A stretch of 64,000 nucleotides of DNA from Candidatus Kapaibacterium sp. (lineage in GTDB: Bacteria > Bacteroidota > Ignavibacteria > Kapaibacteriales > UBA2268), in assembly GCA_023957315.1 (NCBI GenBank), contig JAMLHE010000002.1, positions 1-64,000 of the forward strand. Reading direction: 5' to 3'. The position numbers and the translations under genes were made by a program. Positions 1-64,000 of the stretch are shown one piece after another. Below the pieces are notes generated by a model. It searched no databases, had not been told where the DNA came from, and saw only the letters and a program-made list of their open reading frames with translations. The first letter of the stretch is position 1, and every line of letters starts with the position of its first letter.

Positions 1-1
1 A

Positions 2-181
2 ACCGAAATCCGCTTGTACAATGCACAAAGTGAATTAGTATCAGTACCATTCACAGGCGTATTGAATAGCGGTGAATACAGCGTACGTATCCCTGTTGAA
101 GAGCTTTCAAGTGGCGTTTACTTCTACGAAATGGTAAGCGGACCTTTCAAAGACACCAAGAAGATGATTATTGTTAAATAA
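2..181 (+). CDS. T9SS type A sorting domain, C-terminal end of a secreted protein (partial)
   Basis: The window opens inside a gene. The frame starting at base 2 is open for 59 codons and ends in TAA at 179-181. The translation contains LSSGVYFYEMVSG and ends in KKMIIVK. This matches the end of the Bacteroidota type A sorting domain, in which a short beta-sandwich with a G-Y/F-Y-x motif is followed by a lysine-rich last strand. The family's role is to direct a protein with an N-terminal signal peptide through the type IX secretion system to the cell surface. The passenger domain lies before the window, so the function of the protein cannot be told. A strong terminator follows 19 bp after the stop, so this is the last gene of its transcript. 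Confidence 0.85.
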   Translation, partial: TEIRLYNAQSELVSVPFTGVLNSGEYSVRIPVEELSSGVYFYEMVSGPFKDTKKMIIVK

Positions 182-200
182 TCCGATTCGCAAACGTATA

Positions 201-235
201 AAAGAGGCTGTCCATATGGGCAGCCTCTTTTTTTT
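201..235 (+). terminator. Rho-independent terminator after the T9SS gene
   Basis: A perfect 10-bp stem (201-210 with 221-230, AAAGAGGCTG/CAGCCTCTTT) encloses a 10-nt loop. The stem runs straight into a T tract ending at 235. Confidence 0.9.
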
Positions 236-298
236 GTCTCGTCTCTACCTAAAACATAGCCCATGAATTTATTCGTGGGTTATTAAGGACAATTGTAT
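236..298. repeat. Left part of a small hairpin-bearing intergenic element next to the IS
   Basis: GTCTCGTC at 236-243 reappears inverted as GACGAGAC at 1695-1702, just outside the IS3 element. Between 260 and 279 is an imperfect hairpin, CCCATGAAT..ATTCGTGGG, with one G-T pair. One reading is a small palindromic genomic repeat split by the IS. The 8-bp match alone could be chance. Confidence 0.4.
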
Positions 299-335
299 TG
301 TCCTGAAATAAGTTGACAAAAAAAGGAGCAAAACC

Positions 336-701
336 ATGTCAACAAGAAATTATTTCAGCAGAACTTTCAAACTTCATGTATTACAAGAAGTAGAACTCGG
401 TAAACTAAGCAAAGAAGAAGCACGACTTAAATATGGAATTAAAGGTCATAGTGCAATATTAAATTGGCAAAGAAATTTGGCAATGGATAATTTGGAGTTA
501 CCGATGAAAAGTTCTGATAATACGAAGCATGACTTAGACAGTGAATTAGAGATAAAGAAACTCAAAAAGGAGTTATCTGATGCGAAATTCAAGCTAAGAG
601 CCTTCGAAATCTACATTCAAGAATTAGAAAAAGAGACAAAGGGCAATTTAGTAAAAAAGTCCGCCACCGGACAATTGATAAAGTCAGAGAAGAAACAATG
701 A
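336..701 (+). CDS. IS3-family transposase OrfA
   Basis: This 121-residue protein binds the IS ends. Residues 1-55 (SRTFKLHVLQEVELGKLSK... with KYGIKGHSAILNWQR) form the helix-turn-helix of the HTH_Tnp_1 type. Residues 70-105 are a lysine/glutamate-rich helix with leucines at heptad spacing, the usual OrfA dimerisation zipper. An AGGAG ribosome site lies just upstream of the ATG. The 3' end overlaps orfB through ATGA at 698-701. An A AAA AAG heptamer in the reading frame at 653-659 probably diverts some ribosomes into orfB. Confidence 0.9.
   Translation: MSTRNYFSRTFKLHVLQEVELGKLSKEEARLKYGIKGHSAILNWQRNLAMDNLELPMKSSDNTKHDLDSELEIKKLKKELSDAKFKLRAFEIYIQELEKETKGNLVKKSATGQLIKSEKKQ
653..659 (+). promoter_or_regulatory. 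Predicted -1 ribosomal frameshift site (A AAA AAG)
   Basis: The heptamer A AAA AAG is phased to the orfA frame (codons AAA at 654-656 and AAG at 657-659). A -1 slip enters the orfB frame. That frame has no stop between 659 and the orfB ATG at 698, so an OrfAB fusion transposase can be made. IS3 elements commonly use this arrangement. Confidence 0.8.
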
Positions 702-1585
702 GACGCTCATTGTTTTCAATCTGTCAATTGTTCGGTATAAGTCGCCAAGCATATTACCAGTATGAGATGCGCCAAGATGAGCAAAGTTTTGAAGAGCATA
801 TAGTTCTGCAGCTAATCCATGCCATACGCAAAAAGCATCGTTATATGGGTGTAAGAAAAATATATGAAAGTATCAAAGATGATTTGCTTGCCAATGGGAT
901 AAAGATAGGCAGAGATTCAATCTTTGACCTAATGTGGCGTAACCAGCTTCTAGTACGTCGCCGTCGCCGTTATAAGCGGACAACAGACAGCGGTCATGGC
1001 TCAAGAGTCTATGGCAACTTAGTCAAGAATCAAGCAATAAACAAACCAAATCAGCTTTGGGTAAGCGATATTACATTCATACCCAAAGCAACAAACGGTT
1101 TTTATTATCTCAGCTTAGTCACAGATGCACATTCCAAGAAGATTTTGGGACATGAATTATCAGCGAATTTGCAGACATTTGGACCATTAACAGCACTCAG
1201 CATGGCAATAAATACAATAGACAGTACAACAGGCTTAATCCATCATTCAGACCGTGGTTCGCAGTATGCCAGCCATGACTATACACAAATACTAAAGCAA
1301 AACGGCATTCAAATCAGTATGACAAAAGGAGGTGAACCAACCGAAAACGCAATAGCAGAGCGAGTAAATGGAATAATAAAAACAGAATACTTACAAGGAA
1401 TAGCAATAACCGGCTTAGAAATGGCTAAAGAACTAATCAAACAATCAATAGACTTGTATAACAATGAACGACCACACATGAGCTGTAGCATGTTAACACC
1501 AACAGAAGCACATAAAGGGGAACAACCCTTAAAACGCTTATGGAAAGGCAAGTTGAAGAATATAACATATAAATCAACAACTTAG
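698..1585 (+). CDS. IS3-family transposase OrfB (DDE integrase core)
   Basis: This is the catalytic half of the transposase, 295 residues. The N-terminal part (FSICQLFGISRQAYYQYE, then HRYMGVRKIYE) is the HTH_21 region. The rve/DDE core starts near residue 105. Its acidic triad is visible as WVSDITF, HHSDRGSQY and NAIAERVNG, with the usual D-D-35-E spacing between the last two. RPHMSCSMLTPTEAH is the conserved tail. Translation may start at its own ATG, overlapping orfA by 4 bp, or arise by frameshifting from orfA. The whole core is intact. Confidence 0.93.
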   Translation: MRRSLFSICQLFGISRQAYYQYEMRQDEQSFEEHIVLQLIHAIRKKHRYMGVRKIYESIKDDLLANGIKIGRDSIFDLMWRNQLLVRRRRRYKRTTDSGHGSRVYGNLVKNQAINKPNQLWVSDITFIPKATNGFYYLSLVTDAHSKKILGHELSANLQTFGPLTALSMAINTIDSTTGLIHHSDRGSQYASHDYTQILKQNGIQISMTKGGEPTENAIAERVNGIIKTEYLQGIAITGLEMAKELIKQSIDLYNNERPHMSCSMLTPTEAHKGEQPLKRLWKGKLKNITYKSTT

Positions 1586-1667
1586 AGAAATATCCACATG
1601 TTAACAAGAAAAAATATAATCAACTATTTGTATCATTTTATTATATTGTCAACTTATTACAGTACTA

Positions 1668-2020
1668 ACATTTAAAACTGTAAACTTTTTTTAGGACGAG
1701 ACAAATGACAATCCACCCCGTCTGCTGGCGCATCCACCCCTCAAGAGGGGAATTTAAGTCGTAAGAACAGAGCAGCGTTCTGTCCAAACAGCTGGTCATT
1801 CTGAAGACGAAGTCGAAGAATCAAGCTTTCAAAAATTCATGGATTCTTCGCTTCGCTCAGAATGACGCAGCTTCTTACGACTTTGCAACAAAGTGAATGA
1901 AAATTTATAAAATATTTTCAATTGCGATTTGGAAATAAGAATTTTTTTATACATTAGCATTGTACGAACATACAGAATGGAACTTTGATGTTGAAAATTT
2001 GTAAAATAGAAGGAATTCCA
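1668..2020. other. Intergenic stretch between the IS and the propeller gene
   Basis: The stretch holds GACGAGAC (1695-1702), a short CCCCTC-AAG-AGGGG hairpin near 1737-1750, and the palindromic repeat at 1756-1883, which is listed separately. From 1890 to 2020 the sequence is AT-rich with no recognisable gene. An in-frame ATG at 1985 precedes the chosen start of the next gene but has no ribosome site. Confidence 0.5.
1756..1883. repeat. 128-bp palindromic MITE-like repeat
   Basis: The outer arms AAGTCGTAAGAA (1756-1767) and TTCTTACGACTT (1872-1883) are a perfect 12-bp inverted repeat. A second pair inside it, GTCATTCTGA near 1795 and TCAGAATGAC near 1857, continues as GAAGAATC/GATTCTTC. There is no coding frame. 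The nested long hairpin without a gene is typical of dispersed miniature elements. No second copy is present in this window. Confidence 0.7.
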
Positions 2021-3352
2021 ATGAAATGTTTAATATTGCTACTATTAATTGTAAATTGTACCAACTTAAAATCCGAAGATGAATTTACTATTACACATCT
2101 TGAGGAGTTTAAATCTCCTGATATATATATTCATAATGAAAACATCGCAATTATAACAACAAGAATAGGTGATTCGAACTTTGTATATCTGACAGAAGAT
2201 AAATGCAAAACCTGGAAAATGATTTATAGTGAAGAAAGGAGAACTATTCTACCTTACGCAGGTTGGATTGATAAAGTAATAATTGCAAATAGCCATACTT
2301 TTTTATTAAATTTTAGCAGAGGTACAATTGTTGTAACCAATGATAAAGGTGAAAATTGGATGGAGTCTGTTCCTGATAGTGCATTCTACAATTCTGGGCC
2401 TTATTTGCCATATCATCATAATGATACTACATATTTATTTCATTATCATTTACTTCTGAAATCTTCTGATAATTTTAATACTTGGCATTCATTTGAAAAT
2501 CCTTTAGAAACGGCTGACAGTATATCTATTGATAGGATGCATTTGACAAAAGATGGTTATTTTATGGCATTTATGTATGACTGGATTAATGACCATCGAT
2601 ATCATGCATCGCTAAATATATATAACGGCAATTATAAATTAATTGAAACTCCACAACACATGAATAAAATTTATTTTATTAATAAAGATGTTGGGTGGTG
2701 CTTTAGACGTACGCCAGCCTTTGGTAAACGACCCGATTCAATCAATTTTCACATAATATACAAAACTACTGATGGTGGGGAAAACTGGAAAAACCAGCTT
2801 GATACAACGATATATTGGTTAGATACATATTCACCGGACGTAATTTATGCATCAGATATTATAGAGATGAACTTTTACGATGAAAATTTCGGTTTTGCTA
2901 ATTGTTCTTTTGGCACCCACTTTTATACTGAAGACGGCGGTGAGAATTGGAAATTATTGTTTAATAAAGAATATGCCAAGGATGTTTTAAATTACATACA
3001 CAAGATAATACCATTCGATAAGAATACCGCACTGATTAAGTCTTCTTCCAAAGTCTTTTTGCTTCAAAGGAATCCAAGCGGAGTTTTTGAAATTATTCCG
3101 GAATTTGGCAGCAAGAATCAATCTTATTTAATAAGACGTGGCGGTGAAATCCATTTACAAAATTTGGAAATACTTAATTCACCTGCCCTGCATACAATTA
3201 TGGGTGCTAAAATTGATGATAATTTGCAATTTTCCATCGGAAATAATACTTCGGTAATTAATCTTCCGCATGATATATCGTGCGGTTTATATTTCATTCA
3301 TTTAGATACCTCCGAGGGTAGGCAATTTATACAAGTGCTCATCCAAGACTAA
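2021..3352 (+). CDS. Secreted Asp-box (BNR/VPS10-like) propeller protein with T9SS tail
   Basis: This is a predicted extracellular protein of 443 residues. The ATG at 2021 is chosen because it is preceded by AGAAGGA and starts a clear signal peptide (MKCLILLLLIVNC). The ATG at 1985 would add 12 residues in front of it. At least four Asp-box repeats are visible: TEDKCKTWK, TNDKGENW, TTDGGENWK and TEDGGENWK. These mark the beta-hairpins of a BNR-type propeller such as sortilin/YCF48-like proteins. The last 70 residues end in CGLYFIHLDTSEGRQFIQVLIQD-like strands of a T9SS type A sorting domain. No catalytic signature is visible, so surface binding or structural roles are as likely as an enzyme. 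A bidirectional terminator follows. Confidence 0.8.
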   Translation: MKCLILLLLIVNCTNLKSEDEFTITHLEEFKSPDIYIHNENIAIITTRIGDSNFVYLTEDKCKTWKMIYSEERRTILPYAGWIDKVIIANSHTFLLNFSRGTIVVTNDKGENWMESVPDSAFYNSGPYLPYHHNDTTYLFHYHLLLKSSDNFNTWHSFENPLETADSISIDRMHLTKDGYFMAFMYDWINDHRYHASLNIYNGNYKLIETPQHMNKIYFINKDVGWCFRRTPAFGKRPDSINFHIIYKTTDGGENWKNQLDTTIYWLDTYSPDVIYASDIIEMNFYDENFGFANCSFGTHFYTEDGGENWKLLFNKEYAKDVLNYIHKIIPFDKNTALIKSSSKVFLLQRNPSGVFEIIPEFGSKNQSYLIRRGGEIHLQNLEILNSPALHTIMGAKIDDNLQFSIGNNTSVINLPHDISCGLYFIHLDTSEGRQFIQVLIQD

Positions 3353-3360
3353 GAAAAAAT

Positions 3361-3388
3361 AGCCCGGCAAAAATGTCGGGCTTTTTTG
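3361..3388. terminator. Bidirectional terminator between convergent genes
   Basis: The stem AGCCCGGCA (3361-3369) pairs with TGTCGGGCT (3374-3382), with one G-T pair. A T tract follows on the plus strand, and the preceding A run gives a T tract on the minus strand. It therefore serves the propeller gene and probably the converging glgP. Confidence 0.8.
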
Positions 3389-3436
3389 TTTAAACCCCTC
3401 TTGAAAAGAGAGGGACAAGATGTAATTTTCTCCCTC

Positions 3437-5944
3437 TCAGCTTTTGTTATCCAAATTTATTTTGCAGCCTTCAATTTTCCAGATTTCGTCGGCATATTCC
3501 CGTATGGTTCTGTCACTCGAAAATTTACCCGACCTTGCGGTATTGAGGATGGATTTGGTTGTCCAATCTCGCTTGTCCAAATAGTTTTTTGCTGCGATTT
3601 CTTGAGCCATTACGTAGGCATCGAAATCGGCAAACAGGCAATATTTATCGCCCTTGTAAAGTATTTCGTCGAGCATCGGGTCGAAAATCCCGGGCTCAAG
3701 GGCGCAGAAGTAATTGCTCCTGATTAGGTCTATTACTTTTTTAATTTCCGGTTTATTCTCGTAATATTCTTTCGGATGATATCCGTTTGAATGCAGTTGC
3801 GTTACTTCGTCGGCGTTCAATCCGAAGATGAACATGTTCTCTATGCCCATTTCTTCCATCATTTCGATATTTGCACCGTCCAAAGTGCCGATTGTCAAGG
3901 CTCCGTTGAGCTGGAATTTCATGTTGCCCGTTCCGGAGGCTTCGTATCCGGCGGTCGAAATTTGTTCGGACAAATCCGATGCGGGAATAATGAGTTCAGC
4001 CAAAGTTACCGAATAATTTTTGATAAACACGACTTTCATCTTATCGCCGATGTCCGGGTCGTTGTTTACTATATTTGCAACCGAATTGATTAACTTTATA
4101 ATCATCTTTGCTGTATAGTATCCGGGAGCAGATTTCCCCGCGAAAATCATTGTTCGGGGGACAAATTCGGCGTTCGGATTTTCCTTTATAGTATTGTAAA
4201 GATGGATTATATGCAATACATTGAGCAATTGCCTCTTGTATTCGTGGAATCTTTTGATTTGCGAATCGAATATCGAATTGATGTTGACTTTGACATGGCA
4301 ATTTTCCTCGATGTATTTGGCGAGCTTGATTTTATTCGCTTGTTTCACATTTTGCCAGTCGGTCAAAAATTGCTCATCGCCGATAAATTGCTCGAGTTTT
4401 TTGAGTTCGTAAAGGTCTGTTATCCAGCTATCACCGATTTTGGAGTTAATCAAATCCGACAATTCGGGATTTGCCTTCACTAGCCAACGACGTTGAGCGA
4501 TTCCGTTCGTTTTGCTGTTGAATTTTTCGGGCATGAACTCGTAAAAATCCTTGAATATTTTTTCTTTGATTATCTTTGTGTGCAATGCTGCAACGCCGTT
4601 TACGGAAAAACTACTCACGATTGCCAGATTAGCCATTCTGATTTTTCTATCTTTCGATTCTTCGATTATTGACATATCGCGGACTTTGTCCAAATCATTA
4701 TGGAAGTGCATTCGGATTTTATCAAGGAATTTGGCATTGATTTCGTAAATAATTTGCAAATGCCTTGGGAGCAGTTTCTCAAACAAAGCGACCGACCACT
4801 TTTCGAGTGCTTCACTTAGAACGGTGTGGTTAGTATATGCAAAAGACTTCTGGGTGATTTCCCACGCTACGTCCCAATGCAAATGCTCCTTGTCTAACAA
4901 TATCCGCATCAGTTCAACAATTGCAATCGCAGGATGCGTATCATTCAATTGCATTGTGTTTTTTTCGGCAAAATTTGAGAAATCGGCGTGCTTAACTTTG
5001 AAGCGCCTGATGATATCTTGCAATGAAGCGGATACAAAGAAGTATTGCTGCTTGAGCCTCAGCTCTTTTCCGGCGACGGTATTATCATTGGGGTACAGAA
5101 CTTTAGAAATATTTTCAGTTTCGTATTTATTTTCGACTGCTTTGATGTAATCTCCTTCGTTGAAAGAATGAAAATCAAAGTCTTTAGATGCCTTCGCTTC
5201 CCAAAGTCGAAGATTGTTGCATGTGTTATTGTTGTAACCGGGAATTGGAATATCATAAGCTACTGCGAGCACGTCGGTAGTGTCAATCCATTCGACCCAT
5301 GTATTGCCATTTTGACGTACTACGGTTTTCCCGCCGAATTTGATAGGATAAGTATATTCGGGTCTCATAATTTCCCAAGGGCTGCCGAAATGAAGCCAGT
5401 TGTCGGGCTTTTCGACTTGGTAGCCGTTAATTATATCTTGCTCGAATATCCCGTATTCGTATCTGATGCCATATCCAAATGCCGGCAATTCCATTGTAGC
5501 CATCGAATCCAAGAAACAAGCCGCAAGTCTGCCCAAACCACCATTGCCCAATCCCATATCATGCTCGGCATCAACTATCTCGTCCAAATCATAACCCATT
5601 TCCTTGAGAATATTTTCAGCTTCTTCGTAAAAACCCATATTTATAAGTGTATTTCCTAATAGTCGTCCCATCAAAAATTCCATCGAAAGATAGTAAACTC
5701 TTTTGACATCGTTTTTGTAATAATGATTCTGAGTCCGAAGCCATTTTCTAATCAAACGGTCTCGAACAGCCATAGCCACGGCGCGGTAAGTGTCTTCGAG
5801 CGTTGCCGTCGTTTTGTCCTTCACCATTCGGAATTCAAGATGCTCGGCAATCTGATTCCTTAGCGAGTATGATTCCGGGTCTTGGTCATCCGTAAAAAAA
5901 ATCGAATCGCTTTTTTTAGTAATTTGCTTCTTTGTTTTAGCCAT
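3437..5944 (-). CDS. glgP: Glycogen/alpha-glucan phosphorylase
   Basis: The enzyme catalyses phosphorolysis of alpha-1,4-glucans to glucose-1-phosphate in the cytoplasm. At 835 residues it has the full length of the GT35 family. Recognisable blocks in order are YYLSMEFLMGRLLGN (near 85-100), GNGGLGRLAACFLDS (near 133), RYEYGIFEQ, QLNDTHPAIAIVELMR, and the pyridoxal-phosphate site EASGTGNMKFQLNGA near 670, containing the lysine that binds the cofactor. It is a single gene with its own start in an AT-rich 170-bp upstream region. The GH57 branching enzyme at 25.0-26.7 kb is its likely metabolic partner. No glgA or glgC is in the window. Confidence 0.97.
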   Translation of the reverse strand: MAKTKKQITKKSDSIFFTDDQDPESYSLRNQIAEHLEFRMVKDKTTATLEDTYRAVAMAVRDRLIRKWLRTQNHYYKNDVKRVYYLSMEFLMGRLLGNTLINMGFYEEAENILKEMGYDLDEIVDAEHDMGLGNGGLGRLAACFLDSMATMELPAFGYGIRYEYGIFEQDIINGYQVEKPDNWLHFGSPWEIMRPEYTYPIKFGGKTVVRQNGNTWVEWIDTTDVLAVAYDIPIPGYNNNTCNNLRLWEAKASKDFDFHSFNEGDYIKAVENKYETENISKVLYPNDNTVAGKELRLKQQYFFVSASLQDIIRRFKVKHADFSNFAEKNTMQLNDTHPAIAIVELMRILLDKEHLHWDVAWEITQKSFAYTNHTVLSEALEKWSVALFEKLLPRHLQIIYEINAKFLDKIRMHFHNDLDKVRDMSIIEESKDRKIRMANLAIVSSFSVNGVAALHTKIIKEKIFKDFYEFMPEKFNSKTNGIAQRRWLVKANPELSDLINSKIGDSWITDLYELKKLEQFIGDEQFLTDWQNVKQANKIKLAKYIEENCHVKVNINSIFDSQIKRFHEYKRQLLNVLHIIHLYNTIKENPNAEFVPRTMIFAGKSAPGYYTAKMIIKLINSVANIVNNDPDIGDKMKVVFIKNYSVTLAELIIPASDLSEQISTAGYEASGTGNMKFQLNGALTIGTLDGANIEMMEEMGIENMFIFGLNADEVTQLHSNGYHPKEYYENKPEIKKVIDLIRSNYFCALEPGIFDPMLDEILYKGDKYCLFADFDAYVMAQEIAAKNYLDKRDWTTKSILNTARSGKFSSDRTIREYADEIWKIEGCKINLDNKS

Positions 5945-6115
5945 TTTATAAATCCATTTTTACATTATCAATATGAAATTATGTACGTATATGGGACTAA
6001 TTATTTTATGGTAGCCAATACTTGGTTTTTTTTAGTTGAATTATAACTTAGATAATATATGACATTTTTTTTCGTCTTAACTTAACTATAACATTCATGT
6101 TGGAGAAATATAAAA

Positions 6116-6826
6116 TTGCTGTGGTATCAAGGAAAAGTCGTTGATATTATTAAAGAAACGCCAAGTATCAGAAGATTCTATATACAGGTGCCGGAGCTTG
6201 AAAGATACACTTTTCAAGCCGGGCAGCACATCAAAATCGAGTTCCCGTTCAACGTTAAGAAGAACTATCGCCAATACTCATTGGCGAATGCTCCGAACGG
6301 CTCGAATGTCTTTGAATTACTCATTGTTTTAGACCCAAACGGGCTGGCTACTAACTATTTGTTTAATGAAGTTGATATTGGAAGTCAGTTGAAAGTTTCC
6401 GAACCAAGGGGAAGTTTCGTTCACAAACCTGATGCCGATAAAGACATTTGCTTTATATGCACCGGTGTAGGGCTTGCTCCGCTTAGGTCAATGTATCTGG
6501 ATATCATCAAAAACAATATTCCGCATAGGCATATGTATTTGATTTTTGGTACTCGATATATGCACGATATGGTGTATTTGGAGGAAATGGAAGAATTGAC
6601 CAAACGAGGTGATTTCACTTTTATTCCGGTTCTATCTCGTGAAACTTCAGACGAATGGGTTGGAAGACGCGGATATTTGCACCAAGTCTATAAAGAGCTT
6701 TTTGCTGATAAGCCACCTGTGGATTTCTATATCTGCGGATGGAGAGATATGGTGTCCGAAGCTCGTCAAACTTTGCTTGACATGGGATTTAGTCGTAAAA
6801 GTATCAATTTCGAACGCTACAATTAA
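6116..6826 (+). CDS. FAD/NAD(P)-binding ferredoxin-reductase-like oxidoreductase
   Basis: This 236-residue flavoprotein transfers electrons between NAD(P)H and an unidentified partner. The FAD-binding barrel is N-terminal (QYSLANAP is the R-x-Y-S-like flavin motif near 59, with FQAGQHIKI before it). The Rossmann-type NAD(P) domain follows, with CTGVGLAPLRSMY near 115 and YICGWRDMV near 205. The C-terminal end lacks a 2Fe-2S ferredoxin domain, so the electron acceptor is separate. The start is TTG, with GGAG about 10 bp upstream; a nearby ATG at 6097 is out of frame. The gene lies 6 bp before hemW and is probably cotranscribed with it. Confidence 0.85.
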   Translation: MLWYQGKVVDIIKETPSIRRFYIQVPELERYTFQAGQHIKIEFPFNVKKNYRQYSLANAPNGSNVFELLIVLDPNGLATNYLFNEVDIGSQLKVSEPRGSFVHKPDADKDICFICTGVGLAPLRSMYLDIIKNNIPHRHMYLIFGTRYMHDMVYLEEMEELTKRGDFTFIPVLSRETSDEWVGRRGYLHQVYKELFADKPPVDFYICGWRDMVSEARQTLLDMGFSRKSINFERYN

Positions 6827-6832
6827 ACGTTC

Positions 6833-8017
6833 ATGAATATAATATCAAATCAATCGGGAAGTGTAGGGATTTACCTGCATTTCCCGTATTGCGTTCATAA
6901 GTGCTCCTATTGCGATTTCTATTCCATTGAAAAGCTTTCGAGCCGTGATAAATTTGCCGAGGCGGCAGTAGCGGAAATCAAACTCCGAAATCAAGAGACG
7001 GGAAGTAAGTTGAAAGTCGAAACCATCTTTTTCGGTGGTGGAACGCCTTCGTTGATGAAACCGCAACATATGGAGCAAATTACTCAAGCCTTGCACGATT
7101 GCTTCGATATGAGCGAATTGAGCGAATGGACAATGGAATGCAACCCGGGCACTATAGATGCTAAATTTATAGCTGATTATAAGCAGTTCGGCGTTAACCG
7201 TATCAGCTTTGGGGTTCAGTCTTTCAATCGCGACGAACTCAAATTCTTAGAACGAATTCATGACGAGAAATCAATCTACAATGCTGTCAATATCGCTCGC
7301 AAAGCCGGTTTTGAAAATTTGAGCATAGATTTGATTTACGCTATTCCCGGGCAAACGCTCGACACTTGGAGTGATTCAATTACTAAGGCATTGTCGCTCC
7401 AAACCGAGCATATTTCGGCTTACAGTTTAATTTACGAACCGGAAACGCCGCTTTACGACAGATTCATTCGCGGGGAATTGAATGTGCACGACGAAGAGAT
7501 TGACCAAGACTTCTACGAACTCGCAGTCAAAAATTTTGCCGGTTCATATTACGAGCATTACGAAATCTCCAATTTTGCCAAAGAGGGCTTCAAATGTCTT
7601 CATAATCTGAAATATTGGACATCGGAAGATTATCTTGCATATGGTCCATCTGCTCACGGACTTTACCATAAGCAGCGATATTGGAACTATCGCGATTTAG
7701 ATAAATATTTCACCCTGCTGGGCGAGGGAAAGCTACCGATAGAAAATTCCGAAGTATTGACTCCGGAGCAGCAAATCAATGAGCGTATTTACTTGGATTT
7801 GCGTTCAGAAGGGTTGCGATTCGATTCATTTGCAGAAAAATTCGGCTTTGATTTACGACAGAACTGCACTCAATTCATAGATAAATTAGTTGCGGAGGGA
7901 TATGCTGTTGATAAAAGCTCTAACACACTAAAACTTACTTCAAAGGGATATTTTGTAAGTGATAGGATTACTATAGAGTTCATGAAAATTGCCGAGAGAA
8001 ATCGTAAAATTTATTAA
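6833..8017 (+). CDS. hemW: HemW-like radical SAM protein (coproporphyrinogen III oxidase-like)
   Basis: HemW is a radical S-adenosylmethionine protein implicated in heme delivery and often misnamed oxygen-independent coproporphyrinogen oxidase. The 394-residue length is normal. The 4Fe-4S cysteine motif CVHKCSYCDF lies near residues 21-30 and FFGGGTPSLM near 66. The C-terminal HemW domain follows from about 285. True HemN has an extra N-terminal extension, so HemW is the better call. It is translated six bases after the reductase gene, and that reductase could supply electrons, which is only an inference. Confidence 0.9.
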   Translation: MNIISNQSGSVGIYLHFPYCVHKCSYCDFYSIEKLSSRDKFAEAAVAEIKLRNQETGSKLKVETIFFGGGTPSLMKPQHMEQITQALHDCFDMSELSEWTMECNPGTIDAKFIADYKQFGVNRISFGVQSFNRDELKFLERIHDEKSIYNAVNIARKAGFENLSIDLIYAIPGQTLDTWSDSITKALSLQTEHISAYSLIYEPETPLYDRFIRGELNVHDEEIDQDFYELAVKNFAGSYYEHYEISNFAKEGFKCLHNLKYWTSEDYLAYGPSAHGLYHKQRYWNYRDLDKYFTLLGEGKLPIENSEVLTPEQQINERIYLDLRSEGLRFDSFAEKFGFDLRQNCTQFIDKLVAEGYAVDKSSNTLKLTSKGYFVSDRITIEFMKIAERNRKIY

Positions 8018-8073
8018 GAATATTTTCAATTGTTAAGGTATCTTAACAATTTAATTTTTAATTCTTCATATAT

Positions 8074-10362
8074 TTGAACTTGATTTTTTCACAATTTAAG
8101 AAAAAGATTTTTGTGGAATTAACTTTAATAATTGTCATCGTATTACTCATTTTAGCTGTCACCGATTTGACTGTCGGTGTCGCAAATGACGCAGTAAACT
8201 TCCTCAATTCAGCTTTAGGTTCCCGAGCTTCCACTTTCCGAGTTGCAATGATTGTAGCTTCATTAGGTGTATTGGTTGGTGTAACATTTTCGAGCGGAAT
8301 GATGGAAATTGCCCGAAGCGGTATATTCAACCCACAATTTTATGGACTGACCGAACTGCTGATTATCTTTGTAGCTCTGATGTTCCAAGACATATTGCTC
8401 TTAGACTTATTCAATACATTCGGGCTCCCTACATCAACAACTGTGTCCTTAGTTTTTGGATTGTTAGGTGCAGCAGTTGGCCTTGCAATCATCAAAGTCC
8501 TCCAATTGGGACAAGATTTATCATATGTTGTGGATTATATCAATACCGATTCAGTTTTGGTGATAATATCCGCTATTTTGCTATCAATCTTGTTTGCATT
8601 TACTTTTGGGTATATTATCCAATATTTGACAAGATTGATATTTACATACAGTTACAAACCCAATTTTCGTAAATTCGGTTCAGTTTGGAGTGGATTGGCG
8701 CTAACTTCATTGTCACTATTCATTTTGATAAAAGGTGCCAAAGGGGCTGCTTTTATACCACCTGATGTTTCATCATGGATACAGCAAAATCAATTGTTAT
8801 TATCAGCATACATGTTTGTCGCTTGGACAATGCTAATACAACTTTTGATGTGGTTCACAAAAATAAACGTGCTAAAAGTCATAGTAATGATAGGTACTTT
8901 TGCTCTTGCAATGGCATTTGCTGCAAATGATTTAGTGAATTTTATCGGAGCACCGATTGCCGGACTTCACGCTTATCAGTATTCGCTCGAACATCCCGAA
9001 ATTGCAAATGTTACTATGGGAATAATGTCGGAACCGGTAAAGGTAGATACTTATTTGTTGCTTATAGCCGGTCTAATAATGGTTATAACACTCTTTTTGT
9101 CCCGCAAAGCAAGAAATGTCTCTAAAACCGAGATTGGTCTCGGAAGCCAAGAAGATGGTATCGAAAAATTTGAATCCAATTTGATTGCACGCGTTATTGT
9201 TAGATTTTTCATTGCATTAGGCAATGGGTTAAAATCCATTACTCCAAAATTTATAGATAAGTGGATTCAGAGCAGATTCGACAAATCAAAGTACCAACCT
9301 GATTTGGACGAGAACGGTATTCCACCGGCTTTTGACTTGTTGCGTGCAGCAGTGATGTTGATGGTTTCTGCCGGGTTGATTTCTTTAGCTACCTCGATGA
9401 AACTGCCTCTTTCTACTACATATGTCACTTTCATTGTTGCGATGTCTGCGGCTCTGTCGGATAAATCTTGGGGCAGAGAATCTGCCGTGTATAGAGTTTC
9501 CGGCGTTGTGACTGTAATCGGTGGATGGTTCTTTACTGCTATTTCGGCGTTTTTTATTGCAGGTGTTATCGCTTCAATTATTTTCTTCGGCGAGCTTTAT
9601 GCAATTGCCGGATTTGTTGGATTAGTTGCATTTACGTTCCTCAGAACAGGCAAATTTGTTAAAGATAAAAATACCAAAGATGAAGCTTTGCTTTCGATGT
9701 TTAGCTATACCAACGAAGCCACCTCAATTTTGATTAAGAATACATTCAACAATATATCCAACAATATAAGCAAATTGAAAACTATCATGAATTTGTCATA
9801 TTCCGGATTACTAGCTTCCAACCTCAAAAATTTGAAGAAGAGTATGGTTGAAGCCGGTGAGCATGATAACAATTGCCAAATGCTTATCAAAAACATTTTG
9901 AAACAATTATACAAGAATAAAGAATCTGATATTTCTGAAGTATATAATTTTTCATCATCCCTAATTAGTTTGCAAGATTTGGCAGATAGGGTGGTGCTGC
10001 TTTCCAAGCAAAATCATAAATATATTGACAATAATCACCATAAGTTTACAGCCGAGCAAATCACCGAAATCGGGGGATTAGTAAGAGGCTTAAACCAATT
10101 AATTGACAGTTCGTTAAAATATTTGGATACTTTCGACCAGAAAATTATGAAAGAACTTGAGATTCAACATGCTCTGAATGAAGCTGAATTGAAAAAGTTG
10201 TCCAAAATCCAATATTATAGGATTAAGGAAGCATCCGGTCAGTACAAAAAATCTATGCTTTACTTGAATATACTTAGCGATGTTGATTTCATTGGCGATA
10301 AGATACTTTATATCGTGAAATCTGCTGCAACACTTAACGATAAAATTGCAAAGTACAAGTAA
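8074..10362 (+). CDS. PiT-family inorganic phosphate permease with C-terminal PhoU-like tail
   Basis: This is a predicted inner-membrane phosphate transporter of 762 residues. The two inverted PHO4 repeats show the family signatures GVANDAVNFLNSALGSRA (near 36) and AFAANDLVNFIGAPIAG (near 290). TST/STTY-type loops (GLPTSTTVSLVFG, KLPLSTTYVTF) follow each. About 12 membrane segments end near residue 535. The remaining 220 residues are soluble and helical, resembling the PhoU-like tails of Bacteroidota PiT proteins, which suggests built-in regulation. The start is uncertain: the frame begins at a TTG at 8074, with another TTG two codons later and no nearby in-frame ATG. Confidence 0.88.
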   Translation: MNLIFSQFKKKIFVELTLIIVIVLLILAVTDLTVGVANDAVNFLNSALGSRASTFRVAMIVASLGVLVGVTFSSGMMEIARSGIFNPQFYGLTELLIIFVALMFQDILLLDLFNTFGLPTSTTVSLVFGLLGAAVGLAIIKVLQLGQDLSYVVDYINTDSVLVIISAILLSILFAFTFGYIIQYLTRLIFTYSYKPNFRKFGSVWSGLALTSLSLFILIKGAKGAAFIPPDVSSWIQQNQLLLSAYMFVAWTMLIQLLMWFTKINVLKVIVMIGTFALAMAFAANDLVNFIGAPIAGLHAYQYSLEHPEIANVTMGIMSEPVKVDTYLLLIAGLIMVITLFLSRKARNVSKTEIGLGSQEDGIEKFESNLIARVIVRFFIALGNGLKSITPKFIDKWIQSRFDKSKYQPDLDENGIPPAFDLLRAAVMLMVSAGLISLATSMKLPLSTTYVTFIVAMSAALSDKSWGRESAVYRVSGVVTVIGGWFFTAISAFFIAGVIASIIFFGELYAIAGFVGLVAFTFLRTGKFVKDKNTKDEALLSMFSYTNEATSILIKNTFNNISNNISKLKTIMNLSYSGLLASNLKNLKKSMVEAGEHDNNCQMLIKNILKQLYKNKESDISEVYNFSSSLISLQDLADRVVLLSKQNHKYIDNNHHKFTAEQITEIGGLVRGLNQLIDSSLKYLDTFDQKIMKELEIQHALNEAELKKLSKIQYYRIKEASGQYKKSMLYLNILSDVDFIGDKILYIVKSAATLNDKIAKYK

Positions 10363-10387
10363 ATTCATAATTGGCAAATTCCGATTT

Positions 10388-13006
10388 CTACTCGATTTCT
10401 CGGTTAATGCTCAAAACAACTGATTTTCCGTCGTATTCGATAATTGCGGCATTGATTTCTACTTTGAAAGTTGAACCGTCGGAACGTTTTTGAGTAGTCA
10501 CAAATCGGTGCTTTTCGTTGCTGCGGAATGTTCGCGAAATCTGAGATTTGCCATGACTTACATTTGTCGAGATTTCCTCGAGTGACATACCTATGAATTG
10601 CGACTTTTCAATACCGTACATTTCTGTGGCTTTGCGATTAACGTCAAGCACGATTTCATCGTTCGGTTCAAATATAATAATCGCATCTTGAGCAAGCTCG
10701 AAAATACTCCGATATTTGTTTTCAGATAGTCTGAGAGCTTCTTCTATTCGCTTTTGCTTTGTGATGTCGCGTCCTGCATAGAGAGTTTCGGCAACTCCAT
10801 CTTTGGTGATGTAGCTTGTACATGCCCATGAGAACCACCTCCAGCCGTATTTGGTCAGAGCTCTATGCTCTGTATTGGCACTACAAGGTTTGGCAGAATT
10901 CAGTATATCGAGTGATTCTTTGAGTCCGGCGATATCATCGGGATGAATTTGATATTCGTACTTTGTGCCGATTATTTCCAACTCATCAACATCGAACAAT
11001 TCGCAAAATGAAGGGCTAAGATAACTTACAACTCCGTTATCATCCTTAGTTATCAACAAATCGCTTTGGTGTTCGAGCAATTTCTTGAATTTATCGGCGT
11101 TTTCGCTTTGCTCTTTTTGACGAAGCTTTTGTTCGCCGATGTCTTCAATTCGCCCAATTAGAATTGCCTTGTTACTGCCTTTATCAATAATGTATGTATG
11201 AGTATCTCTGATGTTTTTATATTTGCCCGATTTTGTTTTTATCCGGTATTCCAAGTGAGACGTCGTTTCGTTGAAATCATTCCGCAAATTTGGCGATAGA
11301 TGAAAATTTTGAAAATGATTAATATCATCAGGATGTATCATTGCAAATATTTCTGCGTCGCTGAATTTCATGAACTCTTCAGGAGTATATCCCAATATTT
11401 TCATTATAAAATGACTGATATAAACGTATCTGCCACTTACGAGGTTCTTCTTGTAGATAATTTGATTCGTGAAACACAAGATTTCTTTCAACATTGTAAC
11501 TTCATAAAAGTCTTGCTCAGGATTTTTATATTGTTCACTTATATCATCAAAAAAGTAATAGATTGCCGGTTTGCCACCTTCAGACAATTTATACTGCACA
11601 CTTGCAGCAACTTTGTCTATACCGTCAATCGTCCTAAACCTTGTTTCTTTTTTGATTGGCTCGGAGCTGTTATTCAATAAATTTGTCCGAATTTCGGATT
11701 CAAACACGTCTTTATCAATCACAAAGGAAGTGTTTTTGTTAAAATAATCTGATTGCAAATCCCAAATATACTCTCCAATAGCTAAATCCGCTTCTAAACC
11801 TGACAGCTTTTCAATGCTTTTGTTCCAATGCGTGATTTTTCCCGTATCATCAATTCGCATGAAGCCCGGGTCTAAATTCTCAATCAAAGTATCAAAAGCT
11901 GAACATCTATTTTGCAAATTAACATATTCATCATAATAGTCATCAATATCAATCATTACTCCGGCTAACATCGAGGGATTGCCCAATTCATCATTTGCGA
12001 TTATCATCAATTTTGTTTCAATCCATTTCCAATCGTTTTTGAAAAGCGCCCTCAATTTGCTTGAAAAAACCCCCTTTGGGTTGCTCAAATATTTGTCGAA
12101 ATCTTCGATTGCTGCTAAATAGTCATCTGAAGCGATATAATTTTTTAAAGTATTACGCGAAATTTTTCGATTTTTGACCAAATCACTTGACTTGTCGGAA
12201 CGAGTATTTTTGTAATAAACAGTGTCTTTTATCAAATCATACTTGAAATACGCAATCACAGATAATTTCAGGAGTGATTCATAAAACTCTTTTGTCAATC
12301 GCGCATGTTCGTTTTCTAAAACAAGGTCGGAAATCAAGGTTATATAAGCATGAACAATAGACGAGCTGCCTTCAACGGCTTCAAATGTCAGCCGATTTCT
12401 TACATAATAAACTTTATTGCTTTTGCTGATGATTCTATGGTCAGCGACAATGATGCCTATATTATCGGATTGTTTGAGCGGTTTAACTCTCTTCAGGAAA
12501 TCCTTGTAATCATCGGGGTGGATGAGAGCTGCCAAATCATCACCGGTGCTATATTCGGTCAAATGGTTAAATTCATCGCTACTATCGGTAATCTTAGCTG
12601 TTGAAATATCGAAAGCATAGTGATACAAAAAGCCCAAATTGTTTCCGGCAGGAGAAGTCTCACTATCGGATTTGGAGTCAACTGATATGATTAGCAAAAG
12701 GCTGTTCTCATTTTCCCAACTGATTGATTGGCAACTGAAATGCATCTTGCTGTCAATTTTGAATAGTCTCATGATTTCGTTTTTATCGAAATCGCCCGAA
12801 TAATCATGCTGAATTTTGAACCCTTTTGGGAATTTGATCTTCAGATATTTTTTGGCAGCTTTGTTCGCAAAGGCTATCTTCATTTCTTTGTTGATGACAA
12901 TTACGGCAGTAGAAAGTTGCTCCGCCAAATTCATAAACGTTGTTTCTGAATGAATCTCGCTTTTTTGAGTAACTTCATGAGCAGATTTTATATTTTGCTT
13001 AGCCAT
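10388..13006 (-). CDS. Multi-PAS sensory protein without a visible output domain
   Basis: This 872-residue cytoplasmic protein is built from at least six PAS/PAC units. PAS_3-type motifs IHPDD occur three times, followed by PAC ends such as EHRALTKYGWRWFSW...GRDITKQKR near 745-765. The last PAS (from about 770, NKYRSIFELAQDAIIIF) runs to the C-terminus, which ends in VVLSINREIE. No HisKA, HATPase, GGDEF, EAL or HTH domain follows, and no membrane segment is visible. It could be a sensory adaptor for one of the kinases, or a kinase that lost its end. The stop at 10388 lies close to the converging PiT gene and no kinase remnant is visible after it. Confidence 0.8.
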   Translation of the reverse strand: MAKQNIKSAHEVTQKSEIHSETTFMNLAEQLSTAVIVINKEMKIAFANKAAKKYLKIKFPKGFKIQHDYSGDFDKNEIMRLFKIDSKMHFSCQSISWENENSLLLIISVDSKSDSETSPAGNNLGFLYHYAFDISTAKITDSSDEFNHLTEYSTGDDLAALIHPDDYKDFLKRVKPLKQSDNIGIIVADHRIISKSNKVYYVRNRLTFEAVEGSSSIVHAYITLISDLVLENEHARLTKEFYESLLKLSVIAYFKYDLIKDTVYYKNTRSDKSSDLVKNRKISRNTLKNYIASDDYLAAIEDFDKYLSNPKGVFSSKLRALFKNDWKWIETKLMIIANDELGNPSMLAGVMIDIDDYYDEYVNLQNRCSAFDTLIENLDPGFMRIDDTGKITHWNKSIEKLSGLEADLAIGEYIWDLQSDYFNKNTSFVIDKDVFESEIRTNLLNNSSEPIKKETRFRTIDGIDKVAASVQYKLSEGGKPAIYYFFDDISEQYKNPEQDFYEVTMLKEILCFTNQIIYKKNLVSGRYVYISHFIMKILGYTPEEFMKFSDAEIFAMIHPDDINHFQNFHLSPNLRNDFNETTSHLEYRIKTKSGKYKNIRDTHTYIIDKGSNKAILIGRIEDIGEQKLRQKEQSENADKFKKLLEHQSDLLITKDDNGVVSYLSPSFCELFDVDELEIIGTKYEYQIHPDDIAGLKESLDILNSAKPCSANTEHRALTKYGWRWFSWACTSYITKDGVAETLYAGRDITKQKRIEEALRLSENKYRSIFELAQDAIIIFEPNDEIVLDVNRKATEMYGIEKSQFIGMSLEEISTNVSHGKSQISRTFRSNEKHRFVTTQKRSDGSTFKVEINAAIIEYDGKSVVLSINREIE

Positions 13007-13131
13007 TTTGAAACCTCATTAATTTAATATCTAAATATAACTATTTGTTTATAATCTAAAAAATGAAAAACATCAAATTATGTAAGTAATCGTTACTTTT
13101 GCTAATAATATATAAACAAAATTGAAGCAAA

Positions 13132-14397
13132 ATGGATAAATTTGTAATCGAAGGTGGCAATAGATTAAAAGGGTCGGTAAAAATAGCAGGAGCAAAAAAC
13201 GGAGCTTTGGCTCTGATACCTGCTACCTTGTTAGCACCGGGCATCTACAATATTTCAAACACACCTGATTTGAAAGATGTTTGGACAATGACACGCCTGA
13301 TGGGGGCGCTCGGAGTATTTTGTGAACTGAATAATAGCGAACTTTTCATTGACGCTCGCGAAATCACCCAATTAGTAGCTCCATACGAGCATGTCAAGAA
13401 AATGAGAGCCTCGTTTTATGTGCTTGGTCCTCTTGTGGCACGATATGGCGAAGCAAAAGTATCATTGCCGGGCGGTTGTGCTTGGGGTCCGCGACCTGTT
13501 GATTTGCATATTAAAGGCATCGAAAAATTAGGTGCAGAAATCACATTAGACCAAGGTTATGTAATTGCGAAAAGCAAGGGCAGATTACAAGGCTGCAAGT
13601 TTCATTTTGATATATCAAGTGTAGGTGCTACAGGAAATGTCTTGATGGCGGCGACTCTTGCAAAGGGCACAACGGTACTTACAAATTGCGCCATCGAGCC
13701 TGAAATTACCGCATTAGCAAAAATGCTTACGAAAATGGGGGCAAAAATTGACGGCATCGGTACAACGGAATTGATAATCGAAGGTGTGGACGAACTCAAA
13801 CCTGTAAATGAAGAAACTATTCCAGACCGTATCGAAGCTGCGACTTATTTGATTGCCGCGGCAATGACAATGGGCGAAATTCAGCTCGAGAATGTTAATC
13901 CTTATCATCTAACATCGGTAATCTCGAAATTGGAGGAAGCCGGTTGCGAAATGGATATTAATTCCAACAAAATTCACCTCAAAGCCGTTGCTCCGCCCAA
14001 GCCTGTTGATTTGGTTACAGCAGTCTATCCGGGCATTCCTACCGACATTCAAGCACAATGGACTTCGTATATGTTGACTGCCGAAGGCACTTCCAAAGTA
14101 ACGGACAATATTTATCAAGACCGATTCAAACATATTCCTGAATTAGTTCGATTAGGAGCAAAAATTGACGTCGTTGACAATGCGGCGATTATTTCCGGAG
14201 GCGAAAAGCTTTCCGGTGCTACCGTAATGAGCTCAGATTTGCGTGGCAGTGCATCGTTGATATTGGCGGCTCTTGTAGCCAAAGGCACTACTGAAGTGCT
14301 CAGAATCTATCATTTGGACAGAGGCTACGATAATATCGAACAAAAGCTCAAAAAGCTGGGTGCCGTGATAGAACGTCATCAGTCAGAGTTAATCTAA
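13132..14397 (+). CDS. murA: UDP-N-acetylglucosamine 1-carboxyvinyltransferase
   Basis: MurA catalyses the first committed step of peptidoglycan synthesis, transfer of enolpyruvate from PEP to UDP-GlcNAc. The 421 residues match the family. The substrate-binding KNGALAL is at 22-28. The catalytic cysteine is C116 in LPGGCAWGPRPVDLH, so the enzyme is of the fosfomycin-sensitive Cys type. The sequence DIQAQW and the C-terminal YHLDRGYDNIEQKLKKLGA are conserved. The last 9 bp overlap the end of the converging Nramp gene, so no separate terminator fits between them. Confidence 0.97.
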   Translation: MDKFVIEGGNRLKGSVKIAGAKNGALALIPATLLAPGIYNISNTPDLKDVWTMTRLMGALGVFCELNNSELFIDAREITQLVAPYEHVKKMRASFYVLGPLVARYGEAKVSLPGGCAWGPRPVDLHIKGIEKLGAEITLDQGYVIAKSKGRLQGCKFHFDISSVGATGNVLMAATLAKGTTVLTNCAIEPEITALAKMLTKMGAKIDGIGTTELIIEGVDELKPVNEETIPDRIEAATYLIAAAMTMGEIQLENVNPYHLTSVISKLEEAGCEMDINSNKIHLKAVAPPKPVDLVTAVYPGIPTDIQAQWTSYMLTAEGTSKVTDNIYQDRFKHIPELVRLGAKIDVVDNAAIISGGEKLSGATVMSSDLRGSASLILAALVAKGTTEVLRIYHLDRGYDNIEQKLKKLGAVIERHQSELI

Positions 14398-15666
14398 GAA
14401 GAATAAAGTATATAAATAGATTAAACTGAAGCCTGACAAAAAGACCATACCGGCAATAGCAAGTATTTTGAGCCAGAGCGGTGGTTTGCCTTGCTCCGGG
14501 AAATATTTTGTGGTCACGACTTTGTAGTTGAAAAATGCTAAGATTGGTGCTGCCAAAAATGACACAATCGTTGCTACATCCATCATCAATTTCAGATTCT
14601 TAGCAAAAAAGCTGACAATGATAAGTCCCAAAACACTTATTATTATCATAATTGCAAAGTAAACGTTCAGCTTCAATTGGTTGGCACGTTTGCTCAACAA
14701 GAACAAACTTCCGGTTATAGCACGTGGATAGCCGTCCATAACTGTCAACAATGAGCTGAACATAGTGATAAACGCAGCAGGTGCAATTATTACAGCACTC
14801 CAAGAACCAAATAATTTGGTATAGAGACTAATAAGTTGTTGGGCAAAAACCGCACCCGAGTTAGAGAATTGAATACCGGTGCCATACATCAAAGTTGCCC
14901 CGAGAGTCAAAAAGAATATCGCCAATAATGTCGTACCAATGTAGCCGATATGGAAATCAATAAGCGACTCTTTCAATGTCGGGATATGCTTTTTTTGTTT
15001 GCTTCTGCTCAATGTCCAAAGCGAAGTCCATGCTGATAATTCAATTGGTGCCGGCATCCATCCCATCAATGCGATGATGAATATTATTCCGCCCTTGGTA
15101 TATAAATCCATAGGTGTAAAATCAGGAGGAATATTTTGTCCTCTGTCAATCGCCAACAAAAAGGCTATAAAAGTGCAAACTCCAAGCAAGAAAACCATGA
15201 TTTTCATAATTTTATCAAGTGCCGGATATTTGCCGATTACTAACAATAAGAAGCACAAAAGCACTAATCCGATACTCATCATCAATGGGTCAACACCGCC
15301 ACCGAATATATATCCGGCAAGTCCCGCACTAACTAAGGCAAGTGCAGCAAGATTGATTATACCTGTGATTACGGAAACAATAGTAAAAGCTACCAATATC
15401 CATCTGCCCATGTCATTGTAACCTTCGAGCAAACTCCTTCCTGTTGACGCAGTATATCTGTAGCTGAATTCAAAAAATGGATATTTGAATAGATTTGCCA
15501 TCACAACAATCCATAGCAATGTAAATCCGTAATCGGCTCCTGCTCGAGTAGATTGCACAAGGTGCGAACCGCCGATTGCTGCTCCTGCAAACAATATCCC
15601 GGGTCCGATAGTCTTTAAAATGCCAATTATTTTTTCTTTATTCATGCTTATCATCATTTTAAACAA
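14389..15666 (-). CDS. Nramp-superfamily metal-ion transporter with altered metal site
   Basis: This is a membrane protein of 425 residues with about 11 hydrophobic segments and the Nramp fold order. The canonical metal-binding motif DPGN of TM1 is replaced by IGGS (GPGILFAGAAIGGSHLVQ, residues 21-38). The TM6 motif MPH is replaced by MPAPIE. It therefore belongs to a divergent branch whose substrate cannot be assumed to be Mn2+ or Fe2+. Three in-frame ATGs occur near the start; the ATG at 15645 (MNKEKIIG) gives the most family-like N-terminus. It is convergent with and overlaps murA. Confidence 0.82.
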   Translation of the reverse strand: MFKMMISMNKEKIIGILKTIGPGILFAGAAIGGSHLVQSTRAGADYGFTLLWIVVMANLFKYPFFEFSYRYTASTGRSLLEGYNDMGRWILVAFTIVSVITGIINLAALALVSAGLAGYIFGGGVDPLMMSIGLVLLCFLLLVIGKYPALDKIMKIMVFLLGVCTFIAFLLAIDRGQNIPPDFTPMDLYTKGGIIFIIALMGWMPAPIELSAWTSLWTLSRSKQKKHIPTLKESLIDFHIGYIGTTLLAIFFLTLGATLMYGTGIQFSNSGAVFAQQLISLYTKLFGSWSAVIIAPAAFITMFSSLLTVMDGYPRAITGSLFLLSKRANQLKLNVYFAIMIIISVLGLIIVSFFAKNLKLMMDVATIVSFLAAPILAFFNYKVVTTKYFPEQGKPPLWLKILAIAGMVFLSGFSLIYLYTLFFLD

Positions 15667-15697
15667 TGCAAAAATAGCAGAATAATGCTACAAAATT

Positions 15698-16714
15698 CTA
15701 ATCTTCAAAAAATTCTAAGGGCAATCGTCCTAATTTATAAAAACTCAGTATCTCCCCGAATCCATATGTATTGGAAGTTTCGGAAATGTAATCAGGTTGT
15801 CTGCCGTTTTCCTTGATATATTCCAACATCCCTTGTTGCTGCCAAAGAAAATTTTGAGGAATATTCGGGAATCTTTTTTTCAAAACACCATAAGTATTCA
15901 GCGCCGATGTTGACCAAAACCAAGAGAAAAGACTGATTCTCGAATTATCATCAGCAATGCTAAGTGCTGACGGCAGCAAACAATTCAACACAATTTCACG
16001 CCGCAGATGTGCACCTTCGTTAGCTATTCGCTTTTTGATAAATCCGTGCATCGTATCGGGAATTGAAACAGTTTCCTTGATTTCGAGAAAATTCAAAAAA
16101 TCAATCATTTCCGAATTTGTCAAATTTTCCAAAATTTCATTCAATCGTTTTTCATCATACGATGGACGACGACGCTTTGAAGCGTATCTTTGCAAAAAGT
16201 CGGCTAAATTGGAATGAAAACCTTCTCGCAAATTGCCGTTATTGAACATTTTTTTTGCTTTTGCAGTCATTCGGAGCAAGCGAATCAGAGCGTAATTTTG
16301 CAACTCCTCGATGTCATTGGCAATATCAATTTCCGTTCGTTTCTCAGTCGGAGCGAGCAGCTTAAGTTGAGTTTCATCAATCACTAAGGTTTCAAAATCT
16401 CTTCTAATCGGTGTGTCGTCTTTGAATACGATATGAATCACAACGTCATCGTATTCAATGTTCGAGGAGTGGGCGTGACGAAGCCAATCCGATGAGCTTC
16501 TGTGAAATTCCGCATCGCCTACAATTACGTAGCCGTTCAATAAAATTGCAATATTTTTGAGGTCGGGACCATCGTACAAATTCATCTTGCCCGGTGATAA
16601 AATTTGCAGCCGATTGTTTGATTGTGTCATAAATACTTGCGAAGGATTCGAGAGATAGGCATGAACCTTACGCAATAATTCTCTTTCGTTTTCAACTTGC
16701 ATAATTTTTTCCAA
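15698..16714 (-). CDS. DUF2851 family protein
   Basis: This is a 338-residue protein of unknown function, found widely in Bacteroidota. Family blocks are visible: NLYDGPDLKNIAILLNGYVIVGDAEFHRSSSDWLRHAHS-like residues near 45-80, in which D and H residues are conserved, then DDVVIHIVF. Members are often above 400 residues, so this one is on the short side, although both ends look natural. It lies 31 bp upstream of the Nramp gene on the same strand, but nothing ties the two functionally. No signal peptide is visible. Confidence 0.8.
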   Translation of the reverse strand: MEKIMQVENERELLRKVHAYLSNPSQVFMTQSNNRLQILSPGKMNLYDGPDLKNIAILLNGYVIVGDAEFHRSSSDWLRHAHSSNIEYDDVVIHIVFKDDTPIRRDFETLVIDETQLKLLAPTEKRTEIDIANDIEELQNYALIRLLRMTAKAKKMFNNGNLREGFHSNLADFLQRYASKRRRPSYDEKRLNEILENLTNSEMIDFLNFLEIKETVSIPDTMHGFIKKRIANEGAHLRREIVLNCLLPSALSIADDNSRISLFSWFWSTSALNTYGVLKKRFPNIPQNFLWQQQGMLEYIKENGRQPDYISETSNTYGFGEILSFYKLGRLPLEFFED

Positions 16715-16820
16715 AAGATATATTTATTAATTTGTAAATTTACGATATACTATTGAAATTCAGTTAGTTTGGTTTAATATTTGTTATATTTGTTAATAAT
16801 TTAGCAAAATATTATTTGAA

Positions 16821-18137
16821 ATGAGCGAAGAAAACATACAAGAAATTGAGGATTGGGTTACCAAAGGTGATGATTATGCCAAAAATCAAGTCTTTGATAA
16901 GGCGGTGGAATGTTATACTCGTGCCATCACAAGCAATCCCCGTGCGTCATTTGCCTACTTCAAGCGTGGCTCGGTGTTAGTCCAGCTTGATATGTTCAAT
17001 GATGCTCTCGAAGATTTCAATAATGCAGTAATGCTCAACCCAAGTTTTTCATTTGCTTATTTCAAACGCGGCTCGGTAAAGTTCAATCTTCACCACTATA
17101 AAAGTGCAATTGAAGATTTTTCGACAGCCATCGAACTTAATGCTGATTTTTCCTTTGCTTATTATAAGCGAGGAATGTGCAAATTAAAGCTCAAAGACAT
17201 TGACGAGGCACTCGAAGACCTAAATTTAGCACTGGAGCTCAATCCGGGCTATATGCCTGCATATTTAAACAGAGGCAACATTTATTTTGACAAAAAAGAT
17301 TATGAAAATGCTGTCAAAAATTATACTTCGGCTCTGACGATTGAGCCAAGCCAAGAAAAGACACTCGTGGCTCGCGGTCTGGCAAATTCGCATATTCAGC
17401 GATATAAATCAGCCTTAGATGATTTTGCATTGGCAGTGAAAATAAATCCCAATTCGCATTTGGCATATAATTACAGAGGTTTGATTTACAACAAGACCAA
17501 AAATTTCACTCTTGCTGTAATCGAATTCGACAAAGTGATTGAATTAGCTCCAAATAACGCCGATGCTTATAATAATCGTGCAATAGCACATTTCTGGATG
17601 AAAGATTACGAAAAAGCCGTGAAGGACTATTCCAGAGCTTTACACTTGAAGCCAAATTCGCCTCATTTGTATTTCAACAGAGCGAATGCACTTTATTATT
17701 TGAAGCAATTTATCGAAGCAATCCTCGATTTCGACAAGGCTATCGAATTACAACCCGGGCTAACATCAGCATATTTTGGTAGAGCGAATTGCTCGGTTTA
17801 CATGAATAAATATCGCGATGCAATTCAAGATTTTAGCCGTGCGATTACACTCAATCCCAAGTTTTTACAAGCTTATATCGGCAGGGGCAACGCTTATTTG
17901 AAGATGAAAGTATTCAAAAAAGCACTCGAAGATTTCACGCTTGCAATTGAGTTGAACAAGGAAAATCCTATCGGATACCTCAATCGTGGGATTGCATTCA
18001 AACTTGAGGGTATAAATGAAAAAGCGGCGATTGATTTTCAAGAATTTCTCCGTCTATCAACGCATAATACCAGAACTGTAATTCAAATCAAAAATTGGCT
18101 CAAAAAAATGCACTATCCCTTGATTAGAGCTAAATAA
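16821..18137 (+). CDS. Tetratricopeptide-repeat protein
   Basis: The 438 residues consist almost wholly of about twelve TPR units of 34 residues (for example AFAYFKRGSVLVQLDMFNDA and SYLNRGNIYFDKKDYENA-like units). Consecutive units carry the W/Y-G-Y-A-F-A-P spacing. There is no signal peptide or membrane segment, so a cytoplasmic scaffold is likely. The upstream region contains TATATTTG at 16785-16792, matching the Bacteroidota -7 element, but no well-spaced -33 element. The 3' end overlaps the converging S66 peptidase gene by 8 bp. Confidence 0.88.
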   Translation: MSEENIQEIEDWVTKGDDYAKNQVFDKAVECYTRAITSNPRASFAYFKRGSVLVQLDMFNDALEDFNNAVMLNPSFSFAYFKRGSVKFNLHHYKSAIEDFSTAIELNADFSFAYYKRGMCKLKLKDIDEALEDLNLALELNPGYMPAYLNRGNIYFDKKDYENAVKNYTSALTIEPSQEKTLVARGLANSHIQRYKSALDDFALAVKINPNSHLAYNYRGLIYNKTKNFTLAVIEFDKVIELAPNNADAYNNRAIAHFWMKDYEKAVKDYSRALHLKPNSPHLYFNRANALYYLKQFIEAILDFDKAIELQPGLTSAYFGRANCSVYMNKYRDAIQDFSRAITLNPKFLQAYIGRGNAYLKMKVFKKALEDFTLAIELNKENPIGYLNRGIAFKLEGINEKAAIDFQEFLRLSTHNTRTVIQIKNWLKKMHYPLIRAK

Positions 18138-19176
18138 CAGGCGATTCGAGCAAAGTTAAATCCCCTTCGACTGCATTCATCTTAGCTTTGCACATCTGTG
18201 GAATAGTCAACTGATTATCGGTATGCCCGAACATGAATCCATAAAAGACCGGAATCTTTAGTTCGGCGAAATAGCTGTCCAACACTTCGCCCAATGATAA
18301 ATCCCAAGTATTTTGAGTAGAACCGGAACCGCAATCATCGCAACGTCCGAAAATCAAACCCGCTATTTTGGCAAATACTCCCGCAAGCCTCAATTGATTC
18401 AACATTCGGTCAATTCGGTATGGTGGTTCGCCAACGTCTTCAATTAGCAAAATTTTCCCGTCAAAATCAGGCTCGAATCTCGTTCCCATCAGCGAAGTCA
18501 ATAATGACAAATTTGCGACGAGCGTTATTCCTTCTGCTTCGCCCGGCACAATAGTACGAATAGGGAAGGGGTTCCGAGGCGATGAACCGGAATGAGGGTT
18601 GCTCAAAACAAGCGGGAAATTAACATCACCAAAGACGATGTTTCGGAAATTTGTAGCCGTGTAATTATTAAATGAAGACATGAGAACCGGACCATGGAAT
18701 GTTCTGAGTCCGGCATTTTTGTTTATAGCAAGATGCAGTGCAGTGATATCACTATATCCGACGAAGATTTTCGGATTTTGGCGAATCAAATCATAGTCAA
18801 GCCCGTCAACCAGACGCCCTGAGCCGTAGCCACCTCTGGTGCAAATCACACCTTTGATAGAGCTATCGGCAAAAACTTCATGCATATCATCAATACGTTG
18901 GCGGACTGAGCGAGTTTTATAACCGCTGCCGGAGACAGTGTTCTTCGCATATTTGAAATTCAATCCCAAATATTTCAAAATTTCTTCAACTTTTGCCAAA
19001 TCATCAGGCGAACTTACCGAAGTTCCGGGTGAAACAATGCCAATCGTGTCGCCTGGCACTAATTTTGCAGGCTTAACAGTGGATTTTTGAGAAACATTGG
19101 CTTTTGCAATGCTTTTTGAGAGCATCAGCGAGCCGATTGCAAGCGATGCGATGCTTAAAAATTCTTTTCTATTCAT
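18130..19176 (-). CDS. LD-carboxypeptidase (peptidase S66 family)
   Basis: S66 serine peptidases such as LdcA cut the L-Lys/mDAP-D-Ala bond of murein tetrapeptides, and relatives (MccF) cleave microcin C. The nucleophile is S142 in VGYSDITALH. The Glu of the triad is expected in LLIEDVGEPPYRIDRML (near 245) and the His in FGHTDNQLTIP (near 326). Residues 1-28 (MNRKEFLSIASLAIGSLMLSK...) form an export signal, so the enzyme is probably periplasmic, unlike cytoplasmic LdcA of E. coli. It overlaps the converging TPR gene by 8 bp. Confidence 0.9.
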   Translation of the reverse strand: MNRKEFLSIASLAIGSLMLSKSIAKANVSQKSTVKPAKLVPGDTIGIVSPGTSVSSPDDLAKVEEILKYLGLNFKYAKNTVSGSGYKTRSVRQRIDDMHEVFADSSIKGVICTRGGYGSGRLVDGLDYDLIRQNPKIFVGYSDITALHLAINKNAGLRTFHGPVLMSSFNNYTATNFRNIVFGDVNFPLVLSNPHSGSSPRNPFPIRTIVPGEAEGITLVANLSLLTSLMGTRFEPDFDGKILLIEDVGEPPYRIDRMLNQLRLAGVFAKIAGLIFGRCDDCGSGSTQNTWDLSLGEVLDSYFAELKIPVFYGFMFGHTDNQLTIPQMCKAKMNAVEGDLTLLESPVI

Positions 19177-19285
19177 AAGAAAAATTGGATTTTAAGAGTT
19201 TATTGATTAAATTGATTATAAATATAGTGATTTTTCGAATAATTCGTTTTATTTTGTAGTATTATTATTTGCAAATTGGCAATTT

Positions 19286-21142
19286 ATGGAACTTTTGTTA
19301 CAGTATGATGTAGAATTTGACGAGGATACCCCCTTCGGAAAGGACGTGGAAGCCGACCACGCCTATTTGATGGATGCTATCGACAAAGTCGGTGGCAATC
19401 TTGACAAAGAGCTAATCAGTAAAGCATTTTATTTTTGTGTAGAAATGCACAAGGGTAAATATCGCAAATCGGGCTATCCCTATTATACTCATCCGCTCAA
19501 CGTCACTTTGTTGTTGATGAATGAGTTGCAGTTGCATGATTCCAATTCATTGGCGGCATGTTTGCTTCATGATACTATCGAAGATGTCGAAATCGTAAGC
19601 ACGGAGATGATTACAAGCGAATTCGACGAAGATATCTCAGAGATGGTGGACGGCGTAACCAAAATATCACATTCAGAAATTATCAAACCCGAAATATACA
19701 CTGAAGACAACTTACCTCATAACTTCAGTGAAGATAATATGGCTGGTCCTATTAAACCGCGAGTGAGCAAGGCTGAAACTTATCGAAAATTGTTTATGGC
19801 ACTCGTTAGAGATGCTCGTGTAATAATGATTAAACTTGCCGATAGATTGCACAATATGCGTACTTTGCACTATCTTTCGCCCAAAAAACAAGTAGAAATC
19901 GCCCAAGAAACATTAAACTTTTATATTCCGATAGCTCATAGATTGGGTTTGCTCAAAGTAAAAATGGAATTGGAAAATCGTTCATTTTACTACTCAAATC
20001 GCGAAAATTACGAAGCTATCAGGACTGCATTGAACGAAAAGCGCCGCGAATTCATTGATTACATCAGAGTTTTCTCGGATTTAATCCAAAATTCGCTGAA
20101 CGCACAAAACCTCAAGCATATTTTATCTATCGTTCACAAACACGAATACGAAATCCACAAGATGACCCAAAACGGGAAATCAATCAGCGATATAGATAAT
20201 TTTTATTCTGTGGTGATTATACTCCAATCCAACGATGTACACGAATGTTATCGTGCTTTGGGAGTATTGGCTAATGCTTTCAATACTATTAGCTTTGTTG
20301 ACTACATCGCAAAGCCCAAGCTCGATTGGTACAAATCACTCAACACAGAGCTTATCGGTCCCGACGGAAAGCGAATCGAAATACTGATACGCACCAAGGA
20401 GATGGATACAATAGCCGAAGAAGGCTTTGCAGCAAACTTTTCGCTCAAAACCGGCAGGGTGCGAGCACTTCAATTCACCGATTCGGATATTGACGAATGG
20501 GGCGAATGGATGAAGGATATGATTGAAGAATTCGGCGATAATGCATCGCAGATTATTTGGGATTCGCTGAAAGTAAATCTTTTCGATTCAGAGCTCACAG
20601 TATATTCGAAAGAAGGGCGACAAATTTCTCTGCCTAAGGGTTCAACTTTGGTTGATTATGCGTTTGTACTATCGGATGAATATGGTTTGCATTGCGTAAC
20701 AGGCAAAGTAAATGGTTCATTTCATGATTTGAACTACAAACTGAATTCCGGCGACCAAGTCGAAATTATCAAATCGGACAATGCAGTTCCGAAATTTGAA
20801 TGGCAAAAAAGTGTAGTCTCGCATAGAGCAGTAGCAATGCTTCACAAATATTTCAAACTCAATCCGCCAAAAACTTTGCTTAAGAAGAAGGCTGATGGCA
20901 ATTATGATACAAAACTTATCATTCGTGGCGAAGACCGCGAATTGATGCTACTCGATATAACGGAAGCCATAGGCAAATCGAATATCAAGCGAATCAATCT
21001 CGATACGGCAGATTCGATGTTCGATGGCGCACTTTCAGTCATGGTCGAAAACGTCGAAGAGCTGAATAATATCATGGTACGATTGCTTACAGTCAAGGGT
21101 GTGAGCGATGTCAGCAGAGTTTATGAAGAAGAGGAAAAATAA
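19286..21142 (+). CDS. RelA/SpoT homologue with intact hydrolase and degenerate synthetase
   Basis: This 618-residue protein belongs to the long Rel family. The HD hydrolase domain keeps H69 (YYTHP), H95-D96 (LLHDTIEDV) and DRLHNMRTL at 186-194. The synthetase domain is altered at conserved positions: the catalytic Asp of F-D-x-x-A-x-R aligns with N305 (IDNFYSVV), and the G-Y-Q-S-L-H-T loop reads W-Y-K-S-L-N-T at 348-354. E365 in IEILIRT remains. TGS (437-500) and a C-terminal ACT domain (about 540-615) follow, but the usual central helical region is short. A mainly (p)ppGpp-hydrolysing, SpoT-like role is inferred. A 30-residue insertion follows VTKISHSE. Confidence 0.88.
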   Translation: MELLLQYDVEFDEDTPFGKDVEADHAYLMDAIDKVGGNLDKELISKAFYFCVEMHKGKYRKSGYPYYTHPLNVTLLLMNELQLHDSNSLAACLLHDTIEDVEIVSTEMITSEFDEDISEMVDGVTKISHSEIIKPEIYTEDNLPHNFSEDNMAGPIKPRVSKAETYRKLFMALVRDARVIMIKLADRLHNMRTLHYLSPKKQVEIAQETLNFYIPIAHRLGLLKVKMELENRSFYYSNRENYEAIRTALNEKRREFIDYIRVFSDLIQNSLNAQNLKHILSIVHKHEYEIHKMTQNGKSISDIDNFYSVVIILQSNDVHECYRALGVLANAFNTISFVDYIAKPKLDWYKSLNTELIGPDGKRIEILIRTKEMDTIAEEGFAANFSLKTGRVRALQFTDSDIDEWGEWMKDMIEEFGDNASQIIWDSLKVNLFDSELTVYSKEGRQISLPKGSTLVDYAFVLSDEYGLHCVTGKVNGSFHDLNYKLNSGDQVEIIKSDNAVPKFEWQKSVVSHRAVAMLHKYFKLNPPKTLLKKKADGNYDTKLIIRGEDRELMLLDITEAIGKSNIKRINLDTADSMFDGALSVMVENVEELNNIMVRLLTVKGVSDVSRVYEEEEK

Positions 21143-21320
21143 TTTTCACTTTTTATGTTTTTTTTTGCAACCAATTTTGACTTCGTGTGTATATCAATTT
21201 GTAATGTAAATTGAACGATAAAAATGCGATATTAAAAAAAAATAAGCATTAAACCAATTGAAAGATTTTGAATCTAATAGATAGAACAAACAATTTTATT
21301 TTTTTTTTAGGAGATTAATT

Positions 21321-22067
21321 ATGTTGAGAAATTTGCTTATCGCAACCACAGTCGCTTTGGCACTAATTATAAGTTCATGCAGCGAATCACCAAATGCTAC
21401 AGAGAACAAAACCAATTACGACTACCAATCATTTGCTATCGCTGATATCAACCCTACAGGGTTTGAATTACAAGAAGCAACGCTCGAATCCGATTTCGCA
21501 CTCACTCCGGTTATTGAAGGTGATTTTGCCAATTATGACAGATTAACACCTAACAAAAGACCACCACATGTTAACAAAATGATGGCAATCGGTATGATTT
21601 TACGTCAGCTTAACCTTACTGACGACCAAATCGAAAAGGTTAAAGAGTTGATTATGAATCACAGACGTTGTGAAGCTGAATGGCTCAAATTGCTCCAACA
21701 ATCAAGACGCGAAATCATGATGAAAGGACATGAAGCACGCCAAGCAATTATCAGTCAATTAAAAGCAGGGGAAATCACCAGAGAAGAAGCTGCAAAGATG
21801 ATTTATCAACTTAACATGAGAATTCGTGAAGCATTAATTAACAATCCGGTCAACGAAGAAGTTAGGGCTGCTCTTAAGGCTTGTTGGGAGACTTTCATCA
21901 AAGGTATCAAAGAAATCTTAGACGAAGAACAATTAGCACTTTTTGAGAAATGGCTCGAAAGAATTGCTAACGGTGGTGGCAAGCTTGACGACCGCAAAGA
22001 TGACCGCAAAGATGATCGCAAAGACGACCGCAAAAATGATGGCGGCACAGGTAATACACGAGAATAA
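21321..22067 (+). CDS. Spy/CpxP-like lipoprotein with DDRK repeats
   Basis: This is a predicted lipoprotein of 248 residues. The signal peptide ends in IISSC with the lipidated cysteine at position 20. Residues 85-215 are helical and contain LTDDQIEKVKELI, several arginine-rich helices and LDEEQLALFEKWLERI. This is the LTxxQ-type pattern of Spy/CpxP periplasmic chaperones. The C-terminus carries four copies of DDRK, encoded by a 12-bp tandem repeat at about 21985-22034, then a Gly-rich end. A good AGGAG site is present at 21310. A terminator follows at 22087. Confidence 0.7.
   Translation: MLRNLLIATTVALALIISSCSESPNATENKTNYDYQSFAIADINPTGFELQEATLESDFALTPVIEGDFANYDRLTPNKRPPHVNKMMAIGMILRQLNLTDDQIEKVKELIMNHRRCEAEWLKLLQQSRREIMMKGHEARQAIISQLKAGEITREEAAKMIYQLNMRIREALINNPVNEEVRAALKACWETFIKGIKEILDEEQLALFEKWLERIANGGGKLDDRKDDRKDDRKDDRKNDGGTGNTRE
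21985..22034 (+). repeat. 12-bp tandem repeat inside the Spy-like lipoprotein gene
   Basis: About four copies of GAYGAYCGCAAA encode DDRK. The copies differ only at third codon positions, so the repeat could gain or lose units by slippage without breaking the frame. Confidence 0.85.
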
Positions 22068-22086
22068 TCGCTAAGAATATTTGAAG

Positions 22087-22128
22087 AAAAAAGAGATTGC
22101 TCACTAAAGAGTAATCTCTTTTTTTTTA
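22087..22128 (+). terminator. Rho-independent terminator after the lipoprotein gene
   Basis: A stem of about 13 bp (AGAGATTGCTC with GAGTAATCTCT, one G-T pair) has a 6-nt loop and is followed by a run of T to 22128. Confidence 0.9.
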
Positions 22129-22204
22129 GTTATTGTAATCATTTTCAATTTTTCACGTCGAATAATTTTGTAGTTAATGAATGTGAATTAATCATTTGGA
22201 GTGA

Positions 22205-22783
22205 ATGATGAAAAGGATAGCATTTAGCATTTTGTTCAGTCTATTTGTAGTATCCTCGGCTTTCGCACAACTTAGCGTTGGTCCGAAAATTGGATACACA
22301 GCTTCTAAACTATCGTTTGACGAGAATGATATTTCGAGTTCGTTTAACAGTTCTTTTCAATACGGTGTCTTTGCACGAATTGGAGAAGATTGGTTTATAC
22401 AACCTGAAATAATGATGACACAAAAGGGTGGTGTATTGACCTATAATTCAGCAGAATACGGTAGTACACACCAAACAATAGATTTTGCTGCACTGTTCGG
22501 AATTCATCTTTTCGACTTCAAATTAGCTAAACTCAATGTTCAAGCCGGACCTGTGGCATCAATCATTACCGAAAAAGGGGTGCTTGAAATAGAAGGTGTG
22601 GTCGAGGAATCTGAATTCAGCGATGCAATGTGGTCTATGCAGTTTGGTCTTGGGCTTGATATATTGATGTTCACTTTAGATGTCCGTTATGAGTTAGGTA
22701 TGAGCAGTGTGTATAGCGGCGATTTTAACGCCAAGAACTCACTGATTCAAGTTACTCTCGGATGGAAAATGTTATCTTTTTAA
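22205..22783 (+). CDS. Outer-membrane beta-barrel protein (PorT/OmpW-like)
   Basis: The protein has 192 residues with a signal peptide ending SSAFA-Q. The remainder alternates hydrophobic and polar residues as in an 8-strand barrel (LSVGPKIGYTASKL, FIQPEIMMTQKGG, LNVQAGPVASII, FTLDVRYELGMSS). The C-terminal strand ends in Phe, as outer-membrane barrels do. Family resemblance is to the porin/PorT superfamily common in Bacteroidota. The start is one of two consecutive ATGs behind GGAG. It stands alone between two terminators, so it is probably a single-gene transcript. Confidence 0.8.
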   Translation: MMKRIAFSILFSLFVVSSAFAQLSVGPKIGYTASKLSFDENDISSSFNSSFQYGVFARIGEDWFIQPEIMMTQKGGVLTYNSAEYGSTHQTIDFAALFGIHLFDFKLAKLNVQAGPVASIITEKGVLEIEGVVEESEFSDAMWSMQFGLGLDILMFTLDVRYELGMSSVYSGDFNAKNSLIQVTLGWKMLSF

Positions 22784-22808
22784 GATAAAGTTTGATATTT
22801 TGAATTTG

Positions 22809-22838
22809 ACAGAGACTTTTGACCTTAAAAGTCTCTGT
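22809..22838 (+). terminator. Hairpin terminator after the beta-barrel gene
   Basis: A perfect 12-bp inverted repeat, ACAGAGACTTTT/AAAAGTCTCTGT, encloses a 6-nt loop. The following T run is weak (TTTA). Confidence 0.75.
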
Positions 22839-23007
22839 TTATATGTTGATTGATGATTGAATGGTTTGTTCAACTTTATAATAATCATTATTATACTTTA
22901 TGATTTGTAAAAAATTTGTTATTTTTACAGTCTAAATAATTACATAATAAATAAATGATAAACCAACAAATTATCAACAAGTTTAAAAACAATATCGGAG
23001 AAATTTC

Positions 23008-24507
23008 GTGAAAAAAATAGCCCTTTCAATTTTGATGCTCATAGTAGGCACAATCGCTTTCCAGGGTTTTCAATGCGCTTCGAGAAATATGACTACTGCA
23101 AAGGTCGCTTATAACAACAGAGACTATGACAAATCTATAGAATATCTGAAAATGGAATTGGCAGCTAACCCCAATAACGGCGAAGCATATGTATATCTGA
23201 CAGAAATCTATATGACAAAGAATGAATTCGCTTTAGCTTCGGAATCCGCTAATAAAGCTTTGAAAAGCAATATAGACGAAACCCAACGGAACACTATGAG
23301 AATTCGGATTAACCAAATTTGGGTCGAAGCGTATAATCAAGGCGTCGAAAGTTATTCAAAATACTTAGAAACCAAAGAGAAAGCCCACATTGACAAAGCA
23401 ATGGCAAATTTTGACCTTGGGATTTCAATCAGACCCGAAATTACAGATTTCTACAATTTCAAAGGTTCTGCATACGAAGTGATTGGCGACACTTTGAAAG
23501 CTTTGCAACAATATGAATTATTTGTCGAAAAATCCATGAAAGACATATCATTTGCTAAAGAGAACGGATTTTATTACGACATGACTCGCAGAGCTGTGAA
23601 TGACAAATTGGGCAAACCCAAAAACAGCCAAGTGAAATCAACTCCTAAAGGCGATACGACAATCACTGACCATTTTGTAATCAATGACAAAGATTTGTTC
23701 ATGTTTTATGACCAAGACAAAGCTAACTACATGCTGAAAGGATGGCGATATGACCCGCCGATGGAAAGACTTGAAGTCGAACGTTCGCAAAGATTCAATA
23801 TGAATACAACCCCAATCAGAGCATTGGCGCAACTTCATTACGTACGTAAGGAATTTGATGCATCGCTAAAATATATCCAATTATTTGCCCAAATTGAACC
23901 TACAAACCCCGAAGCAAACACTTCGTTGGTCGCATTATATCAGGAATTGGGCAAAACAGACGATGCACTCAAGTCAGTTGATGAACTTACTAAAACTGAC
24001 CCTAAGAACAAATACGCTTGGGCACAATATGGCGACTTGCTCCAAAATATGAGCCGCTATCAAGAGTCTATTCAAAAGTATGAAAAAGCTTTGGAAATTG
24101 ACCCAAATTACGAATTTGTACTTCGCAATATAGCTTCGGCTTATAAAAATTTAGCGGGTGATGTTCAGCGAAAACAACAAGATAAAATCGAAGCTGACCC
24201 TAAATATATGCCCGATTACGAAGAGTATTTCCCTCATTTGAGAAAATCTGCCGAATACTTTTCAAGAGCGATGAATACATCCGAATTTGCGAATGATTTC
24301 CAAGTGATGGGCGAATTGGCAAATATTTATACTGTTCTCGACCAAGCAAATGAATTGAAGCAAATTCTGAACAAACTCGAAGCTATTGAAAGCACAGTGC
24401 CAAAAAACAAAAGAGACCAATACTATCTCATACTAATGAAAATTTATGGTGATTTGAAAGAATCACAAAAATTGCAAGAAGTAAGAGCAAAATACGACAA
24501 TTTATAA
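23008..24507 (+). CDS. TPR-repeat envelope protein
   Basis: This 499-residue protein starts at GTG 23008, placed by GGAG 8 bp upstream. Residues 1-22 form a signal peptide. C23 in FQGFQC could be lipidated, although FQC is a poor lipobox. TPR units cover residues 27-105 and 270-380 (PNNGEAYVYLTEIYMTKNEF, KYAWAQYGDLLQNMSRYQES). The middle part has no recognisable domain. DUF3467 follows after 19 bp and the two are probably cotranscribed. It is likely a periplasmic or outer-membrane scaffold, but no partner can be named. Confidence 0.8.
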   Translation: MKKIALSILMLIVGTIAFQGFQCASRNMTTAKVAYNNRDYDKSIEYLKMELAANPNNGEAYVYLTEIYMTKNEFALASESANKALKSNIDETQRNTMRIRINQIWVEAYNQGVESYSKYLETKEKAHIDKAMANFDLGISIRPEITDFYNFKGSAYEVIGDTLKALQQYELFVEKSMKDISFAKENGFYYDMTRRAVNDKLGKPKNSQVKSTPKGDTTITDHFVINDKDLFMFYDQDKANYMLKGWRYDPPMERLEVERSQRFNMNTTPIRALAQLHYVRKEFDASLKYIQLFAQIEPTNPEANTSLVALYQELGKTDDALKSVDELTKTDPKNKYAWAQYGDLLQNMSRYQESIQKYEKALEIDPNYEFVLRNIASAYKNLAGDVQRKQQDKIEADPKYMPDYEEYFPHLRKSAEYFSRAMNTSEFANDFQVMGELANIYTVLDQANELKQILNKLEAIESTVPKNKRDQYYLILMKIYGDLKESQKLQEVRAKYDNL

Positions 24508-24526
24508 TCTATATACGGGATTTGAT

Positions 24527-24853
24527 ATGAATGATAAAAATGCACCTAAACAACAACAAATAAATATCGAGTTGGGCGAAAAAGAAGCCGAAGGTATTTA
24601 TTCAAATTTGGCAATTATTTCACATTCGCCTGCCGAGTTTGTTGTGGACTTTACGAGAGTCTTACCGGGTGTACCCAAAGCAAAAGTACACGCCCGAATC
24701 ATTATGACGCCACAACATGCAAAATTGCTCATGAGAGCTTTGCATGACAATATAGCACGATACGAGAACACTCATGGCGAGATTAACATAGACAATCCCA
24801 ACAATTTGAACAATTTTCCGGGTTTTTTCGGAGGTAGCCCGAAGGTGAATTAA
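24527..24853 (+). CDS. DUF3467 family protein
   Basis: This is a 108-residue protein of a small conserved family of unknown function. The core YSNLAIISHSPAEFVVDFTR followed by ARIIMTPQHAKLLMRALHDNI is diagnostic. It has no signal peptide and no membrane segment. It is the second gene of a pair with the TPR protein and is followed by a terminator-like hairpin at 24894. Confidence 0.88.
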   Translation: MNDKNAPKQQQINIELGEKEAEGIYSNLAIISHSPAEFVVDFTRVLPGVPKAKVHARIIMTPQHAKLLMRALHDNIARYENTHGEINIDNPNNLNNFPGFFGGSPKVN

Positions 24854-24893
24854 CCCGAAGGCAATGATAGTGTTCAAGAAAAACAATATTCAC

Positions 24894-24952
24894 GTCATTC
24901 CAAATGCTTCGGTCAAAAATCGAAATGAAACGTTTGGGATGACATTTTTTTT
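24894..24952 (+). terminator. Terminator-like hairpin after DUF3467
   Basis: A 13-bp stem (24894-24906 with 24931-24943, two G-T pairs) has a long 24-nt loop and is followed by eight T residues. The long arms also resemble the GTCATTC-type palindromic repeats of this genome, so it may be a repeat used as a terminator. Confidence 0.6.
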
Positions 24953-25001
24953 GCATAAATTGCATATATAATTTGGCTTATTAACTAAAATCGGAAATAA
25001 A

Positions 25002-26729
25002 ATGTACAAAGGAAATTATGTTCTAATCCTGCATACTCATCTGCCCTGGGTTTTGCATCATGGCAAATCTCCGCACGGAGTGGATTGGTTAAACGAAGCT
25101 GTGGCAGAATGTTATATTCCACTGCTAAATGTTTTTAACGATTTAGTAGCCGAAGGTATTTCACCCAATGTTACACTCGATATTTCCCCTGTTCTTTGCG
25201 AACAACTCGAGCATCCTGATTTCAAGAAAATTTTCCTTGATTATTGCGACGAAAAAATTGCCGCTGCTCAAAGGGACAAAATCGAATTTTCCTCGCGTGG
25301 ATACGACCCGCACCATATTTGGTTGACACAGTTCTGGGAAGATTGGTTCAGAGAGCGGAGGGCTGATTTCACTGATAAATATGATATGTCTATTATCAAA
25401 GGTTTGAAGAAGCTGCAAGATGATGGTCATATCGAAGTAATGACATGCGGTGCAACTCACGGTTATTTCCCAATGCTCGGATTTGACCGAAGTGTGAATT
25501 TGCAAGTCAAAGCTGCCGTAGAGAATTACAAAAAGCACTTTGGCAGAGAGCCTCGCGGCACATGGTTGCCCGAGTGTGCATATCGCCCGGCTTATGAATG
25601 GCAATCTTATCTTCCTGTGGCTCCATTTAATGAAAAGAAATTACGTGCAGGTGTTGAACAAATCATTGCTTTGCACGGCATAAAATATTTTGTCACAGAT
25701 GAGAATTTATTGCTAAAATCTGTTCCCTTGGGCAAATTTACAGACAAGGAAAACGACGTTTTTGTGCCTGTCAATTCACCATCATTCCAGCATACTGCTT
25801 GGAATTTCGACAAATCATCGCTTAGATTGTACGAAGTTAGTTCGGGAGTTGAGACTAAATATGGCACTGCGGCGGCATTTGTGCGTCATCAAGATATTTC
25901 GATGCAAGTATGGAGTGGCGAAGTTGGCTATCCCGGGCAACCGGATTATTTAGATTTCCACAAAAAGCACGTTGATTCGGGTTTGAGATATTGGAGAGTG
26001 ACAGATACCAAAGCCGATATGATGTATAAAACACTCTATCATACCGATTGGACTTTCGATAAAATTGATTTGCAAACTAATCATTTCATTCATCATATCG
26101 AAAACGCACTGAATTATTACCACAACATCACCGGAATGTTTGGGACTTTGTGCACTCCGTTCGATACTGAGCTTTTTGGTCATTGGTGGTTCGAAGGACC
26201 GCTTTTCATCAAATCTTTGCTCAAAGGTATGCATAATTCTCCTCATACCAAAGCTGCAACAGCTTGGGAACAATACAACAAAATCAACCCAACTGAAGTA
26301 ATCAAATTACCGGAAGGTTCGTGGGGTGAAGGCAACAGCCACGAAGTTTGGTCAAACGACGACAATAATTGGACATGGGAAGCAATTTATAATAATGAAT
26401 TGAGATTAAGCAAAATATACGAAAGCAATTCGATTCCCGATTTGGGAGCTTTGCAAAGAAGGATATTGACTCAGGCGTTGAGAGAGCTTATGCTGCTCCA
26501 ATCTTCGGATTGGCAATTTTTGATTTATACACGTTCGGCTCAAGATTATGCCGAGCAAAGATTTGTATATCATCATTCCGATTTTAACAAATTATGCGAT
26601 TTATTTGAAACTTATGCCGGAAAATCTGAAATTGAATTGAACGATGAGCTATATTTGAGCGAAACAGAAGAACGCAATTCCATCTTTCCGGAACTAAATC
26701 CGGAATGGTGGGCGGAACCTTTTAGTTAA
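25002..26729 (+). CDS. GH57 1,4-alpha-glucan branching enzyme
   Basis: This is a cytoplasmic glycoside hydrolase family 57 enzyme of 575 residues. It forms alpha-1,6 branches in glycogen. The N-terminal HTHLPWV carries the first conserved histidine pair. The nucleophile Glu is in WLPECAYRP near 190. The acid Asp is in FDTELFGHWWFEGP near 388. The C-terminal DUF1957 helical region (LMLLQSSDWQFLIYT) marks the branching-enzyme subgroup rather than amylases. It lies just upstream of the surface-glycan operon, with 13 bp to the next ATG, so transcriptional coupling is possible. glgP at 3.4-5.9 kb acts on the same polymer. Confidence 0.9.
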   Translation: MYKGNYVLILHTHLPWVLHHGKSPHGVDWLNEAVAECYIPLLNVFNDLVAEGISPNVTLDISPVLCEQLEHPDFKKIFLDYCDEKIAAAQRDKIEFSSRGYDPHHIWLTQFWEDWFRERRADFTDKYDMSIIKGLKKLQDDGHIEVMTCGATHGYFPMLGFDRSVNLQVKAAVENYKKHFGREPRGTWLPECAYRPAYEWQSYLPVAPFNEKKLRAGVEQIIALHGIKYFVTDENLLLKSVPLGKFTDKENDVFVPVNSPSFQHTAWNFDKSSLRLYEVSSGVETKYGTAAAFVRHQDISMQVWSGEVGYPGQPDYLDFHKKHVDSGLRYWRVTDTKADMMYKTLYHTDWTFDKIDLQTNHFIHHIENALNYYHNITGMFGTLCTPFDTELFGHWWFEGPLFIKSLLKGMHNSPHTKAATAWEQYNKINPTEVIKLPEGSWGEGNSHEVWSNDDNNWTWEAIYNNELRLSKIYESNSIPDLGALQRRILTQALRELMLLQSSDWQFLIYTRSAQDYAEQRFVYHHSDFNKLCDLFETYAGKSEIELNDELYLSETEERNSIFPELNPEWWAEPFS

Positions 26730-26742
26730 CATTTGTTTGCCA

Positions 26743-28158
26743 ATGAGCAATTCAAATCAAATTGTAAAAAATATACTTTCGATGGGAACAGCAGAACTCT
26801 CCGCTAAGGGATTGGCTGTGATTTATACATTGTACCTCATCAGTACAATCGGACCCGAAAGCAATGGTGCTTTGAGCTTTGCCAAATCTATTGTTCAATA
26901 CTTTTTTATAATTGTAATGCTCGGATTTGACCAAGCAGGCATACGAGATGTAGCTCGCAACCAAGCATTGCTGCCAAAATATGTCGGTTCGATTTTGATG
27001 CTCCGAATTGCACTTGCAATTTTGGGCTATATCGGCATTATCATCACAACACACATAATTGATTCCTTCTCACCGATTGCCGACGTCACCAAGAGGATGA
27101 TTTATATTTACGGTTTTCTGCTATTCGGACAGGCAACTTTGCTCACATGGGTCTATATGGCTGTCGAGAAAATGCACATATTAGCAATCAGGTCGCTTGT
27201 TCTCGGCATTCTGAATCTGGTTGGCATTATGGTCTTCGTCAAAAGCGAAAGCGATGTCGAAATAGCAATCATTATTATCACTATCTCGTTCATGGTCAAT
27301 TCGATTTGGATGTTTATCCACTACAAAAGCACATTCGGCAAACTGAGTTTTTCGTTTGATAAAAGCTTCATCCTGAGTTTGTTTCGCCAATCTTTCAGCA
27401 TTGGATTGATTTTTTTGATTGCAACGATGTACAATAACATAGACATCACGATGCTTGGAATAATCAAAGATGAGCGCGAAACAGGGATTTTTGCCGCAGC
27501 ACACCAATTGCTCGCTTTTTTGATTTTGCCTACGTTAATCCTTCAAGGTGCCTTTTTCCCCAAATTTTCCCGAGCTACAAACTTTGAAGAAAGAGATAAA
27601 GTAATCAGTATTTTTTCACGAATCAATTTTCTCCTGGGCTCATTTATAGCTCTGAATTTATTTCTTTATTCCGACTTAATCGTTGTGCTATTGGGAACTC
27701 AATATGCAGAATCATCGGGAGCATTGAAAATACTCTCGGTGACGATTTTTCTTCAATACATTGTCGTAAACTATTTCCAACCACTGATATCTTGGAAATA
27801 CGAGGATAAGGTAATAAAAGCTACTTTAATCGGTTTGACTTTGAATGTAATCGTTAATATGATTCTAATACCTATATACGGCTTGTATGGTGCGGCAATT
27901 GCTACCATATTCAGCGAACTGTCAGTTTTGACAATGATGCTAATTTTATTTAGAAAAGTTCACGGAAATTTATATCTTCCCAATCTGGCTAAAGCATTCG
28001 TAGCAACGCTTATTGGAGTCTCACCCGGATTTGTTATGCTGGCACTTGGACTAAACATGTATTTATCCGTCATAGTTACTGTTACGGCATGTATTTTGAT
28101 TTATTTATATACCAAATTGGTTGATTTCAACGAAATAAGGGGATATTTGAAGAAATGA
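26743..28158 (+). CDS. Polysaccharide flippase of the MOP/Wzx superfamily
   Basis: This is an integral membrane protein of about 471 residues with 12-14 hydrophobic segments across its whole length. It is related to O-antigen flippases that move undecaprenyl-linked oligosaccharides to the periplasmic face. The ATG at 26743 is chosen over a TTG two codons earlier. Its last 4 bp overlap glf (ATGA), so it is translationally coupled to the sugar-precursor genes. The cargo probably contains the furanose sugars made by the genes that follow. Confidence 0.87.
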   Translation: MSNSNQIVKNILSMGTAELSAKGLAVIYTLYLISTIGPESNGALSFAKSIVQYFFIIVMLGFDQAGIRDVARNQALLPKYVGSILMLRIALAILGYIGIIITTHIIDSFSPIADVTKRMIYIYGFLLFGQATLLTWVYMAVEKMHILAIRSLVLGILNLVGIMVFVKSESDVEIAIIIITISFMVNSIWMFIHYKSTFGKLSFSFDKSFILSLFRQSFSIGLIFLIATMYNNIDITMLGIIKDERETGIFAAAHQLLAFLILPTLILQGAFFPKFSRATNFEERDKVISIFSRINFLLGSFIALNLFLYSDLIVVLLGTQYAESSGALKILSVTIFLQYIVVNYFQPLISWKYEDKVIKATLIGLTLNVIVNMILIPIYGLYGAAIATIFSELSVLTMMLILFRKVHGNLYLPNLAKAFVATLIGVSPGFVMLALGLNMYLSVIVTVTACILIYLYTKLVDFNEIRGYLKK

Positions 28159-29282
28159 AATATGATTATCTGATAGTTGGTGCGGGTTATGCCGGATGCG
28201 TTATGGCAGAACGCATTACTAATGAATTGGGCAAGAAGGTGCTGATTGTTGACAAACGCGACCACATAGCCGGAAATGCTTATGATTATTTCGATGAAGC
28301 GGGTTTGCTCGTACATAAATACGGACCGCATATTTTTCATACATCATCCAAAAAAGTATGGGACTACTTGTCGCAATTTACCGAATGGAATCCCTATGTT
28401 CACCACGTCAAAGCAGTCGTAGAAGGCAAATTAGTTCCTGTTCCTTTCAATCTGAACTCATTATATACAGTATTTCCACCCGATTTTGCCCGAAAATTGG
28501 AAATCAAGCTAATTGAAAATTATGGTTTCGGGCTGAAAATTCCGATATTGAAAATGCGTGAAACTGACGACGCGGATATTAAATTTCTTGCCGAATATAT
28601 TTACAAGAATGTTTTCCTTGGCTATACAATCAAACAATGGGGCTTGAAACCTGAAGAATTGGACTATTCCGTTACTTCGCGAGTGCCTGTTTTCATATCT
28701 CGCGACGACAGGTATTTCCAAGATACTTACCAAGGTATCCCAAAGCATGGTTACACGGAAATGTTCAAAAAAATCATTGCCAACAAAAATATCAGAATCC
28801 TTTTAAAAACCGATTATAAAGAGATAATTGACGATATTAAATTTGACAAAATCATATATTCGGGTCCAATTGATTACTTTTTTGATTATTCCCATGGTGA
28901 ATTGCCATACAGAAGTTTGAATTTTTCTCTCGTAAATTTCGATTTGGAGCAATTCCAATCCGGGGCGCAAATCAATTATCCCAATAATCATGATTATACA
29001 CGAATCACCGAGTTCAAGCATCTGACAATGCAAAAGCATCACCGTACAACTGTGGCTTACGAATATCCTCAGCCTTATGTTATCGGCGAAAATGACCCGT
29101 ATTATCCAATTCCTCGAGCAGAAAATGACGAAATTTTCAAAAAATACGCCGCCGAAGCCGACAAACTCAAAAATGTGATTTTTGTTGGCAGATTGGCAGA
29201 TTATAAATATTACAATATGGACCAGATTGTTGGTGTGACACTTCAGAAATTTGAAAAAAGTATAGCAAATTTAAGAACATAA
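28155..29282 (+). CDS. glf: UDP-galactopyranose mutase
   Basis: Glf is a flavoenzyme that interconverts UDP-galactopyranose and UDP-galactofuranose. The 375 residues are full length. The FAD-binding motif VGAGYAGCV lies at 8-16. GNAYDYFDEAGLLVHKYGPHIFHT follows in the classic glf position. The substrate-site motifs WNPYVHHVKA, GYTIKQWG and the late DYKYYNMDQIVG are present. It overlaps the flippase by 4 bp and abuts the HAD-UbiA gene by one base. It supplies galactofuranose for the putative surface glycan. Confidence 0.96.
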   Translation: MKYDYLIVGAGYAGCVMAERITNELGKKVLIVDKRDHIAGNAYDYFDEAGLLVHKYGPHIFHTSSKKVWDYLSQFTEWNPYVHHVKAVVEGKLVPVPFNLNSLYTVFPPDFARKLEIKLIENYGFGLKIPILKMRETDDADIKFLAEYIYKNVFLGYTIKQWGLKPEELDYSVTSRVPVFISRDDRYFQDTYQGIPKHGYTEMFKKIIANKNIRILLKTDYKEIIDDIKFDKIIYSGPIDYFFDYSHGELPYRSLNFSLVNFDLEQFQSGAQINYPNNHDYTRITEFKHLTMQKHHRTTVAYEYPQPYVIGENDPYYPIPRAENDEIFKKYAAEADKLKNVIFVGRLADYKYYNMDQIVGVTLQKFEKSIANLRT

Positions 29283-30706
29283 TGCAAGATTTGAATAAAT
29301 ACCCTCTTTGTGTGGATTTGGACGGCACTTTGATTAGAACCGATATAATGTTCGAGTCAATTTTCTTGTTGTTGAAGAAGAATATATTTTATATTTTCAT
29401 GATTCCCATTTGGTTGATGAAAGGGCGCTATGAGCTAAAAGAACAATTGGCAAAACACGTCGAGCCAAATGTTGAAATTTTGCCCTACAATGAGGAAGTC
29501 ATACGCATTTCCGAAGCGGCTCATGCCGCCGGAAGAGATGTGTATTTAGTGACGGCATCGTATCATACTATCGCTGAAAAAGTCGGTCAGAAATTCCCCT
29601 TTTTCAAGGGAACCTATGCTTCGAAAGACGGAATTAACCTCGTGGCAAAAACCAAATCCGATTTTTTAGTCAAACAATTTGGCAAAGGACAATTTGATTA
29701 TGCGGGTGACAGTTACAAAGACCGATTTGTTTGGCAAAATTCTCACGGCAAAGTATTGGTCAATTGTTCCGACGAAATGAAAAATGAATTTCAAGGTACG
29801 GAAACCCAAATAATTGACGACAAAAGCCAATCAAAACTAAAATTATTAACCGAACAATTACGCGTTTATCAATGGGTGAAGAACACACTTGTGTTTTTGC
29901 CGATGCTACTCGCACATGTGATAGACCAAAGTATGATAATCAGCAGCACGCTGACATTTTTCGCATTGAGTTTTATGGCATCTGCCATTTATGTAATTAA
30001 TGATTTATTCGATATCGAAGCAGACCGCAAGCACGTTGACAAGAAAAACCGTCCTCTTGCATCAGGCAGACTTAAAATCCTTTCAGCGGCTAAACTTGTA
30101 CCAATACTATTTACAATGGCTGTAGTATTAGCATATTTCGCCAAAGGTTTTGATACATTGGGTGTAATATTGATTTATTTTGCCGTAACCGTATTATATT
30201 CCTTGTGGTTCAAGCGATTAAACATGGCGGATATTATAATTCTGGCAGGATTATATACATTGAGATTATTGCTTGGCGGCGTTGCGACCGACACTTTAAT
30301 TTCGCATTGGCTCTTGTCATTTTCGATGTTCTTCTTCTTATCGCTTGCGAGTTTGAAGCGATTTATAGAGTTGAAATCTATAGAATTGAACAATTCAAGC
30401 AAATCCGTTCGTGGCTACAATACCGACGATACATTATTGATGATGATAATCGGTGTAGCTTCCGGATTAATCTCAGTAGTGGTTTATGTGCTTTATATTA
30501 ATTCCCCTGCGGTTGTCGTGCTTTACAAAAATCATTTTGTAATGTATCTTATCGCTCCTGTAATATTATATTGGATTACGCGAACTTGGCTGATAGCCAA
30601 TCGCGGGCAAATTCATCATGACCCTGTCGTATTCGCATTTCGCGACCGAGCAAGTCATTTCGTAGTTATTATTATATTTATTTTATCCGTAATTGGAATG
30701 TTATAA
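29282..30706 (+). CDS. HAD phosphatase-UbiA prenyltransferase fusion (DPPR-synthase-like)
   Basis: This is a two-domain protein of 474 residues. The N-terminal HAD domain has DLDGT at 12-16 and GDSYKDR near 141. The C-terminal UbiA domain spans roughly 190-474 with about nine membrane segments. Its Mg-prenyl-phosphate motif NDLFDIEADRKH is near 240. UbiA proteins beside DprE1/DprE2 transfer 5-phosphoribose to a polyprenyl phosphate, and a phosphatase then removes the 5-phosphate. Here both activities may sit on one chain. The neighbouring DprE1- and DprE2-like genes, overlapping by single bases, support this role over quinone or heme synthesis. Confidence 0.88.
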   Translation: MQDLNKYPLCVDLDGTLIRTDIMFESIFLLLKKNIFYIFMIPIWLMKGRYELKEQLAKHVEPNVEILPYNEEVIRISEAAHAAGRDVYLVTASYHTIAEKVGQKFPFFKGTYASKDGINLVAKTKSDFLVKQFGKGQFDYAGDSYKDRFVWQNSHGKVLVNCSDEMKNEFQGTETQIIDDKSQSKLKLLTEQLRVYQWVKNTLVFLPMLLAHVIDQSMIISSTLTFFALSFMASAIYVINDLFDIEADRKHVDKKNRPLASGRLKILSAAKLVPILFTMAVVLAYFAKGFDTLGVILIYFAVTVLYSLWFKRLNMADIIILAGLYTLRLLLGGVATDTLISHWLLSFSMFFFLSLASLKRFIELKSIELNNSSKSVRGYNTDDTLLMMIIGVASGLISVVVYVLYINSPAVVVLYKNHFVMYLIAPVILYWITRTWLIANRGQIHHDPVVFAFRDRASHFVVIIIFILSVIGML

Positions 30707-32001
30707 TGGAAACAACATTATCATTTGGAAATTACCCCAAATTAAGCAATCAAAAACTAAACAAGTATTATTGCTATAACGACTTACTAAATATTGGCGA
30801 AATTGAGGGAGATATTTTGCCCTACGGTTTGGGCAAAAGCTACGGCGATAGTTGCCTAATTGATGGCGGAACATTGCTCGATATTTCGGGCATGAATAAA
30901 TTCATTAATTATGATGAAATATCCGGGATTTTGACGTGTTATTCCGGAGTGACTTTGGCTGATTGTATTGACTTTTTGCTTCCTCGAGGGCGTTTTTTGC
31001 CTGTCACTCCCGGAACAAAATATGTAACGCTCGGTGGTGCAATCGCAAATGACGTACATGGCAAAAATCATCACAAAGCAGGAACATTCGGGTGTCACGT
31101 CACCGAGCTTGAATTGCTCCGTTCGGACGGAACATTGCTTCAATGCTCCAATTCAATTAATTCTGAATTATTTGCTGCTACAATTGGCGGGCTCGGACTT
31201 ACGGGAATTATTACAAAAGTAAGCTTCCAAACTGTCGAATGCCCGGGACCAATAATCGAATCCGAAAGTATTAAATTCAGGACATTTGAGGAGTTTTTCG
31301 ATATTACGCAAAATTCAGAAAATTACAATTATACCGTTGCTTGGGTAGATACAACTAAACCCGGTAGAGGATTATATAATCGTGGTAATTTCGCTCCCAA
31401 AAGCAGACAAAAACCGTATAAATCCACAAATGGTAAAATGTTACCATTCCCGTTAAATATTGAATTAATTAATCCATTAACCGTAAAAGCATTTAATACA
31501 TTATATTACAACAAACAATTATCGAGAATTAAAAAAGCGGATGTATCTTTCGAGCCATTTTTCTATCCTCTCGATGCAGTTGACGGTTGGAACAAAGCCT
31601 ACGGAAAAAAAGGTTTTGTACAATATCAATTTGTAATTCCATTCGATAATTATATAAATGTATTAAAAGAAATATTTAATTTAATTACACGCTCAAAATT
31701 GTCATCTTTTTTGACTGTATTAAAAACATTCGGCAATATTAAATCGCCCGGCATGATGTCATTCCCACGTGAAGGTGTTACGCTTGCAATTGATTTCAAA
31801 ATGATAGGCGATGCATTGCTCAAGATATTAGACGAATCCGATAATATTGTCAAATCAGTCGGGGGAGTAGTCTATCCTTGCAAAGACGCTCGAATGTCGC
31901 CCGAAAATTTTAAAGTATTTTATCCGCAATGGACGGATTTCGCTAATTATATAGACCCTAAATTTTCGTCAACTTTTTGGAAAAGAGTAACAAAGGAATA
32001 A
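30706..32001 (+). CDS. DprE1-like FAD oxidase (polyprenyl-phospho-ribose 2'-oxidase)
   Basis: This is a VAO-type flavoprotein of 431 residues. It has an FAD-binding N-terminal half (PYGLGKSYGDSC near 39, PGTKYVTLGGAIANDVHGKNHHKAGTFG-type residues near 102-128). The C-terminal substrate domain ends in YPCKDARMSPENF, which contains the lysine equivalent to K418 of M. tuberculosis DprE1. DprE1 and DprE2 together epimerise polyprenyl-phospho-ribose to arabinose. The position of the cysteine targeted by benzothiazinones appears to be Ala here (TLAIDF). The gene shares one base with the upstream UbiA gene and is followed at once by the DprE2-like gene. Confidence 0.88.
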   Translation: METTLSFGNYPKLSNQKLNKYYCYNDLLNIGEIEGDILPYGLGKSYGDSCLIDGGTLLDISGMNKFINYDEISGILTCYSGVTLADCIDFLLPRGRFLPVTPGTKYVTLGGAIANDVHGKNHHKAGTFGCHVTELELLRSDGTLLQCSNSINSELFAATIGGLGLTGIITKVSFQTVECPGPIIESESIKFRTFEEFFDITQNSENYNYTVAWVDTTKPGRGLYNRGNFAPKSRQKPYKSTNGKMLPFPLNIELINPLTVKAFNTLYYNKQLSRIKKADVSFEPFFYPLDAVDGWNKAYGKKGFVQYQFVIPFDNYINVLKEIFNLITRSKLSSFLTVLKTFGNIKSPGMMSFPREGVTLAIDFKMIGDALLKILDESDNIVKSVGGVVYPCKDARMSPENFKVFYPQWTDFANYIDPKFSSTFWKRVTKE

Positions 32002-32003
32002 AT

Positions 32004-32744
32004 ATGAAAACAGTATTAATTTATGGTGCAACATCTGCAATAGCTCAAGCTGCAGCCGTTAATTTCGCGCAAGATAAATGGAAATTATTGCTCGTCGCAA
32101 AAAACGAGAATAAATTAAATGATTTATCAAACGACTTGAAAACACGTTATTCGGCAAATGTCGCTACATTTTATTTCGATGCACTTGACGAGGCAACATA
32201 TCAAAAATCCTTCAATGAAGCACTTGCAAGTGCCGGCTCGATTGATGCCGTTTTGATAGCACACGGCACATTGCCCGAGCAAGAGAAAATCGCGGGCAAT
32301 TTGGATGCAATCAATCGTGAAATCGTCGCTAACGGAGTTTCTGTGATTAATTTGGCAACAATTGCCGCAAATTATTTCGAGCCTTTAGGTAAAGGAATGA
32401 TTGCAGTGATAAGTAGCGTGGCAGGAGACCGTGGCAGACAAAGCAACTACATTTACGGTGCTGCTAAAGGCTTTGTCAGCACTTATTTCCAAGGTTTACG
32501 CAATCGAATGTTCCATAAGGGCGTATCTGTACTGACTATCAAGCCCGGATTTGTGGATTCGCCAATGACTTCACATTTGCCGAAAAACTTTCTTTTCGCA
32601 TCATCCGCAGCTGTCGGCAAAAGAATTTTCGAAGCTATGAAATCCGGTAAATCTGGTTCGATATATGTTCCGGGATATTGGAGGTTAATCATGTGCATTG
32701 TAAAATCCATCCCCGAATCTCTTTTTATGAAATTGAAGATGTGA
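32004..32744 (+). CDS. DprE2-like short-chain dehydrogenase
   Basis: This is an SDR of 246 residues starting at ATG 32004, two bases after the dprE1-like stop, with AAAGGA upstream. The longer frame from 31977 would only add residues that overlap the previous gene. The NAD(P) motif YGATSAIAQA is at the N-terminus. Catalytic Ser is in ISSVAGDRG and Tyr-Lys in YIYGAAKGF. It should reduce the keto intermediate left by the DprE1-like oxidase to give polyprenyl-phospho-arabinose. It is the last gene of the operon starting at 26743. No arabinosyltransferase is present here. Confidence 0.87.
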   Translation: MKTVLIYGATSAIAQAAAVNFAQDKWKLLLVAKNENKLNDLSNDLKTRYSANVATFYFDALDEATYQKSFNEALASAGSIDAVLIAHGTLPEQEKIAGNLDAINREIVANGVSVINLATIAANYFEPLGKGMIAVISSVAGDRGRQSNYIYGAAKGFVSTYFQGLRNRMFHKGVSVLTIKPGFVDSPMTSHLPKNFLFASSAAVGKRIFEAMKSGKSGSIYVPGYWRLIMCIVKSIPESLFMKLKM

Positions 32745-32874
32745 TTTGATTTTGGGTCAATTTGGCGGATAAGTCAAAGATTTCGGCACGTTGAATCGAA
32801 ACGGCTAAGTCTGTTTCGTACATTTAAGCCGGATTATTGATGCAACTAGGCATCTTACTTTGAATGGACGATGG

Positions 32875-34293
32875 TTAAATAGAATGATGAATATACAATC
32901 TCAACGCTGTGTTTGAGCTGCTGTAGTTTTCGTAATATTTATAATCGCCGTAACGTTCATATAAAAGGAATTCTAAACCGAGTGCAGTTTTTCGGGACAA
33001 GTGTAGATTGATTCCGGTATTAAGCAAACCGACGAACTCATTTCCTTCTGCACCGGCTATTGTATAAATCCAATATCTTTTATAGTTGGAATAGACTTCG
33101 CCCAAATCATAGAAGCTAAATTTTATTCCGATACTTCCGCTTGCGCCGGGACCAAGATTATACTCTTTCCCTTCTTCAACTGTATATTGAGAATTTGTGC
33201 CGCCCAGTAATATTGCCGATAGACTTATATTATTCTCCATCGTTAGTGAATTTGAAAGTAGAACGCGGTTGATTAATTGCCCTGTAGCACTCGTGGCGGT
33301 TAATTTATATACATTATTTATAAATAAATCGATTTCTTTGTATAGACCGATTATATTATCGGTGTTGTCAAAAAGTTTAAGTTTACTGTCTGTGATAACC
33401 CCGCTTGCAAATATTCCGACTATTTCATTTCCTTCGGCAATATTAACTTCAGTGTGAAGTGAAATATAGTCGAACGGTTTTGTGTGTTTATCAACATCAA
33501 ACCGATCGCTATAATTAAGATTTGCTCTAAGAGATAAGTATGTTTTGCTTTCATTAATGTTTTTACTGAAAAACACGGTATGAACCCCGGTAGAAGCAAT
33601 CAGTTTGAAATCGGGTCTTATATTCGGTGAACCCGATTTCCACATATCACCTCGTATTAGACGATTAAAACCCAGCATAGGATTAATTACGGTTGACGTA
33701 AACTCACGTAAGAATCTTTCAAATCCGGTTGAACTTTCATCTATAATTAAGTTTGAAACACGATATGATATTTCGCCTAAAGTTATTCCGCTGAAAGAAG
33801 TTGTAATTAGATCGTTATAAGAAGGAGGCTCGTTTTCCATAAAAAGCTCCCACATTAAACTTCCGCCGAATGTATATGGGGCGGACTCCCAAAAGCTCAA
33901 TCCGTTAGAACGTGCGGCATTAAAATAATTTGCACCATGAAATGGATGAAGAAATTGATTCATTAAAAAATGATCTTCATCCGAAACAAACCCGGTCTTA
34001 AAATTATCTTTAATTGTTCTCCAACTGATTTTAGCAAAATCTTGGTCGAAGATATATGTGTTAACGGCACCGAGAGAAAGATTTAGCCCGATAATTTCAA
34101 CAGCAGGGAGCAGATAATTTTTCTCGGCTTGTGAAGTTTCTATTGTTTGTTCACTATTAGAACTTTCCGAATAAACCACCAAAGCTGAAAGTAAATTTTG
34201 ATTATTATCTTGTGCTAATATGTCTTGAGAAATGCAGAACAGACTTATTATCACAAGAAAATTAACGGTCAGCTTATAAATATCTTTTTTCAT
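32875..34293 (-). CDS. DUF3943 family outer-membrane protein
   Basis: This is a secreted or outer-membrane protein of 472 residues with a signal peptide (FLVIISLFCISQDILAQ). The conserved DUF3943 core is visible as YDLITTSFSGITLGEISYRVS near 175, followed by the FERFLREFTSTVINPMLGFNRLI region. The second half has amphipathic strands typical of a barrel. Function is unknown. It is followed upstream (higher coordinates) by damaged genes, so it may be the surviving member of a decaying locus. Confidence 0.8.
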   Translation of the reverse strand: MKKDIYKLTVNFLVIISLFCISQDILAQDNNQNLLSALVVYSESSNSEQTIETSQAEKNYLLPAVEIIGLNLSLGAVNTYIFDQDFAKISWRTIKDNFKTGFVSDEDHFLMNQFLHPFHGANYFNAARSNGLSFWESAPYTFGGSLMWELFMENEPPSYNDLITTSFSGITLGEISYRVSNLIIDESSTGFERFLREFTSTVINPMLGFNRLIRGDMWKSGSPNIRPDFKLIASTGVHTVFFSKNINESKTYLSLRANLNYSDRFDVDKHTKPFDYISLHTEVNIAEGNEIVGIFASGVITDSKLKLFDNTDNIIGLYKEIDLFINNVYKLTATSATGQLINRVLLSNSLTMENNISLSAILLGGTNSQYTVEEGKEYNLGPGASGSIGIKFSFYDLGEVYSNYKRYWIYTIAGAEGNEFVGLLNTGINLHLSRKTALGLEFLLYERYGDYKYYENYSSSNTALRLYIHHSI

Positions 34294-34319
34294 TTTTAGT
34301 TATCCTTCAATCAAATTCA

Positions 34320-34556
34320 TTATAGTTCTGTGAGCTTTTTGAATATTGTGCATTTCGGAATGAAGTAATCGCTTTTACTGTCACTTGAAACTCGCTTCAC
34401 TTTTTTATGAGCTGGAAGATAAATCCACTGGTCGTGGTCTTTACCCTCATTATCATAACTCCAATTCATAAATGACATGTTTCTCACATCAGCCGTAGAA
34501 AGAAAAGACATAATGCTCTTTTCTTCTTGCCGTAATCTTTGCTGAATATCTGAGTT
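34320..34556 (-). pseudogene. Fragment of a LolA-like outer-membrane lipoprotein-sorting protein
   Basis: The frame is open from 34556 and contains the family signature W-S-Y-D-N-x-x-K-D-x-D-Q-W-I-Y-L-P-A-x-K-K-V-K-R-V-S-S-x-x-K-S-D-Y-F. Complete family members have about 250 residues. Here the N-terminal part is missing and the reading frame leaves the family after SDYF, before the expected MGSDF-type motif. The remnant is about 65 residues between a DUF3943 gene and a YtfJ-like gene. It is probably a deletion remnant; an ATG at 34511 exists but the product would not be functional. Confidence 0.75.
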
Positions 34557-34561
34557 TCATT

Positions 34562-35128
34562 TTAGAACTCCTCTTTTTTAATCTCTTTTTCAATAATGCT
34601 AAGTAATTTTTTTGTAATATCGTCGGTTAGTTTTTCATTGGAGAAAGAGATAACTTTACCCGTCGCATCTACCACAATTATGTTTGGATTATCTTTGGAC
34701 AAATTCCATCCCTTTAATAAAACTTCATCATTATCAAGTACGTATGATTTAGTTGCATCTTCTTTTGCTCTTCCCTTTACTTTTCCCTCGATAATGCCGT
34801 TGGGAATCCAAGTAGCCTTGGTATTAATTACCAGTGTTACTTGTACGGATTTGCGAGAATAAGCTTTACTATCTATTTTGTTAAGCAACGATTCAACATC
34901 CTTTTGCTGGTTCGGCGCTACATAAAAAATAATATTTAGTTTGTTTTTAAGATCAGAGCTTTTCCATTCGTTACCATTAATATTACCTCCTTTGTCTTTT
35001 TGCAAAACTAAATCCGGAAGATTTTTGTTTATCTTGATTTGAGCATTTAAAGTAACTACAGCAAATAGGGAGAGCACTATAAACCGTGATATAGTGATGA
35101 TACTTCTATGATTCTTATTCATTCTCAT
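34562..35128 (-). CDS. YtfJ-like thioredoxin-fold protein
   Basis: This protein has 188 residues with a signal peptide ending VVTLNA-Q. The C-terminal two thirds match the YtfJ pattern: LNIIFYVAP, TLVINTKATWIPNGII, YVLDNDEVLLKGWNL and NIIVVDATGKVISFSNEKLTDD. The redox-active CxxC of thioredoxins is absent, as in YtfJ itself, so a thiol role is not supported. It is periplasmic by prediction. It lies between the LolA-like fragment and the truncated TetR gene and appears intact. Confidence 0.7.
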   Translation of the reverse strand: MRMNKNHRSIITISRFIVLSLFAVVTLNAQIKINKNLPDLVLQKDKGGNINGNEWKSSDLKNKLNIIFYVAPNQQKDVESLLNKIDSKAYSRKSVQVTLVINTKATWIPNGIIEGKVKGRAKEDATKSYVLDNDEVLLKGWNLSKDNPNIIVVDATGKVISFSNEKLTDDITKKLLSIIEKEIKKEEF

Positions 35129-35176
35129 TTTTATTCATTTTCTTTTTTTTGTTGCAAAATACGTGTCAACTCTATC

Positions 35177-35464
35177 CTATCTTCGATAGGAAGGATTTTG
35201 AAATAGTAATGTAAACTTTTCCTCAGGCGTATTACCTAACGAAGTTGCAATAGTGCATCGTTCATCAAAAATCTGTGCAGTGTATTCAAGCAAAGCTACA
35301 ATAATCTCCGCCTGCACGGTAAAGTGCCTGTAAATAGCACTTACAGAGAATTGCATTTCTTTGGCTAAGTTTTTTATGGTCAATCCGCCGGTACCTGATG
35401 AGGTAAGTATTCTGCCGGCAGCTTCTATGATTTCCATTTGTCTGTCTGTTATAGTCATTGTCAT
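35177..35464 (-). pseudogene. Truncated TetR-family regulator
   Basis: The 95 residues contain a good TetR DNA-binding domain (RQMEIIEAAGRILTSSG, then LTIKNLAKEMQFSVSAIYRHFTVQAEI). They stop just after the start of the ligand-binding domain. TetR proteins are normally about 190 residues. A perfect 7-bp inverted repeat with a 3-nt loop (35175-35191) sits exactly at the broken end. Downstream there is no continuation in any frame before the YtfJ-like gene. It might still bind DNA but would lack dimerisation and effector regions. Confidence 0.75.
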
Positions 35465-35629
35465 TTTTCGATGATATCCAATCTAAAGTTACTTTTATGT
35501 TAGTGAACGTTCACTATGCAAAAGTATTGTAAAAAAATTACATATACAATTTTTTTTCTTCAAAAGTTTACTAACAAATTCAATCCTGCTATAATCGTCA
35601 GAATGAAATGTGAAATTTCCTAAATTATC

Positions 35630-35950
35630 ATGAGTCCGAGATTCATGAAAATCACTGAGCAAACATATTTGAAGGATTACAAATTAAGTGTTGGCGATAA
35701 AATTGCGAACTATTCGGCGAATATCGAGGGCAATAGCATTGATTTGAATTCATTTAAGAATCATGCTTTGTTGAAAGCAAAAGGCAACAATAATAAGGAA
35801 ATAGTAGATATTGAGAATTTGGTTGCGGCATACGAATTTGCGCAACTCAATCTTCTGAATGCAAAAAATCTATTGCATAGCCACGCATTTTTGTCCGAGA
35901 CTTTGTTAATCAAAAGTAAGCATGGTCATTTTCGAAATGAAAAGATTTGA
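35630..35950 (+). pseudogene. N-terminal fragment of a Fic-family protein
   Basis: The frame gives 106 residues ending after LLIKSKHGHFRNEKI. The segment SANIEGNSIDLNSF carries the class II Fic inhibitory motif (S/T)xxxEG. It is followed by the helices that precede a Fic core. The catalytic HPFxxGNGR motif and everything after it are missing, and the next 80 bp do not continue the protein. This is a truncated gene, lying next to the stray antitoxin tail at 36042. Confidence 0.7.
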
Positions 35951-36033
35951 GTTTTCGACTTTGAATTCCGAATTGATGAACATAATTTATTTGAAGAAAT
36001 GAACTTTGCTAAGGCAGTACATCTTCACAGTCA

Positions 36034-36118
36034 GCCTACACTCACACTGACATCTTCAGCTTTTTCCTACTTTCCAAACCTTCATTAATCAGCAATTTCA
36101 TCAATGATTGATAAGGAA
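36034..36118. repeat. 85-bp direct repeat, copy 1 (downstream of argH)
   Basis: This copy closely matches 39015-39099 in the same orientation and differs at only a few positions. Both contain the 3' end of a brnA-type antitoxin gene on the minus strand. The two copies bracket argH and argG. Confidence 0.92.
36042..36118 (-). pseudogene. C-terminal tail of a BrnA-like antitoxin
   Basis: The minus frame reads PYQSLMKLLINEGLESRKK then LKMSV and a stop. This is nearly identical to the end of the intact brnA at 39023-39298 (RRKKLKMST there). No start or N-terminal part is present; the sequence upstream turns into the end of argH. Confidence 0.88.
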
Positions 36119-36135
36119 AGTTGAAGTTTGAAAAT

Positions 36136-37515
36136 TTAATCCTCAACGCTTAATAATAGTTTCCACCTATTTATTTCATCTTTTACAAAATTTGGATTTG
36201 GTGAACCAAAAGTTTTTTTGCGATAGAGGGCGCCTTCAACTTTAAATACTTCAATAGCAGTTTCATCAAAAATTGGATTGATTTTTTGTAACTGCTCTAA
36301 TGAAAGTTGGTGCAATTTGGAATGATTTTCTTCGGCAAGTTTAACAACTTCGCCAACAATGTGATGTGATTCTCTAAACGGAATTCCTTTAACAACAAGC
36401 CATTCGGCAAGCTCGGTTGAAAAAATAAAATCGCCTTCTAATTCATTTACAAATCTGTTTTTGTTAACAGTAATCGTGCTAATCATTCCAATCATCATAG
36501 AAAGTGCTTGATAATAGTTGTTAAATGAATCAAAAACCGGCTCTTTATCTTCTTGCATATCACGATTATAGCTTAAAGGCAAACCTTTCATCATAGTGGA
36601 AACGGCTGTATAATTTCCATAAACTCTGCCTGTTTTACCTCTACTTAGTTCTGCCATATCGGGATTTTTCTTCTGTGGCATTAGTGAAGAGCCGGTTGTA
36701 AAAGAATCACCCAGTTTAATAAAATTAAACTCGGAAGTTGACCAGATAATTAACTCTTCTGAAAGGCGGCTTATATGCATCATTCCAATATTACATGAGT
36801 TTAAGAAATCGAGGACAAAATCCCTATCCGAAATTGCATCCAAAGCGTTTGAAGCGGGTTTGCTAAAATTCAATTTTTCGGAAGTTAAATTTCTATCAAG
36901 TGGAAGAGTTGAGCCAGCAAGAGCTCCACAACCAAGTGGTGAAATGTTGGTTTCCTCAAAAACAAATTTTAGGCGATTTTTATCCCTTTCGAGCATTTCA
37001 ATATAAGCAAGCAGGTGAAATGCAAATGAAATTGGTTGGGCGCGTTGCATGTGAGTATATCCCGGCATTATGGTTTCTGTATGCAATTCACTCAAGTTAA
37101 TTAGTGCTTTTTGAAAATTAGATATTTCCTCTATCAAATTAGAAATTGCTTTTTTAGTCCAAAGTCTAAATCCTGTTGCTATTTGGTCATTTCTGCTTCT
37201 TCCTGTATGAAGTTTACCGGCAATTTCGCCAATTAGTTCAAAAAGCTTTGCCTCAACTGCGGAGTGAACATCCTCAAACTCGAATTCTTCCGGTTTCCAT
37301 TCATTATTATTATATAGTTTTAGGATAGAATTTAGTCCGTTTACAATTTTTATGGATTCATCTTCGGAAATAATATTTACGAAAGCCAGCATTTCTGCAT
37401 GTGCAATGCTTACTTTAATATCTTCACCAATTAAATTTATATCAAATGAAAGCGATGAAGAAAATTCCATTGCATTATCATTTAGTTTATCTTTAAATCT
37501 TCCGCCCCAAAGCAT
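36136..37515 (-). CDS. argH: Argininosuccinate lyase
   Basis: ArgH splits argininosuccinate into arginine and fumarate, the last step of arginine synthesis. The 459 residues are full length, with the start MLWGGRFKDKLN typical of the family. Signature loops are HTGRSRNDQIATGFRLW (near 95), YTHMQRAQPISFAFH (near 155) and the fumarate lyase motif GSSLMPQKKNPDMAELSRGK (near 278). It lies downstream of argG on the same strand with a 119-bp gap. Its 3' end stops 18 bp from a duplicated antitoxin tail. Confidence 0.97.
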   Translation of the reverse strand: MLWGGRFKDKLNDNAMEFSSSLSFDINLIGEDIKVSIAHAEMLAFVNIISEDESIKIVNGLNSILKLYNNNEWKPEEFEFEDVHSAVEAKLFELIGEIAGKLHTGRSRNDQIATGFRLWTKKAISNLIEEISNFQKALINLSELHTETIMPGYTHMQRAQPISFAFHLLAYIEMLERDKNRLKFVFEETNISPLGCGALAGSTLPLDRNLTSEKLNFSKPASNALDAISDRDFVLDFLNSCNIGMMHISRLSEELIIWSTSEFNFIKLGDSFTTGSSLMPQKKNPDMAELSRGKTGRVYGNYTAVSTMMKGLPLSYNRDMQEDKEPVFDSFNNYYQALSMMIGMISTITVNKNRFVNELEGDFIFSTELAEWLVVKGIPFRESHHIVGEVVKLAEENHSKLHQLSLEQLQKINPIFDETAIEVFKVEGALYRKKTFGSPNPNFVKDEINRWKLLLSVED

Positions 37516-37634
37516 AATTGTGTTTCCTTATTATTTTAGAAATAAAAAAAAAGATATTAAATACATGACAAAACACGGAGTAAACCCTCTTCTGTCCTAG
37601 TATCTAATATCTAATATCTTTCATTCATCTAAAT

Positions 37635-38846
37635 TTATTTGTTTCTAACTTGACTAGCCGTTTTAAATGGTAATCCATAAAGATGAATAAACCCGATAGA
37701 AGCTACTTGGTCAAATCTATCTCCATCAGAGTATGTTGCCAATTCTTCATTGTAAAGACTAAACTCAGAATCTCTTGATAGCACTTTTAGAGTTCCTTTA
37801 TAAAGTTCGATTTTAACATTTCCGGAAATATATTCTTGAGTTGAATCAACAAAAGCCATAAGTGAATTGAACAAAGGAGTGAACCATAATCCATCATAAA
37901 TCATATTAGCTACTTGATTTGAAACACCTTGTTTATATCTAAATGTGTCCTTATCCATAACTAATTTTTCAAGTTCATGATGTGCTTTATGTAAAATGGT
38001 TGCTGCCGGTGCTTCATAAATTTCTCTTGATTTAATTCCAACAACTCTATTTTCAATAATGTCTAATCGACCAATTCCATGTTTTGAACCAAGTGTATTT
38101 AGTTCAACAACCAAATCAACCGGGGATTTAGTTTCTCCATTAATAGCAATAGGAATACCTTTTGCAAAAGAAATTGTAATTGTTTCAGATTCATCTGGTG
38201 CATTTTTAGGATCTGTAGTAATTTGATATGCATCTGCCGGAGGTGCCACAGTAGGATCTTCTAAAACACCGCATTCAATAGAAATTCCAAAAAGATTTTC
38301 ATCTATAGAATAAGGTGATTCTTTTGTTGCTTGAACTGAAATGTTGTGTAGTTTGGCATATTCAATTTCTTGTTCTCTATTTTTGAACTCCCATGTTCTT
38401 AGTGGAGCTAAAATATTCAAATGTGGAGCAAGAGCCTGAATTCCTACCTCAAATCTTACTTGATCATTACCTTTACCAGTTGCGCCATGAGCAACTGTAT
38501 CTGCACCTTCTTTTATTGCAACATCAACGAGCATTTTAGCAAGTAAAGGTCTGCCAATTGAACATCCCATTGGATATTCGTTTTCGTAAAGAGCCCCAGC
38601 TTTTAGTGCTCTAAAAGCGTACTCTTTAATAAACTCTTCTTTTAAATCTATAACGTGAACTTTTGAAGCGCCCGTTTTTAATGCTTTTTCTTCTAAGCCA
38701 ACTAATTCGCTTTTCTGACCTAAATCTCCGGTAACAGCAATAATTTCAGCGTCATATTTTTCGCTTAACCATTTTACCATTACTGATGTATCAAGTCCAC
38801 CGGAATAAGCAACAACAATTTTCTTTGGATTCAATATTTTCTCCAT
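37635..38846 (-). CDS. argG: Argininosuccinate synthase
   Basis: ArgG joins citrulline and aspartate using ATP. The ATG at 38846 (MEKILNPKKIVVAYSGG) is preferred; the frame extends to a TTG at 38870. The PP-loop AYSGGLDTSVMVKW lies near the N-terminus. Further conserved blocks are GATGKGNDQVRFE (near 120), SIDENLFGIS (near 177) and LGSKHGIGRLDIIENR (near 260). About 403 residues is the normal size. It is probably cotranscribed with argH. The region upstream holds the BrnT/BrnA pair rather than the rest of the arg genes. Confidence 0.96.
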   Translation of the reverse strand: MEKILNPKKIVVAYSGGLDTSVMVKWLSEKYDAEIIAVTGDLGQKSELVGLEEKALKTGASKVHVIDLKEEFIKEYAFRALKAGALYENEYPMGCSIGRPLLAKMLVDVAIKEGADTVAHGATGKGNDQVRFEVGIQALAPHLNILAPLRTWEFKNREQEIEYAKLHNISVQATKESPYSIDENLFGISIECGVLEDPTVAPPADAYQITTDPKNAPDESETITISFAKGIPIAINGETKSPVDLVVELNTLGSKHGIGRLDIIENRVVGIKSREIYEAPAATILHKAHHELEKLVMDKDTFRYKQGVSNQVANMIYDGLWFTPLFNSLMAFVDSTQEYISGNVKIELYKGTLKVLSRDSEFSLYNEELATYSDGDRFDQVASIGFIHLYGLPFKTASQVRNK

Positions 38847-39014
38847 ACGAGTCCACTTTAATAGACTCAATTAATAATGTGTTTTAAAATCATGTTTCTC
38901 TTATAGAATTATGAACATTCTATATAATGACAATTTGATTCAACAAGTATTTTATAACCTGCTTCTGCCATGGCGGATCTGTCGAATCAAAGCTGGCAAC
39001 GACTCTTACTATTC

Positions 39015-39099
39015 GCCTACACTCATGTTGACATCTTCAGTTTTTTCCTTCTTTCCAAACCTTCATTAATCAGCAATTTCATCAATGATTGATAAGGAA
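39015..39099. repeat. 85-bp direct repeat, copy 2 (end of brnA)
   Basis: This is the second copy of the repeat at 36034-36118, here part of the intact brnA gene. Shared sequence continues a few bases beyond the brnA stop, so the duplication is of DNA and not only of conserved coding sequence. Confidence 0.92.
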
Positions 39100-39298
39100 T
39101 ATCCATTTTATTAGCTTCTTGCTTCAAGTGAACAATCATAGATTCGGGCAATCTAAGTGAAATGCTCTTAGCAGTCGGCTTAAGTTCAGCAAAATGCACC
39201 TTAATTGCTTTAGACCAATCCAAAAACTCGGTCGAATCATTTTTCGCCCAGAAATCCTGCTCTTCGGATTCGCTTTCAAATTTTGGAATATTTTTCAT
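39023..39298 (-). CDS. brnA: BrnA/CopG-family antitoxin
   Basis: This is a 91-residue antitoxin. The N-terminal FESESEEQDFWAKNDSTEFLDWSKA motif region binds the toxin. KSISLRLPESMIVHLKQEANKMD is the ribbon-helix-helix DNA-binding part near 44-67. It is predicted to neutralise BrnT and to repress the pair. The start overlaps the end of brnT by 23 bp, the usual toxin-first order of this family. The C-terminal coding sequence is duplicated at 36042. Confidence 0.9.
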   Translation of the reverse strand: MKNIPKFESESEEQDFWAKNDSTEFLDWSKAIKVHFAELKPTAKSISLRLPESMIVHLKQEANKMDIPYQSLMKLLINEGLERRKKLKMST

Positions 39299-39578
39299 AT
39301 TGACTTTTCTCCTTTTTATTCATATCTCTTGCCGAAATAACTCTAATTTTGTCATTTCTTAAAGTGAAAACTATAAACAAATCTCTCTTGTTATCAGTTC
39401 TACCAAGCGCGTAGAATCTGGACTCCTCATTAGAGTGCTTATCATCAAAATACAAAAGCACTGGCTCGTTGAAAAATACTTCCTCGCATTCCACCCAAAG
39501 CACCCCATGCTTTTGCCAATTTTTATCTCGATTAAAATCATCCCAATCGAAACCGTTTATGTTGCTCAAGTTCACCAT
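39276..39578 (-). CDS. brnT: BrnT-family toxin (RelE-like RNase)
   Basis: BrnT toxins are ribonucleases that block translation. The 100 residues show the family blocks FDWDDFNRDKNWQKHGVLW, ECEEVFFNEPVLLYFDDKHS, RFYALGRTDNKRDLFIVFTLR and the C-terminal IRVISARDMNKKEKSQYEKY. It looks intact and is paired with brnA. It lies between argG and immunity-type genes, suggesting that mobile or addictive genes entered the arginine locus. Confidence 0.92.
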   Translation of the reverse strand: MVNLSNINGFDWDDFNRDKNWQKHGVLWVECEEVFFNEPVLLYFDDKHSNEESRFYALGRTDNKRDLFIVFTLRNDKIRVISARDMNKKEKSQYEKYSKI

Positions 39579-39711
39579 AAGTATATTACGTATATATACA
39601 CAATTTTATTTTATTCATGTAAAAAGAGATAAAGTTTCAAATTTCCCCACCAGTGATTAATCGAATTAAAGCGTTCTGTGTCTGTAAACTTTGACTTTCC
39701 CTAAATTGCAA

Positions 39712-40104
39712 TTAACCAATCAAGTCTATATTTTCTGCTAGTTCATATATTTCACCGGTCTCATGTAACCAAATAAAAATATTGTCAGTCAATTTGCTTG
39801 GAACGCTTTTGTCCGGCAATAAAATCAATAAATCACCAAACCCATTCTCTCCAATAGCAACTGCGTCTGCCGGAAAATTATCCCACTCTTTGGCATTTGC
39901 GGTCTCAAGCTCAATATGATTACTTGTCCGGCTAATTCGTTTATGGTCTGTTTTGTCTAAAAATGGAAAAAGTGCCCACTTGTCATCGGTTTGAATCTCT
40001 CCACCGTTTTGGATTGTCATTTTAGATTTATACTTCTCCGGGAAACTAATTCCTAAGTTAATCTCTAACTCTTCGATAAATTTCAAGTCAAGTGGTAAAG
40101 GCAT
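39712..40104 (-). CDS. SMI1/KNR4-family protein, probable immunity protein
   Basis: The protein has 130 residues with the SUKH-superfamily pattern: IEELEINLGISFPEKYKSKMTIQNGGEI, then IELETANAKEWDNFPADAVAIGENGFGDLLILLP. Bacterial SUKH proteins often act as immunity proteins against secreted toxins, but no toxin gene is adjacent. It lies 21 bp downstream of the DUF4375 gene and is probably cotranscribed with it. Confidence 0.82.
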   Translation of the reverse strand: MPLPLDLKFIEELEINLGISFPEKYKSKMTIQNGGEIQTDDKWALFPFLDKTDHKRISRTSNHIELETANAKEWDNFPADAVAIGENGFGDLLILLPDKSVPSKLTDNIFIWLHETGEIYELAENIDLIG

Positions 40105-40125
40105 ATATTATTTCTATTTATCAAG

Positions 40126-40596
40126 TTAGAAATTGTCTTTATTTTGTCTAATAAAATTAATATTCAACGTGTTCAAATCGTCTTCGTATGTAAAGAATTT
40201 TTGGTCAAGTTCTTCCCAAACTTCATTTGCTGTTTCTTCAATCTGTTCAACTAATTCAATTCTTTCTACCGAGTCTTGAGGAACAATTTTATTAGGAAAC
40301 TGGTCAATAGCTTTTTGTAAAATGCCGGCAGTTGTGTTCGCACCAATTGTCCGCAATGAATGTACGGTCTGATGAGCAAAGCCGCCACTTGAGTTGATGA
40401 AATATTGATTAAACCCACCATTATTAACTTCTCTTTCTAAGCATTGATTATAGTAAAATTGTTTCTGCGGTCCGGACAACTTATCCATTGCGTCCCCATA
40501 AGAACAGAGGTCGGCAATGAAGTTGTCTAGTTCAATAATGCTGTCGTTCTTGTTATCCGCTACAAGTAACGTTTCTAAGTTTTCAATTCTTGTCAT
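40126..40596 (-). CDS. DUF4375 domain protein, probable immunity-type gene
   Basis: The protein has 156 residues. The conserved DUF4375 (DMP19-like) core is visible as GPQKQFYYNQCLEREVNNGGFNQYFINSSGGFAHQTVHSL-type residues near 43-82, where NGGFxQYFxNSSG is the hallmark. Such proteins recur in polymorphic-toxin immunity clusters. It is the first gene of a pair with the SMI1/KNR4 gene. Its 100-bp leader contains a Bacteroidota-type promoter at 40693-40721 and the recurrent TAAATAAA-GAGTT block. Confidence 0.82.
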   Translation of the reverse strand: MTRIENLETLLVADNKNDSIIELDNFIADLCSYGDAMDKLSGPQKQFYYNQCLEREVNNGGFNQYFINSSGGFAHQTVHSLRTIGANTTAGILQKAIDQFPNKIVPQDSVERIELVEQIEETANEVWEELDQKFFTYEDDLNTLNINFIRQNKDNF

Positions 40597-40650
40597 ATAG
40601 TTTTTTATTTGTTATCTAAATGTTAAAAAATTGGTTGTATTAATTGCGTA

Positions 40651-40721
40651 CCCAACTCTTTTATTTACCCCATTTCTCTAAAACTCACGCTACAAATATA
40701 GTGAAAAATTTAATATTCAAA
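40651..40721 (-). promoter_or_regulatory. Bacteroidota-type promoter and conserved leader of the DUF4375 gene
   Basis: On the minus strand the -7 element TATATTTG lies at 40700-40693. A TTTG at 40721-40718 stands 17 bp before it, slightly closer than the usual 19-21. Downstream is TAAATAAAAGAGTTGGGTAC, one form of the leader block shared with six other loci. Confidence 0.6.
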
Positions 40722-40840
40722 TTTGGACGAAATTGCAAGTAAGTACAAATCTTTGAATAGCCAACGATACCGACAATGTTTTTTGTCCGTTAGCAAGTTG
40801 TAAGTGGTTTATGCCTGTACTATGTTTATCATCTAAATAA

Positions 40841-42052
40841 TCATGTAGTATAAACAGAATTAAACAAAACATAATCAGTTGTTAGGTCTGTTCCCCAGCC
40901 TTTTGCTTTCGCTTTACCTTCATTCATATCGATTTTTATTTTAATATGACTCTCTCGCAACAACTTTTTCATATAGTTTCTATCGAAATTTTCAGGCTTT
41001 CCTTTATCCAGAACTTTTATAATTTCTTCTTCTGAACCAAGATACAATTCAACATTTTCATAATTAAACGAAACATTAGCATTTCCTGCTGCAGAAATTA
41101 TTCTGCCCCAATTGGGGTCTCTGCCAAACATAGCGGTTTTAACCAATGATGATGTTGAGATGGCACGAATTAATGTGCGAGCAATATATTCACTTTTTGC
41201 ATTTACGATTTCGTATTCTATGTGTTTTGAAGCCCCTTCACCATCTGAAACAATTTGTTTGGCAAGATGAATCATCATTTCTTCAAGTTTCTTTTTGAAA
41301 TTTTGATAACCGATATCTTTTTTTGTTTCTAATTTATTATTGTTTGCGAGTCCATTTGCTAAAACAACCACCATATCGTTCGTCGAAGTATCACCATCAA
41401 CAGTAATCATATTAAAAGTTTTATCCACTGTTTCTTTTACCAGTTTTTGAAGTAAAGTTGAGTCTATCGAGACGTCACAGAGAATAAATGCCAGCATTGT
41501 AGCCATATTAGGATGTATCATTCCGGACCCCTTTGCAATTCCGCCCATATTAACTTCGTAACCGCCTACATCAAATTCTACAAATCCCTCTTTGGCAAAA
41601 GTGTCTGTAGTTAAAATTGCATTCGCAACAAAAGAGCCTGCATTAGAATTGGTTGAAAGTTTGTTAGCATTTTCTTTTATCCCCTTGATGATTTCTTCAG
41701 TAGGAAACGGCTCTCCGATAATCCCTGTTGATGATACTAAAACCATCTCTTTATCTATTCCTAATTCGTCAGCCAAAGTCTGAGCCATGGCTTCTGCCCC
41801 TTGCATTCCTTGTTCACCGGTAGCAGCATTGGCGTTACCGGAATTAATAACGATAGCTTGTGCTTTTCCATCTTTAATGTGTCTTTTCGATAAGGTAATT
41901 GGAGCTGCCACTACCTGGTTTTGAGTAAAAACTGCTGCTGCACTTGCAGGAACTTCCGAATAAATAATAGCTAAATCCCGTCTTAAAGATTTAACTCCGG
42001 TATGAGCTCCCCAGCATTTTATACCTCTGACGTTTGTAATATTTTTAATCAT
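40841..42052 (-). CDS. argJ: Bifunctional glutamate N-acetyltransferase / ornithine acetyltransferase
   Basis: ArgJ recycles the acetyl group from acetylornithine to glutamate, so no separate argE is needed for the cyclic pathway. The 403 residues are full length. The self-cleavage site is in GMIHPNMATMLAFILCD near 190, where Thr becomes the N-terminal nucleophile of the beta chain. SVITVDGDTSTNDMV-like residues (TVDGDTSTNDM) and FGRDPNWGRIISAAGNA are also conserved. It is the last gene of the argB-D-C-J run. Confidence 0.96.
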   Translation of the reverse strand: MIKNITNVRGIKCWGAHTGVKSLRRDLAIIYSEVPASAAAVFTQNQVVAAPITLSKRHIKDGKAQAIVINSGNANAATGEQGMQGAEAMAQTLADELGIDKEMVLVSSTGIIGEPFPTEEIIKGIKENANKLSTNSNAGSFVANAILTTDTFAKEGFVEFDVGGYEVNMGGIAKGSGMIHPNMATMLAFILCDVSIDSTLLQKLVKETVDKTFNMITVDGDTSTNDMVVVLANGLANNNKLETKKDIGYQNFKKKLEEMMIHLAKQIVSDGEGASKHIEYEIVNAKSEYIARTLIRAISTSSLVKTAMFGRDPNWGRIISAAGNANVSFNYENVELYLGSEEEIIKVLDKGKPENFDRNYMKKLLRESHIKIKIDMNEGKAKAKGWGTDLTTDYVLFNSVYTT

Positions 42053-42090
42053 AATCTTCTCTTTATAAAATAAACACTATTTAACATTTC

Positions 42091-43128
42091 TTAAGGATTC
42101 ATAGGTATTTGGATTAAACCGCTTTTTTCATCCAATCCAAAAATGATATTCATATTTTGTACAGCTTGTCCTGCTGCTCCTTTTACCAAATTGTCAATTA
42201 CACTAACAATAATTATCATATTTGTTCTTTCGTCAAAACATAGATGAATATCACAATAATTTGTGCCTCTTACATCTTTTATTGCAGGAGCTTGATTTCG
42301 CATGCGTACAAATGGTTTGTCTTTGTAAAAACTTTCGTAAACATCGGTTAGTGTTTTTTTATTGAACGCTTTTTTCGGACGTAAATAAATAGTTGATAAA
42401 ATGCCTCGGTCAACGGGTAGTAAATGTGGTGTAAACTGAACTATTGTTTCTTGCTTTGAGATATGCTCTAATGTGTTTTGAATTTCAATTGTATGCCTAT
42501 GATTCATAATGCCATAAGCTCTAAAATTATCATTTACATTTGAAAATAAGTTAACAGGCTTCGATTTTATTCCTGCTCCGGTTACACCTGATTTAGAATC
42601 TACGATAATATAATTTGTTTCAACGTAGCCTTCTATAACTAAAGGTGCCGCTCCTAAAATTGCAGAAGTTGGAAAACATCCGGGATTTGCAATCAACTTT
42701 GCATTTTTTATTTCATCAGCAAACAATTCAGGAATTCCGAATACAGCATCATCGATGCCTTTAGGATAAATATGCTCCATTTTATACCATTCTTCATATA
42801 CAACTTTCGGCTTTAGTCTAAAATCGCCCGAAAGGTCAATAATACTGAAAGGTTTATCGTGAAATTTTTTTACAAATTCCATGGAAACACCATGTGGTAA
42901 TGCTAAAAAAACCAAATCTAAGTCGTAGTTCTCAATTTGATTTATTGATTGTAGCTCCTGTTCTTCAATTCCTTGAAAAAAAGGATGGACATCCGAGAAA
43001 CGTTCACCTGCACGGCTTTCAGATGTTATCAAATGTATTTCCACATCAGGGTGATTTTTAAGTATTCGAACCAACTCTGAGCCGGTATAGCCTGTAGCGC
43101 CGATAATGCCTATTTTCTTTTTATCCAT
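42091..43128 (-). CDS. argC: N-acetyl-gamma-glutamyl-phosphate reductase
   Basis: ArgC reduces N-acetylglutamyl phosphate with NADPH. The 345 residues begin KKIGIIGATGYTGSELVRIL, the Rossmann motif. The catalytic cysteine lies in IANPGCFPTSAILG near 152. HRHTIEIQN and the late GAAGQAVQNMN segments match the family. It overlaps argD by 8 bp and precedes argJ by 38 bp. Confidence 0.97.
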   Translation of the reverse strand: MDKKKIGIIGATGYTGSELVRILKNHPDVEIHLITSESRAGERFSDVHPFFQGIEEQELQSINQIENYDLDLVFLALPHGVSMEFVKKFHDKPFSIIDLSGDFRLKPKVVYEEWYKMEHIYPKGIDDAVFGIPELFADEIKNAKLIANPGCFPTSAILGAAPLVIEGYVETNYIIVDSKSGVTGAGIKSKPVNLFSNVNDNFRAYGIMNHRHTIEIQNTLEHISKQETIVQFTPHLLPVDRGILSTIYLRPKKAFNKKTLTDVYESFYKDKPFVRMRNQAPAIKDVRGTNYCDIHLCFDERTNMIIIVSVIDNLVKGAAGQAVQNMNIIFGLDEKSGLIQIPMNP

Positions 43129-44326
43129 TTTCTTTTATCTCGATTAATGATTTCTTTAAAACTTCGACAATCACTTCTAAATCCGAAATACTTATATTTA
43201 ACGGAGGTACAATTCGCAATACATTGCCTGCTGTAGCATTAGCTAAAACTCCATTTTCAAGCATCTTTGCTACCAATGGTTTGGTTTCAAAGTCAAATAC
43301 AATACCAATCATTAAACCTATTCCTCTAATCTCCTTAATGTCCGGATTGTTTAGTTGCTTTATTTTGTCCTTGAACCAGTTTCCGTTTTCTTCAGCTTTA
43401 ACGAGCAGTTTTTCAGTATCAATTATTTTTAAACAAGCTAATGAAGCAGCACAGGCAAGCGGATTACCACCAAAAGTGGTCCCGTGATCGCCAAAATCTA
43501 TAGCAGAGGCGACTTTTTCATTAGATAAGATTGCTCCAATAGGCACACCACCACCCAATGCCTTTGCAAGAGCCATTATATCTGGCTTTACATCAAAATG
43601 CTCGTATGCAAACATTTTTCCGGTTCTTCCAATGCCACACTGTATTTCGTCGAAAATTAGAACAATATTTTGCCGGTTGCAAAAATCTCGCAATTCTTTT
43701 AGAAAAGTTGTATCAGCAATGTTAATGCCACCTTCTCCTTGTATGGGTTCAATTATAAATGCAGCCGTGTCTTGGTTAACTGCATTTTTTGCAACCTCAA
43801 TATTATTAAAAGGAACTTGCTTAAAACCATTTGGAATTGGTTCAAAACCTTGCTGCATTTCCTTTTTCCCTGTTGCAGCGATTGTTGCGAGTGTACGCCC
43901 ATGAAAAGCGCCTTCAAAAGAAATAATTTCTCCACCTCTTCCGATACTATGGGCATATTTTCTCGCAATTTTTATAGCTCCTTCTACAGATTCAGCTCCA
44001 CTATTTGTAAAGAAAACGCGATCTAAACCGGATAACTCAACCAATTTTTTTGAAAGCTGCACCTGAGGAACGCTTAAGTAAAAATTTGAAATATGAATTA
44101 ATTTCGTTGCCTGGTCTTGTATTGCTTTAACCAGTACAGGATGACTATGACCTATTGAATTCACTGCGATCCCACCTAAAGCATCAATATACTTCTTGCC
44201 TTCTACATCCCAAACATGGCTTCCATGACCTCGATCTAATGTTATTGGGTACCTTTTAAATGTTTTTAGATAATACTGATTGTCTAATTCTGTGTAATAT
44301 TTATTGGTAGTTTCCATTATTCTCAT
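43121..44326 (-). CDS. argD: Acetylornithine aminotransferase
   Basis: ArgD is a class III pyridoxal-phosphate aminotransferase that makes acetylornithine. The 401 residues include VWDVEGKKYIDALGGIAVNSIGHSHP near 38, FFTNSGAESVEGAIKIARKY near 105, LIFDEIQCGIGRTGKMFAYEH near 225, and the cofactor lysine in MALAKALGGGVPIGA near 255. Two near starts (M1 and M4) are equally possible. The next gene, argC, overlaps its end. argB ends 4 bp before it. Confidence 0.95.
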   Translation of the reverse strand: MRIMETTNKYYTELDNQYYLKTFKRYPITLDRGHGSHVWDVEGKKYIDALGGIAVNSIGHSHPVLVKAIQDQATKLIHISNFYLSVPQVQLSKKLVELSGLDRVFFTNSGAESVEGAIKIARKYAHSIGRGGEIISFEGAFHGRTLATIAATGKKEMQQGFEPIPNGFKQVPFNNIEVAKNAVNQDTAAFIIEPIQGEGGINIADTTFLKELRDFCNRQNIVLIFDEIQCGIGRTGKMFAYEHFDVKPDIMALAKALGGGVPIGAILSNEKVASAIDFGDHGTTFGGNPLACAASLACLKIIDTEKLLVKAEENGNWFKDKIKQLNNPDIKEIRGIGLMIGIVFDFETKPLVAKMLENGVLANATAGNVLRIVPPLNISISDLEVIVEVLKKSLIEIKENG

Positions 44327-44330
44327 CTTA

Positions 44331-45167
44331 TTATTTATAAATTAAAGTTCCAAACTTATTTTCATCTAATGTTAATATTTGTTCGGGTTTAGTCCCATTT
44401 AGTATTTTGGCTGTTTTAGCCCCTTTATTAATAGCAATTTGGCAGGCTTCTATTTTGGGAATCATACCACCTTGAATGATTCCATCAGCTTTCAGTATTT
44501 CTAATTCTGCAAAGTTAATGGTCTTGATGATTGATTCCGGATTATCTTTGTCTCTTAATAACCCATCTACATCCGTCAACACAATAAATTGTTCTGCCTT
44601 TAATTCGCCTGCCAAGGTGCCTGCAAAAGTGTCACCATTTATGTTATATCCGATTCCATTTTCATCAGCAGCTATGCAAGCAATTACCGGAATAAAATCA
44701 TTTTGAAGCAATAGGTCAATTAATACAGGGTTTATTTTGCTTACATCACCAACACGACCCAAATCAATAAGCTCTTCTTTTCCATTAACTATTTTGTTAT
44801 GTTTACGTTTTTTTGCCATAATTGTTTTACCATCTATGCCCGATAACCCTACGGCTTTATGATTTAGTTTGTTAATCGTGTTTACCAAATCACTGTTAAC
44901 TTTACCTTTAAGAACCATTTCAATATAATCGAAAGCTTGAGGTGTTGTCACTCTCAGACCATCTACAAACTCAGACTCAAGCTTTACTTCATTGAGCATT
45001 TTTTTTATAAAAGGACCACCACCATGTGAAATGATTACATTAAATCCATTTTTACATAATGCCACAATATTTTCTAAAAGTCTCACCTTCAGCGAATCGT
45101 TAGTCATGGCGTTCCCACCATATTTAAATACTATTAAAGGTTTTTTTTTCATGATTAATTTTGACAT
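44331..45167 (-). CDS. argB: Acetylglutamate kinase
   Basis: ArgB phosphorylates N-acetylglutamate. The frame extends upstream to 45266, but those 33 extra residues are unlike the family; ATG 45167 or 45152 (MKKKPLIVFKYGGNAM) gives the normal length of about 270. Motifs are VFKYGGNAM, ISHGGGPFIKKML, GLRVTTPQAFDYIEMVLKGKVN-type residues and NINGDTFAGTLAGEL. It is the first gene of argB-D-C-J. argF and carbamoyl-phosphate synthase are not in the window. Confidence 0.94.
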   Translation of the reverse strand: MSKLIMKKKPLIVFKYGGNAMTNDSLKVRLLENIVALCKNGFNVIISHGGGPFIKKMLNEVKLESEFVDGLRVTTPQAFDYIEMVLKGKVNSDLVNTINKLNHKAVGLSGIDGKTIMAKKRKHNKIVNGKEELIDLGRVGDVSKINPVLIDLLLQNDFIPVIACIAADENGIGYNINGDTFAGTLAGELKAEQFIVLTDVDGLLRDKDNPESIIKTINFAELEILKADGIIQGGMIPKIEACQIAINKGAKTAKILNGTKPEQILTLDENKFGTLIYK

Positions 45168-45327
45168 TTTCTGTTTTTGATTTGTTCTTAACGTTTTGAG
45201 GCAAAGAAATGTGTGGTTTTTTGAACACGAAACTGTCTGCCAAGCACTAAACTTGAGACGAGCCACAAAGCTCTTGATTTAACCACCACTTCACCTGTCA
45301 TAAGTTGTATATGCTATTGTAGTGTCG

Positions 45328-45786
45328 TTATTCATTTTTCTTCCAAAATATCCACCAATTCTTGTTCTTAGTTTGATTATGTTCGAGTTTATGTTTCGTG
45401 TTTGTTAAAATTGTATCTTTTTCAATCCATTCACAATTTTCTCCCTTAGTCCATTTTAAATTAATTCCATCAAGAGTTATTTCTGCTCCTTGTCCGTTAT
45501 CCAAATGCTCAACTAACTACTCTGTAAACCAAAATGATTCTCCTATATCTTCAAAATGCACATTCATCGCAAAATCTTCTCTGAGATTTCCAATGATTTC
45601 AAGGTCCATCATTGAAGACGTTGTTTGTCCATCCAATCTTCCTTCTAAGTCTTTTATGTAAATATTTATCAGGATGTATGCTAGTTTATTATGCAACATG
45701 ACTAATTTATATCTACTTACTTTCAAAAAACTAAAAGCAAACATACTAAAATATCTCTTTATTAACAAATTTATATTCTCTACCAA
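45328..45786 (-). pseudogene. Unrecognised small protein gene broken by an in-frame TAG
   Basis: A minus-strand frame runs from ATG 45786 to TAA 45328 with one internal stop, TAG at 45517-45519. The first part ends NVHFEDIGESFWFTE. The second resumes in the same frame as LVEHLDNGQGAEITLDGIN and ends in WWIFWKKNE. The join reads as one continuous acidic protein of about 150 residues, so the TAG is a point mutation, a sequencing error or, less likely, a readthrough site. I do not recognise the family; its size and position suggest another immunity-type gene. Confidence 0.6.
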
Positions 45787-45954
45787 AATTTCATTGTTAC
45801 CGAGCAGAATAGCGAAGACTATGATTGGGATCGCGGATTTGATGAGTCAGGGGAAAGCCGGAGAGTGTAGTGGGTGCGAAAAGTAAGCGGGCTACTCAGA
45901 TACGAAAATCACTGAAACCCGCTTACATAATTTCGGTTCTGTTAGCAATTATGA

Positions 45955-46884
45955 TTACTGCTTTCTAATCTCGACACGTCTGTTTTTGGCTTTTCCGTCA
46001 TCGGTGGAATTGTCAGCGACGGGTTTGAGTTGACCAAAGCCAACACTTTTGATGCGGTCTGATGCAATGCCCTTGCTGACGAGTGCAGTTTTTACACTTG
46101 CTGCACGCTGCTCGGATAGCTTTTGATTTGCCGTAGAGTTGCCGACGTTATCAGTATGTCCTTCGATGATAATATTCAATGCCGGATTGTCGCTGAGCAT
46201 CATATACAATTCATCAACAATATCCTGCGAATCACTTTTGATAGCAGATTTCCCTGTTTCAAAGTTGATATATAGAGCCAGGGCTTCGCCGGCATTAATT
46301 TTGTCGAACATTTCGTTGGCTTGAATATCTTGAATCATAGCTTCTTTTTCAGCAATTACCATATCATACCCTTCGCCATCGCCGTTCATCTGAATGTAAA
46401 CCCAAATTTCTTTGCTGTCACTGGCGAATTTAATAGTTTGCCCCCAATTTGTACAGCTATTGCCAAAGGGAATCGTGCCACCGTTGATATTTGACCCGCT
46501 AAACTCGTAGGTTCCTGTGCACCAACCTTGATATTCGCCTTGGATGACACCGCCCTTCTGCTTCGCCGCGTTCTGGAAATTACGGAAAATTTGCAAGCCC
46601 GAAGCAGCTTTTGCATCTTCAATCAAACTGTAATTAAATACCATAATTTTCCCTTCAATATTCTCCGATTTCATTAAGTTATCATTATCAGGGTTCGGAG
46701 CGCCCACAGGGAATTTCATAGAGCCAAATTCGACCTCGGCGCAGTCAAACAAATAATAGTTTGGCATTCGGTTGAACAGTGAATGGTCATTGCATCCGTC
46801 GGCATCATCTTGCGCTAGTAGATTACCACTCATTGCAATCATTATAGTTGCAATTACGATTAAATTCAAATAATTTGTTTTCAT
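45955..46884 (-). CDS. OmpA-family protein
   Basis: This envelope protein has 309 residues and a signal peptide ending GNLLA-Q. The N-terminal 170 residues have no assigned domain and contain four cysteines after processing. The C-terminal OmpA domain (about 200-309) binds peptidoglycan: IIIEGHTDNVGNSTANQKLSEQRA, then VGFGQLKPVADN and AKNRRVEIRKQ. It therefore links the outer membrane to the wall. A Bacteroidota promoter lies at 46933-46963. Its 3' flank carries GCTAACAGAACC, one of the recurrent boundary sequences. Confidence 0.88.
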   Translation of the reverse strand: MKTNYLNLIVIATIMIAMSGNLLAQDDADGCNDHSLFNRMPNYYLFDCAEVEFGSMKFPVGAPNPDNDNLMKSENIEGKIMVFNYSLIEDAKAASGLQIFRNFQNAAKQKGGVIQGEYQGWCTGTYEFSGSNINGGTIPFGNSCTNWGQTIKFASDSKEIWVYIQMNGDGEGYDMVIAEKEAMIQDIQANEMFDKINAGEALALYINFETGKSAIKSDSQDIVDELYMMLSDNPALNIIIEGHTDNVGNSTANQKLSEQRAASVKTALVSKGIASDRIKSVGFGQLKPVADNSTDDGKAKNRRVEIRKQ

Positions 46885-46894
46885 AGATTCCTAA

Positions 46895-47062
46895 TGTTTA
46901 TTTAAGTAATCAATTCCAAAAAATTCACTTTGCAAATATAGTGAAAAAAGTTAGATGTGCAAATTTATAGAGAGGGTGGAAGTGAGGAGAGAGTTTGGGA
47001 GAAGGAAGAAGCATGAATGCACTGAAGCGTTCCATTTGGGTAGGTGCTGTTACCGGGTCGTT
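46895..47062 (-). repeat. Recurrent spacer between mcrC and the OmpA gene
   Basis: The spacer starts with the boundary CCCGGTAACAGCACC, which overlaps the mcrC stop codon, and ends with TTAAATAAACATTAGG. Bases 46976-47004 match 53277-53305 of another spacer at 27 of 29 positions. It contains the promoter listed separately. Similar architecture is found at 53197-53365. Confidence 0.75.
46933..46963 (-). promoter_or_regulatory. Promoter of the OmpA-family gene
   Basis: On the minus strand TTTG (46963-46960) is followed after 19 bp by TATATTTG (46940-46933). This matches the Bacteroidota consensus TTTG-N19-21-TAnnTTTG. Confidence 0.8.
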
Positions 47063-48420
47063 GTTCTTCTCTCAAGCTCATTAAGTTCATTTGTTAGTAG
47101 TCGCTTTGCTTCATTGATGCTGTCTTTTTTTAATGGAATACCCATTACTAAAACCGTGTTTGTTACTTCGTTAATTCCGTTCTTATATTTTATTTTTTTC
47201 AATTCTAATTGGTCTGATGGATAACAAAGAAACCCATATTTAAAGTCTGTCTTACTAAAAGATGTATAGGCCATAATTTGGTGTAAATCGTGTCTGTGGT
47301 CGTCTTTCAGAGTTTCGCTATTGTCGAACTTGTTATAAAGATTTGATTTGTACTTAGCGTCTATGAATACTAAAAGGTTTTCCTTTTGATAAATAGCGTC
47401 TGGTTCAATGTGTTTTAGTTCCCAAGAATAATGCTTAGAAGTTCGTGAGTGGAATTTGAAATTTACAAATAATTTCCCTCCAGTCTCTTTAGCAACTGCT
47501 TTGAAAATATGTTGAACGAATTTTTCAAAAACATCTGAGAAGTCTACTCTCCATGCTGTACTGTCAACCAAATTAAAGTTTAGAATTTTATTAGCTTGTG
47601 CTTTACACGTTTTTACTGTTGGGCTGTCAGATGATTTGATAACAATATTATTTGTCGCTTTAGGTGTATGGTAATACAATTTTTCTTCAATGAAACTCAA
47701 CTTTACACGGATTGTGTTTTTTATTCTTTGTGGCGTGTTGGATGAAAGCAACTCGTTCTTACAAATGTCAAATACATACCGTACTTCAGCATATTCGCTA
47801 TGAAATTCACTTAAAATATTTTTTCGGGTTGGAAACCTTAAACGATTTTCAATTTTGTATTCGTTGTTGATGTATTTGTTCCAATTGATTTGTCCAGTGG
47901 GTTGGCTGGATATTTTTTCGATATTGTCAAACTTACGCCAAGGTCTTGAAAGTAATGCTTCAAGAGAAGCAATGAATTTCACTGCTTCTAAATATAACGG
48001 TGGTCGGAAGTTTTTACCAGAAGCAAGCGGTAAGCTGTCAATAACTTCCGGGCTTATTTCTGTTCCAAGTAAATTCAGAATTTCAATGTAATCTTCAAAA
48101 CGGTCACACCCAGTAAACCTTGGCATTACAACAAAATCACCTATTTGCTTTCCGGTGTCAGATGCTCTAAGGGAATGGTACCGATGAAGCTGGAAGAACG
48201 AAAAGTCAATGAGGTATTTTGTCAGAGCCAATAATAGCTGTTGAACGCCTATGAACTTAAATTGTGATGAGTTATAGTCTATAAACTTTTGGATGTACTG
48301 GCCAATAATTCTTTTGTCAGCCGATTTAAACCATTTTTTTTGTAAAGCAATTCCACTTAACTGTCTTGATTGTTCAGTTAAGCAAGGCACTTCACAGAAA
48401 ACATCTAATGGCTTGCTCAT
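47050..48420 (-). CDS. mcrC: McrC-like restriction endonuclease subunit
   Basis: McrC supplies the nuclease of the modification-dependent McrBC restriction system. The protein has 456 residues. The N-terminal part fits the McrBC 5-methylcytosine restriction component family. The C-terminal PD-(D/E)xK nuclease site is visible as EPDAIYQKENLLVFIDAKYK, with D, D and K in the expected order near 335-350. Its ATG overlaps the mcrB stop (ATGA). The stop codon lies inside a spacer boundary sequence. Confidence 0.9.
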   Translation of the reverse strand: MSKPLDVFCEVPCLTEQSRQLSGIALQKKWFKSADKRIIGQYIQKFIDYNSSQFKFIGVQQLLLALTKYLIDFSFFQLHRYHSLRASDTGKQIGDFVVMPRFTGCDRFEDYIEILNLLGTEISPEVIDSLPLASGKNFRPPLYLEAVKFIASLEALLSRPWRKFDNIEKISSQPTGQINWNKYINNEYKIENRLRFPTRKNILSEFHSEYAEVRYVFDICKNELLSSNTPQRIKNTIRVKLSFIEEKLYYHTPKATNNIVIKSSDSPTVKTCKAQANKILNFNLVDSTAWRVDFSDVFEKFVQHIFKAVAKETGGKLFVNFKFHSRTSKHYSWELKHIEPDAIYQKENLLVFIDAKYKSNLYNKFDNSETLKDDHRHDLHQIMAYTSFSKTDFKYGFLCYPSDQLELKKIKYKNGINEVTNTVLVMGIPLKKDSINEAKRLLTNELNELERRTTTR

Positions 48421-49805
48421 TCAAAAAGTGATTTGTTTATTCGAGTAGCGAAATAATTATTAAATTCTTCTTTGGTATTTCTAATCAACCCTTCTTGTAA
48501 ATATTCTTTTATCAATGGGAATATTTCGTACTTGATACGGTTTGTCATTTCCTCTTCGCTGTCTGCAATAAAGTAACCTTGGCCCGGTTGCAATGACAAT
48601 TCACTACTTGAAGCGTACCATTCAAATATTTCTTGAATTCTTGTAAAATCAACTTTGAAGAATTGTTTTGAAATAATGGCCTTAGGTTTTAATGTATACC
48701 AAGCAAATCGTCTACGTAACGCAAAGTCAACAACCGCCAAGCTTCTATCAGCAGTGTTCATTGTAGCGATTACAGTAAAGTTATTCGGGAGTTTGTTAAT
48801 CTTGAAACCAGGAGAAATTTCAATTTCAACATTTGATTTGTCCATTTTGTGTTCAAACAAATAGAAAATGGGTCCTAAAACATTCGAAAGATTTGCTCTG
48901 TTTATTTCGTCAATTATCAAAAGAACTTTTTCATTCTCGTGTTCTTTCGCATACTTCAAAGCCTCGGTAAAACTTCCCAAATTTTCTTTGTAGCTAAGTT
49001 CTTTATTGTTTAAATCTGGGCGAATACCAAAAATAAAATCTGAAAAACTAGTCTCCGCGTGGAACTGGGTGAAAAATGTTTTTGCTTTAATTTTTTCTGC
49101 AACTTCTTTTGCTGTTCTTGTTTTCCCAGTCCCAGGAGGTCCTTGAAGTACAATATATTTTCTTTCGTTCAAAAGATTTTTTATTTCTTCTGCTTCATCA
49201 ATTGCATCTGCCTTAACGAAAGGTTCCAAAGCTTCTGATATAGCCCTTCGGTGGTCTTTGTTTGATGACCAGTCTCTAAGTTTTGCATAACCTGCTACAA
49301 ATGCTGCAATTGTTTTCTTGCCTTCTTCGCTTTCAGGGTCATCAACAATTTGGCAAGCTGGTAAAACTTTTGTGTAAGTCTTTATTGTGTTTTTTATGTG
49401 TTCTAAATCTAGGCTGCCAGTGATGGACTTTGGCAAACTTGTTTCTATGTCAGAAAAGTCCGATTTACAAAATCCTTTTTCATTAATAAGTTTAGAAAAT
49501 AGTCGTCTTAGTCCGGGATAGGTTGCAAGCTCATAATCATTTTTAAAACCACTAGAACCAATACCCAAACAAACTAACCAAGGTTGATCTTGGTCGTTTG
49601 GAAATATAGTTAATGAAAAGTCGTGGAACGGTCCCGAAGCTTCTTCTTCTGGATGAATAAAACCAAAATATGCTCCATTGTCTTTTAAAGCTTCATGTCC
49701 AGTGTTGTTTCGTTCAACATAAGGTTTATTAAATTCGTTGTCAGTCTTGGCACCGAACTGTTCCGCTTTCTCTTTGATGAATTGTCTAATATTCTCTATG
49801 TTCAT
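48417..49805 (-). CDS. mcrB: McrB-like AAA+ GTPase restriction subunit
   Basis: McrB recognises modified DNA and drives cleavage by McrC using GTP. The protein has 462 residues. The C-terminal motor has Walker A GPPGTGKT at 222-229, Walker B VLLIIDEINRANLS near 284, and the McrB signature MNTADRSLAVVDFALRRRF near 345. The 200-residue N-terminal domain differs from the E. coli DNA-binding domain and resembles the predicted-specificity domains found in other McrB homologues. The base it reads cannot be told. A promoter with perfect spacing lies at 49880-49911. Confidence 0.92.
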   Translation of the reverse strand: MNIENIRQFIKEKAEQFGAKTDNEFNKPYVERNNTGHEALKDNGAYFGFIHPEEEASGPFHDFSLTIFPNDQDQPWLVCLGIGSSGFKNDYELATYPGLRRLFSKLINEKGFCKSDFSDIETSLPKSITGSLDLEHIKNTIKTYTKVLPACQIVDDPESEEGKKTIAAFVAGYAKLRDWSSNKDHRRAISEALEPFVKADAIDEAEEIKNLLNERKYIVLQGPPGTGKTRTAKEVAEKIKAKTFFTQFHAETSFSDFIFGIRPDLNNKELSYKENLGSFTEALKYAKEHENEKVLLIIDEINRANLSNVLGPIFYLFEHKMDKSNVEIEISPGFKINKLPNNFTVIATMNTADRSLAVVDFALRRRFAWYTLKPKAIISKQFFKVDFTRIQEIFEWYASSSELSLQPGQGYFIADSEEEMTNRIKYEIFPLIKEYLQEGLIRNTKEEFNNYFATRINKSLFE

Positions 49806-49833
49806 ATTGTCTGTTTGAATGTCGTTTTACAAT

Positions 49834-49911
49834 GCCCGGCAACTCGTTTATTTTCGCCATAAAGTTATTAATTACTTTACAAATCTAACCAAATATTACT
49901 GAATCTCCAAA
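49834..49911 (-). promoter_or_regulatory. Promoter and conserved leader of mcrBC
   Basis: On the minus strand TTTG (49911-49908) is followed after 20 bp by TAGATTTG (49887-49880). Then come AAAATAAACGAGTT and the boundary GTTGCCGGGC, complementary at 8 of 10 positions to the sequence at the mcrC stop (47049-47058). Confidence 0.8.
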
Positions 49912-49923
49912 TCCATTCCCCCC

Positions 49924-50805
49924 TTACTCATTTTCTTCGTAGTAATAGGAATAGTCAATTCCTTTCATAAACATTTCGCGGTCGTTTATTTTGGTGGTTA
50001 AAGCGTTGTTCAACAGTTTTTTTAGAAGGCTATTGTTTGTTGGGCTATGCTTCATTGCGTTCATGTAATCATTTTTTGTGATTTTACTCCAATCTACACA
50101 TTTTTTCAGGCGTTTTTTTAGGAGCAAATCTAACCATATTCGGGCGCTTCTGCCGTTACCTTCCATAAAAGGGTGGGCAATATTCATTTCTACATATTTT
50201 TCAAGGATTTCGTCAAAAGTAGTTTCGGGCATTGCATCAATTCGCTGCAATGTTTCGCCCAAAAATCGTGATATGGCAAATTGAAAGCCACCTTTTGAAA
50301 TGTTTTTTTGCCTTATTTGTCCGGCAAAATCATACAAGCCACCAAACAAATAAGCGTGAATTTGTTGCAAACCCTTAGCTGTGCCAACTTCAATGCCGTC
50401 TATAAATGAACTTTCAAAGAGTGCATATGCTTTTGTTTTGCTTTTGCCGTCTATGCTTTCGTCGCTAAATGTAAACCATTCAATGAATCGGTTGGCTTTG
50501 GTACCCGGAAACGTTTTGCCCAAAGCAATAATGCCCTGATAATCCATCATATCCGCCAAACGCTCTTTGCCGTCGGGGGCAAGAAATTTCAACTGGGTAG
50601 TGACACTAACCACTTGACTGTTTTCTTTCTTTAATTTAGCTTTAAGATATTTCCAATAGTTACGGGTTTTGGTGTAGTCGTCTTGGTCGGTAAGTACTGC
50701 TACAATATCCAACACCGAAAACCACCACTTGGCGTTTTCTTCATCCCACACGGCTCGCACCTCGCGGTCATCAAAAAATCGTATGGAAATTTTTTCCTTA
50801 CTCAT
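49924..50805 (-). CDS. BRO-N/Fic-domain fusion protein
   Basis: The protein has 293 residues. Residues 1-112 resemble the BRO-N domain of phage antirepressors and baculovirus BRO proteins ([45 protein letters not shown]). Residues 120-275 form a Fic domain with the catalytic HPFMEGNGR at 211-219. Fic enzymes transfer AMP or other phosphate-containing groups to target proteins. No (S/T)xxxEG inhibitory motif is evident, and there is no partner antitoxin, so the BRO-N part may control or target it. Its stop lies at the promoter of mcrBC. Confidence 0.85.
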
Positions 50806-50807
50806 GC

Positions 50808-50875
50808 ACCTAACTCGTTTATTTTCATTCTAAAATTCAATTTGCAAATATAGTGAAAAAATTTAGATGTTCGAA
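50808..50875 (-). promoter_or_regulatory. Promoter and conserved leader of the BRO-N/Fic gene
   Basis: The -7 element TATATTTG lies at 50852-50845. TTCG, 19 bp upstream of it, is an imperfect -33. AAAATAAACGAGTTAGGTGC runs into the start codon, so the leader is only about 40 nt and no Shine-Dalgarno is evident. Confidence 0.65.
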
Positions 50876-51014
50876 TTTGGGGGTGGGAATTGGAATTCTT
50901 ACCCTAAAAGCATATGTTATAACAGAACCTGTGACCGTCAAGAACTATTGGAAACTCACAGGCAGAAGTGTAAACAGTACCTGTAAAGTTGAACTTTTTC
51001 ATTCGCTATCGTTG
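50876..51014. other. Spacer between the epimerase and the Fic promoter
   Basis: The spacer contains AACAGAACCTGTGA near 50921 and AACAGTACCTGT near 50973 on the plus strand, related to the AACAGNACC boundary sequences elsewhere but in opposite orientation. CTCACAGG between them can pair with CCTGTGA. No gene is visible. Confidence 0.45.
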
Positions 51015-51995
51015 TCATATTTTCTCTGTTTTAAACCATTCGTAAAACAATTTTATCCCCTTTTCAAGAGAAACTGACGGTTTATAATTTAGTAAGTTCT
51101 TAGCTTTTTCAATATCTGCGTGAGTTGTTTCCACATCGCCTTTCACAATCTCCTTTGTTACAAATTCAATCTTTCTGATTGGAATTGCTATTTTTATATA
51201 ATCCAAAAGCAATAACAATGAAATAGGTTTATCGTTACCTATGTTTATGATTTCATAAATACTTTGATTTTGATTATCAAAGTATAAAACGGAATTGTAA
51301 AACGCTTCTACCACATTATCAATGTATGTGTAATCTCTTTTTGTTTCTCCATTTCCGTAAATCTCTATTGGTTTGTTTTGCGAAATCTGATTGAAAAACT
51401 TGTGAATTACTAAATCGGGTCGTTGATTTTTTCCATATACGCTAAACAATCTCAAATTGATAATATTCATTTTGAAATTAACGTGATAGCTGTAATTCAA
51501 CAATTCTGCTGTTTTCTTAGAAACTGCATAGGGTGAAATTTGCTCGTTGCAAGAATCAGTTTCTTTTGATTTTCCGCTTTTGTTGCCGTAAACTGATGAT
51601 GACGAAGCAAAAACAAGATTTTTTACTCCATACTTTTTCATTGCTTCAAGCAAAACAAGAGTTCCGTTTACATTGATGTCAAAATAATTATACGGATTAA
51701 AAATAGAATTTCTAACACCTGCTTTGGCAGCTAAATGAATTACAGTTCCAATTTTATTACTTTCAAAAATTGTATTCAAATGTTTTCCGTCCCGAATATC
51801 GCCTCTAATCAATTCAAAAGAATTATTGTTTAGCAATGATGTGATGTTGTTCAATTTTATTTCTTCCGAATAGAAATCATCAAAATTGTCTAAGCAGAAA
51901 ACATTAAACTTTTGCTCTACCAAAAAATGACAAAGATTTGAGCCAATAAAACCTGCTCCACCGGTAACTAATATGTTTTTTATTTCCCTATTCAT
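51015..51995 (-). CDS. NAD-dependent sugar-nucleotide epimerase (extended SDR)
   Basis: The protein has 326 residues. VTGGAGFIGSNLCHFL is the Rossmann motif near 10-25. Catalytic residues are SSSSVYG and YAVSKK, and RDYTYIDNVVEAF is the typical NDP-sugar loop. Length and SVYG-x(n)-YAVSK spacing fit UDP-glucuronate 4-epimerases and related CapI/WbpP-type enzymes. The exact substrate is not determined. It stands apart from the glycan operon at 26.7-32.7 kb, in an accessory stretch, and could come from another surface-glycan locus. Confidence 0.83.
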   Translation of the reverse strand: MNREIKNILVTGGAGFIGSNLCHFLVEQKFNVFCLDNFDDFYSEEIKLNNITSLLNNNSFELIRGDIRDGKHLNTIFESNKIGTVIHLAAKAGVRNSIFNPYNYFDINVNGTLVLLEAMKKYGVKNLVFASSSSVYGNKSGKSKETDSCNEQISPYAVSKKTAELLNYSYHVNFKMNIINLRLFSVYGKNQRPDLVIHKFFNQISQNKPIEIYGNGETKRDYTYIDNVVEAFYNSVLYFDNQNQSIYEIINIGNDKPISLLLLLDYIKIAIPIRKIEFVTKEIVKGDVETTHADIEKAKNLLNYKPSVSLEKGIKLFYEWFKTEKI

Positions 51996-52158
51996 TGGTT
52001 CTCACTTGTGAATAGAGGAAATTACCTGATAAAAGTAATGTTGCTATAATTAATTTTGTCCTTTGTTTTATTGGCTGTGATGTTCATCAACCTATTATTT
52101 TACTCATACATCTCAGGGGTGAAACTCTTTTAATATTATTTTCATGGATAAATTCTTG

Positions 52159-52560
52159 TCAGTAAATCAACAAAGATGCAACAAGGACTATTAATCCAAA
52201 AATCCCTGTTGCAATATCAATTAACACGATTTTTTTGCCCTCTTTCTCCGCGAGCATCTCGGCTACCCACTTTTGAAATTTTTCATAATCGAAAATGAAA
52301 ACGAGTGCTTTGATGGCTGTAAGCGAGAAAATAATAGTAATAACCATAGAATAAGCCACATCGGTAGTCAATTCTTTATACCATGTAAATGCGACCAACA
52401 GCAGCCCAACAATAGCCACAGGCACAATCCATTTGGGACGTTTTTTTGCGTAGGCTTTGGCGAGGAATTTGTTTTCGTCCCAAGGAATCAGGTGCATATA
52501 AAATGGTTTCAGCATAGCCGCCAAACCAAACACAATCCCTAAAATTTTAAAGTAACTCAT
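52159..52560 (-). CDS. Small membrane protein, unrecognised
   Basis: The protein has 133 residues with four hydrophobic segments, about 4-20, 44-60, 66-92 and 108-131. Charged loops include YAKKRPKW and EMLAEKEGKK. I do not recognise a family. It lies 33 bp downstream of the DUF922-like gene on the same strand and may be cotranscribed. Confidence 0.65.
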   Translation of the reverse strand: MSYFKILGIVFGLAAMLKPFYMHLIPWDENKFLAKAYAKKRPKWIVPVAIVGLLLVAFTWYKELTTDVAYSMVITIIFSLTAIKALVFIFDYEKFQKWVAEMLAEKEGKKIVLIDIATGIFGLIVLVASLLIY

Positions 52561-52593
52561 TGTTAACTTGGTTTTTAATTGATTCTTGTGCTG

Positions 52594-53115
52594 CTACATA
52601 CTTCCATTTGTCAGTTTAGCTCTCCACAAATCAATTGCTTCACTATTATCACCTTCTGCTGTTTCTATTCTAAAGTTCACAAGCTGTGTATTCATTTTAT
52701 CAATGTATGACTGGATGATTTTACCGATTTTTCTCGTCGAACCGGCATTTATTTTCCTCTCATTAATTTCCTTTTCACATTCTTTAGCATAAAAGTGGGC
52801 TATATCATACTTAATCTGGGCATATTTCAGCAATTGCTCTGACATAAATTCAGGCTTGACCCAGGAAGAATCTCTTCGTATTCCCGCAACTGATTCAACA
52901 GTAATTGTTCCAAACCACAAACCTACATCTTTAGTAATGGTTACTATGGTTAGGTTTAATGTTAGTTTTGACGAATCACTAATATCAGGATTCATTCGGA
53001 AATCTGACCATTCCAATTGGCTTTTTGACAGATAAGTAATGGTATCACCTTCGACGGCTCCGGCAGTGCAAATAGCTGCCATGAATAAAACGATTAAGAA
53101 AAAGGACTTTTTCAT
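52594..53115 (-). CDS. Secreted DUF922-like protein lacking the HExxH-type residues
   Basis: The protein has 173 residues with a signal peptide ending ICTAGA. SQLEWSDFRMNPD matches the L-x-W-x-D-F start of DUF922 proteins, which are putative zinc proteases. In relatives the later helix has an L-x-H-E-Q-x-H-F-D pattern; here it reads LLKYAQIKYDIAHFY, so the presumed metal ligands H and E are Y and A. It is probably non-catalytic. The family call is from memory of the pattern and should be treated as tentative. A promoter lies at 53229-53260. Confidence 0.55.
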   Translation of the reverse strand: MKKSFFLIVLFMAAICTAGAVEGDTITYLSKSQLEWSDFRMNPDISDSSKLTLNLTIVTITKDVGLWFGTITVESVAGIRRDSSWVKPEFMSEQLLKYAQIKYDIAHFYAKECEKEINERKINAGSTRKIGKIIQSYIDKMNTQLVNFRIETAEGDNSEAIDLWRAKLTNGSM

Positions 53116-53189
53116 TTTAACTCTTTTATTGGTTATAGTTCAAACTCAATTTCTATCTTAATTGCAGAGACTTTTTCTAAAATCACTGC

Positions 53190-53365
53190 CAATTCGTTTA
53201 TTTCCACCATACCACAAAATTCACTTTGCAAATTTAAGGAAAAAATTGGGGATTTGCAAATTTTTTGGGGGGGGATGAGGAAGTGAGGAGAAAGTTTGGG
53301 AGAAGAGGGGAGATGGTTTAAGCATTTAGGCGGTGATTTTTGGGGGGGTACTGTTATGGGCAGGC
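53190..53365 (-). repeat. Recurrent spacer between the DUF6994-like and DUF922-like genes
   Basis: The spacer begins with GCCTGCCCATAACAGTACC just after the TAG of the upstream gene and ends with GGAAATAAACGAATTGG. Bases 53277-53305 are 27/29 identical to 46976-47004. The layout (AACAGNACC boundary, GGAAGTGAGGAGA block on the plus strand, promoter, AAATAAAC) is the same as in the mcrC-OmpA spacer. Confidence 0.78.
53229..53260 (-). promoter_or_regulatory. Promoter of the DUF922-like gene
   Basis: On the minus strand TTTG (53260-53257) is followed after 20 bp by TAAATTTG (53236-53229). The downstream leader contains GAAATAAACGAATTGGCAG. Confidence 0.8.
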
Positions 53366-53368
53366 ATT

Positions 53369-54076
53369 CTATTCTGTTGTTCGTTGGTTTGCATAGTTTT
53401 CTATTCTTTTGTTTCTCGCCTTAATGAAGTTCAATACTCCATTTTTATAAGTCAGATAGTCATTAATTTCGGAAAATGTCGGTTTGGTTTTGAAGTTGTC
53501 GAATGGCAAGTAGAATTTTACTTTTTTGTTTTCGTCCACAAGGTCGTAGAGTAAAAAGAACTTGTAATATCCTTCAAAGCTTTCAAACAAATCAAAGAAG
53601 TTTTTATATCTCAATAACGTGTAGTAAAGCGGACTTTCTTGTCCTAAGTAAAAAAGTCGAATGCACTCCAATGTCAAGTCAAATCTGTCGTCAATTAAGC
53701 TATTTACTCCACGTGCTTGATTTATTGTATGTTTCCCGCCAACTCTATTGTTCGGGAAAAGTGTGTATGCTCCAATAGTCGAACCCGTGTCAAACAGCTC
53801 TTTTACTTCGTCTTGAATTTGTTGAGTCAGCCAAATCTTGCGTTTGTGATTTCTATATGAATGTGTAATTGCATCACTTCCTAATGAAAATTCTCCAAGT
53901 CCTGATTTATGGTATAAATAAGTTCCGCTTTTCTTGTCAGTTAGTTCAAATATATCCCCGTTAGGCAAAGGCTTATTCCACAGAAATTGGTGGTATGCTC
54001 GAAGTGTCGGACTTGTGCTATCCGGGTCTCCGCCATTTGCGTCTGTGTAAAAATTAAATGTTGTGTCAATTACCAT
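53369..54076 (-). CDS. DUF6994-like protein of unknown function
   Basis: The protein has 235 residues and is soluble, with no signal peptide. The start region FYTDANGGDPDSTSPTLRAYHQFLW then KPLPNGDIFEL is characteristic of a small bacterial family that I recall as DUF6994. A second conserved part is DAITHSYRNHKRKIW. No enzymatic signature is visible. The gene is bounded by GTTATGGGCAAGC before it (54139-54127) and GCCTGCCCATAAC after it (53365-53353), complementary at 12 of 13 positions, like the two ends of an integron cassette. Confidence 0.65.
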   Translation of the reverse strand: MVIDTTFNFYTDANGGDPDSTSPTLRAYHQFLWNKPLPNGDIFELTDKKSGTYLYHKSGLGEFSLGSDAITHSYRNHKRKIWLTQQIQDEVKELFDTGSTIGAYTLFPNNRVGGKHTINQARGVNSLIDDRFDLTLECIRLFYLGQESPLYYTLLRYKNFFDLFESFEGYYKFFLLYDLVDENKKVKFYLPFDNFKTKPTFSEINDYLTYKNGVLNFIKARNKRIENYANQRTTE

Positions 54077-54126
54077 TTATTAATTCCTTTTTGTCAACCG
54101 TTTTATTGTCGTTACGGTCGTCCTAC

Positions 54127-54263
54127 GCTTGCCCATAACGTTTTGCAGCTACAAGAAGGTGGCGATTCGGGCGATTTCTGTTAAGTTACACAAAAGTTGA
54201 AGAGGGCTACAACCCTTGAATTTACTACTGTCCCCGCCATTTGCTATTTTACGTGTTGCAGGG
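54127..54263 (-). repeat. attC-like spacer upstream of the DUF6994-like gene
   Basis: Read on the minus strand, the spacer runs from CCCTGCAACACG (54263) to CAAAACGTTATGGGCAAGC (54127). An imperfect inverted pairing is seen between the AACACGTAAAATAGC...GGCGG arm and the CGCCACCTTCTTGTAGCTGC...AACGTT arm. It has no promoter block, unlike the other spacers. The 137-bp palindromic layout with AAC...GTT ends resembles attC sites. Confidence 0.5.
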
Positions 54264-54287
54264 AGTTTAATTATCATGATCTTAGCT

Positions 54288-55373
54288 TTATTTAATTTCC
54301 AGTAAAGGTTTAATAACTTTCTTTAGCATAAACCTCAATGCTTTAGAGGTATAGGATTTATCATTGAATGTACCTATAACATATGCTTCAGTTTGCGGAT
54401 GGAAGAACATAAAGGCGCCGGTAACACCTACGCACCCCCAGCAAAAATACTTTTCAGGCATTAACAACGGAATGGCTTTAGGCTTCCAGACAGAATAGCC
54501 ATAATCAAAGCCTATGGCAGGGAAACCCATTTTAATATCATCATAAATCATTTTATTCAAAGTAGCTTCTTTCACCAATTTGCCGTTAACCAAAGCTTTC
54601 ATGAAAACCAGGTATTCGCTCAGTGGTGCCACTACGCCTCCTCCTGCATAATCAATCTTTGCCACTCTTTTATTCTCGATAAAATTGGTGTTGAAAAGAT
54701 AGATATTCGCCGGAGGATATAGGGGTTTGTTTTTTGGTTCGGAATAACCGTTAATATAAGCATTCTCCATTTTCAAAGGCTCAAAAATCATTTCATGCAC
54801 AGCTTCGTGAAAAGATTTTTTGGTGATATTTTCGATGATTAAACCCAGCAAATAATAATTTGTATCTGTATAAAAATGTTTTTGACCAGGCTTTCCAACA
54901 GGTTTAAGGTTTGTTTTTCCCCATTCCAGTGCTTGTCTCACCGTCATTTCAAGGTTTGGGTCGTTCATTATCTTTTTAAGTAATAGGAAAAAGACATCAT
55001 TTAACCCCGATGTTTGTTTCAGTAAATTTTTGATGCTGATATCAGACGAGAAGTCTTTGCCCTTATAGACATGCAATGCACTCATCAGTTCTGTATCAAG
55101 GTATTTTGAAATTTTGTCCTCAAAAGATAGTAGCCCTTTATCGTGCAGCATACTTATGACAGTTGCTGTAAAGAGTTTGCCTACGGATGCAAGGTGGTTG
55201 GCTTGCTTCGGATTTGCCTGAAATTCTCCCGTCTTACCTTCCGAAATATTGATTTCAATTCCTAGCTTTTCGGAATGAACAAGCAGATAAGCATTCTTTA
55301 CTTTTTTATCATTTTGTACTTGCTGCCTAAAATTGGACTCAATTTCCTCCTTGACTGTAGCTATGTTTTTCAT
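54288..55373 (-). CDS. Serine hydrolase of the beta-lactamase/PBP-C superfamily
   Basis: The protein has 361 residues with no clear signal peptide. The SxxK motif is ASVGKLFTA near 63-71, and the second motif is YTDTNYYLLG near 165 (Y-x-N-like DTN). A late G-rich strand, CVGVTGAFMFF, takes the place of KTG. Members are peptidases or esterases and most are not true beta-lactamases. It has its own promoter at 55467-55497 and is flanked on both sides by the recurrent spacers. Confidence 0.82.
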   Translation of the reverse strand: MKNIATVKEEIESNFRQQVQNDKKVKNAYLLVHSEKLGIEINISEGKTGEFQANPKQANHLASVGKLFTATVISMLHDKGLLSFEDKISKYLDTELMSALHVYKGKDFSSDISIKNLLKQTSGLNDVFFLLLKKIMNDPNLEMTVRQALEWGKTNLKPVGKPGQKHFYTDTNYYLLGLIIENITKKSFHEAVHEMIFEPLKMENAYINGYSEPKNKPLYPPANIYLFNTNFIENKRVAKIDYAGGGVVAPLSEYLVFMKALVNGKLVKEATLNKMIYDDIKMGFPAIGFDYGYSVWKPKAIPLLMPEKYFCWGCVGVTGAFMFFHPQTEAYVIGTFNDKSYTSKALRFMLKKVIKPLLEIK

Positions 55374-55697
55374 TTATTTATATCTGATTTAAAATTATTG
55401 ATATACAGGATATTTCCTAATTGCCCATACAACTCATTTATTTATGTACTCTCGATAAATGATACGCAAATCTAAGGAAATATTTCTTAATTTCAAAATT
55501 TATAGCGATTGCGAAAGCAAGACCGTCATGAAATTGACCAGTTACAACTACTTTTGATACGAGCTGAAATGCTCGGGAACGCACTATCTGCCAAATTATT
55601 TATACACCTTGTTATAGCCATGTGCTTTGTTATTAGTTATTTAATTGTCTGCCAAGCTTTCAGTGTCCATAAGCAGTTTGTGATATCTTTCATTTTC
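55374..55697. other. 324-bp spacer between the serine hydrolase and the kinase cluster
   Basis: No gene is visible. On the minus strand it holds, in order, GGCAGACAATTAAATAA (plus copy 55637-55655), the boundary CTATAACAAGGTG (55617-55605), a CGAGC-TGAAAT-GCTCG hairpin near 55560-55575, the promoter at 55467-55497, and the TAAATAAATGAGTTGTATGGGC leader. The first and last blocks are repeated at the other end of the kinase cluster. Confidence 0.65.
55421..55497 (-). promoter_or_regulatory. Promoter and conserved leader of the serine hydrolase
   Basis: On the minus strand TTTG (55497-55494) is followed after 19 bp by TAGATTTG (55474-55467). Then come GAGAGTACATAAATAAATG and AGTTGTATGGGC. Bases 55431-55461 match 62901-62931 at 29 of 31 positions. 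Confidence 0.8.
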
Positions 55698-56861
55698 TTA
55701 GTTTTTTTCATTGAAGCCTTGTTTACTCATTACCGGTAACTCAAAGCATATTTTTGTTCCTTTTCCTAATTCACTTTCTATTTTGATATTCCCGTTATTT
55801 TTCTCCACAAACTCTTTGCAAAGTATCATCCCAAACCCACTGCCTTTTTCGTTGTTAGTTCCAAGTGTGGTAAATCCTGCGGTGATGTCAAAAATTTTAT
55901 TGATGTCATCTTCTTTTATTCCCACTCCTGTATCTTCAACAGAAATAATCACTCCTCCATTTGTTGTTTTTTCTGATTTTATAGTGACAGTTCCGTTTTG
56001 AGGTGTAAATTTTACAGCATTGGTTAACAGGTTACGCATAACCGTTGCAATCATATCTGTGTCGGCATAAAATGAGAGATTATCTGAAGTTAGATTGCTG
56101 ATGGTGATATTTTTTTGGGCTGCCATTGGCCAAATAGGTTCCATTGAATTATCGACAAAAGTTTTCAGCATTGCTATTTTTGGATATATTTTTTTCTCAT
56201 CCGATTGCAAGCGTGCCCAATCGAGGAGTGTTTCCATTAATTCCACCGCAATGTTTCCACTGTTTAGGCATGAGTTCATTGCCTGCTTTCTCATTTCATC
56301 ATCAAAATCATTATAATCTTCAACCAGTAATTTAAGAAAAGAAACAACAGTTTTTACCGGTCCCCTTAAATCGTGGGAAATTAAAGCGATTAAACGTTCT
56401 TTGGCATGGTTGGTCTCCATTAATTGGGCGTTTATCCTCACCATCTCCGCATCTTTTTCCTTTAATTGCAGCAGGATATTGTTTCGCTCAATTGCATGCA
56501 TAATTGAATCTGTAATTAAACGGGTATTGTTTAATCCTTTAACAATATAGTTTTGTGCTCCCATATTAATTGCTTTCCGACCTGTGTCATCATCGTCAAG
56601 CCCTGTAATAACCACAATAGGAAGATGCTTGACCTTTTCAACCATTTTTTCTACAGCTTCCAGCCCCTGGCTGTCGGGTAACCCAAGATCCAGCAGAACA
56701 ATATCAACATCATCTTTTTCTACCAGTTCAAGACCGGCCTTTAATGTATCTGCAATAGAAATGCTAAAAGTGAATCGTTTGCTTTCCAGCAAAAGTTCTT
56801 CAATCAGCATTGCATCACCGGGATTGTCTTCTATCAATAGAATTTTGAGATTTTTCTTCAT
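55698..56861 (-). CDS. Hybrid receiver-histidine kinase
   Basis: The protein has 387 residues and is cytoplasmic. The N-terminal receiver domain has its phosphorylated Asp at D58 (IVLLDLGLPDSQG). A HisKA domain follows with H163 in LIALISHDLRGPVKT. The HATPase domain shows the N box (MRNLLTNAVKF), G1 (VEDTGVGIKED) and G2 (EKGSGFGMILCKEF). This receiver-first order lets phosphorylation of the receiver control the kinase. It is the last gene of a five-gene kinase run read on the minus strand, 59 bp after the single receiver gene. Confidence 0.92.
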   Translation of the reverse strand: MKKNLKILLIEDNPGDAMLIEELLLESKRFTFSISIADTLKAGLELVEKDDVDIVLLDLGLPDSQGLEAVEKMVEKVKHLPIVVITGLDDDDTGRKAINMGAQNYIVKGLNNTRLITDSIMHAIERNNILLQLKEKDAEMVRINAQLMETNHAKERLIALISHDLRGPVKTVVSFLKLLVEDYNDFDDEMRKQAMNSCLNSGNIAVELMETLLDWARLQSDEKKIYPKIAMLKTFVDNSMEPIWPMAAQKNITISNLTSDNLSFYADTDMIATVMRNLLTNAVKFTPQNGTVTIKSEKTTNGGVIISVEDTGVGIKEDDINKIFDITAGFTTLGTNNEKGSGFGMILCKEFVEKNNGNIKIESELGKGTKICFELPVMSKQGFNEKN

Positions 56862-56920
56862 TTTTTTATTTTGGTTACCTTGGTCTATAAATATTATAAT
56901 TATTAGCTTTACTTGCCATT

Positions 56921-57373
56921 TTATTTTTTGGGCAGCGTCACAATGCTTATCCAGAAGTTTTCGATGGAGTTAACCACTTCAATAAACTTATCGAGGTCGA
57001 GTGGTTTGGAGATATAACAGTTCGCATGAAGGTTATAAGTTTTCAAAATATCCTCCTCCGCTCTCGATGTTGTGAGGATGACAATTGGAATGCTTCTTAG
57101 ATCTTCGTCTTCTTTTACAATTTTCAGCACTTCACGCCCGTCCACTTTGGGCATATTCAAATCGAGCAGAATTAAATCAGGACGTGGCACATCCTGGTAT
57201 TTTCCTTTTTTGTAAAGAAAATCCAGAGCTTCCTGTCCGTCAACAACAACGTGCAACTGGTTTTTCAGTTTGCTCTCTTCCAGAGCCTCTTTAGCTAAAT
57301 CCGCATCTCCCGGGCTATCCTCAGCGAGCAGGATGTCAATCGGTTTTAGTTCTTCAATTTTTTTGTCATTCAT
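56921..57373 (-). CDS. Single-domain response regulator (Rcp1-like)
   Basis: The 150-residue stand-alone receiver has DILLAEDSPGDADLAKEAL for the acidic pair, D near 71 in LILLDLNMPKVDGRE, T in VILTTSRAEED and K in SKPLDLDKF. The sequence is close to the receivers that partner phytochrome-type kinases. It has no output domain, so it probably relays phosphate. It sits between a hybrid kinase and the large PAS kinase, which is the likely donor. Confidence 0.93.
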   Translation of the reverse strand: MNDKKIEELKPIDILLAEDSPGDADLAKEALEESKLKNQLHVVVDGQEALDFLYKKGKYQDVPRPDLILLDLNMPKVDGREVLKIVKEDEDLRSIPIVILTTSRAEEDILKTYNLHANCYISKPLDLDKFIEVVNSIENFWISIVTLPKK

Positions 57374-57415
57374 GATAATTCCCTTTTAATGGTTTATGAT
57401 TATATCTCATTCAAT

Positions 57416-60400
57416 TTAATTTTTTAGTGTAAAGAAAAATGTTGTTCCCTTGTTTTCTTCCGATTCAAACCAAATTTCGCCTTCGTGCCGCTGAACAATC
57501 CTTTTACAAATAGCCAATCCGATTCCGGTACCTTTATATTGAGCAGCACCGTGTAGGCGTTGGAAAATAACGAATACTTTCTCATTGAATTTTTCATCAA
57601 TACCAATCCCGTTGTCTTTAATGCTGAACAACCACTTCTCTTTTTGCTTTTGGGCATTAATTTCTATAAGCGGTTTCTCATCGGGCTTGCTGAATTTTAA
57701 GGCATTGCCGATAAGGTTCAGGAATAAGCGCTCGATTTGCGAGGAATCGGCATTAATTAGCGGTAAATTTCCAATTTTAATTTGGGCGCCGGTTTCATCT
57801 ATCCGCGCATGAAGGTTTTTTAAGGCATTTTTCACCACCTCATTGGTATCGGTTTGGGTGAATTCATCGCCGCGGGTGGAGATGCGCGAAAAGTCGAGCA
57901 GGTCGTTAATCAGATTTTGCATACGGTTGGCGCCGTCCACTGCATAATAAATGTATTTATCAGCGCGTTCGTCCAATTGTCCTTTGTAGCGGCGCTGGAG
58001 CAATTGGGTATAACTTGCAACCATGCGCAGCGGCTCTTGCAAATCGTGCGATGCCACATAAGCGAAACGTTCCAGTTCTTCGTTGGAGCGCCGGAGGTTT
58101 TCTATCGAAACTTTTAGTTGTTCCTGTGCCTTTTCTTTTTCTTTTTCGATTTTTTTACGCTGCGAAATATCGAGGGCAACACCCAATAAATGCGGTTTTC
58201 CTTCAATTTCAATGGTACGTCCGGTAAAGTAGAATGGGGTGGGGGTTTTGCCTTTCACCATCAAATCTCCCTCAACGGAAGATTCTCCTTCTTTAAACAC
58301 AGACTCAATGGAATTGGTGATTATATCTTTATGGTAATCGGCGAAATAATCGAGTGGCGATTTTTCGGCTATTTCCTGAGGAGAGAACCCTGAAAGTTCC
58401 TCCAGCATTTTGTTCCATTTGATGAATTTCCCATTTTCGTTGAACAGGTAAAATATACCGGGCAGTGCATTGACAACCGTTTCGCTAAACTCTTTTTCAC
58501 GAATAATGGCTTCTTCTGCTTTTCGTTGTTCGGTAACATCGATAAAAGTTGCCAGAACATCCTTTCCGAATGTAATACCGGAAATAATTATTTGCCTGAC
58601 TTCTCCGTTTTTGCAAGTTACATTGTAAACATCCGATTTAATGTCGGTTCCATTTTCGATGGAATACTGAACTGCCTCATCCCAGTTTTTCAGGACCCAT
58701 TCGCGGTACTTTTTATCAGGATAGGCTTTTTCCCACCATTGGTCAATGCTTGGGATATCTTCGAGAGAATAACCTAAATGGTTTTTGAAGCGATTGTTTA
58801 TGGATTCCATTTTGCCGTCTTCCTTAACATGAGCAAGTGGGATGGAAACTGAATTAAAGAGGTTGCGGAATTTTTCTTCGCTCTTTATTAGCTTTTGTTC
58901 AGATTCGACAGCTTCCGTTACATCAAAAACCGAGGACTGAAAGCCAATTTTTTTACCATTGGAATTGTACAAAATGCTTGCATTGGCCTGAGCAATAAAT
59001 GTAGATCCGTCTTTTTTCAATGCGGTAAAAGTGCCCTGCCATTTTCCTTCAGTAGTTAACCCTGCGAGAATTTTTCCGGCTTCTTCTTCATATTTAATAA
59101 AAATTGGAATGGGTTGTCCCAGTACTTCATCTTCTGATTTGTATCCCCAAATATTTAAAAATGATTGGTTTACACTGGTTAAATTCCCTGCAAGATCGGC
59201 AGTACTATTAGCTGCAACAGAAGATTCATAAACAAGATTTTTTAATATCAATTCATTTTCCTGCTGTTTTTTCTCGCTTACATCACGAATAACTGCCAGC
59301 ATGTGTACTTGGTTATTGAAGTTTATAAGCGAACCGTGAAATTCGGTGAAAAAGGTGGTTTGGTCTTTTCGCACATCCTCTGTCTCGCCCTCATAAAATC
59401 CTTTATCCTGAATATCTTTAATGAATTCTGAAAATTTATAATGGTGGTCGGGGTGTATTAATTCGGTAGCTGTTTTGCCAATCATTTCATCGTATGCATA
59501 CCCGTACATTTTACATGCAGAAGGATTTGCCTCAACTATTTTGCCCTCCATGCTGGCAATGATAAAGGCATCGGTTGCCGATTCAAAAATGGAACGATGT
59601 TTCTCCTCGCTTTGCTTCAGTTTTTGCTGCCCCTCCACCAACTTCGATATATCGTGGAAAATACCGAGTATATAGGGTTTTTTTTCAATTTCGACCATGG
59701 AGGCTTTTATTTGCACCTGTTTCCGTTTGCCCGTTTTGGTCATTACTTCGGAATTTACTGAAACGTTGGGTTGCCCCTGTAGTTTATTGAATTTTTCAAC
59801 CTGCTCCTGCATGATATCTTCCGGATGCAGTTTCGATTGGTGCAATCCGATCAATTCGTCGCGGCTCATCTCCATCAATCGTTCGGCAGCAGGATTTACA
59901 TCGTGCACCAGTCCGGTTAATGGGTCAGCAATTAGTATTGCGCTCGGGTCGTTTTCAAACAGCCCTTTAAATTTTTTCTCACTTTGCTTAATGAGTTCTT
60001 CTGCTTCTTTTTGCGCTGTTATATCGGTATGCGCGCCAAACATGCGGGTTACATTTCCCTTTTCATCTTTTACTGATGCAGCTTCATTGTGAATCCACAC
60101 GTAATAGCCTGCCTTATGCCGGAACCGGAATTCGACGATAAATTTTTCGCTTGGATTTTTCAGGTAATCGTCCACTGCTTTTAGCATGCGCTCTTTGTCT
60201 TCAGGATGAAGGAGTTTTACCCAATTACCGAAATCATTTTCCAATTCTTCGTCGCGGTATCCCACCTGCATTTTCCAGACGGGTGAAAAATAGACTACAT
60301 TATTAAAAACATCCCAGTCCCACAAACCATGGCTGGTGGCTTCGTTTACTAGACTAAAGCGTTCTTCGCTTTCCATTAACTGCTTTTGTTTTTCTTCTAT

Positions 60401-61246
60401 GATTTGTAGTGCTTCATTTTTTTCATTATTGATAGTTTGAATTCGCAAGAATAAGTAACCCAAAAAAGCCAAAAATGCAATTAAACGGATAATGTGCCAC
60501 AACCACCAACTGTCGGACCATGCCTCCGAATACTGAAAAGTAAAACCTACAATGGCAGAAGAGACAGCCGTAAAAAGAAGAAGGAGTACTCCCAGATTTT
60601 TTTCCTGAATGTAAATGCTTATTATTTTAATAGCACTTATTAGAAAGAACAATCCTGCTATTAAATTTATCCGGTTGGCAGTTGGGGTAAACACATTGTT
60701 GTGAACCATCTCAGGAAATATATCCTGGTTAAGCAAGGATATAATGCCCAGCAAAATCGTGATGCTACCAACCACAAGCAATAACTTAGATTTGACTTTA
60801 TCTGCATTTATTTTCCACGGAAGAACAAACAAGGCAAAGAAGAAACCGCCTGCCAACAAGGCAATGCTATGGGTGAAAACAAATCCGTGGCTTATTTTAT
60901 AAAAGGAATGAAACAAGTCGCAAAGTCCCATAGCTAAAAAACCGGCAGAAAGGAATATATAAGAGGACTTATATTTCCCAAATAACACCTGCAAAGGCAT
61001 AAATGCAACCAATATGGCTGCTATTGCTCCCACCGCTTCAATTGATGAATGTAATGGATAATCGACAACATCTGTATAATTCCAGAAAAGTTGCGGCAAT
61101 AAAATATTAACAATCGAAAAAGAAATTAAAATAAGCAGCAGCGCAAGCAGCAAATAGTGCACCCATCCGAATGCCTTGATTTGGTCTTCAGTAATTATGA
61201 CAGGATTATCCTTTGGGGTGATGGCTTTTGTATTGCTGTCTTTCAT
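57416..61246 (-). CDS. Large multi-PAS membrane histidine kinase
   Basis: The protein has 1276 residues. Residues 25-275 contain about eight membrane segments of a MASE-type sensor (LCDLFHSFYKISHGFVFTHS). Six PAS/PAC units follow from about 290 to 1050, with PAC endings such as FGAHTDITAQKEAEE and LGIFHDISKLVEGQ. The transmitter starts near 1055 with ERFAYVASHDLQEPLRMV, the phytochrome-like H box, and ends in a HATPase with FVIFQRLHG and TGIGLAICKRIVQRHEG. It has no receiver. The adjacent Rcp1-like regulator is the probable acceptor. Confidence 0.93.
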   Translation of the reverse strand: MKDSNTKAITPKDNPVIITEDQIKAFGWVHYLLLALLLILISFSIVNILLPQLFWNYTDVVDYPLHSSIEAVGAIAAILVAFMPLQVLFGKYKSSYIFLSAGFLAMGLCDLFHSFYKISHGFVFTHSIALLAGGFFFALFVLPWKINADKVKSKLLLVVGSITILLGIISLLNQDIFPEMVHNNVFTPTANRINLIAGLFFLISAIKIISIYIQEKNLGVLLLLFTAVSSAIVGFTFQYSEAWSDSWWLWHIIRLIAFLAFLGYLFLRIQTINNEKNEALQIIEEKQKQLMESEERFSLVNEATSHGLWDWDVFNNVVYFSPVWKMQVGYRDEELENDFGNWVKLLHPEDKERMLKAVDDYLKNPSEKFIVEFRFRHKAGYYVWIHNEAASVKDEKGNVTRMFGAHTDITAQKEAEELIKQSEKKFKGLFENDPSAILIADPLTGLVHDVNPAAERLMEMSRDELIGLHQSKLHPEDIMQEQVEKFNKLQGQPNVSVNSEVMTKTGKRKQVQIKASMVEIEKKPYILGIFHDISKLVEGQQKLKQSEEKHRSIFESATDAFIIASMEGKIVEANPSACKMYGYAYDEMIGKTATELIHPDHHYKFSEFIKDIQDKGFYEGETEDVRKDQTTFFTEFHGSLINFNNQVHMLAVIRDVSEKKQQENELILKNLVYESSVAANSTADLAGNLTSVNQSFLNIWGYKSEDEVLGQPIPIFIKYEEEAGKILAGLTTEGKWQGTFTALKKDGSTFIAQANASILYNSNGKKIGFQSSVFDVTEAVESEQKLIKSEEKFRNLFNSVSIPLAHVKEDGKMESINNRFKNHLGYSLEDIPSIDQWWEKAYPDKKYREWVLKNWDEAVQYSIENGTDIKSDVYNVTCKNGEVRQIIISGITFGKDVLATFIDVTEQRKAEEAIIREKEFSETVVNALPGIFYLFNENGKFIKWNKMLEELSGFSPQEIAEKSPLDYFADYHKDIITNSIESVFKEGESSVEGDLMVKGKTPTPFYFTGRTIEIEGKPHLLGVALDISQRKKIEKEKEKAQEQLKVSIENLRRSNEELERFAYVASHDLQEPLRMVASYTQLLQRRYKGQLDERADKYIYYAVDGANRMQNLINDLLDFSRISTRGDEFTQTDTNEVVKNALKNLHARIDETGAQIKIGNLPLINADSSQIERLFLNLIGNALKFSKPDEKPLIEINAQKQKEKWLFSIKDNGIGIDEKFNEKVFVIFQRLHGAAQYKGTGIGLAICKRIVQRHEGEIWFESEENKGTTFFFTLKN

Positions 61247-61258
61247 GTTTTTTCCGGT

Positions 61259-62872
61259 TTAATTATTTATAGTGAGAACTAGTGTTTCATGTTCTGAATA
61301 TTTTTTTATCAATTTCAGCAAATCTACCTTATTTACTGGTTTGGAGATGTAATCGTCGCAACCGGCTGCAAGGGCTTTTTCCCGGTCGCCTTGAAGGGCA
61401 TAAGCGGTTTGTGCAATAATGACAACCTCTTTGTTAAATTTTCGAATTTGCATTGTGGCTTCGTATCCATCCATGCCGGGAATTTTAATGTCCATCAAAA
61501 TAACATCGATATCAGGATTTGACTGTGCCATTTCAACAGCTTTTGTTCCGGAATATGAATGTAGCATTTTGCCTGCAATATTCTTTAAAATGATAGATAA
61601 GTGCAAATAGTTGGTTTCATCATCCTCAACAACCAAAATTTTCAACCTTTTATCTGTTGCATCATGTATTTCAGCTACCGGCTCAACTAATTGTTCTGCC
61701 CTTTTAGAAGTTGCTTGTTCTGTAGGCAAACTGAAATAAAACGTTGTTCCAAGGTCCTCTTTTGATTCCACCCAGATTTTTCCATTATTCTTTTCGATAA
61801 ATTCTTTACATAGAATTAATCCTAATCCGGTTCCCTTTTCATTTTGAGTACCATGAGTTGAATTATTATCACCTATCGTGAATATGTTATCAATTCTTTC
61901 TTTAGATATTCCAACTCCATTGTCAATTATAGTAATTGTCAAATCATTTTTGTGGAATGAGGATAGAACTGATATTTTCCCTCCGGGATAGCTGAATTTT
62001 ATGGCATTTGTTAATATATTTCTCAATACCGTACTTATCATCTCACTATCTGCAAAAACTTGAGCATCTAAAGGCATCCGGTTTTCAATTACGATATTTT
62101 TTTGTTCAGCAGTTGATTTTACTAACAAAAGTACATCGCTTATAAGATTGGAGATATTTAGGTATTTAGGGCTAAAAGGCATTCTACCGGATTCTATTTG
62201 CGACCATATCATTAAGTTGGATAATAAATCCATTGCCTTTTTAGAAGAATTTGATATGACACCTGCAATTTCACCAATTTTGTGATAGTTTTTCTCTTTA
62301 ATTTCTTCAAACAAATAATCGCTAAATCCAATAATTGAATTGAATGGTGATTTCAAATCGTGAGCAATTATAGAGAAGAATTTATCTTTTGTCGCATTCA
62401 ATTCAATCAATCTTAATTCATTGTCTTTGATTTCGGTTATATCGTAACATGAGCCGATATATCCCAAGAAGGAATTATCTAAATCGTAAAATGGTCTCCC
62501 AAAATCACGTATCCAACGATATTCGCCATATTTGTTTTTCATGCGATATTCCATTAAAAAGGCTTCTCTTTTGTCAAAGGCAGTCACATATGTTTGTACG
62601 CAAAAATCAAAATCGTCAGGATGTACACCTTCTGCCCAACCATTTCCGAATTCCTGTTCCATTGTTCTCCCTGTGAATTCAAGCCATGTCTTATTAAAAT
62701 AGTCACATAATTTGTCCAAACGGGAACGCCAAATCAAAGCAGGAAATTCTTCGAAAATTTTTAAGTACAATTCTTTTGCTTGAGAAATTTCAATTTGCTC
62801 TTTTTTAAGAATCGCATTCTCAATTTCAAGCTTTTCAATTCTTTCTTTTAATAATGTAGTTTCTTTATCCAT
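61259..62872 (-). CDS. PAS-histidine kinase-receiver hybrid
   Basis: The protein has 537 residues with no membrane segment. It begins with a short coiled coil (1-30) and a PAS_3 domain (30-155, WRSRLDKLCDYFNKTWLEFTG, HPDDFDF). HisKA follows (FFSIIAHDLKSPFNSIIGFSD, H near 172), then HATPase (LRNILTNAIKF, GTGLGLILCKEF) and a C-terminal receiver with VILMDIKIPGMDGYEA and ISKPVNKVDLLKLI. It is 12 bp upstream of the large kinase gene and likely cotranscribed with it. Phosphotransfer within the chain is expected. Confidence 0.93.
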   Translation of the reverse strand: MDKETTLLKERIEKLEIENAILKKEQIEISQAKELYLKIFEEFPALIWRSRLDKLCDYFNKTWLEFTGRTMEQEFGNGWAEGVHPDDFDFCVQTYVTAFDKREAFLMEYRMKNKYGEYRWIRDFGRPFYDLDNSFLGYIGSCYDITEIKDNELRLIELNATKDKFFSIIAHDLKSPFNSIIGFSDYLFEEIKEKNYHKIGEIAGVISNSSKKAMDLLSNLMIWSQIESGRMPFSPKYLNISNLISDVLLLVKSTAEQKNIVIENRMPLDAQVFADSEMISTVLRNILTNAIKFSYPGGKISVLSSFHKNDLTITIIDNGVGISKERIDNIFTIGDNNSTHGTQNEKGTGLGLILCKEFIEKNNGKIWVESKEDLGTTFYFSLPTEQATSKRAEQLVEPVAEIHDATDKRLKILVVEDDETNYLHLSIILKNIAGKMLHSYSGTKAVEMAQSNPDIDVILMDIKIPGMDGYEATMQIRKFNKEVVIIAQTAYALQGDREKALAAGCDDYISKPVNKVDLLKLIKKYSEHETLVLTINN

Positions 62873-62890
62873 ATTAGTCTTTTATTTCAG

Positions 62891-62945
62891 CCTTGTCTAT
62901 AACTCATTTATTTACGTACTCTCAATAAATGGTTAGGCAAGTCTA
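62891..62945 (-). promoter_or_regulatory. Conserved leader upstream of the kinase cluster
   Basis: On the minus strand TTAGACTTG (near 62946-62938) resembles the -7 element but no -33 is evident. It is followed by GAGAGTACGTAAATAAATG and AGTTATAGACAAGGC. The 31-bp block 62901-62931 matches 55431-55461 at 29 positions. Confidence 0.55.
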
Positions 62946-62976
62946 ATAATATAATTATTTAATTGTCTGCCAACTT

Positions 62977-64000
62977 TTAATTATTTTTGAAATACTTTTG
63001 TAATAGTGAAAGTAATTTACCTTTCAAAATTGGTTTTGTAATATAGTCATCGCATCCGGCTTCCAGCGCTTTTTCCATGTCTCCCGCTAGTGCGAAAGCC
63101 GTTTGGGCAATTATAACAACCTTTTTATTGAATTTACGGATTTCACGGGTGGCGTCGTAGCCGTTCATTTCAGGCATTTGAATATCTATAAGTATGACAT
63201 CAAGGTCTTGGGTGTTGCGACAAAGGTTAACCGTTTCAACTCCTGTTCCGGCTTCCAGTATCTCCGCACTATAATCATTTACTATAATCGAAATAAAATC
63301 CCTTGAGGGTTTATCGTCTTCGGCAATTAGAATTTTTAGTTTTTTAACATCGTTGATTTTCTCTAAAGGTTTAGGTTGGCGGTCAATGGTTTCCGCAGCC
63401 GGTTTGCTTGTGCATGGCAATGTAAAATAGAATGTGGAGCCTTTGCTCTCTTCGCTTTCCACCCATATTTTGCCACCGAGCATTTCCACATAAGCTCTAG
63501 AAATGGCTAATCCCAAACCGGAGCCCTGCCTTGCCATTTTATCAACGATATCAGCTTGGATAAAACGCTCAAAAATGGCTTGCTGCCGTTCGGCGGGAAT
63601 ACCGATACCTGTATCTTTTACGTAAAATTCCAAGCTGTCTTCCTGAATCATACAACCCACTTTTATCATTCCTGATTCGGTATATTTTATGGCATTTTTA
63701 ATCAGGTTAGTAAGGATGGAATCCAGTTTACTTTGGTCGGTAGAAATTACGGTAACTGTTTTTGGCACCTCATTTTCCAAAATCAATTTCAACCCTTTGT
63801 TAATGGCTTCGGTAGTAAAAAACCGTATAATTTCAGCAAGTCGTTGCTGAACATCAACTTCTTTTAAAACAACGGTAACAATACCTGCTTCGATTCTCGA
63901 GATTTCCACTATGTCATTAACTGTGTTCAACATTCGCTGCCCGCTCTGTTTTACAATGCTTATGTATTCCTCTTTTTCTTCGCTGGTTAGGTCAGGATCA
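62977..64000 (-). CDS. Histidine kinase-receiver hybrid, N-terminal part outside the window
   Basis: The frame is open to the window edge, so the start lies beyond 64000. The visible part starts within HisKA (EEYISIVKQSGQRMLNTVNDIVEISRIEAG). It has a HATPase domain (LTNLIKNAIKYTESG, DTGIGIPAERQQ, GSGLGLAISRAYVEMLGG) and a C-terminal receiver (VILIDIQMPEMNGYDA, ITKPILKGKLLSLL). Upstream PAS domains are likely. It ends 4 bp before the repeated GGCAGACAATTAAATAA block. It is separated from the other four kinase genes by a recurrent spacer, so it may belong to a different unit. Confidence 0.93.
   Translation of the reverse strand, partial: DPDLTSEEKEEYISIVKQSGQRMLNTVNDIVEISRIEAGIVTVVLKEVDVQQRLAEIIRFFTTEAINKGLKLILENEVPKTVTVISTDQSKLDSILTNLIKNAIKYTESGMIKVGCMIQEDSLEFYVKDTGIGIPAERQQAIFERFIQADIVDKMARQGSGLGLAISRAYVEMLGGKIWVESEESKGSTFYFTLPCTSKPAAETIDRQPKPLEKINDVKKLKILIAEDDKPSRDFISIIVNDYSAEILEAGTGVETVNLCRNTQDLDVILIDIQMPEMNGYDATREIRKFNKKVVIIAQTAFALAGDMEKALEAGCDDYITKPILKGKLLSLLQKYFKNN

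Follow-up and report, generated by a model that had tools for sequence, protein, structure and literature searches.

The window, by which we mean the whole 64,000-nucleotide stretch of DNA analysed, carries on its minus strand a compact unit (53353–54139) made up of a single gene and a pair of complementary ends (Table 1). The gene had been described from the letters alone as DUF6994-like, with a stop codon 3 bp from the end boundary and with 13-bp ends complementary at 12 of 13 positions, and these descriptions hold: the product falls into the Pfam family DUF6994 (PF22507) with E=1.9e-89, the coding sequence stops 3 bp short of the boundary, and GTTATGGGCAAGC (54139–54127) pairs with GCCTGCCCATAAC (53365–53353) at positions 1–10, 12 and 13, the sole exception being position 11, where A stands opposite C. 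In the 64 kb, only the two unit ends match GTTATGGGCARGC with fewer than three mismatches, and three-mismatch matches occur at the chance rate. For the DUF6994 protein, no PDB relative and no PADLOC match were found, and a structure predicted from two sequences had a pLDDT of 34 and was unusable. Plasmids yielded only relatives of 36–44% identity, and no cassette ends were seen in the inspected flanks of a viral relative (L351).

Table 1. Features of the DUF6994 unit and its surroundings, in window coordinates
Feature	Position	Strand	Remarks
DUF6994-family cassette gene (PF22507)	53369..54076	-	235 aa, function unknown
Cassette start, extended R' arm GTTATGGGCAAGCGT	54125..54139	-	A at position 11
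Cassette end, extended R'' arm ATGCCTGCCCATAAC	53353..53367	-	C opposite position 11
Upstream attC-like hairpin, 5' of cassette	54125..54272	-	Covariance-model match, 42-43 bits
What remains of the attC-like hairpin belonging to the cassette	53329..53352, or to 53355 as AACAGTACCCCCCCAAAAATCACCGCC	-	Just 5' arm (AGTACCCCCCCAAAAATCACCGCC / AACAGTACCCCCCCAAAAATCACCGCC)
Beta-lactamase/esterase-fold gene (PF00144)	54288..55373	-	Ends at R''-like CTGCAAC (54255-54269), C at 11
Weak class II attC relic	45178..45314	-	25 bits, E=0.02-0.08; directly 5' of argB

The sites on either side of the unit are damaged. The upstream hairpin is a chimera whose 3' arm (CGCCACCTTCTTGTAGCTGCAAAACGTTA) belongs to a hairpin type referred to here as class II and whose 5' part, of another attC-like subtype, resembles one seen at two other loci (L259 and L054). 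For the downstream remnant, neither a matching 3' arm nor a covariance-model match was found. The attC-like fold anticipated by the first-pass annotation failed to appear in the window itself: folded as DNA, neither region did better than shuffled sequences, because the two hairpins are chimeric and truncated. The PF00144 gene probably represents the preceding cassette, an assignment that stays tentative because the unit's own start, sought as the complement of its end, was not found. The weak relic adjoins an apparent argB–argD–argC operon (gene names from reading the proteins) and is perhaps an off-target insertion or the trace of a lost cassette.

The same part of the window holds other genes and repeats. 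A protein with Bro-N and Fic domains (49924–50805, minus strand) scores 543.9 bits against PDC-S04, one of PADLOC's candidate defence families. Next to each other stand an McrB-like AAA_5 ATPase and, after it, a protein of 456 aa for which Pfam has no match (47050–49805, minus strand); the latter is McrC-like only as a guess, and the pair is a possible restriction system. A promoter-like segment is duplicated together with the start of a short frame (49825–49912 and 53175–53261; M-KINEL and M-EINEL; families D1 and D6), the copies lying upstream of 48417–49805 and of 52594–53115.

Elsewhere in the window's genome, CGCCACCTTCTTGTAGCTGCAAAACGTTA, which lies just upstream of the DUF6994 unit in the sense of the gene, recurs at two sites. 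At both it serves as the 3' arm in a ~121-nt palindrome, AACAGCACCTAC..GGCG....CGCC..GTAGCTGCAAAACGTTA, and each palindrome stands 3' of a gene with its own, different complementary start and end: GTTATGGCTC and GAGCCATAAC for a peptidase-like gene and (A)TTACAAGCC and GGCTTGTAAC for a lipase-like gene, both with the A·C mismatch at position 11. A covariance model of the hairpin (R1) located five class II places in this genome, one of them weak. No IntI scored above the NCBIfam cut-off (the best TIGR02249 score was 77 against the required 265 bits), a search for the I2-less recombinase family introduced later gave nothing at E<=1e-80, and the attI-like site of the relatives is absent as far as tested. 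Since the genome is 98% complete and in 28 contigs, the absence of a recombinase is likely, not certain. With attC sites in a genome without IntI, it satisfies the definition of a CALIN. As the downstream hairpin is partly lost and the genome has neither integrase, the window copy is a relic and probably immobile.

The pairing between the ends of one cassette follows a rule that can be read directly from related loci. Downstream of the cassette start, its exact 10-nt complement turned up in 34/124 of these loci, as compared with 17/2453 mismatched controls. In a set of 37 cassettes selected only on positions 1–10, position 11 was A·C in 34, positions 12–15 paired in 81–95% and pairing fell to background from position 16. 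The pattern recurs in 55 array cassettes defined independently, by adjacent covariance-model matches: 45 had at least 10 of 12 start–end pairs (3.8% among controls), and in these 45 position 11 never paired (0/45), position 10 paired in 67% and position 16 was A·A in 36. Because position 11 is unpaired across the well-paired array cassettes while its neighbours mostly pair, the single mismatch at 11 in the window unit is a signature and not noise. A unit of ~0.79 kb with a single gene and ~13-bp inverted ends could also be a small non-autonomous transposon, its ends being terminal inverted repeats. We consider this very improbable: transposon ends are constant within a family, whereas the ends here vary from cassette to cassette and complement their own partner only, and the ~121-nt hairpin is part of the unit.

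The class II hairpins at the cassette ends are palindromic, most with ~121 nt between AAC and GTT. They fit the description of an attC site (a palindrome with AAC and GTT edges, 57–142 nt long, with a conserved stem) and show strong covariation: in an alignment of 30 hairpins, 95.8% of the cells were paired, with 71 compensatory double changes against 26 in shuffles (0/500). Among the stem columns, 33.122 was A·C in 30/30 and 30.125 in 22/30. Because such A·C mismatches on the top strand are G·T on the bottom strand, the bottom strand, known as the recombination substrate of attC (PMC2727003), folds better, at 111 of the 122 sites and by a mean of -3.7 kcal/mol; shuffled sequences were unbiased. 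A search of the L'' arm for extrahelical bases gave no consistent bulge, and the C·C and A·C mismatches of the top strand correspond to G·G and G·T on the bottom strand.

A degenerate 23-nt pattern of the 3' arm matched at least 120 stretches of genome contigs, those listed being nearly all from Bacteroidota, and 32 viral contigs. Hairpins, IntI and recombinases were counted over the same 395 genomes, drawn evenly from the phylum. Class II hairpins were found in 160/395, often as long one-strand arrays; in the model scans only a few candidates were scored per genome, with rough E-values. An Rfam search returned no attC-like match for the hairpin. The pattern also occurs in metagenome-assembled contigs labelled Methanoperedenaceae, Limnohabitans, Sphingomonadales and Methylococcaceae (L109, L079, L120 and L131), which could be due to transfer or misbinning. 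Another attC-like subtype, with a stem like GTATAARAGNAGTAGC, is present in L054 (7184–7333) and L259 (3126–5816) and has own-cassette ends of the same kind.

Comparison of genomes gave evidence of movement in whole cassettes. Two contigs that are 99% identical (L203 and L212) differ by a 1137-bp insertion exactly at CGTTA and make an empty/filled-site pair, which, together with the comparisons that follow, answers the earlier question of independent mobility through relatives. This precise, cassette-sized insertion into an array, without target duplication beyond the shared core, also speaks against a transposon. Two further contigs (L284 and L315) share 99.8% identity as far as ...GCTGCAAAACGTT, past which they are unrelated, genomes of different families (G059 and G001) share the same first cassette at attI, and in general DNA similarity between genomes begins and ends at cassette boundaries. 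The DUF6994 gene itself recurs, with a 74% identical protein, in an array cassette of a genome of another family (G375, L305:3526–4686), with an intact hairpin directly after it (to 4819), so that the expectation of finding the gene elsewhere was borne out, though not with the same ends. This cassette starts with GTTAGTGGCAAGC and ends with GCCAGCCACTAAC, and the differences are compensatory, GTTAGTGGC/GCCACTAAC as against GTTATGGGC/GCCCATAAC in the window, both ends having changed together. One further DUF6994 cassette (L064; G028) closes with a short, classically shaped attC; the cargo is therefore common to both systems. By eye only, the G375 cassette also contains an apparent truncated Cas9 N-terminus (MSKILGLDLGTNSIGWAIID..., L305 3580–3800). 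In another genome (G057:C1, L301–L303), a segment of ~1.24 kb ending near GTTA is repeated several times in an array at 98.6–100% identity, which is a cassette duplication.

These comparisons bear on another reading of the window, in which interspersed REP- or terminator-like repeats have no cassette function and the gene lies between two of them by chance. Palindromic intergenic repeats are common and the window's own hairpins are damaged; nevertheless the reading is hardly tenable, as it is contradicted by the L203/L212 insertion and by a complementarity that goes with the cassette and not with the repeat, and as the similarity between genomes is bounded by cassette edges and a recombinase stands ahead of long arrays that keep to one strand. 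The reading of the unit as an integron cassette, made in the first-pass annotation, holds with qualifications. An integron-type cassette is supported by the complementarity of its own ends, the abutting attC-like hairpins, the intact array in a relative and the precise insertions. A classical IntI integron is not: the IntI-type consensus, GTTRRRY for R' and RYYYAAC for R'', is not met, the window cassette starting with GTTATGG, the genome has no IntI, and the recombinase of the relatives lacks the IntI-specific insertion. On sequence evidence, we are confident, short of certainty, that the DUF6994 unit belongs, as a gene cassette that has become stranded, to an integron-like system found in Bacteroidota.

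A scan of the genes around long arrays identified related tyrosine recombinases without the IntI-specific I2 helix. The motif LPxALxxKYP of I2 is present in 27/29 IntI and 0/29 array recombinases, the spacing between KDR and HxxR is 100 aa in IntI and 59 aa in array recombinases, and the two groups form separate clades with support of 100/99 (the outgroup consisting of two Xer rows only). Against NCBIfam TIGR02249 the array recombinases reached 195–221 of the 265 bits, in a match split into two pieces, and against NF040815 (XerA) 193–248 with a cut-off of 220. Alignment to PDB entries was likewise continuous for XerA (4a8e/5hxy) and in two pieces for IntI4 (2a3v), with ~63 IntI residues against 21 between the pieces. 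In the predicted structure (pLDDT 73), a beta-alpha domain at the N-terminus is accompanied by core-binding and catalytic domains, and in the place of I2 the catalytic domain has only a short loop; the best structural match of the AlphaFold model was 5hxy, with a poor overall superposition (TM about 0.55 or less, rmsd ~16).

This family was found in 108/395 genomes (E<=1e-80), 87 of the 108 with the hairpin (odds ratio 12, p=2e-23), and a match to it at E<=1e-60 turned up in every one of 13 named genomes picked for the hairpin. Among the genomes listed with both, 20 recombinases lay within 15 kb of a hairpin, as against ~1 expected, every one on the 5' side and 15 of them co-oriented. The other five have the divergent orientation, are for the most part shorter and perhaps form a second subtype. 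Hairpins without a recombinase at E<=1e-80 were seen in 73 genomes, which could be relics, incomplete genomes or users of other enzymes.

The stretch following the recombinase gene is conserved as well. TATAAANNA followed by GTT[AG] lies ~100 nt past the stop codon in 24/29 recombinase genes (1% in shuffles), usually after inverted repeats, so that in the relatives a site adjoining the integrase gene, as required of an attI, is present. The first cassette after it has A at position 11 in 23/23, positions 5–7 being free. Five genomes of one genus have 90–96% identical DNA over recombinase and attI and split at GTT into different first cassettes, and Pedobacter glucosidilyticus DSM 23534 has, after its recombinase, GGATATTTACTA directly continued by GTTATAGCCAATTTT, and at least four hairpins.

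The association of recombinase, attI-like site and array is thus visible in the genomes themselves, and the recombinase could still be incidental if class II were merely the attC flavour of Bacteroidota moved by classical IntI, with the DUF6994 unit a plain CALIN relic. IntI scored above the cut-off in 105/395 sampled genomes, and in the 28 that have both IntI and class II it could move some cassettes; moreover, an IntI-linked Bacteroidota array (L260) also shows long own-cassette complementarity, of 10–15 bp. That array, however, has a different attC, and its well-paired cassettes show no gap at 11 and pair normally there. The 28 genomes with both fall short of the expected number (odds ratio 0.44, p=7e-4), and in one family (f28), where 34 genomes bear the hairpin, none has IntI, although both co-occurrences, with IntI and with the I2-less recombinase, are partly phylogenetic. 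The 20 IntI regions searched gave clear class II matches in one (L259, 34–45 bits), where IntI is close by and the genome encodes the I2-less recombinase as well, and a borderline match in another. Set against the 5' position of the I2-less recombinase in 20/20 cases and the conserved attI-like site after it, this makes dependence on IntI unlikely. It appears that the I2-less recombinase, and not IntI, runs the class II system, with its catalysis inferred.

The working order seen in relatives suggests how such a system may operate. The gene of the I2-less tyrosine recombinase is followed after ~100 nt by the putative attI, TATAAANNA and GTT, and by cassettes in tandem that with few exceptions point the same way. 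A cassette begins with GTTRNNNGNNANN, usually holds one gene and ends with NNCNNNNNNYAAC and the ~121-nt hairpin, which closes with the ...ACGTT of the next cassette. In a free cassette circle, the attC may be exposed as single-stranded DNA, the cassette's own start and end pairing into an outer stem of ~15 bp with the obligate non-pair at 11. This own-cassette stem is inferred to matter at the stage of the free circle because, within arrays, R'' faces the R' of the next cassette. The better-folding bottom strand would then be recognised and exchanged with a double-stranded attI, or with another attC, at the shared GTT, and exchange there would insert the cassette downstream of the recombinase. 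The layout of the arrays, the pairing rule of the cassette ends, the asymmetry of the strands, the linkage of recombinase, attI and array and the precise cassette-sized insertion are read from the sequences; the catalysis of exchange by the I2-less recombinase, the single-stranded bottom-strand substrate and the exact cut are inferred, as no recombination was observed and all evidence is comparative.

The class II system is widespread in Bacteroidota and appears to be missed by searches for classical integrons. With IntegronFinder, a first survey came up with nothing in Bacteroidetes beyond integrases that lacked attC sites, and a second with one complete integron, in Salinibacter (PMC9024848). 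We found no description of an I2-less integron in Bacteroidota in the literature, preprints and most subscription journals being outside the search. Cassette capture has been said to require the I2 helix, and the field to be limited by missing intermediates in the evolution of IntI (PMC7790495). About as probable as its negation, in our judgement, is the further proposal that the system is a second, independent integron of Bacteroidota, in which an Xer-like recombinase without I2 recombines folded cassette sites by means of a long own-cassette stem, whose obligate mismatch at 11 takes over from the extrahelical bases bound by I2, either as an independent invention or as the missing stage before I2. 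If class II is what it seems, with its own recombinase, attI and attC and a wide distribution, cassette capture has been largely overlooked in a major phylum, the need for I2 can be tested directly, and a large unsampled pool of cassette genes, DUF6994 among them, comes into view.

The array recombinase finds its best unbroken sequence match in XerA-type recombinases (PDB 5hxy and 4a8e; NF040815), from which it differs in heading a cassette array and usually in an added N-terminal domain. Xer enzymes act in chromosome dimer resolution at dif. An "integron-like" subgroup of simple tyrosine recombinases has been proposed in a classification that notes that the I2 insertion is not fully conserved; in the available part of that source, the I2-less members are not linked to an array or an attC-like site (PMC8138268). 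The integrons with IntI, attI and attC, such as class 1 and the chromosomal integron of Vibrio cholerae, share with class II the order of recombinase, attI and array, the usually single-gene cassettes in one direction, the palindromic attC with GTT/AAC edges and 57–142 nt, the better folding of the bottom strand and the self-pairing of a cassette's start and end beyond the 7-nt boxes, which in classical cassettes extends over 9–11 nt (PMC2727003). Class II differs in a recombinase that lacks the I2 helix, often has an extra N-terminal domain and is usually co-directional with the cassettes, in an R' that is not GTTRRRY and in an own-cassette stem of ~15 bp with an obligate mismatch at 11. The window's genome, with isolated cassettes and attC-like sites and without IntI, resembles a CALIN, but the arrays of its relatives are headed by a dedicated non-IntI recombinase, and class II arrays are therefore not simply arrays that have lost IntI.
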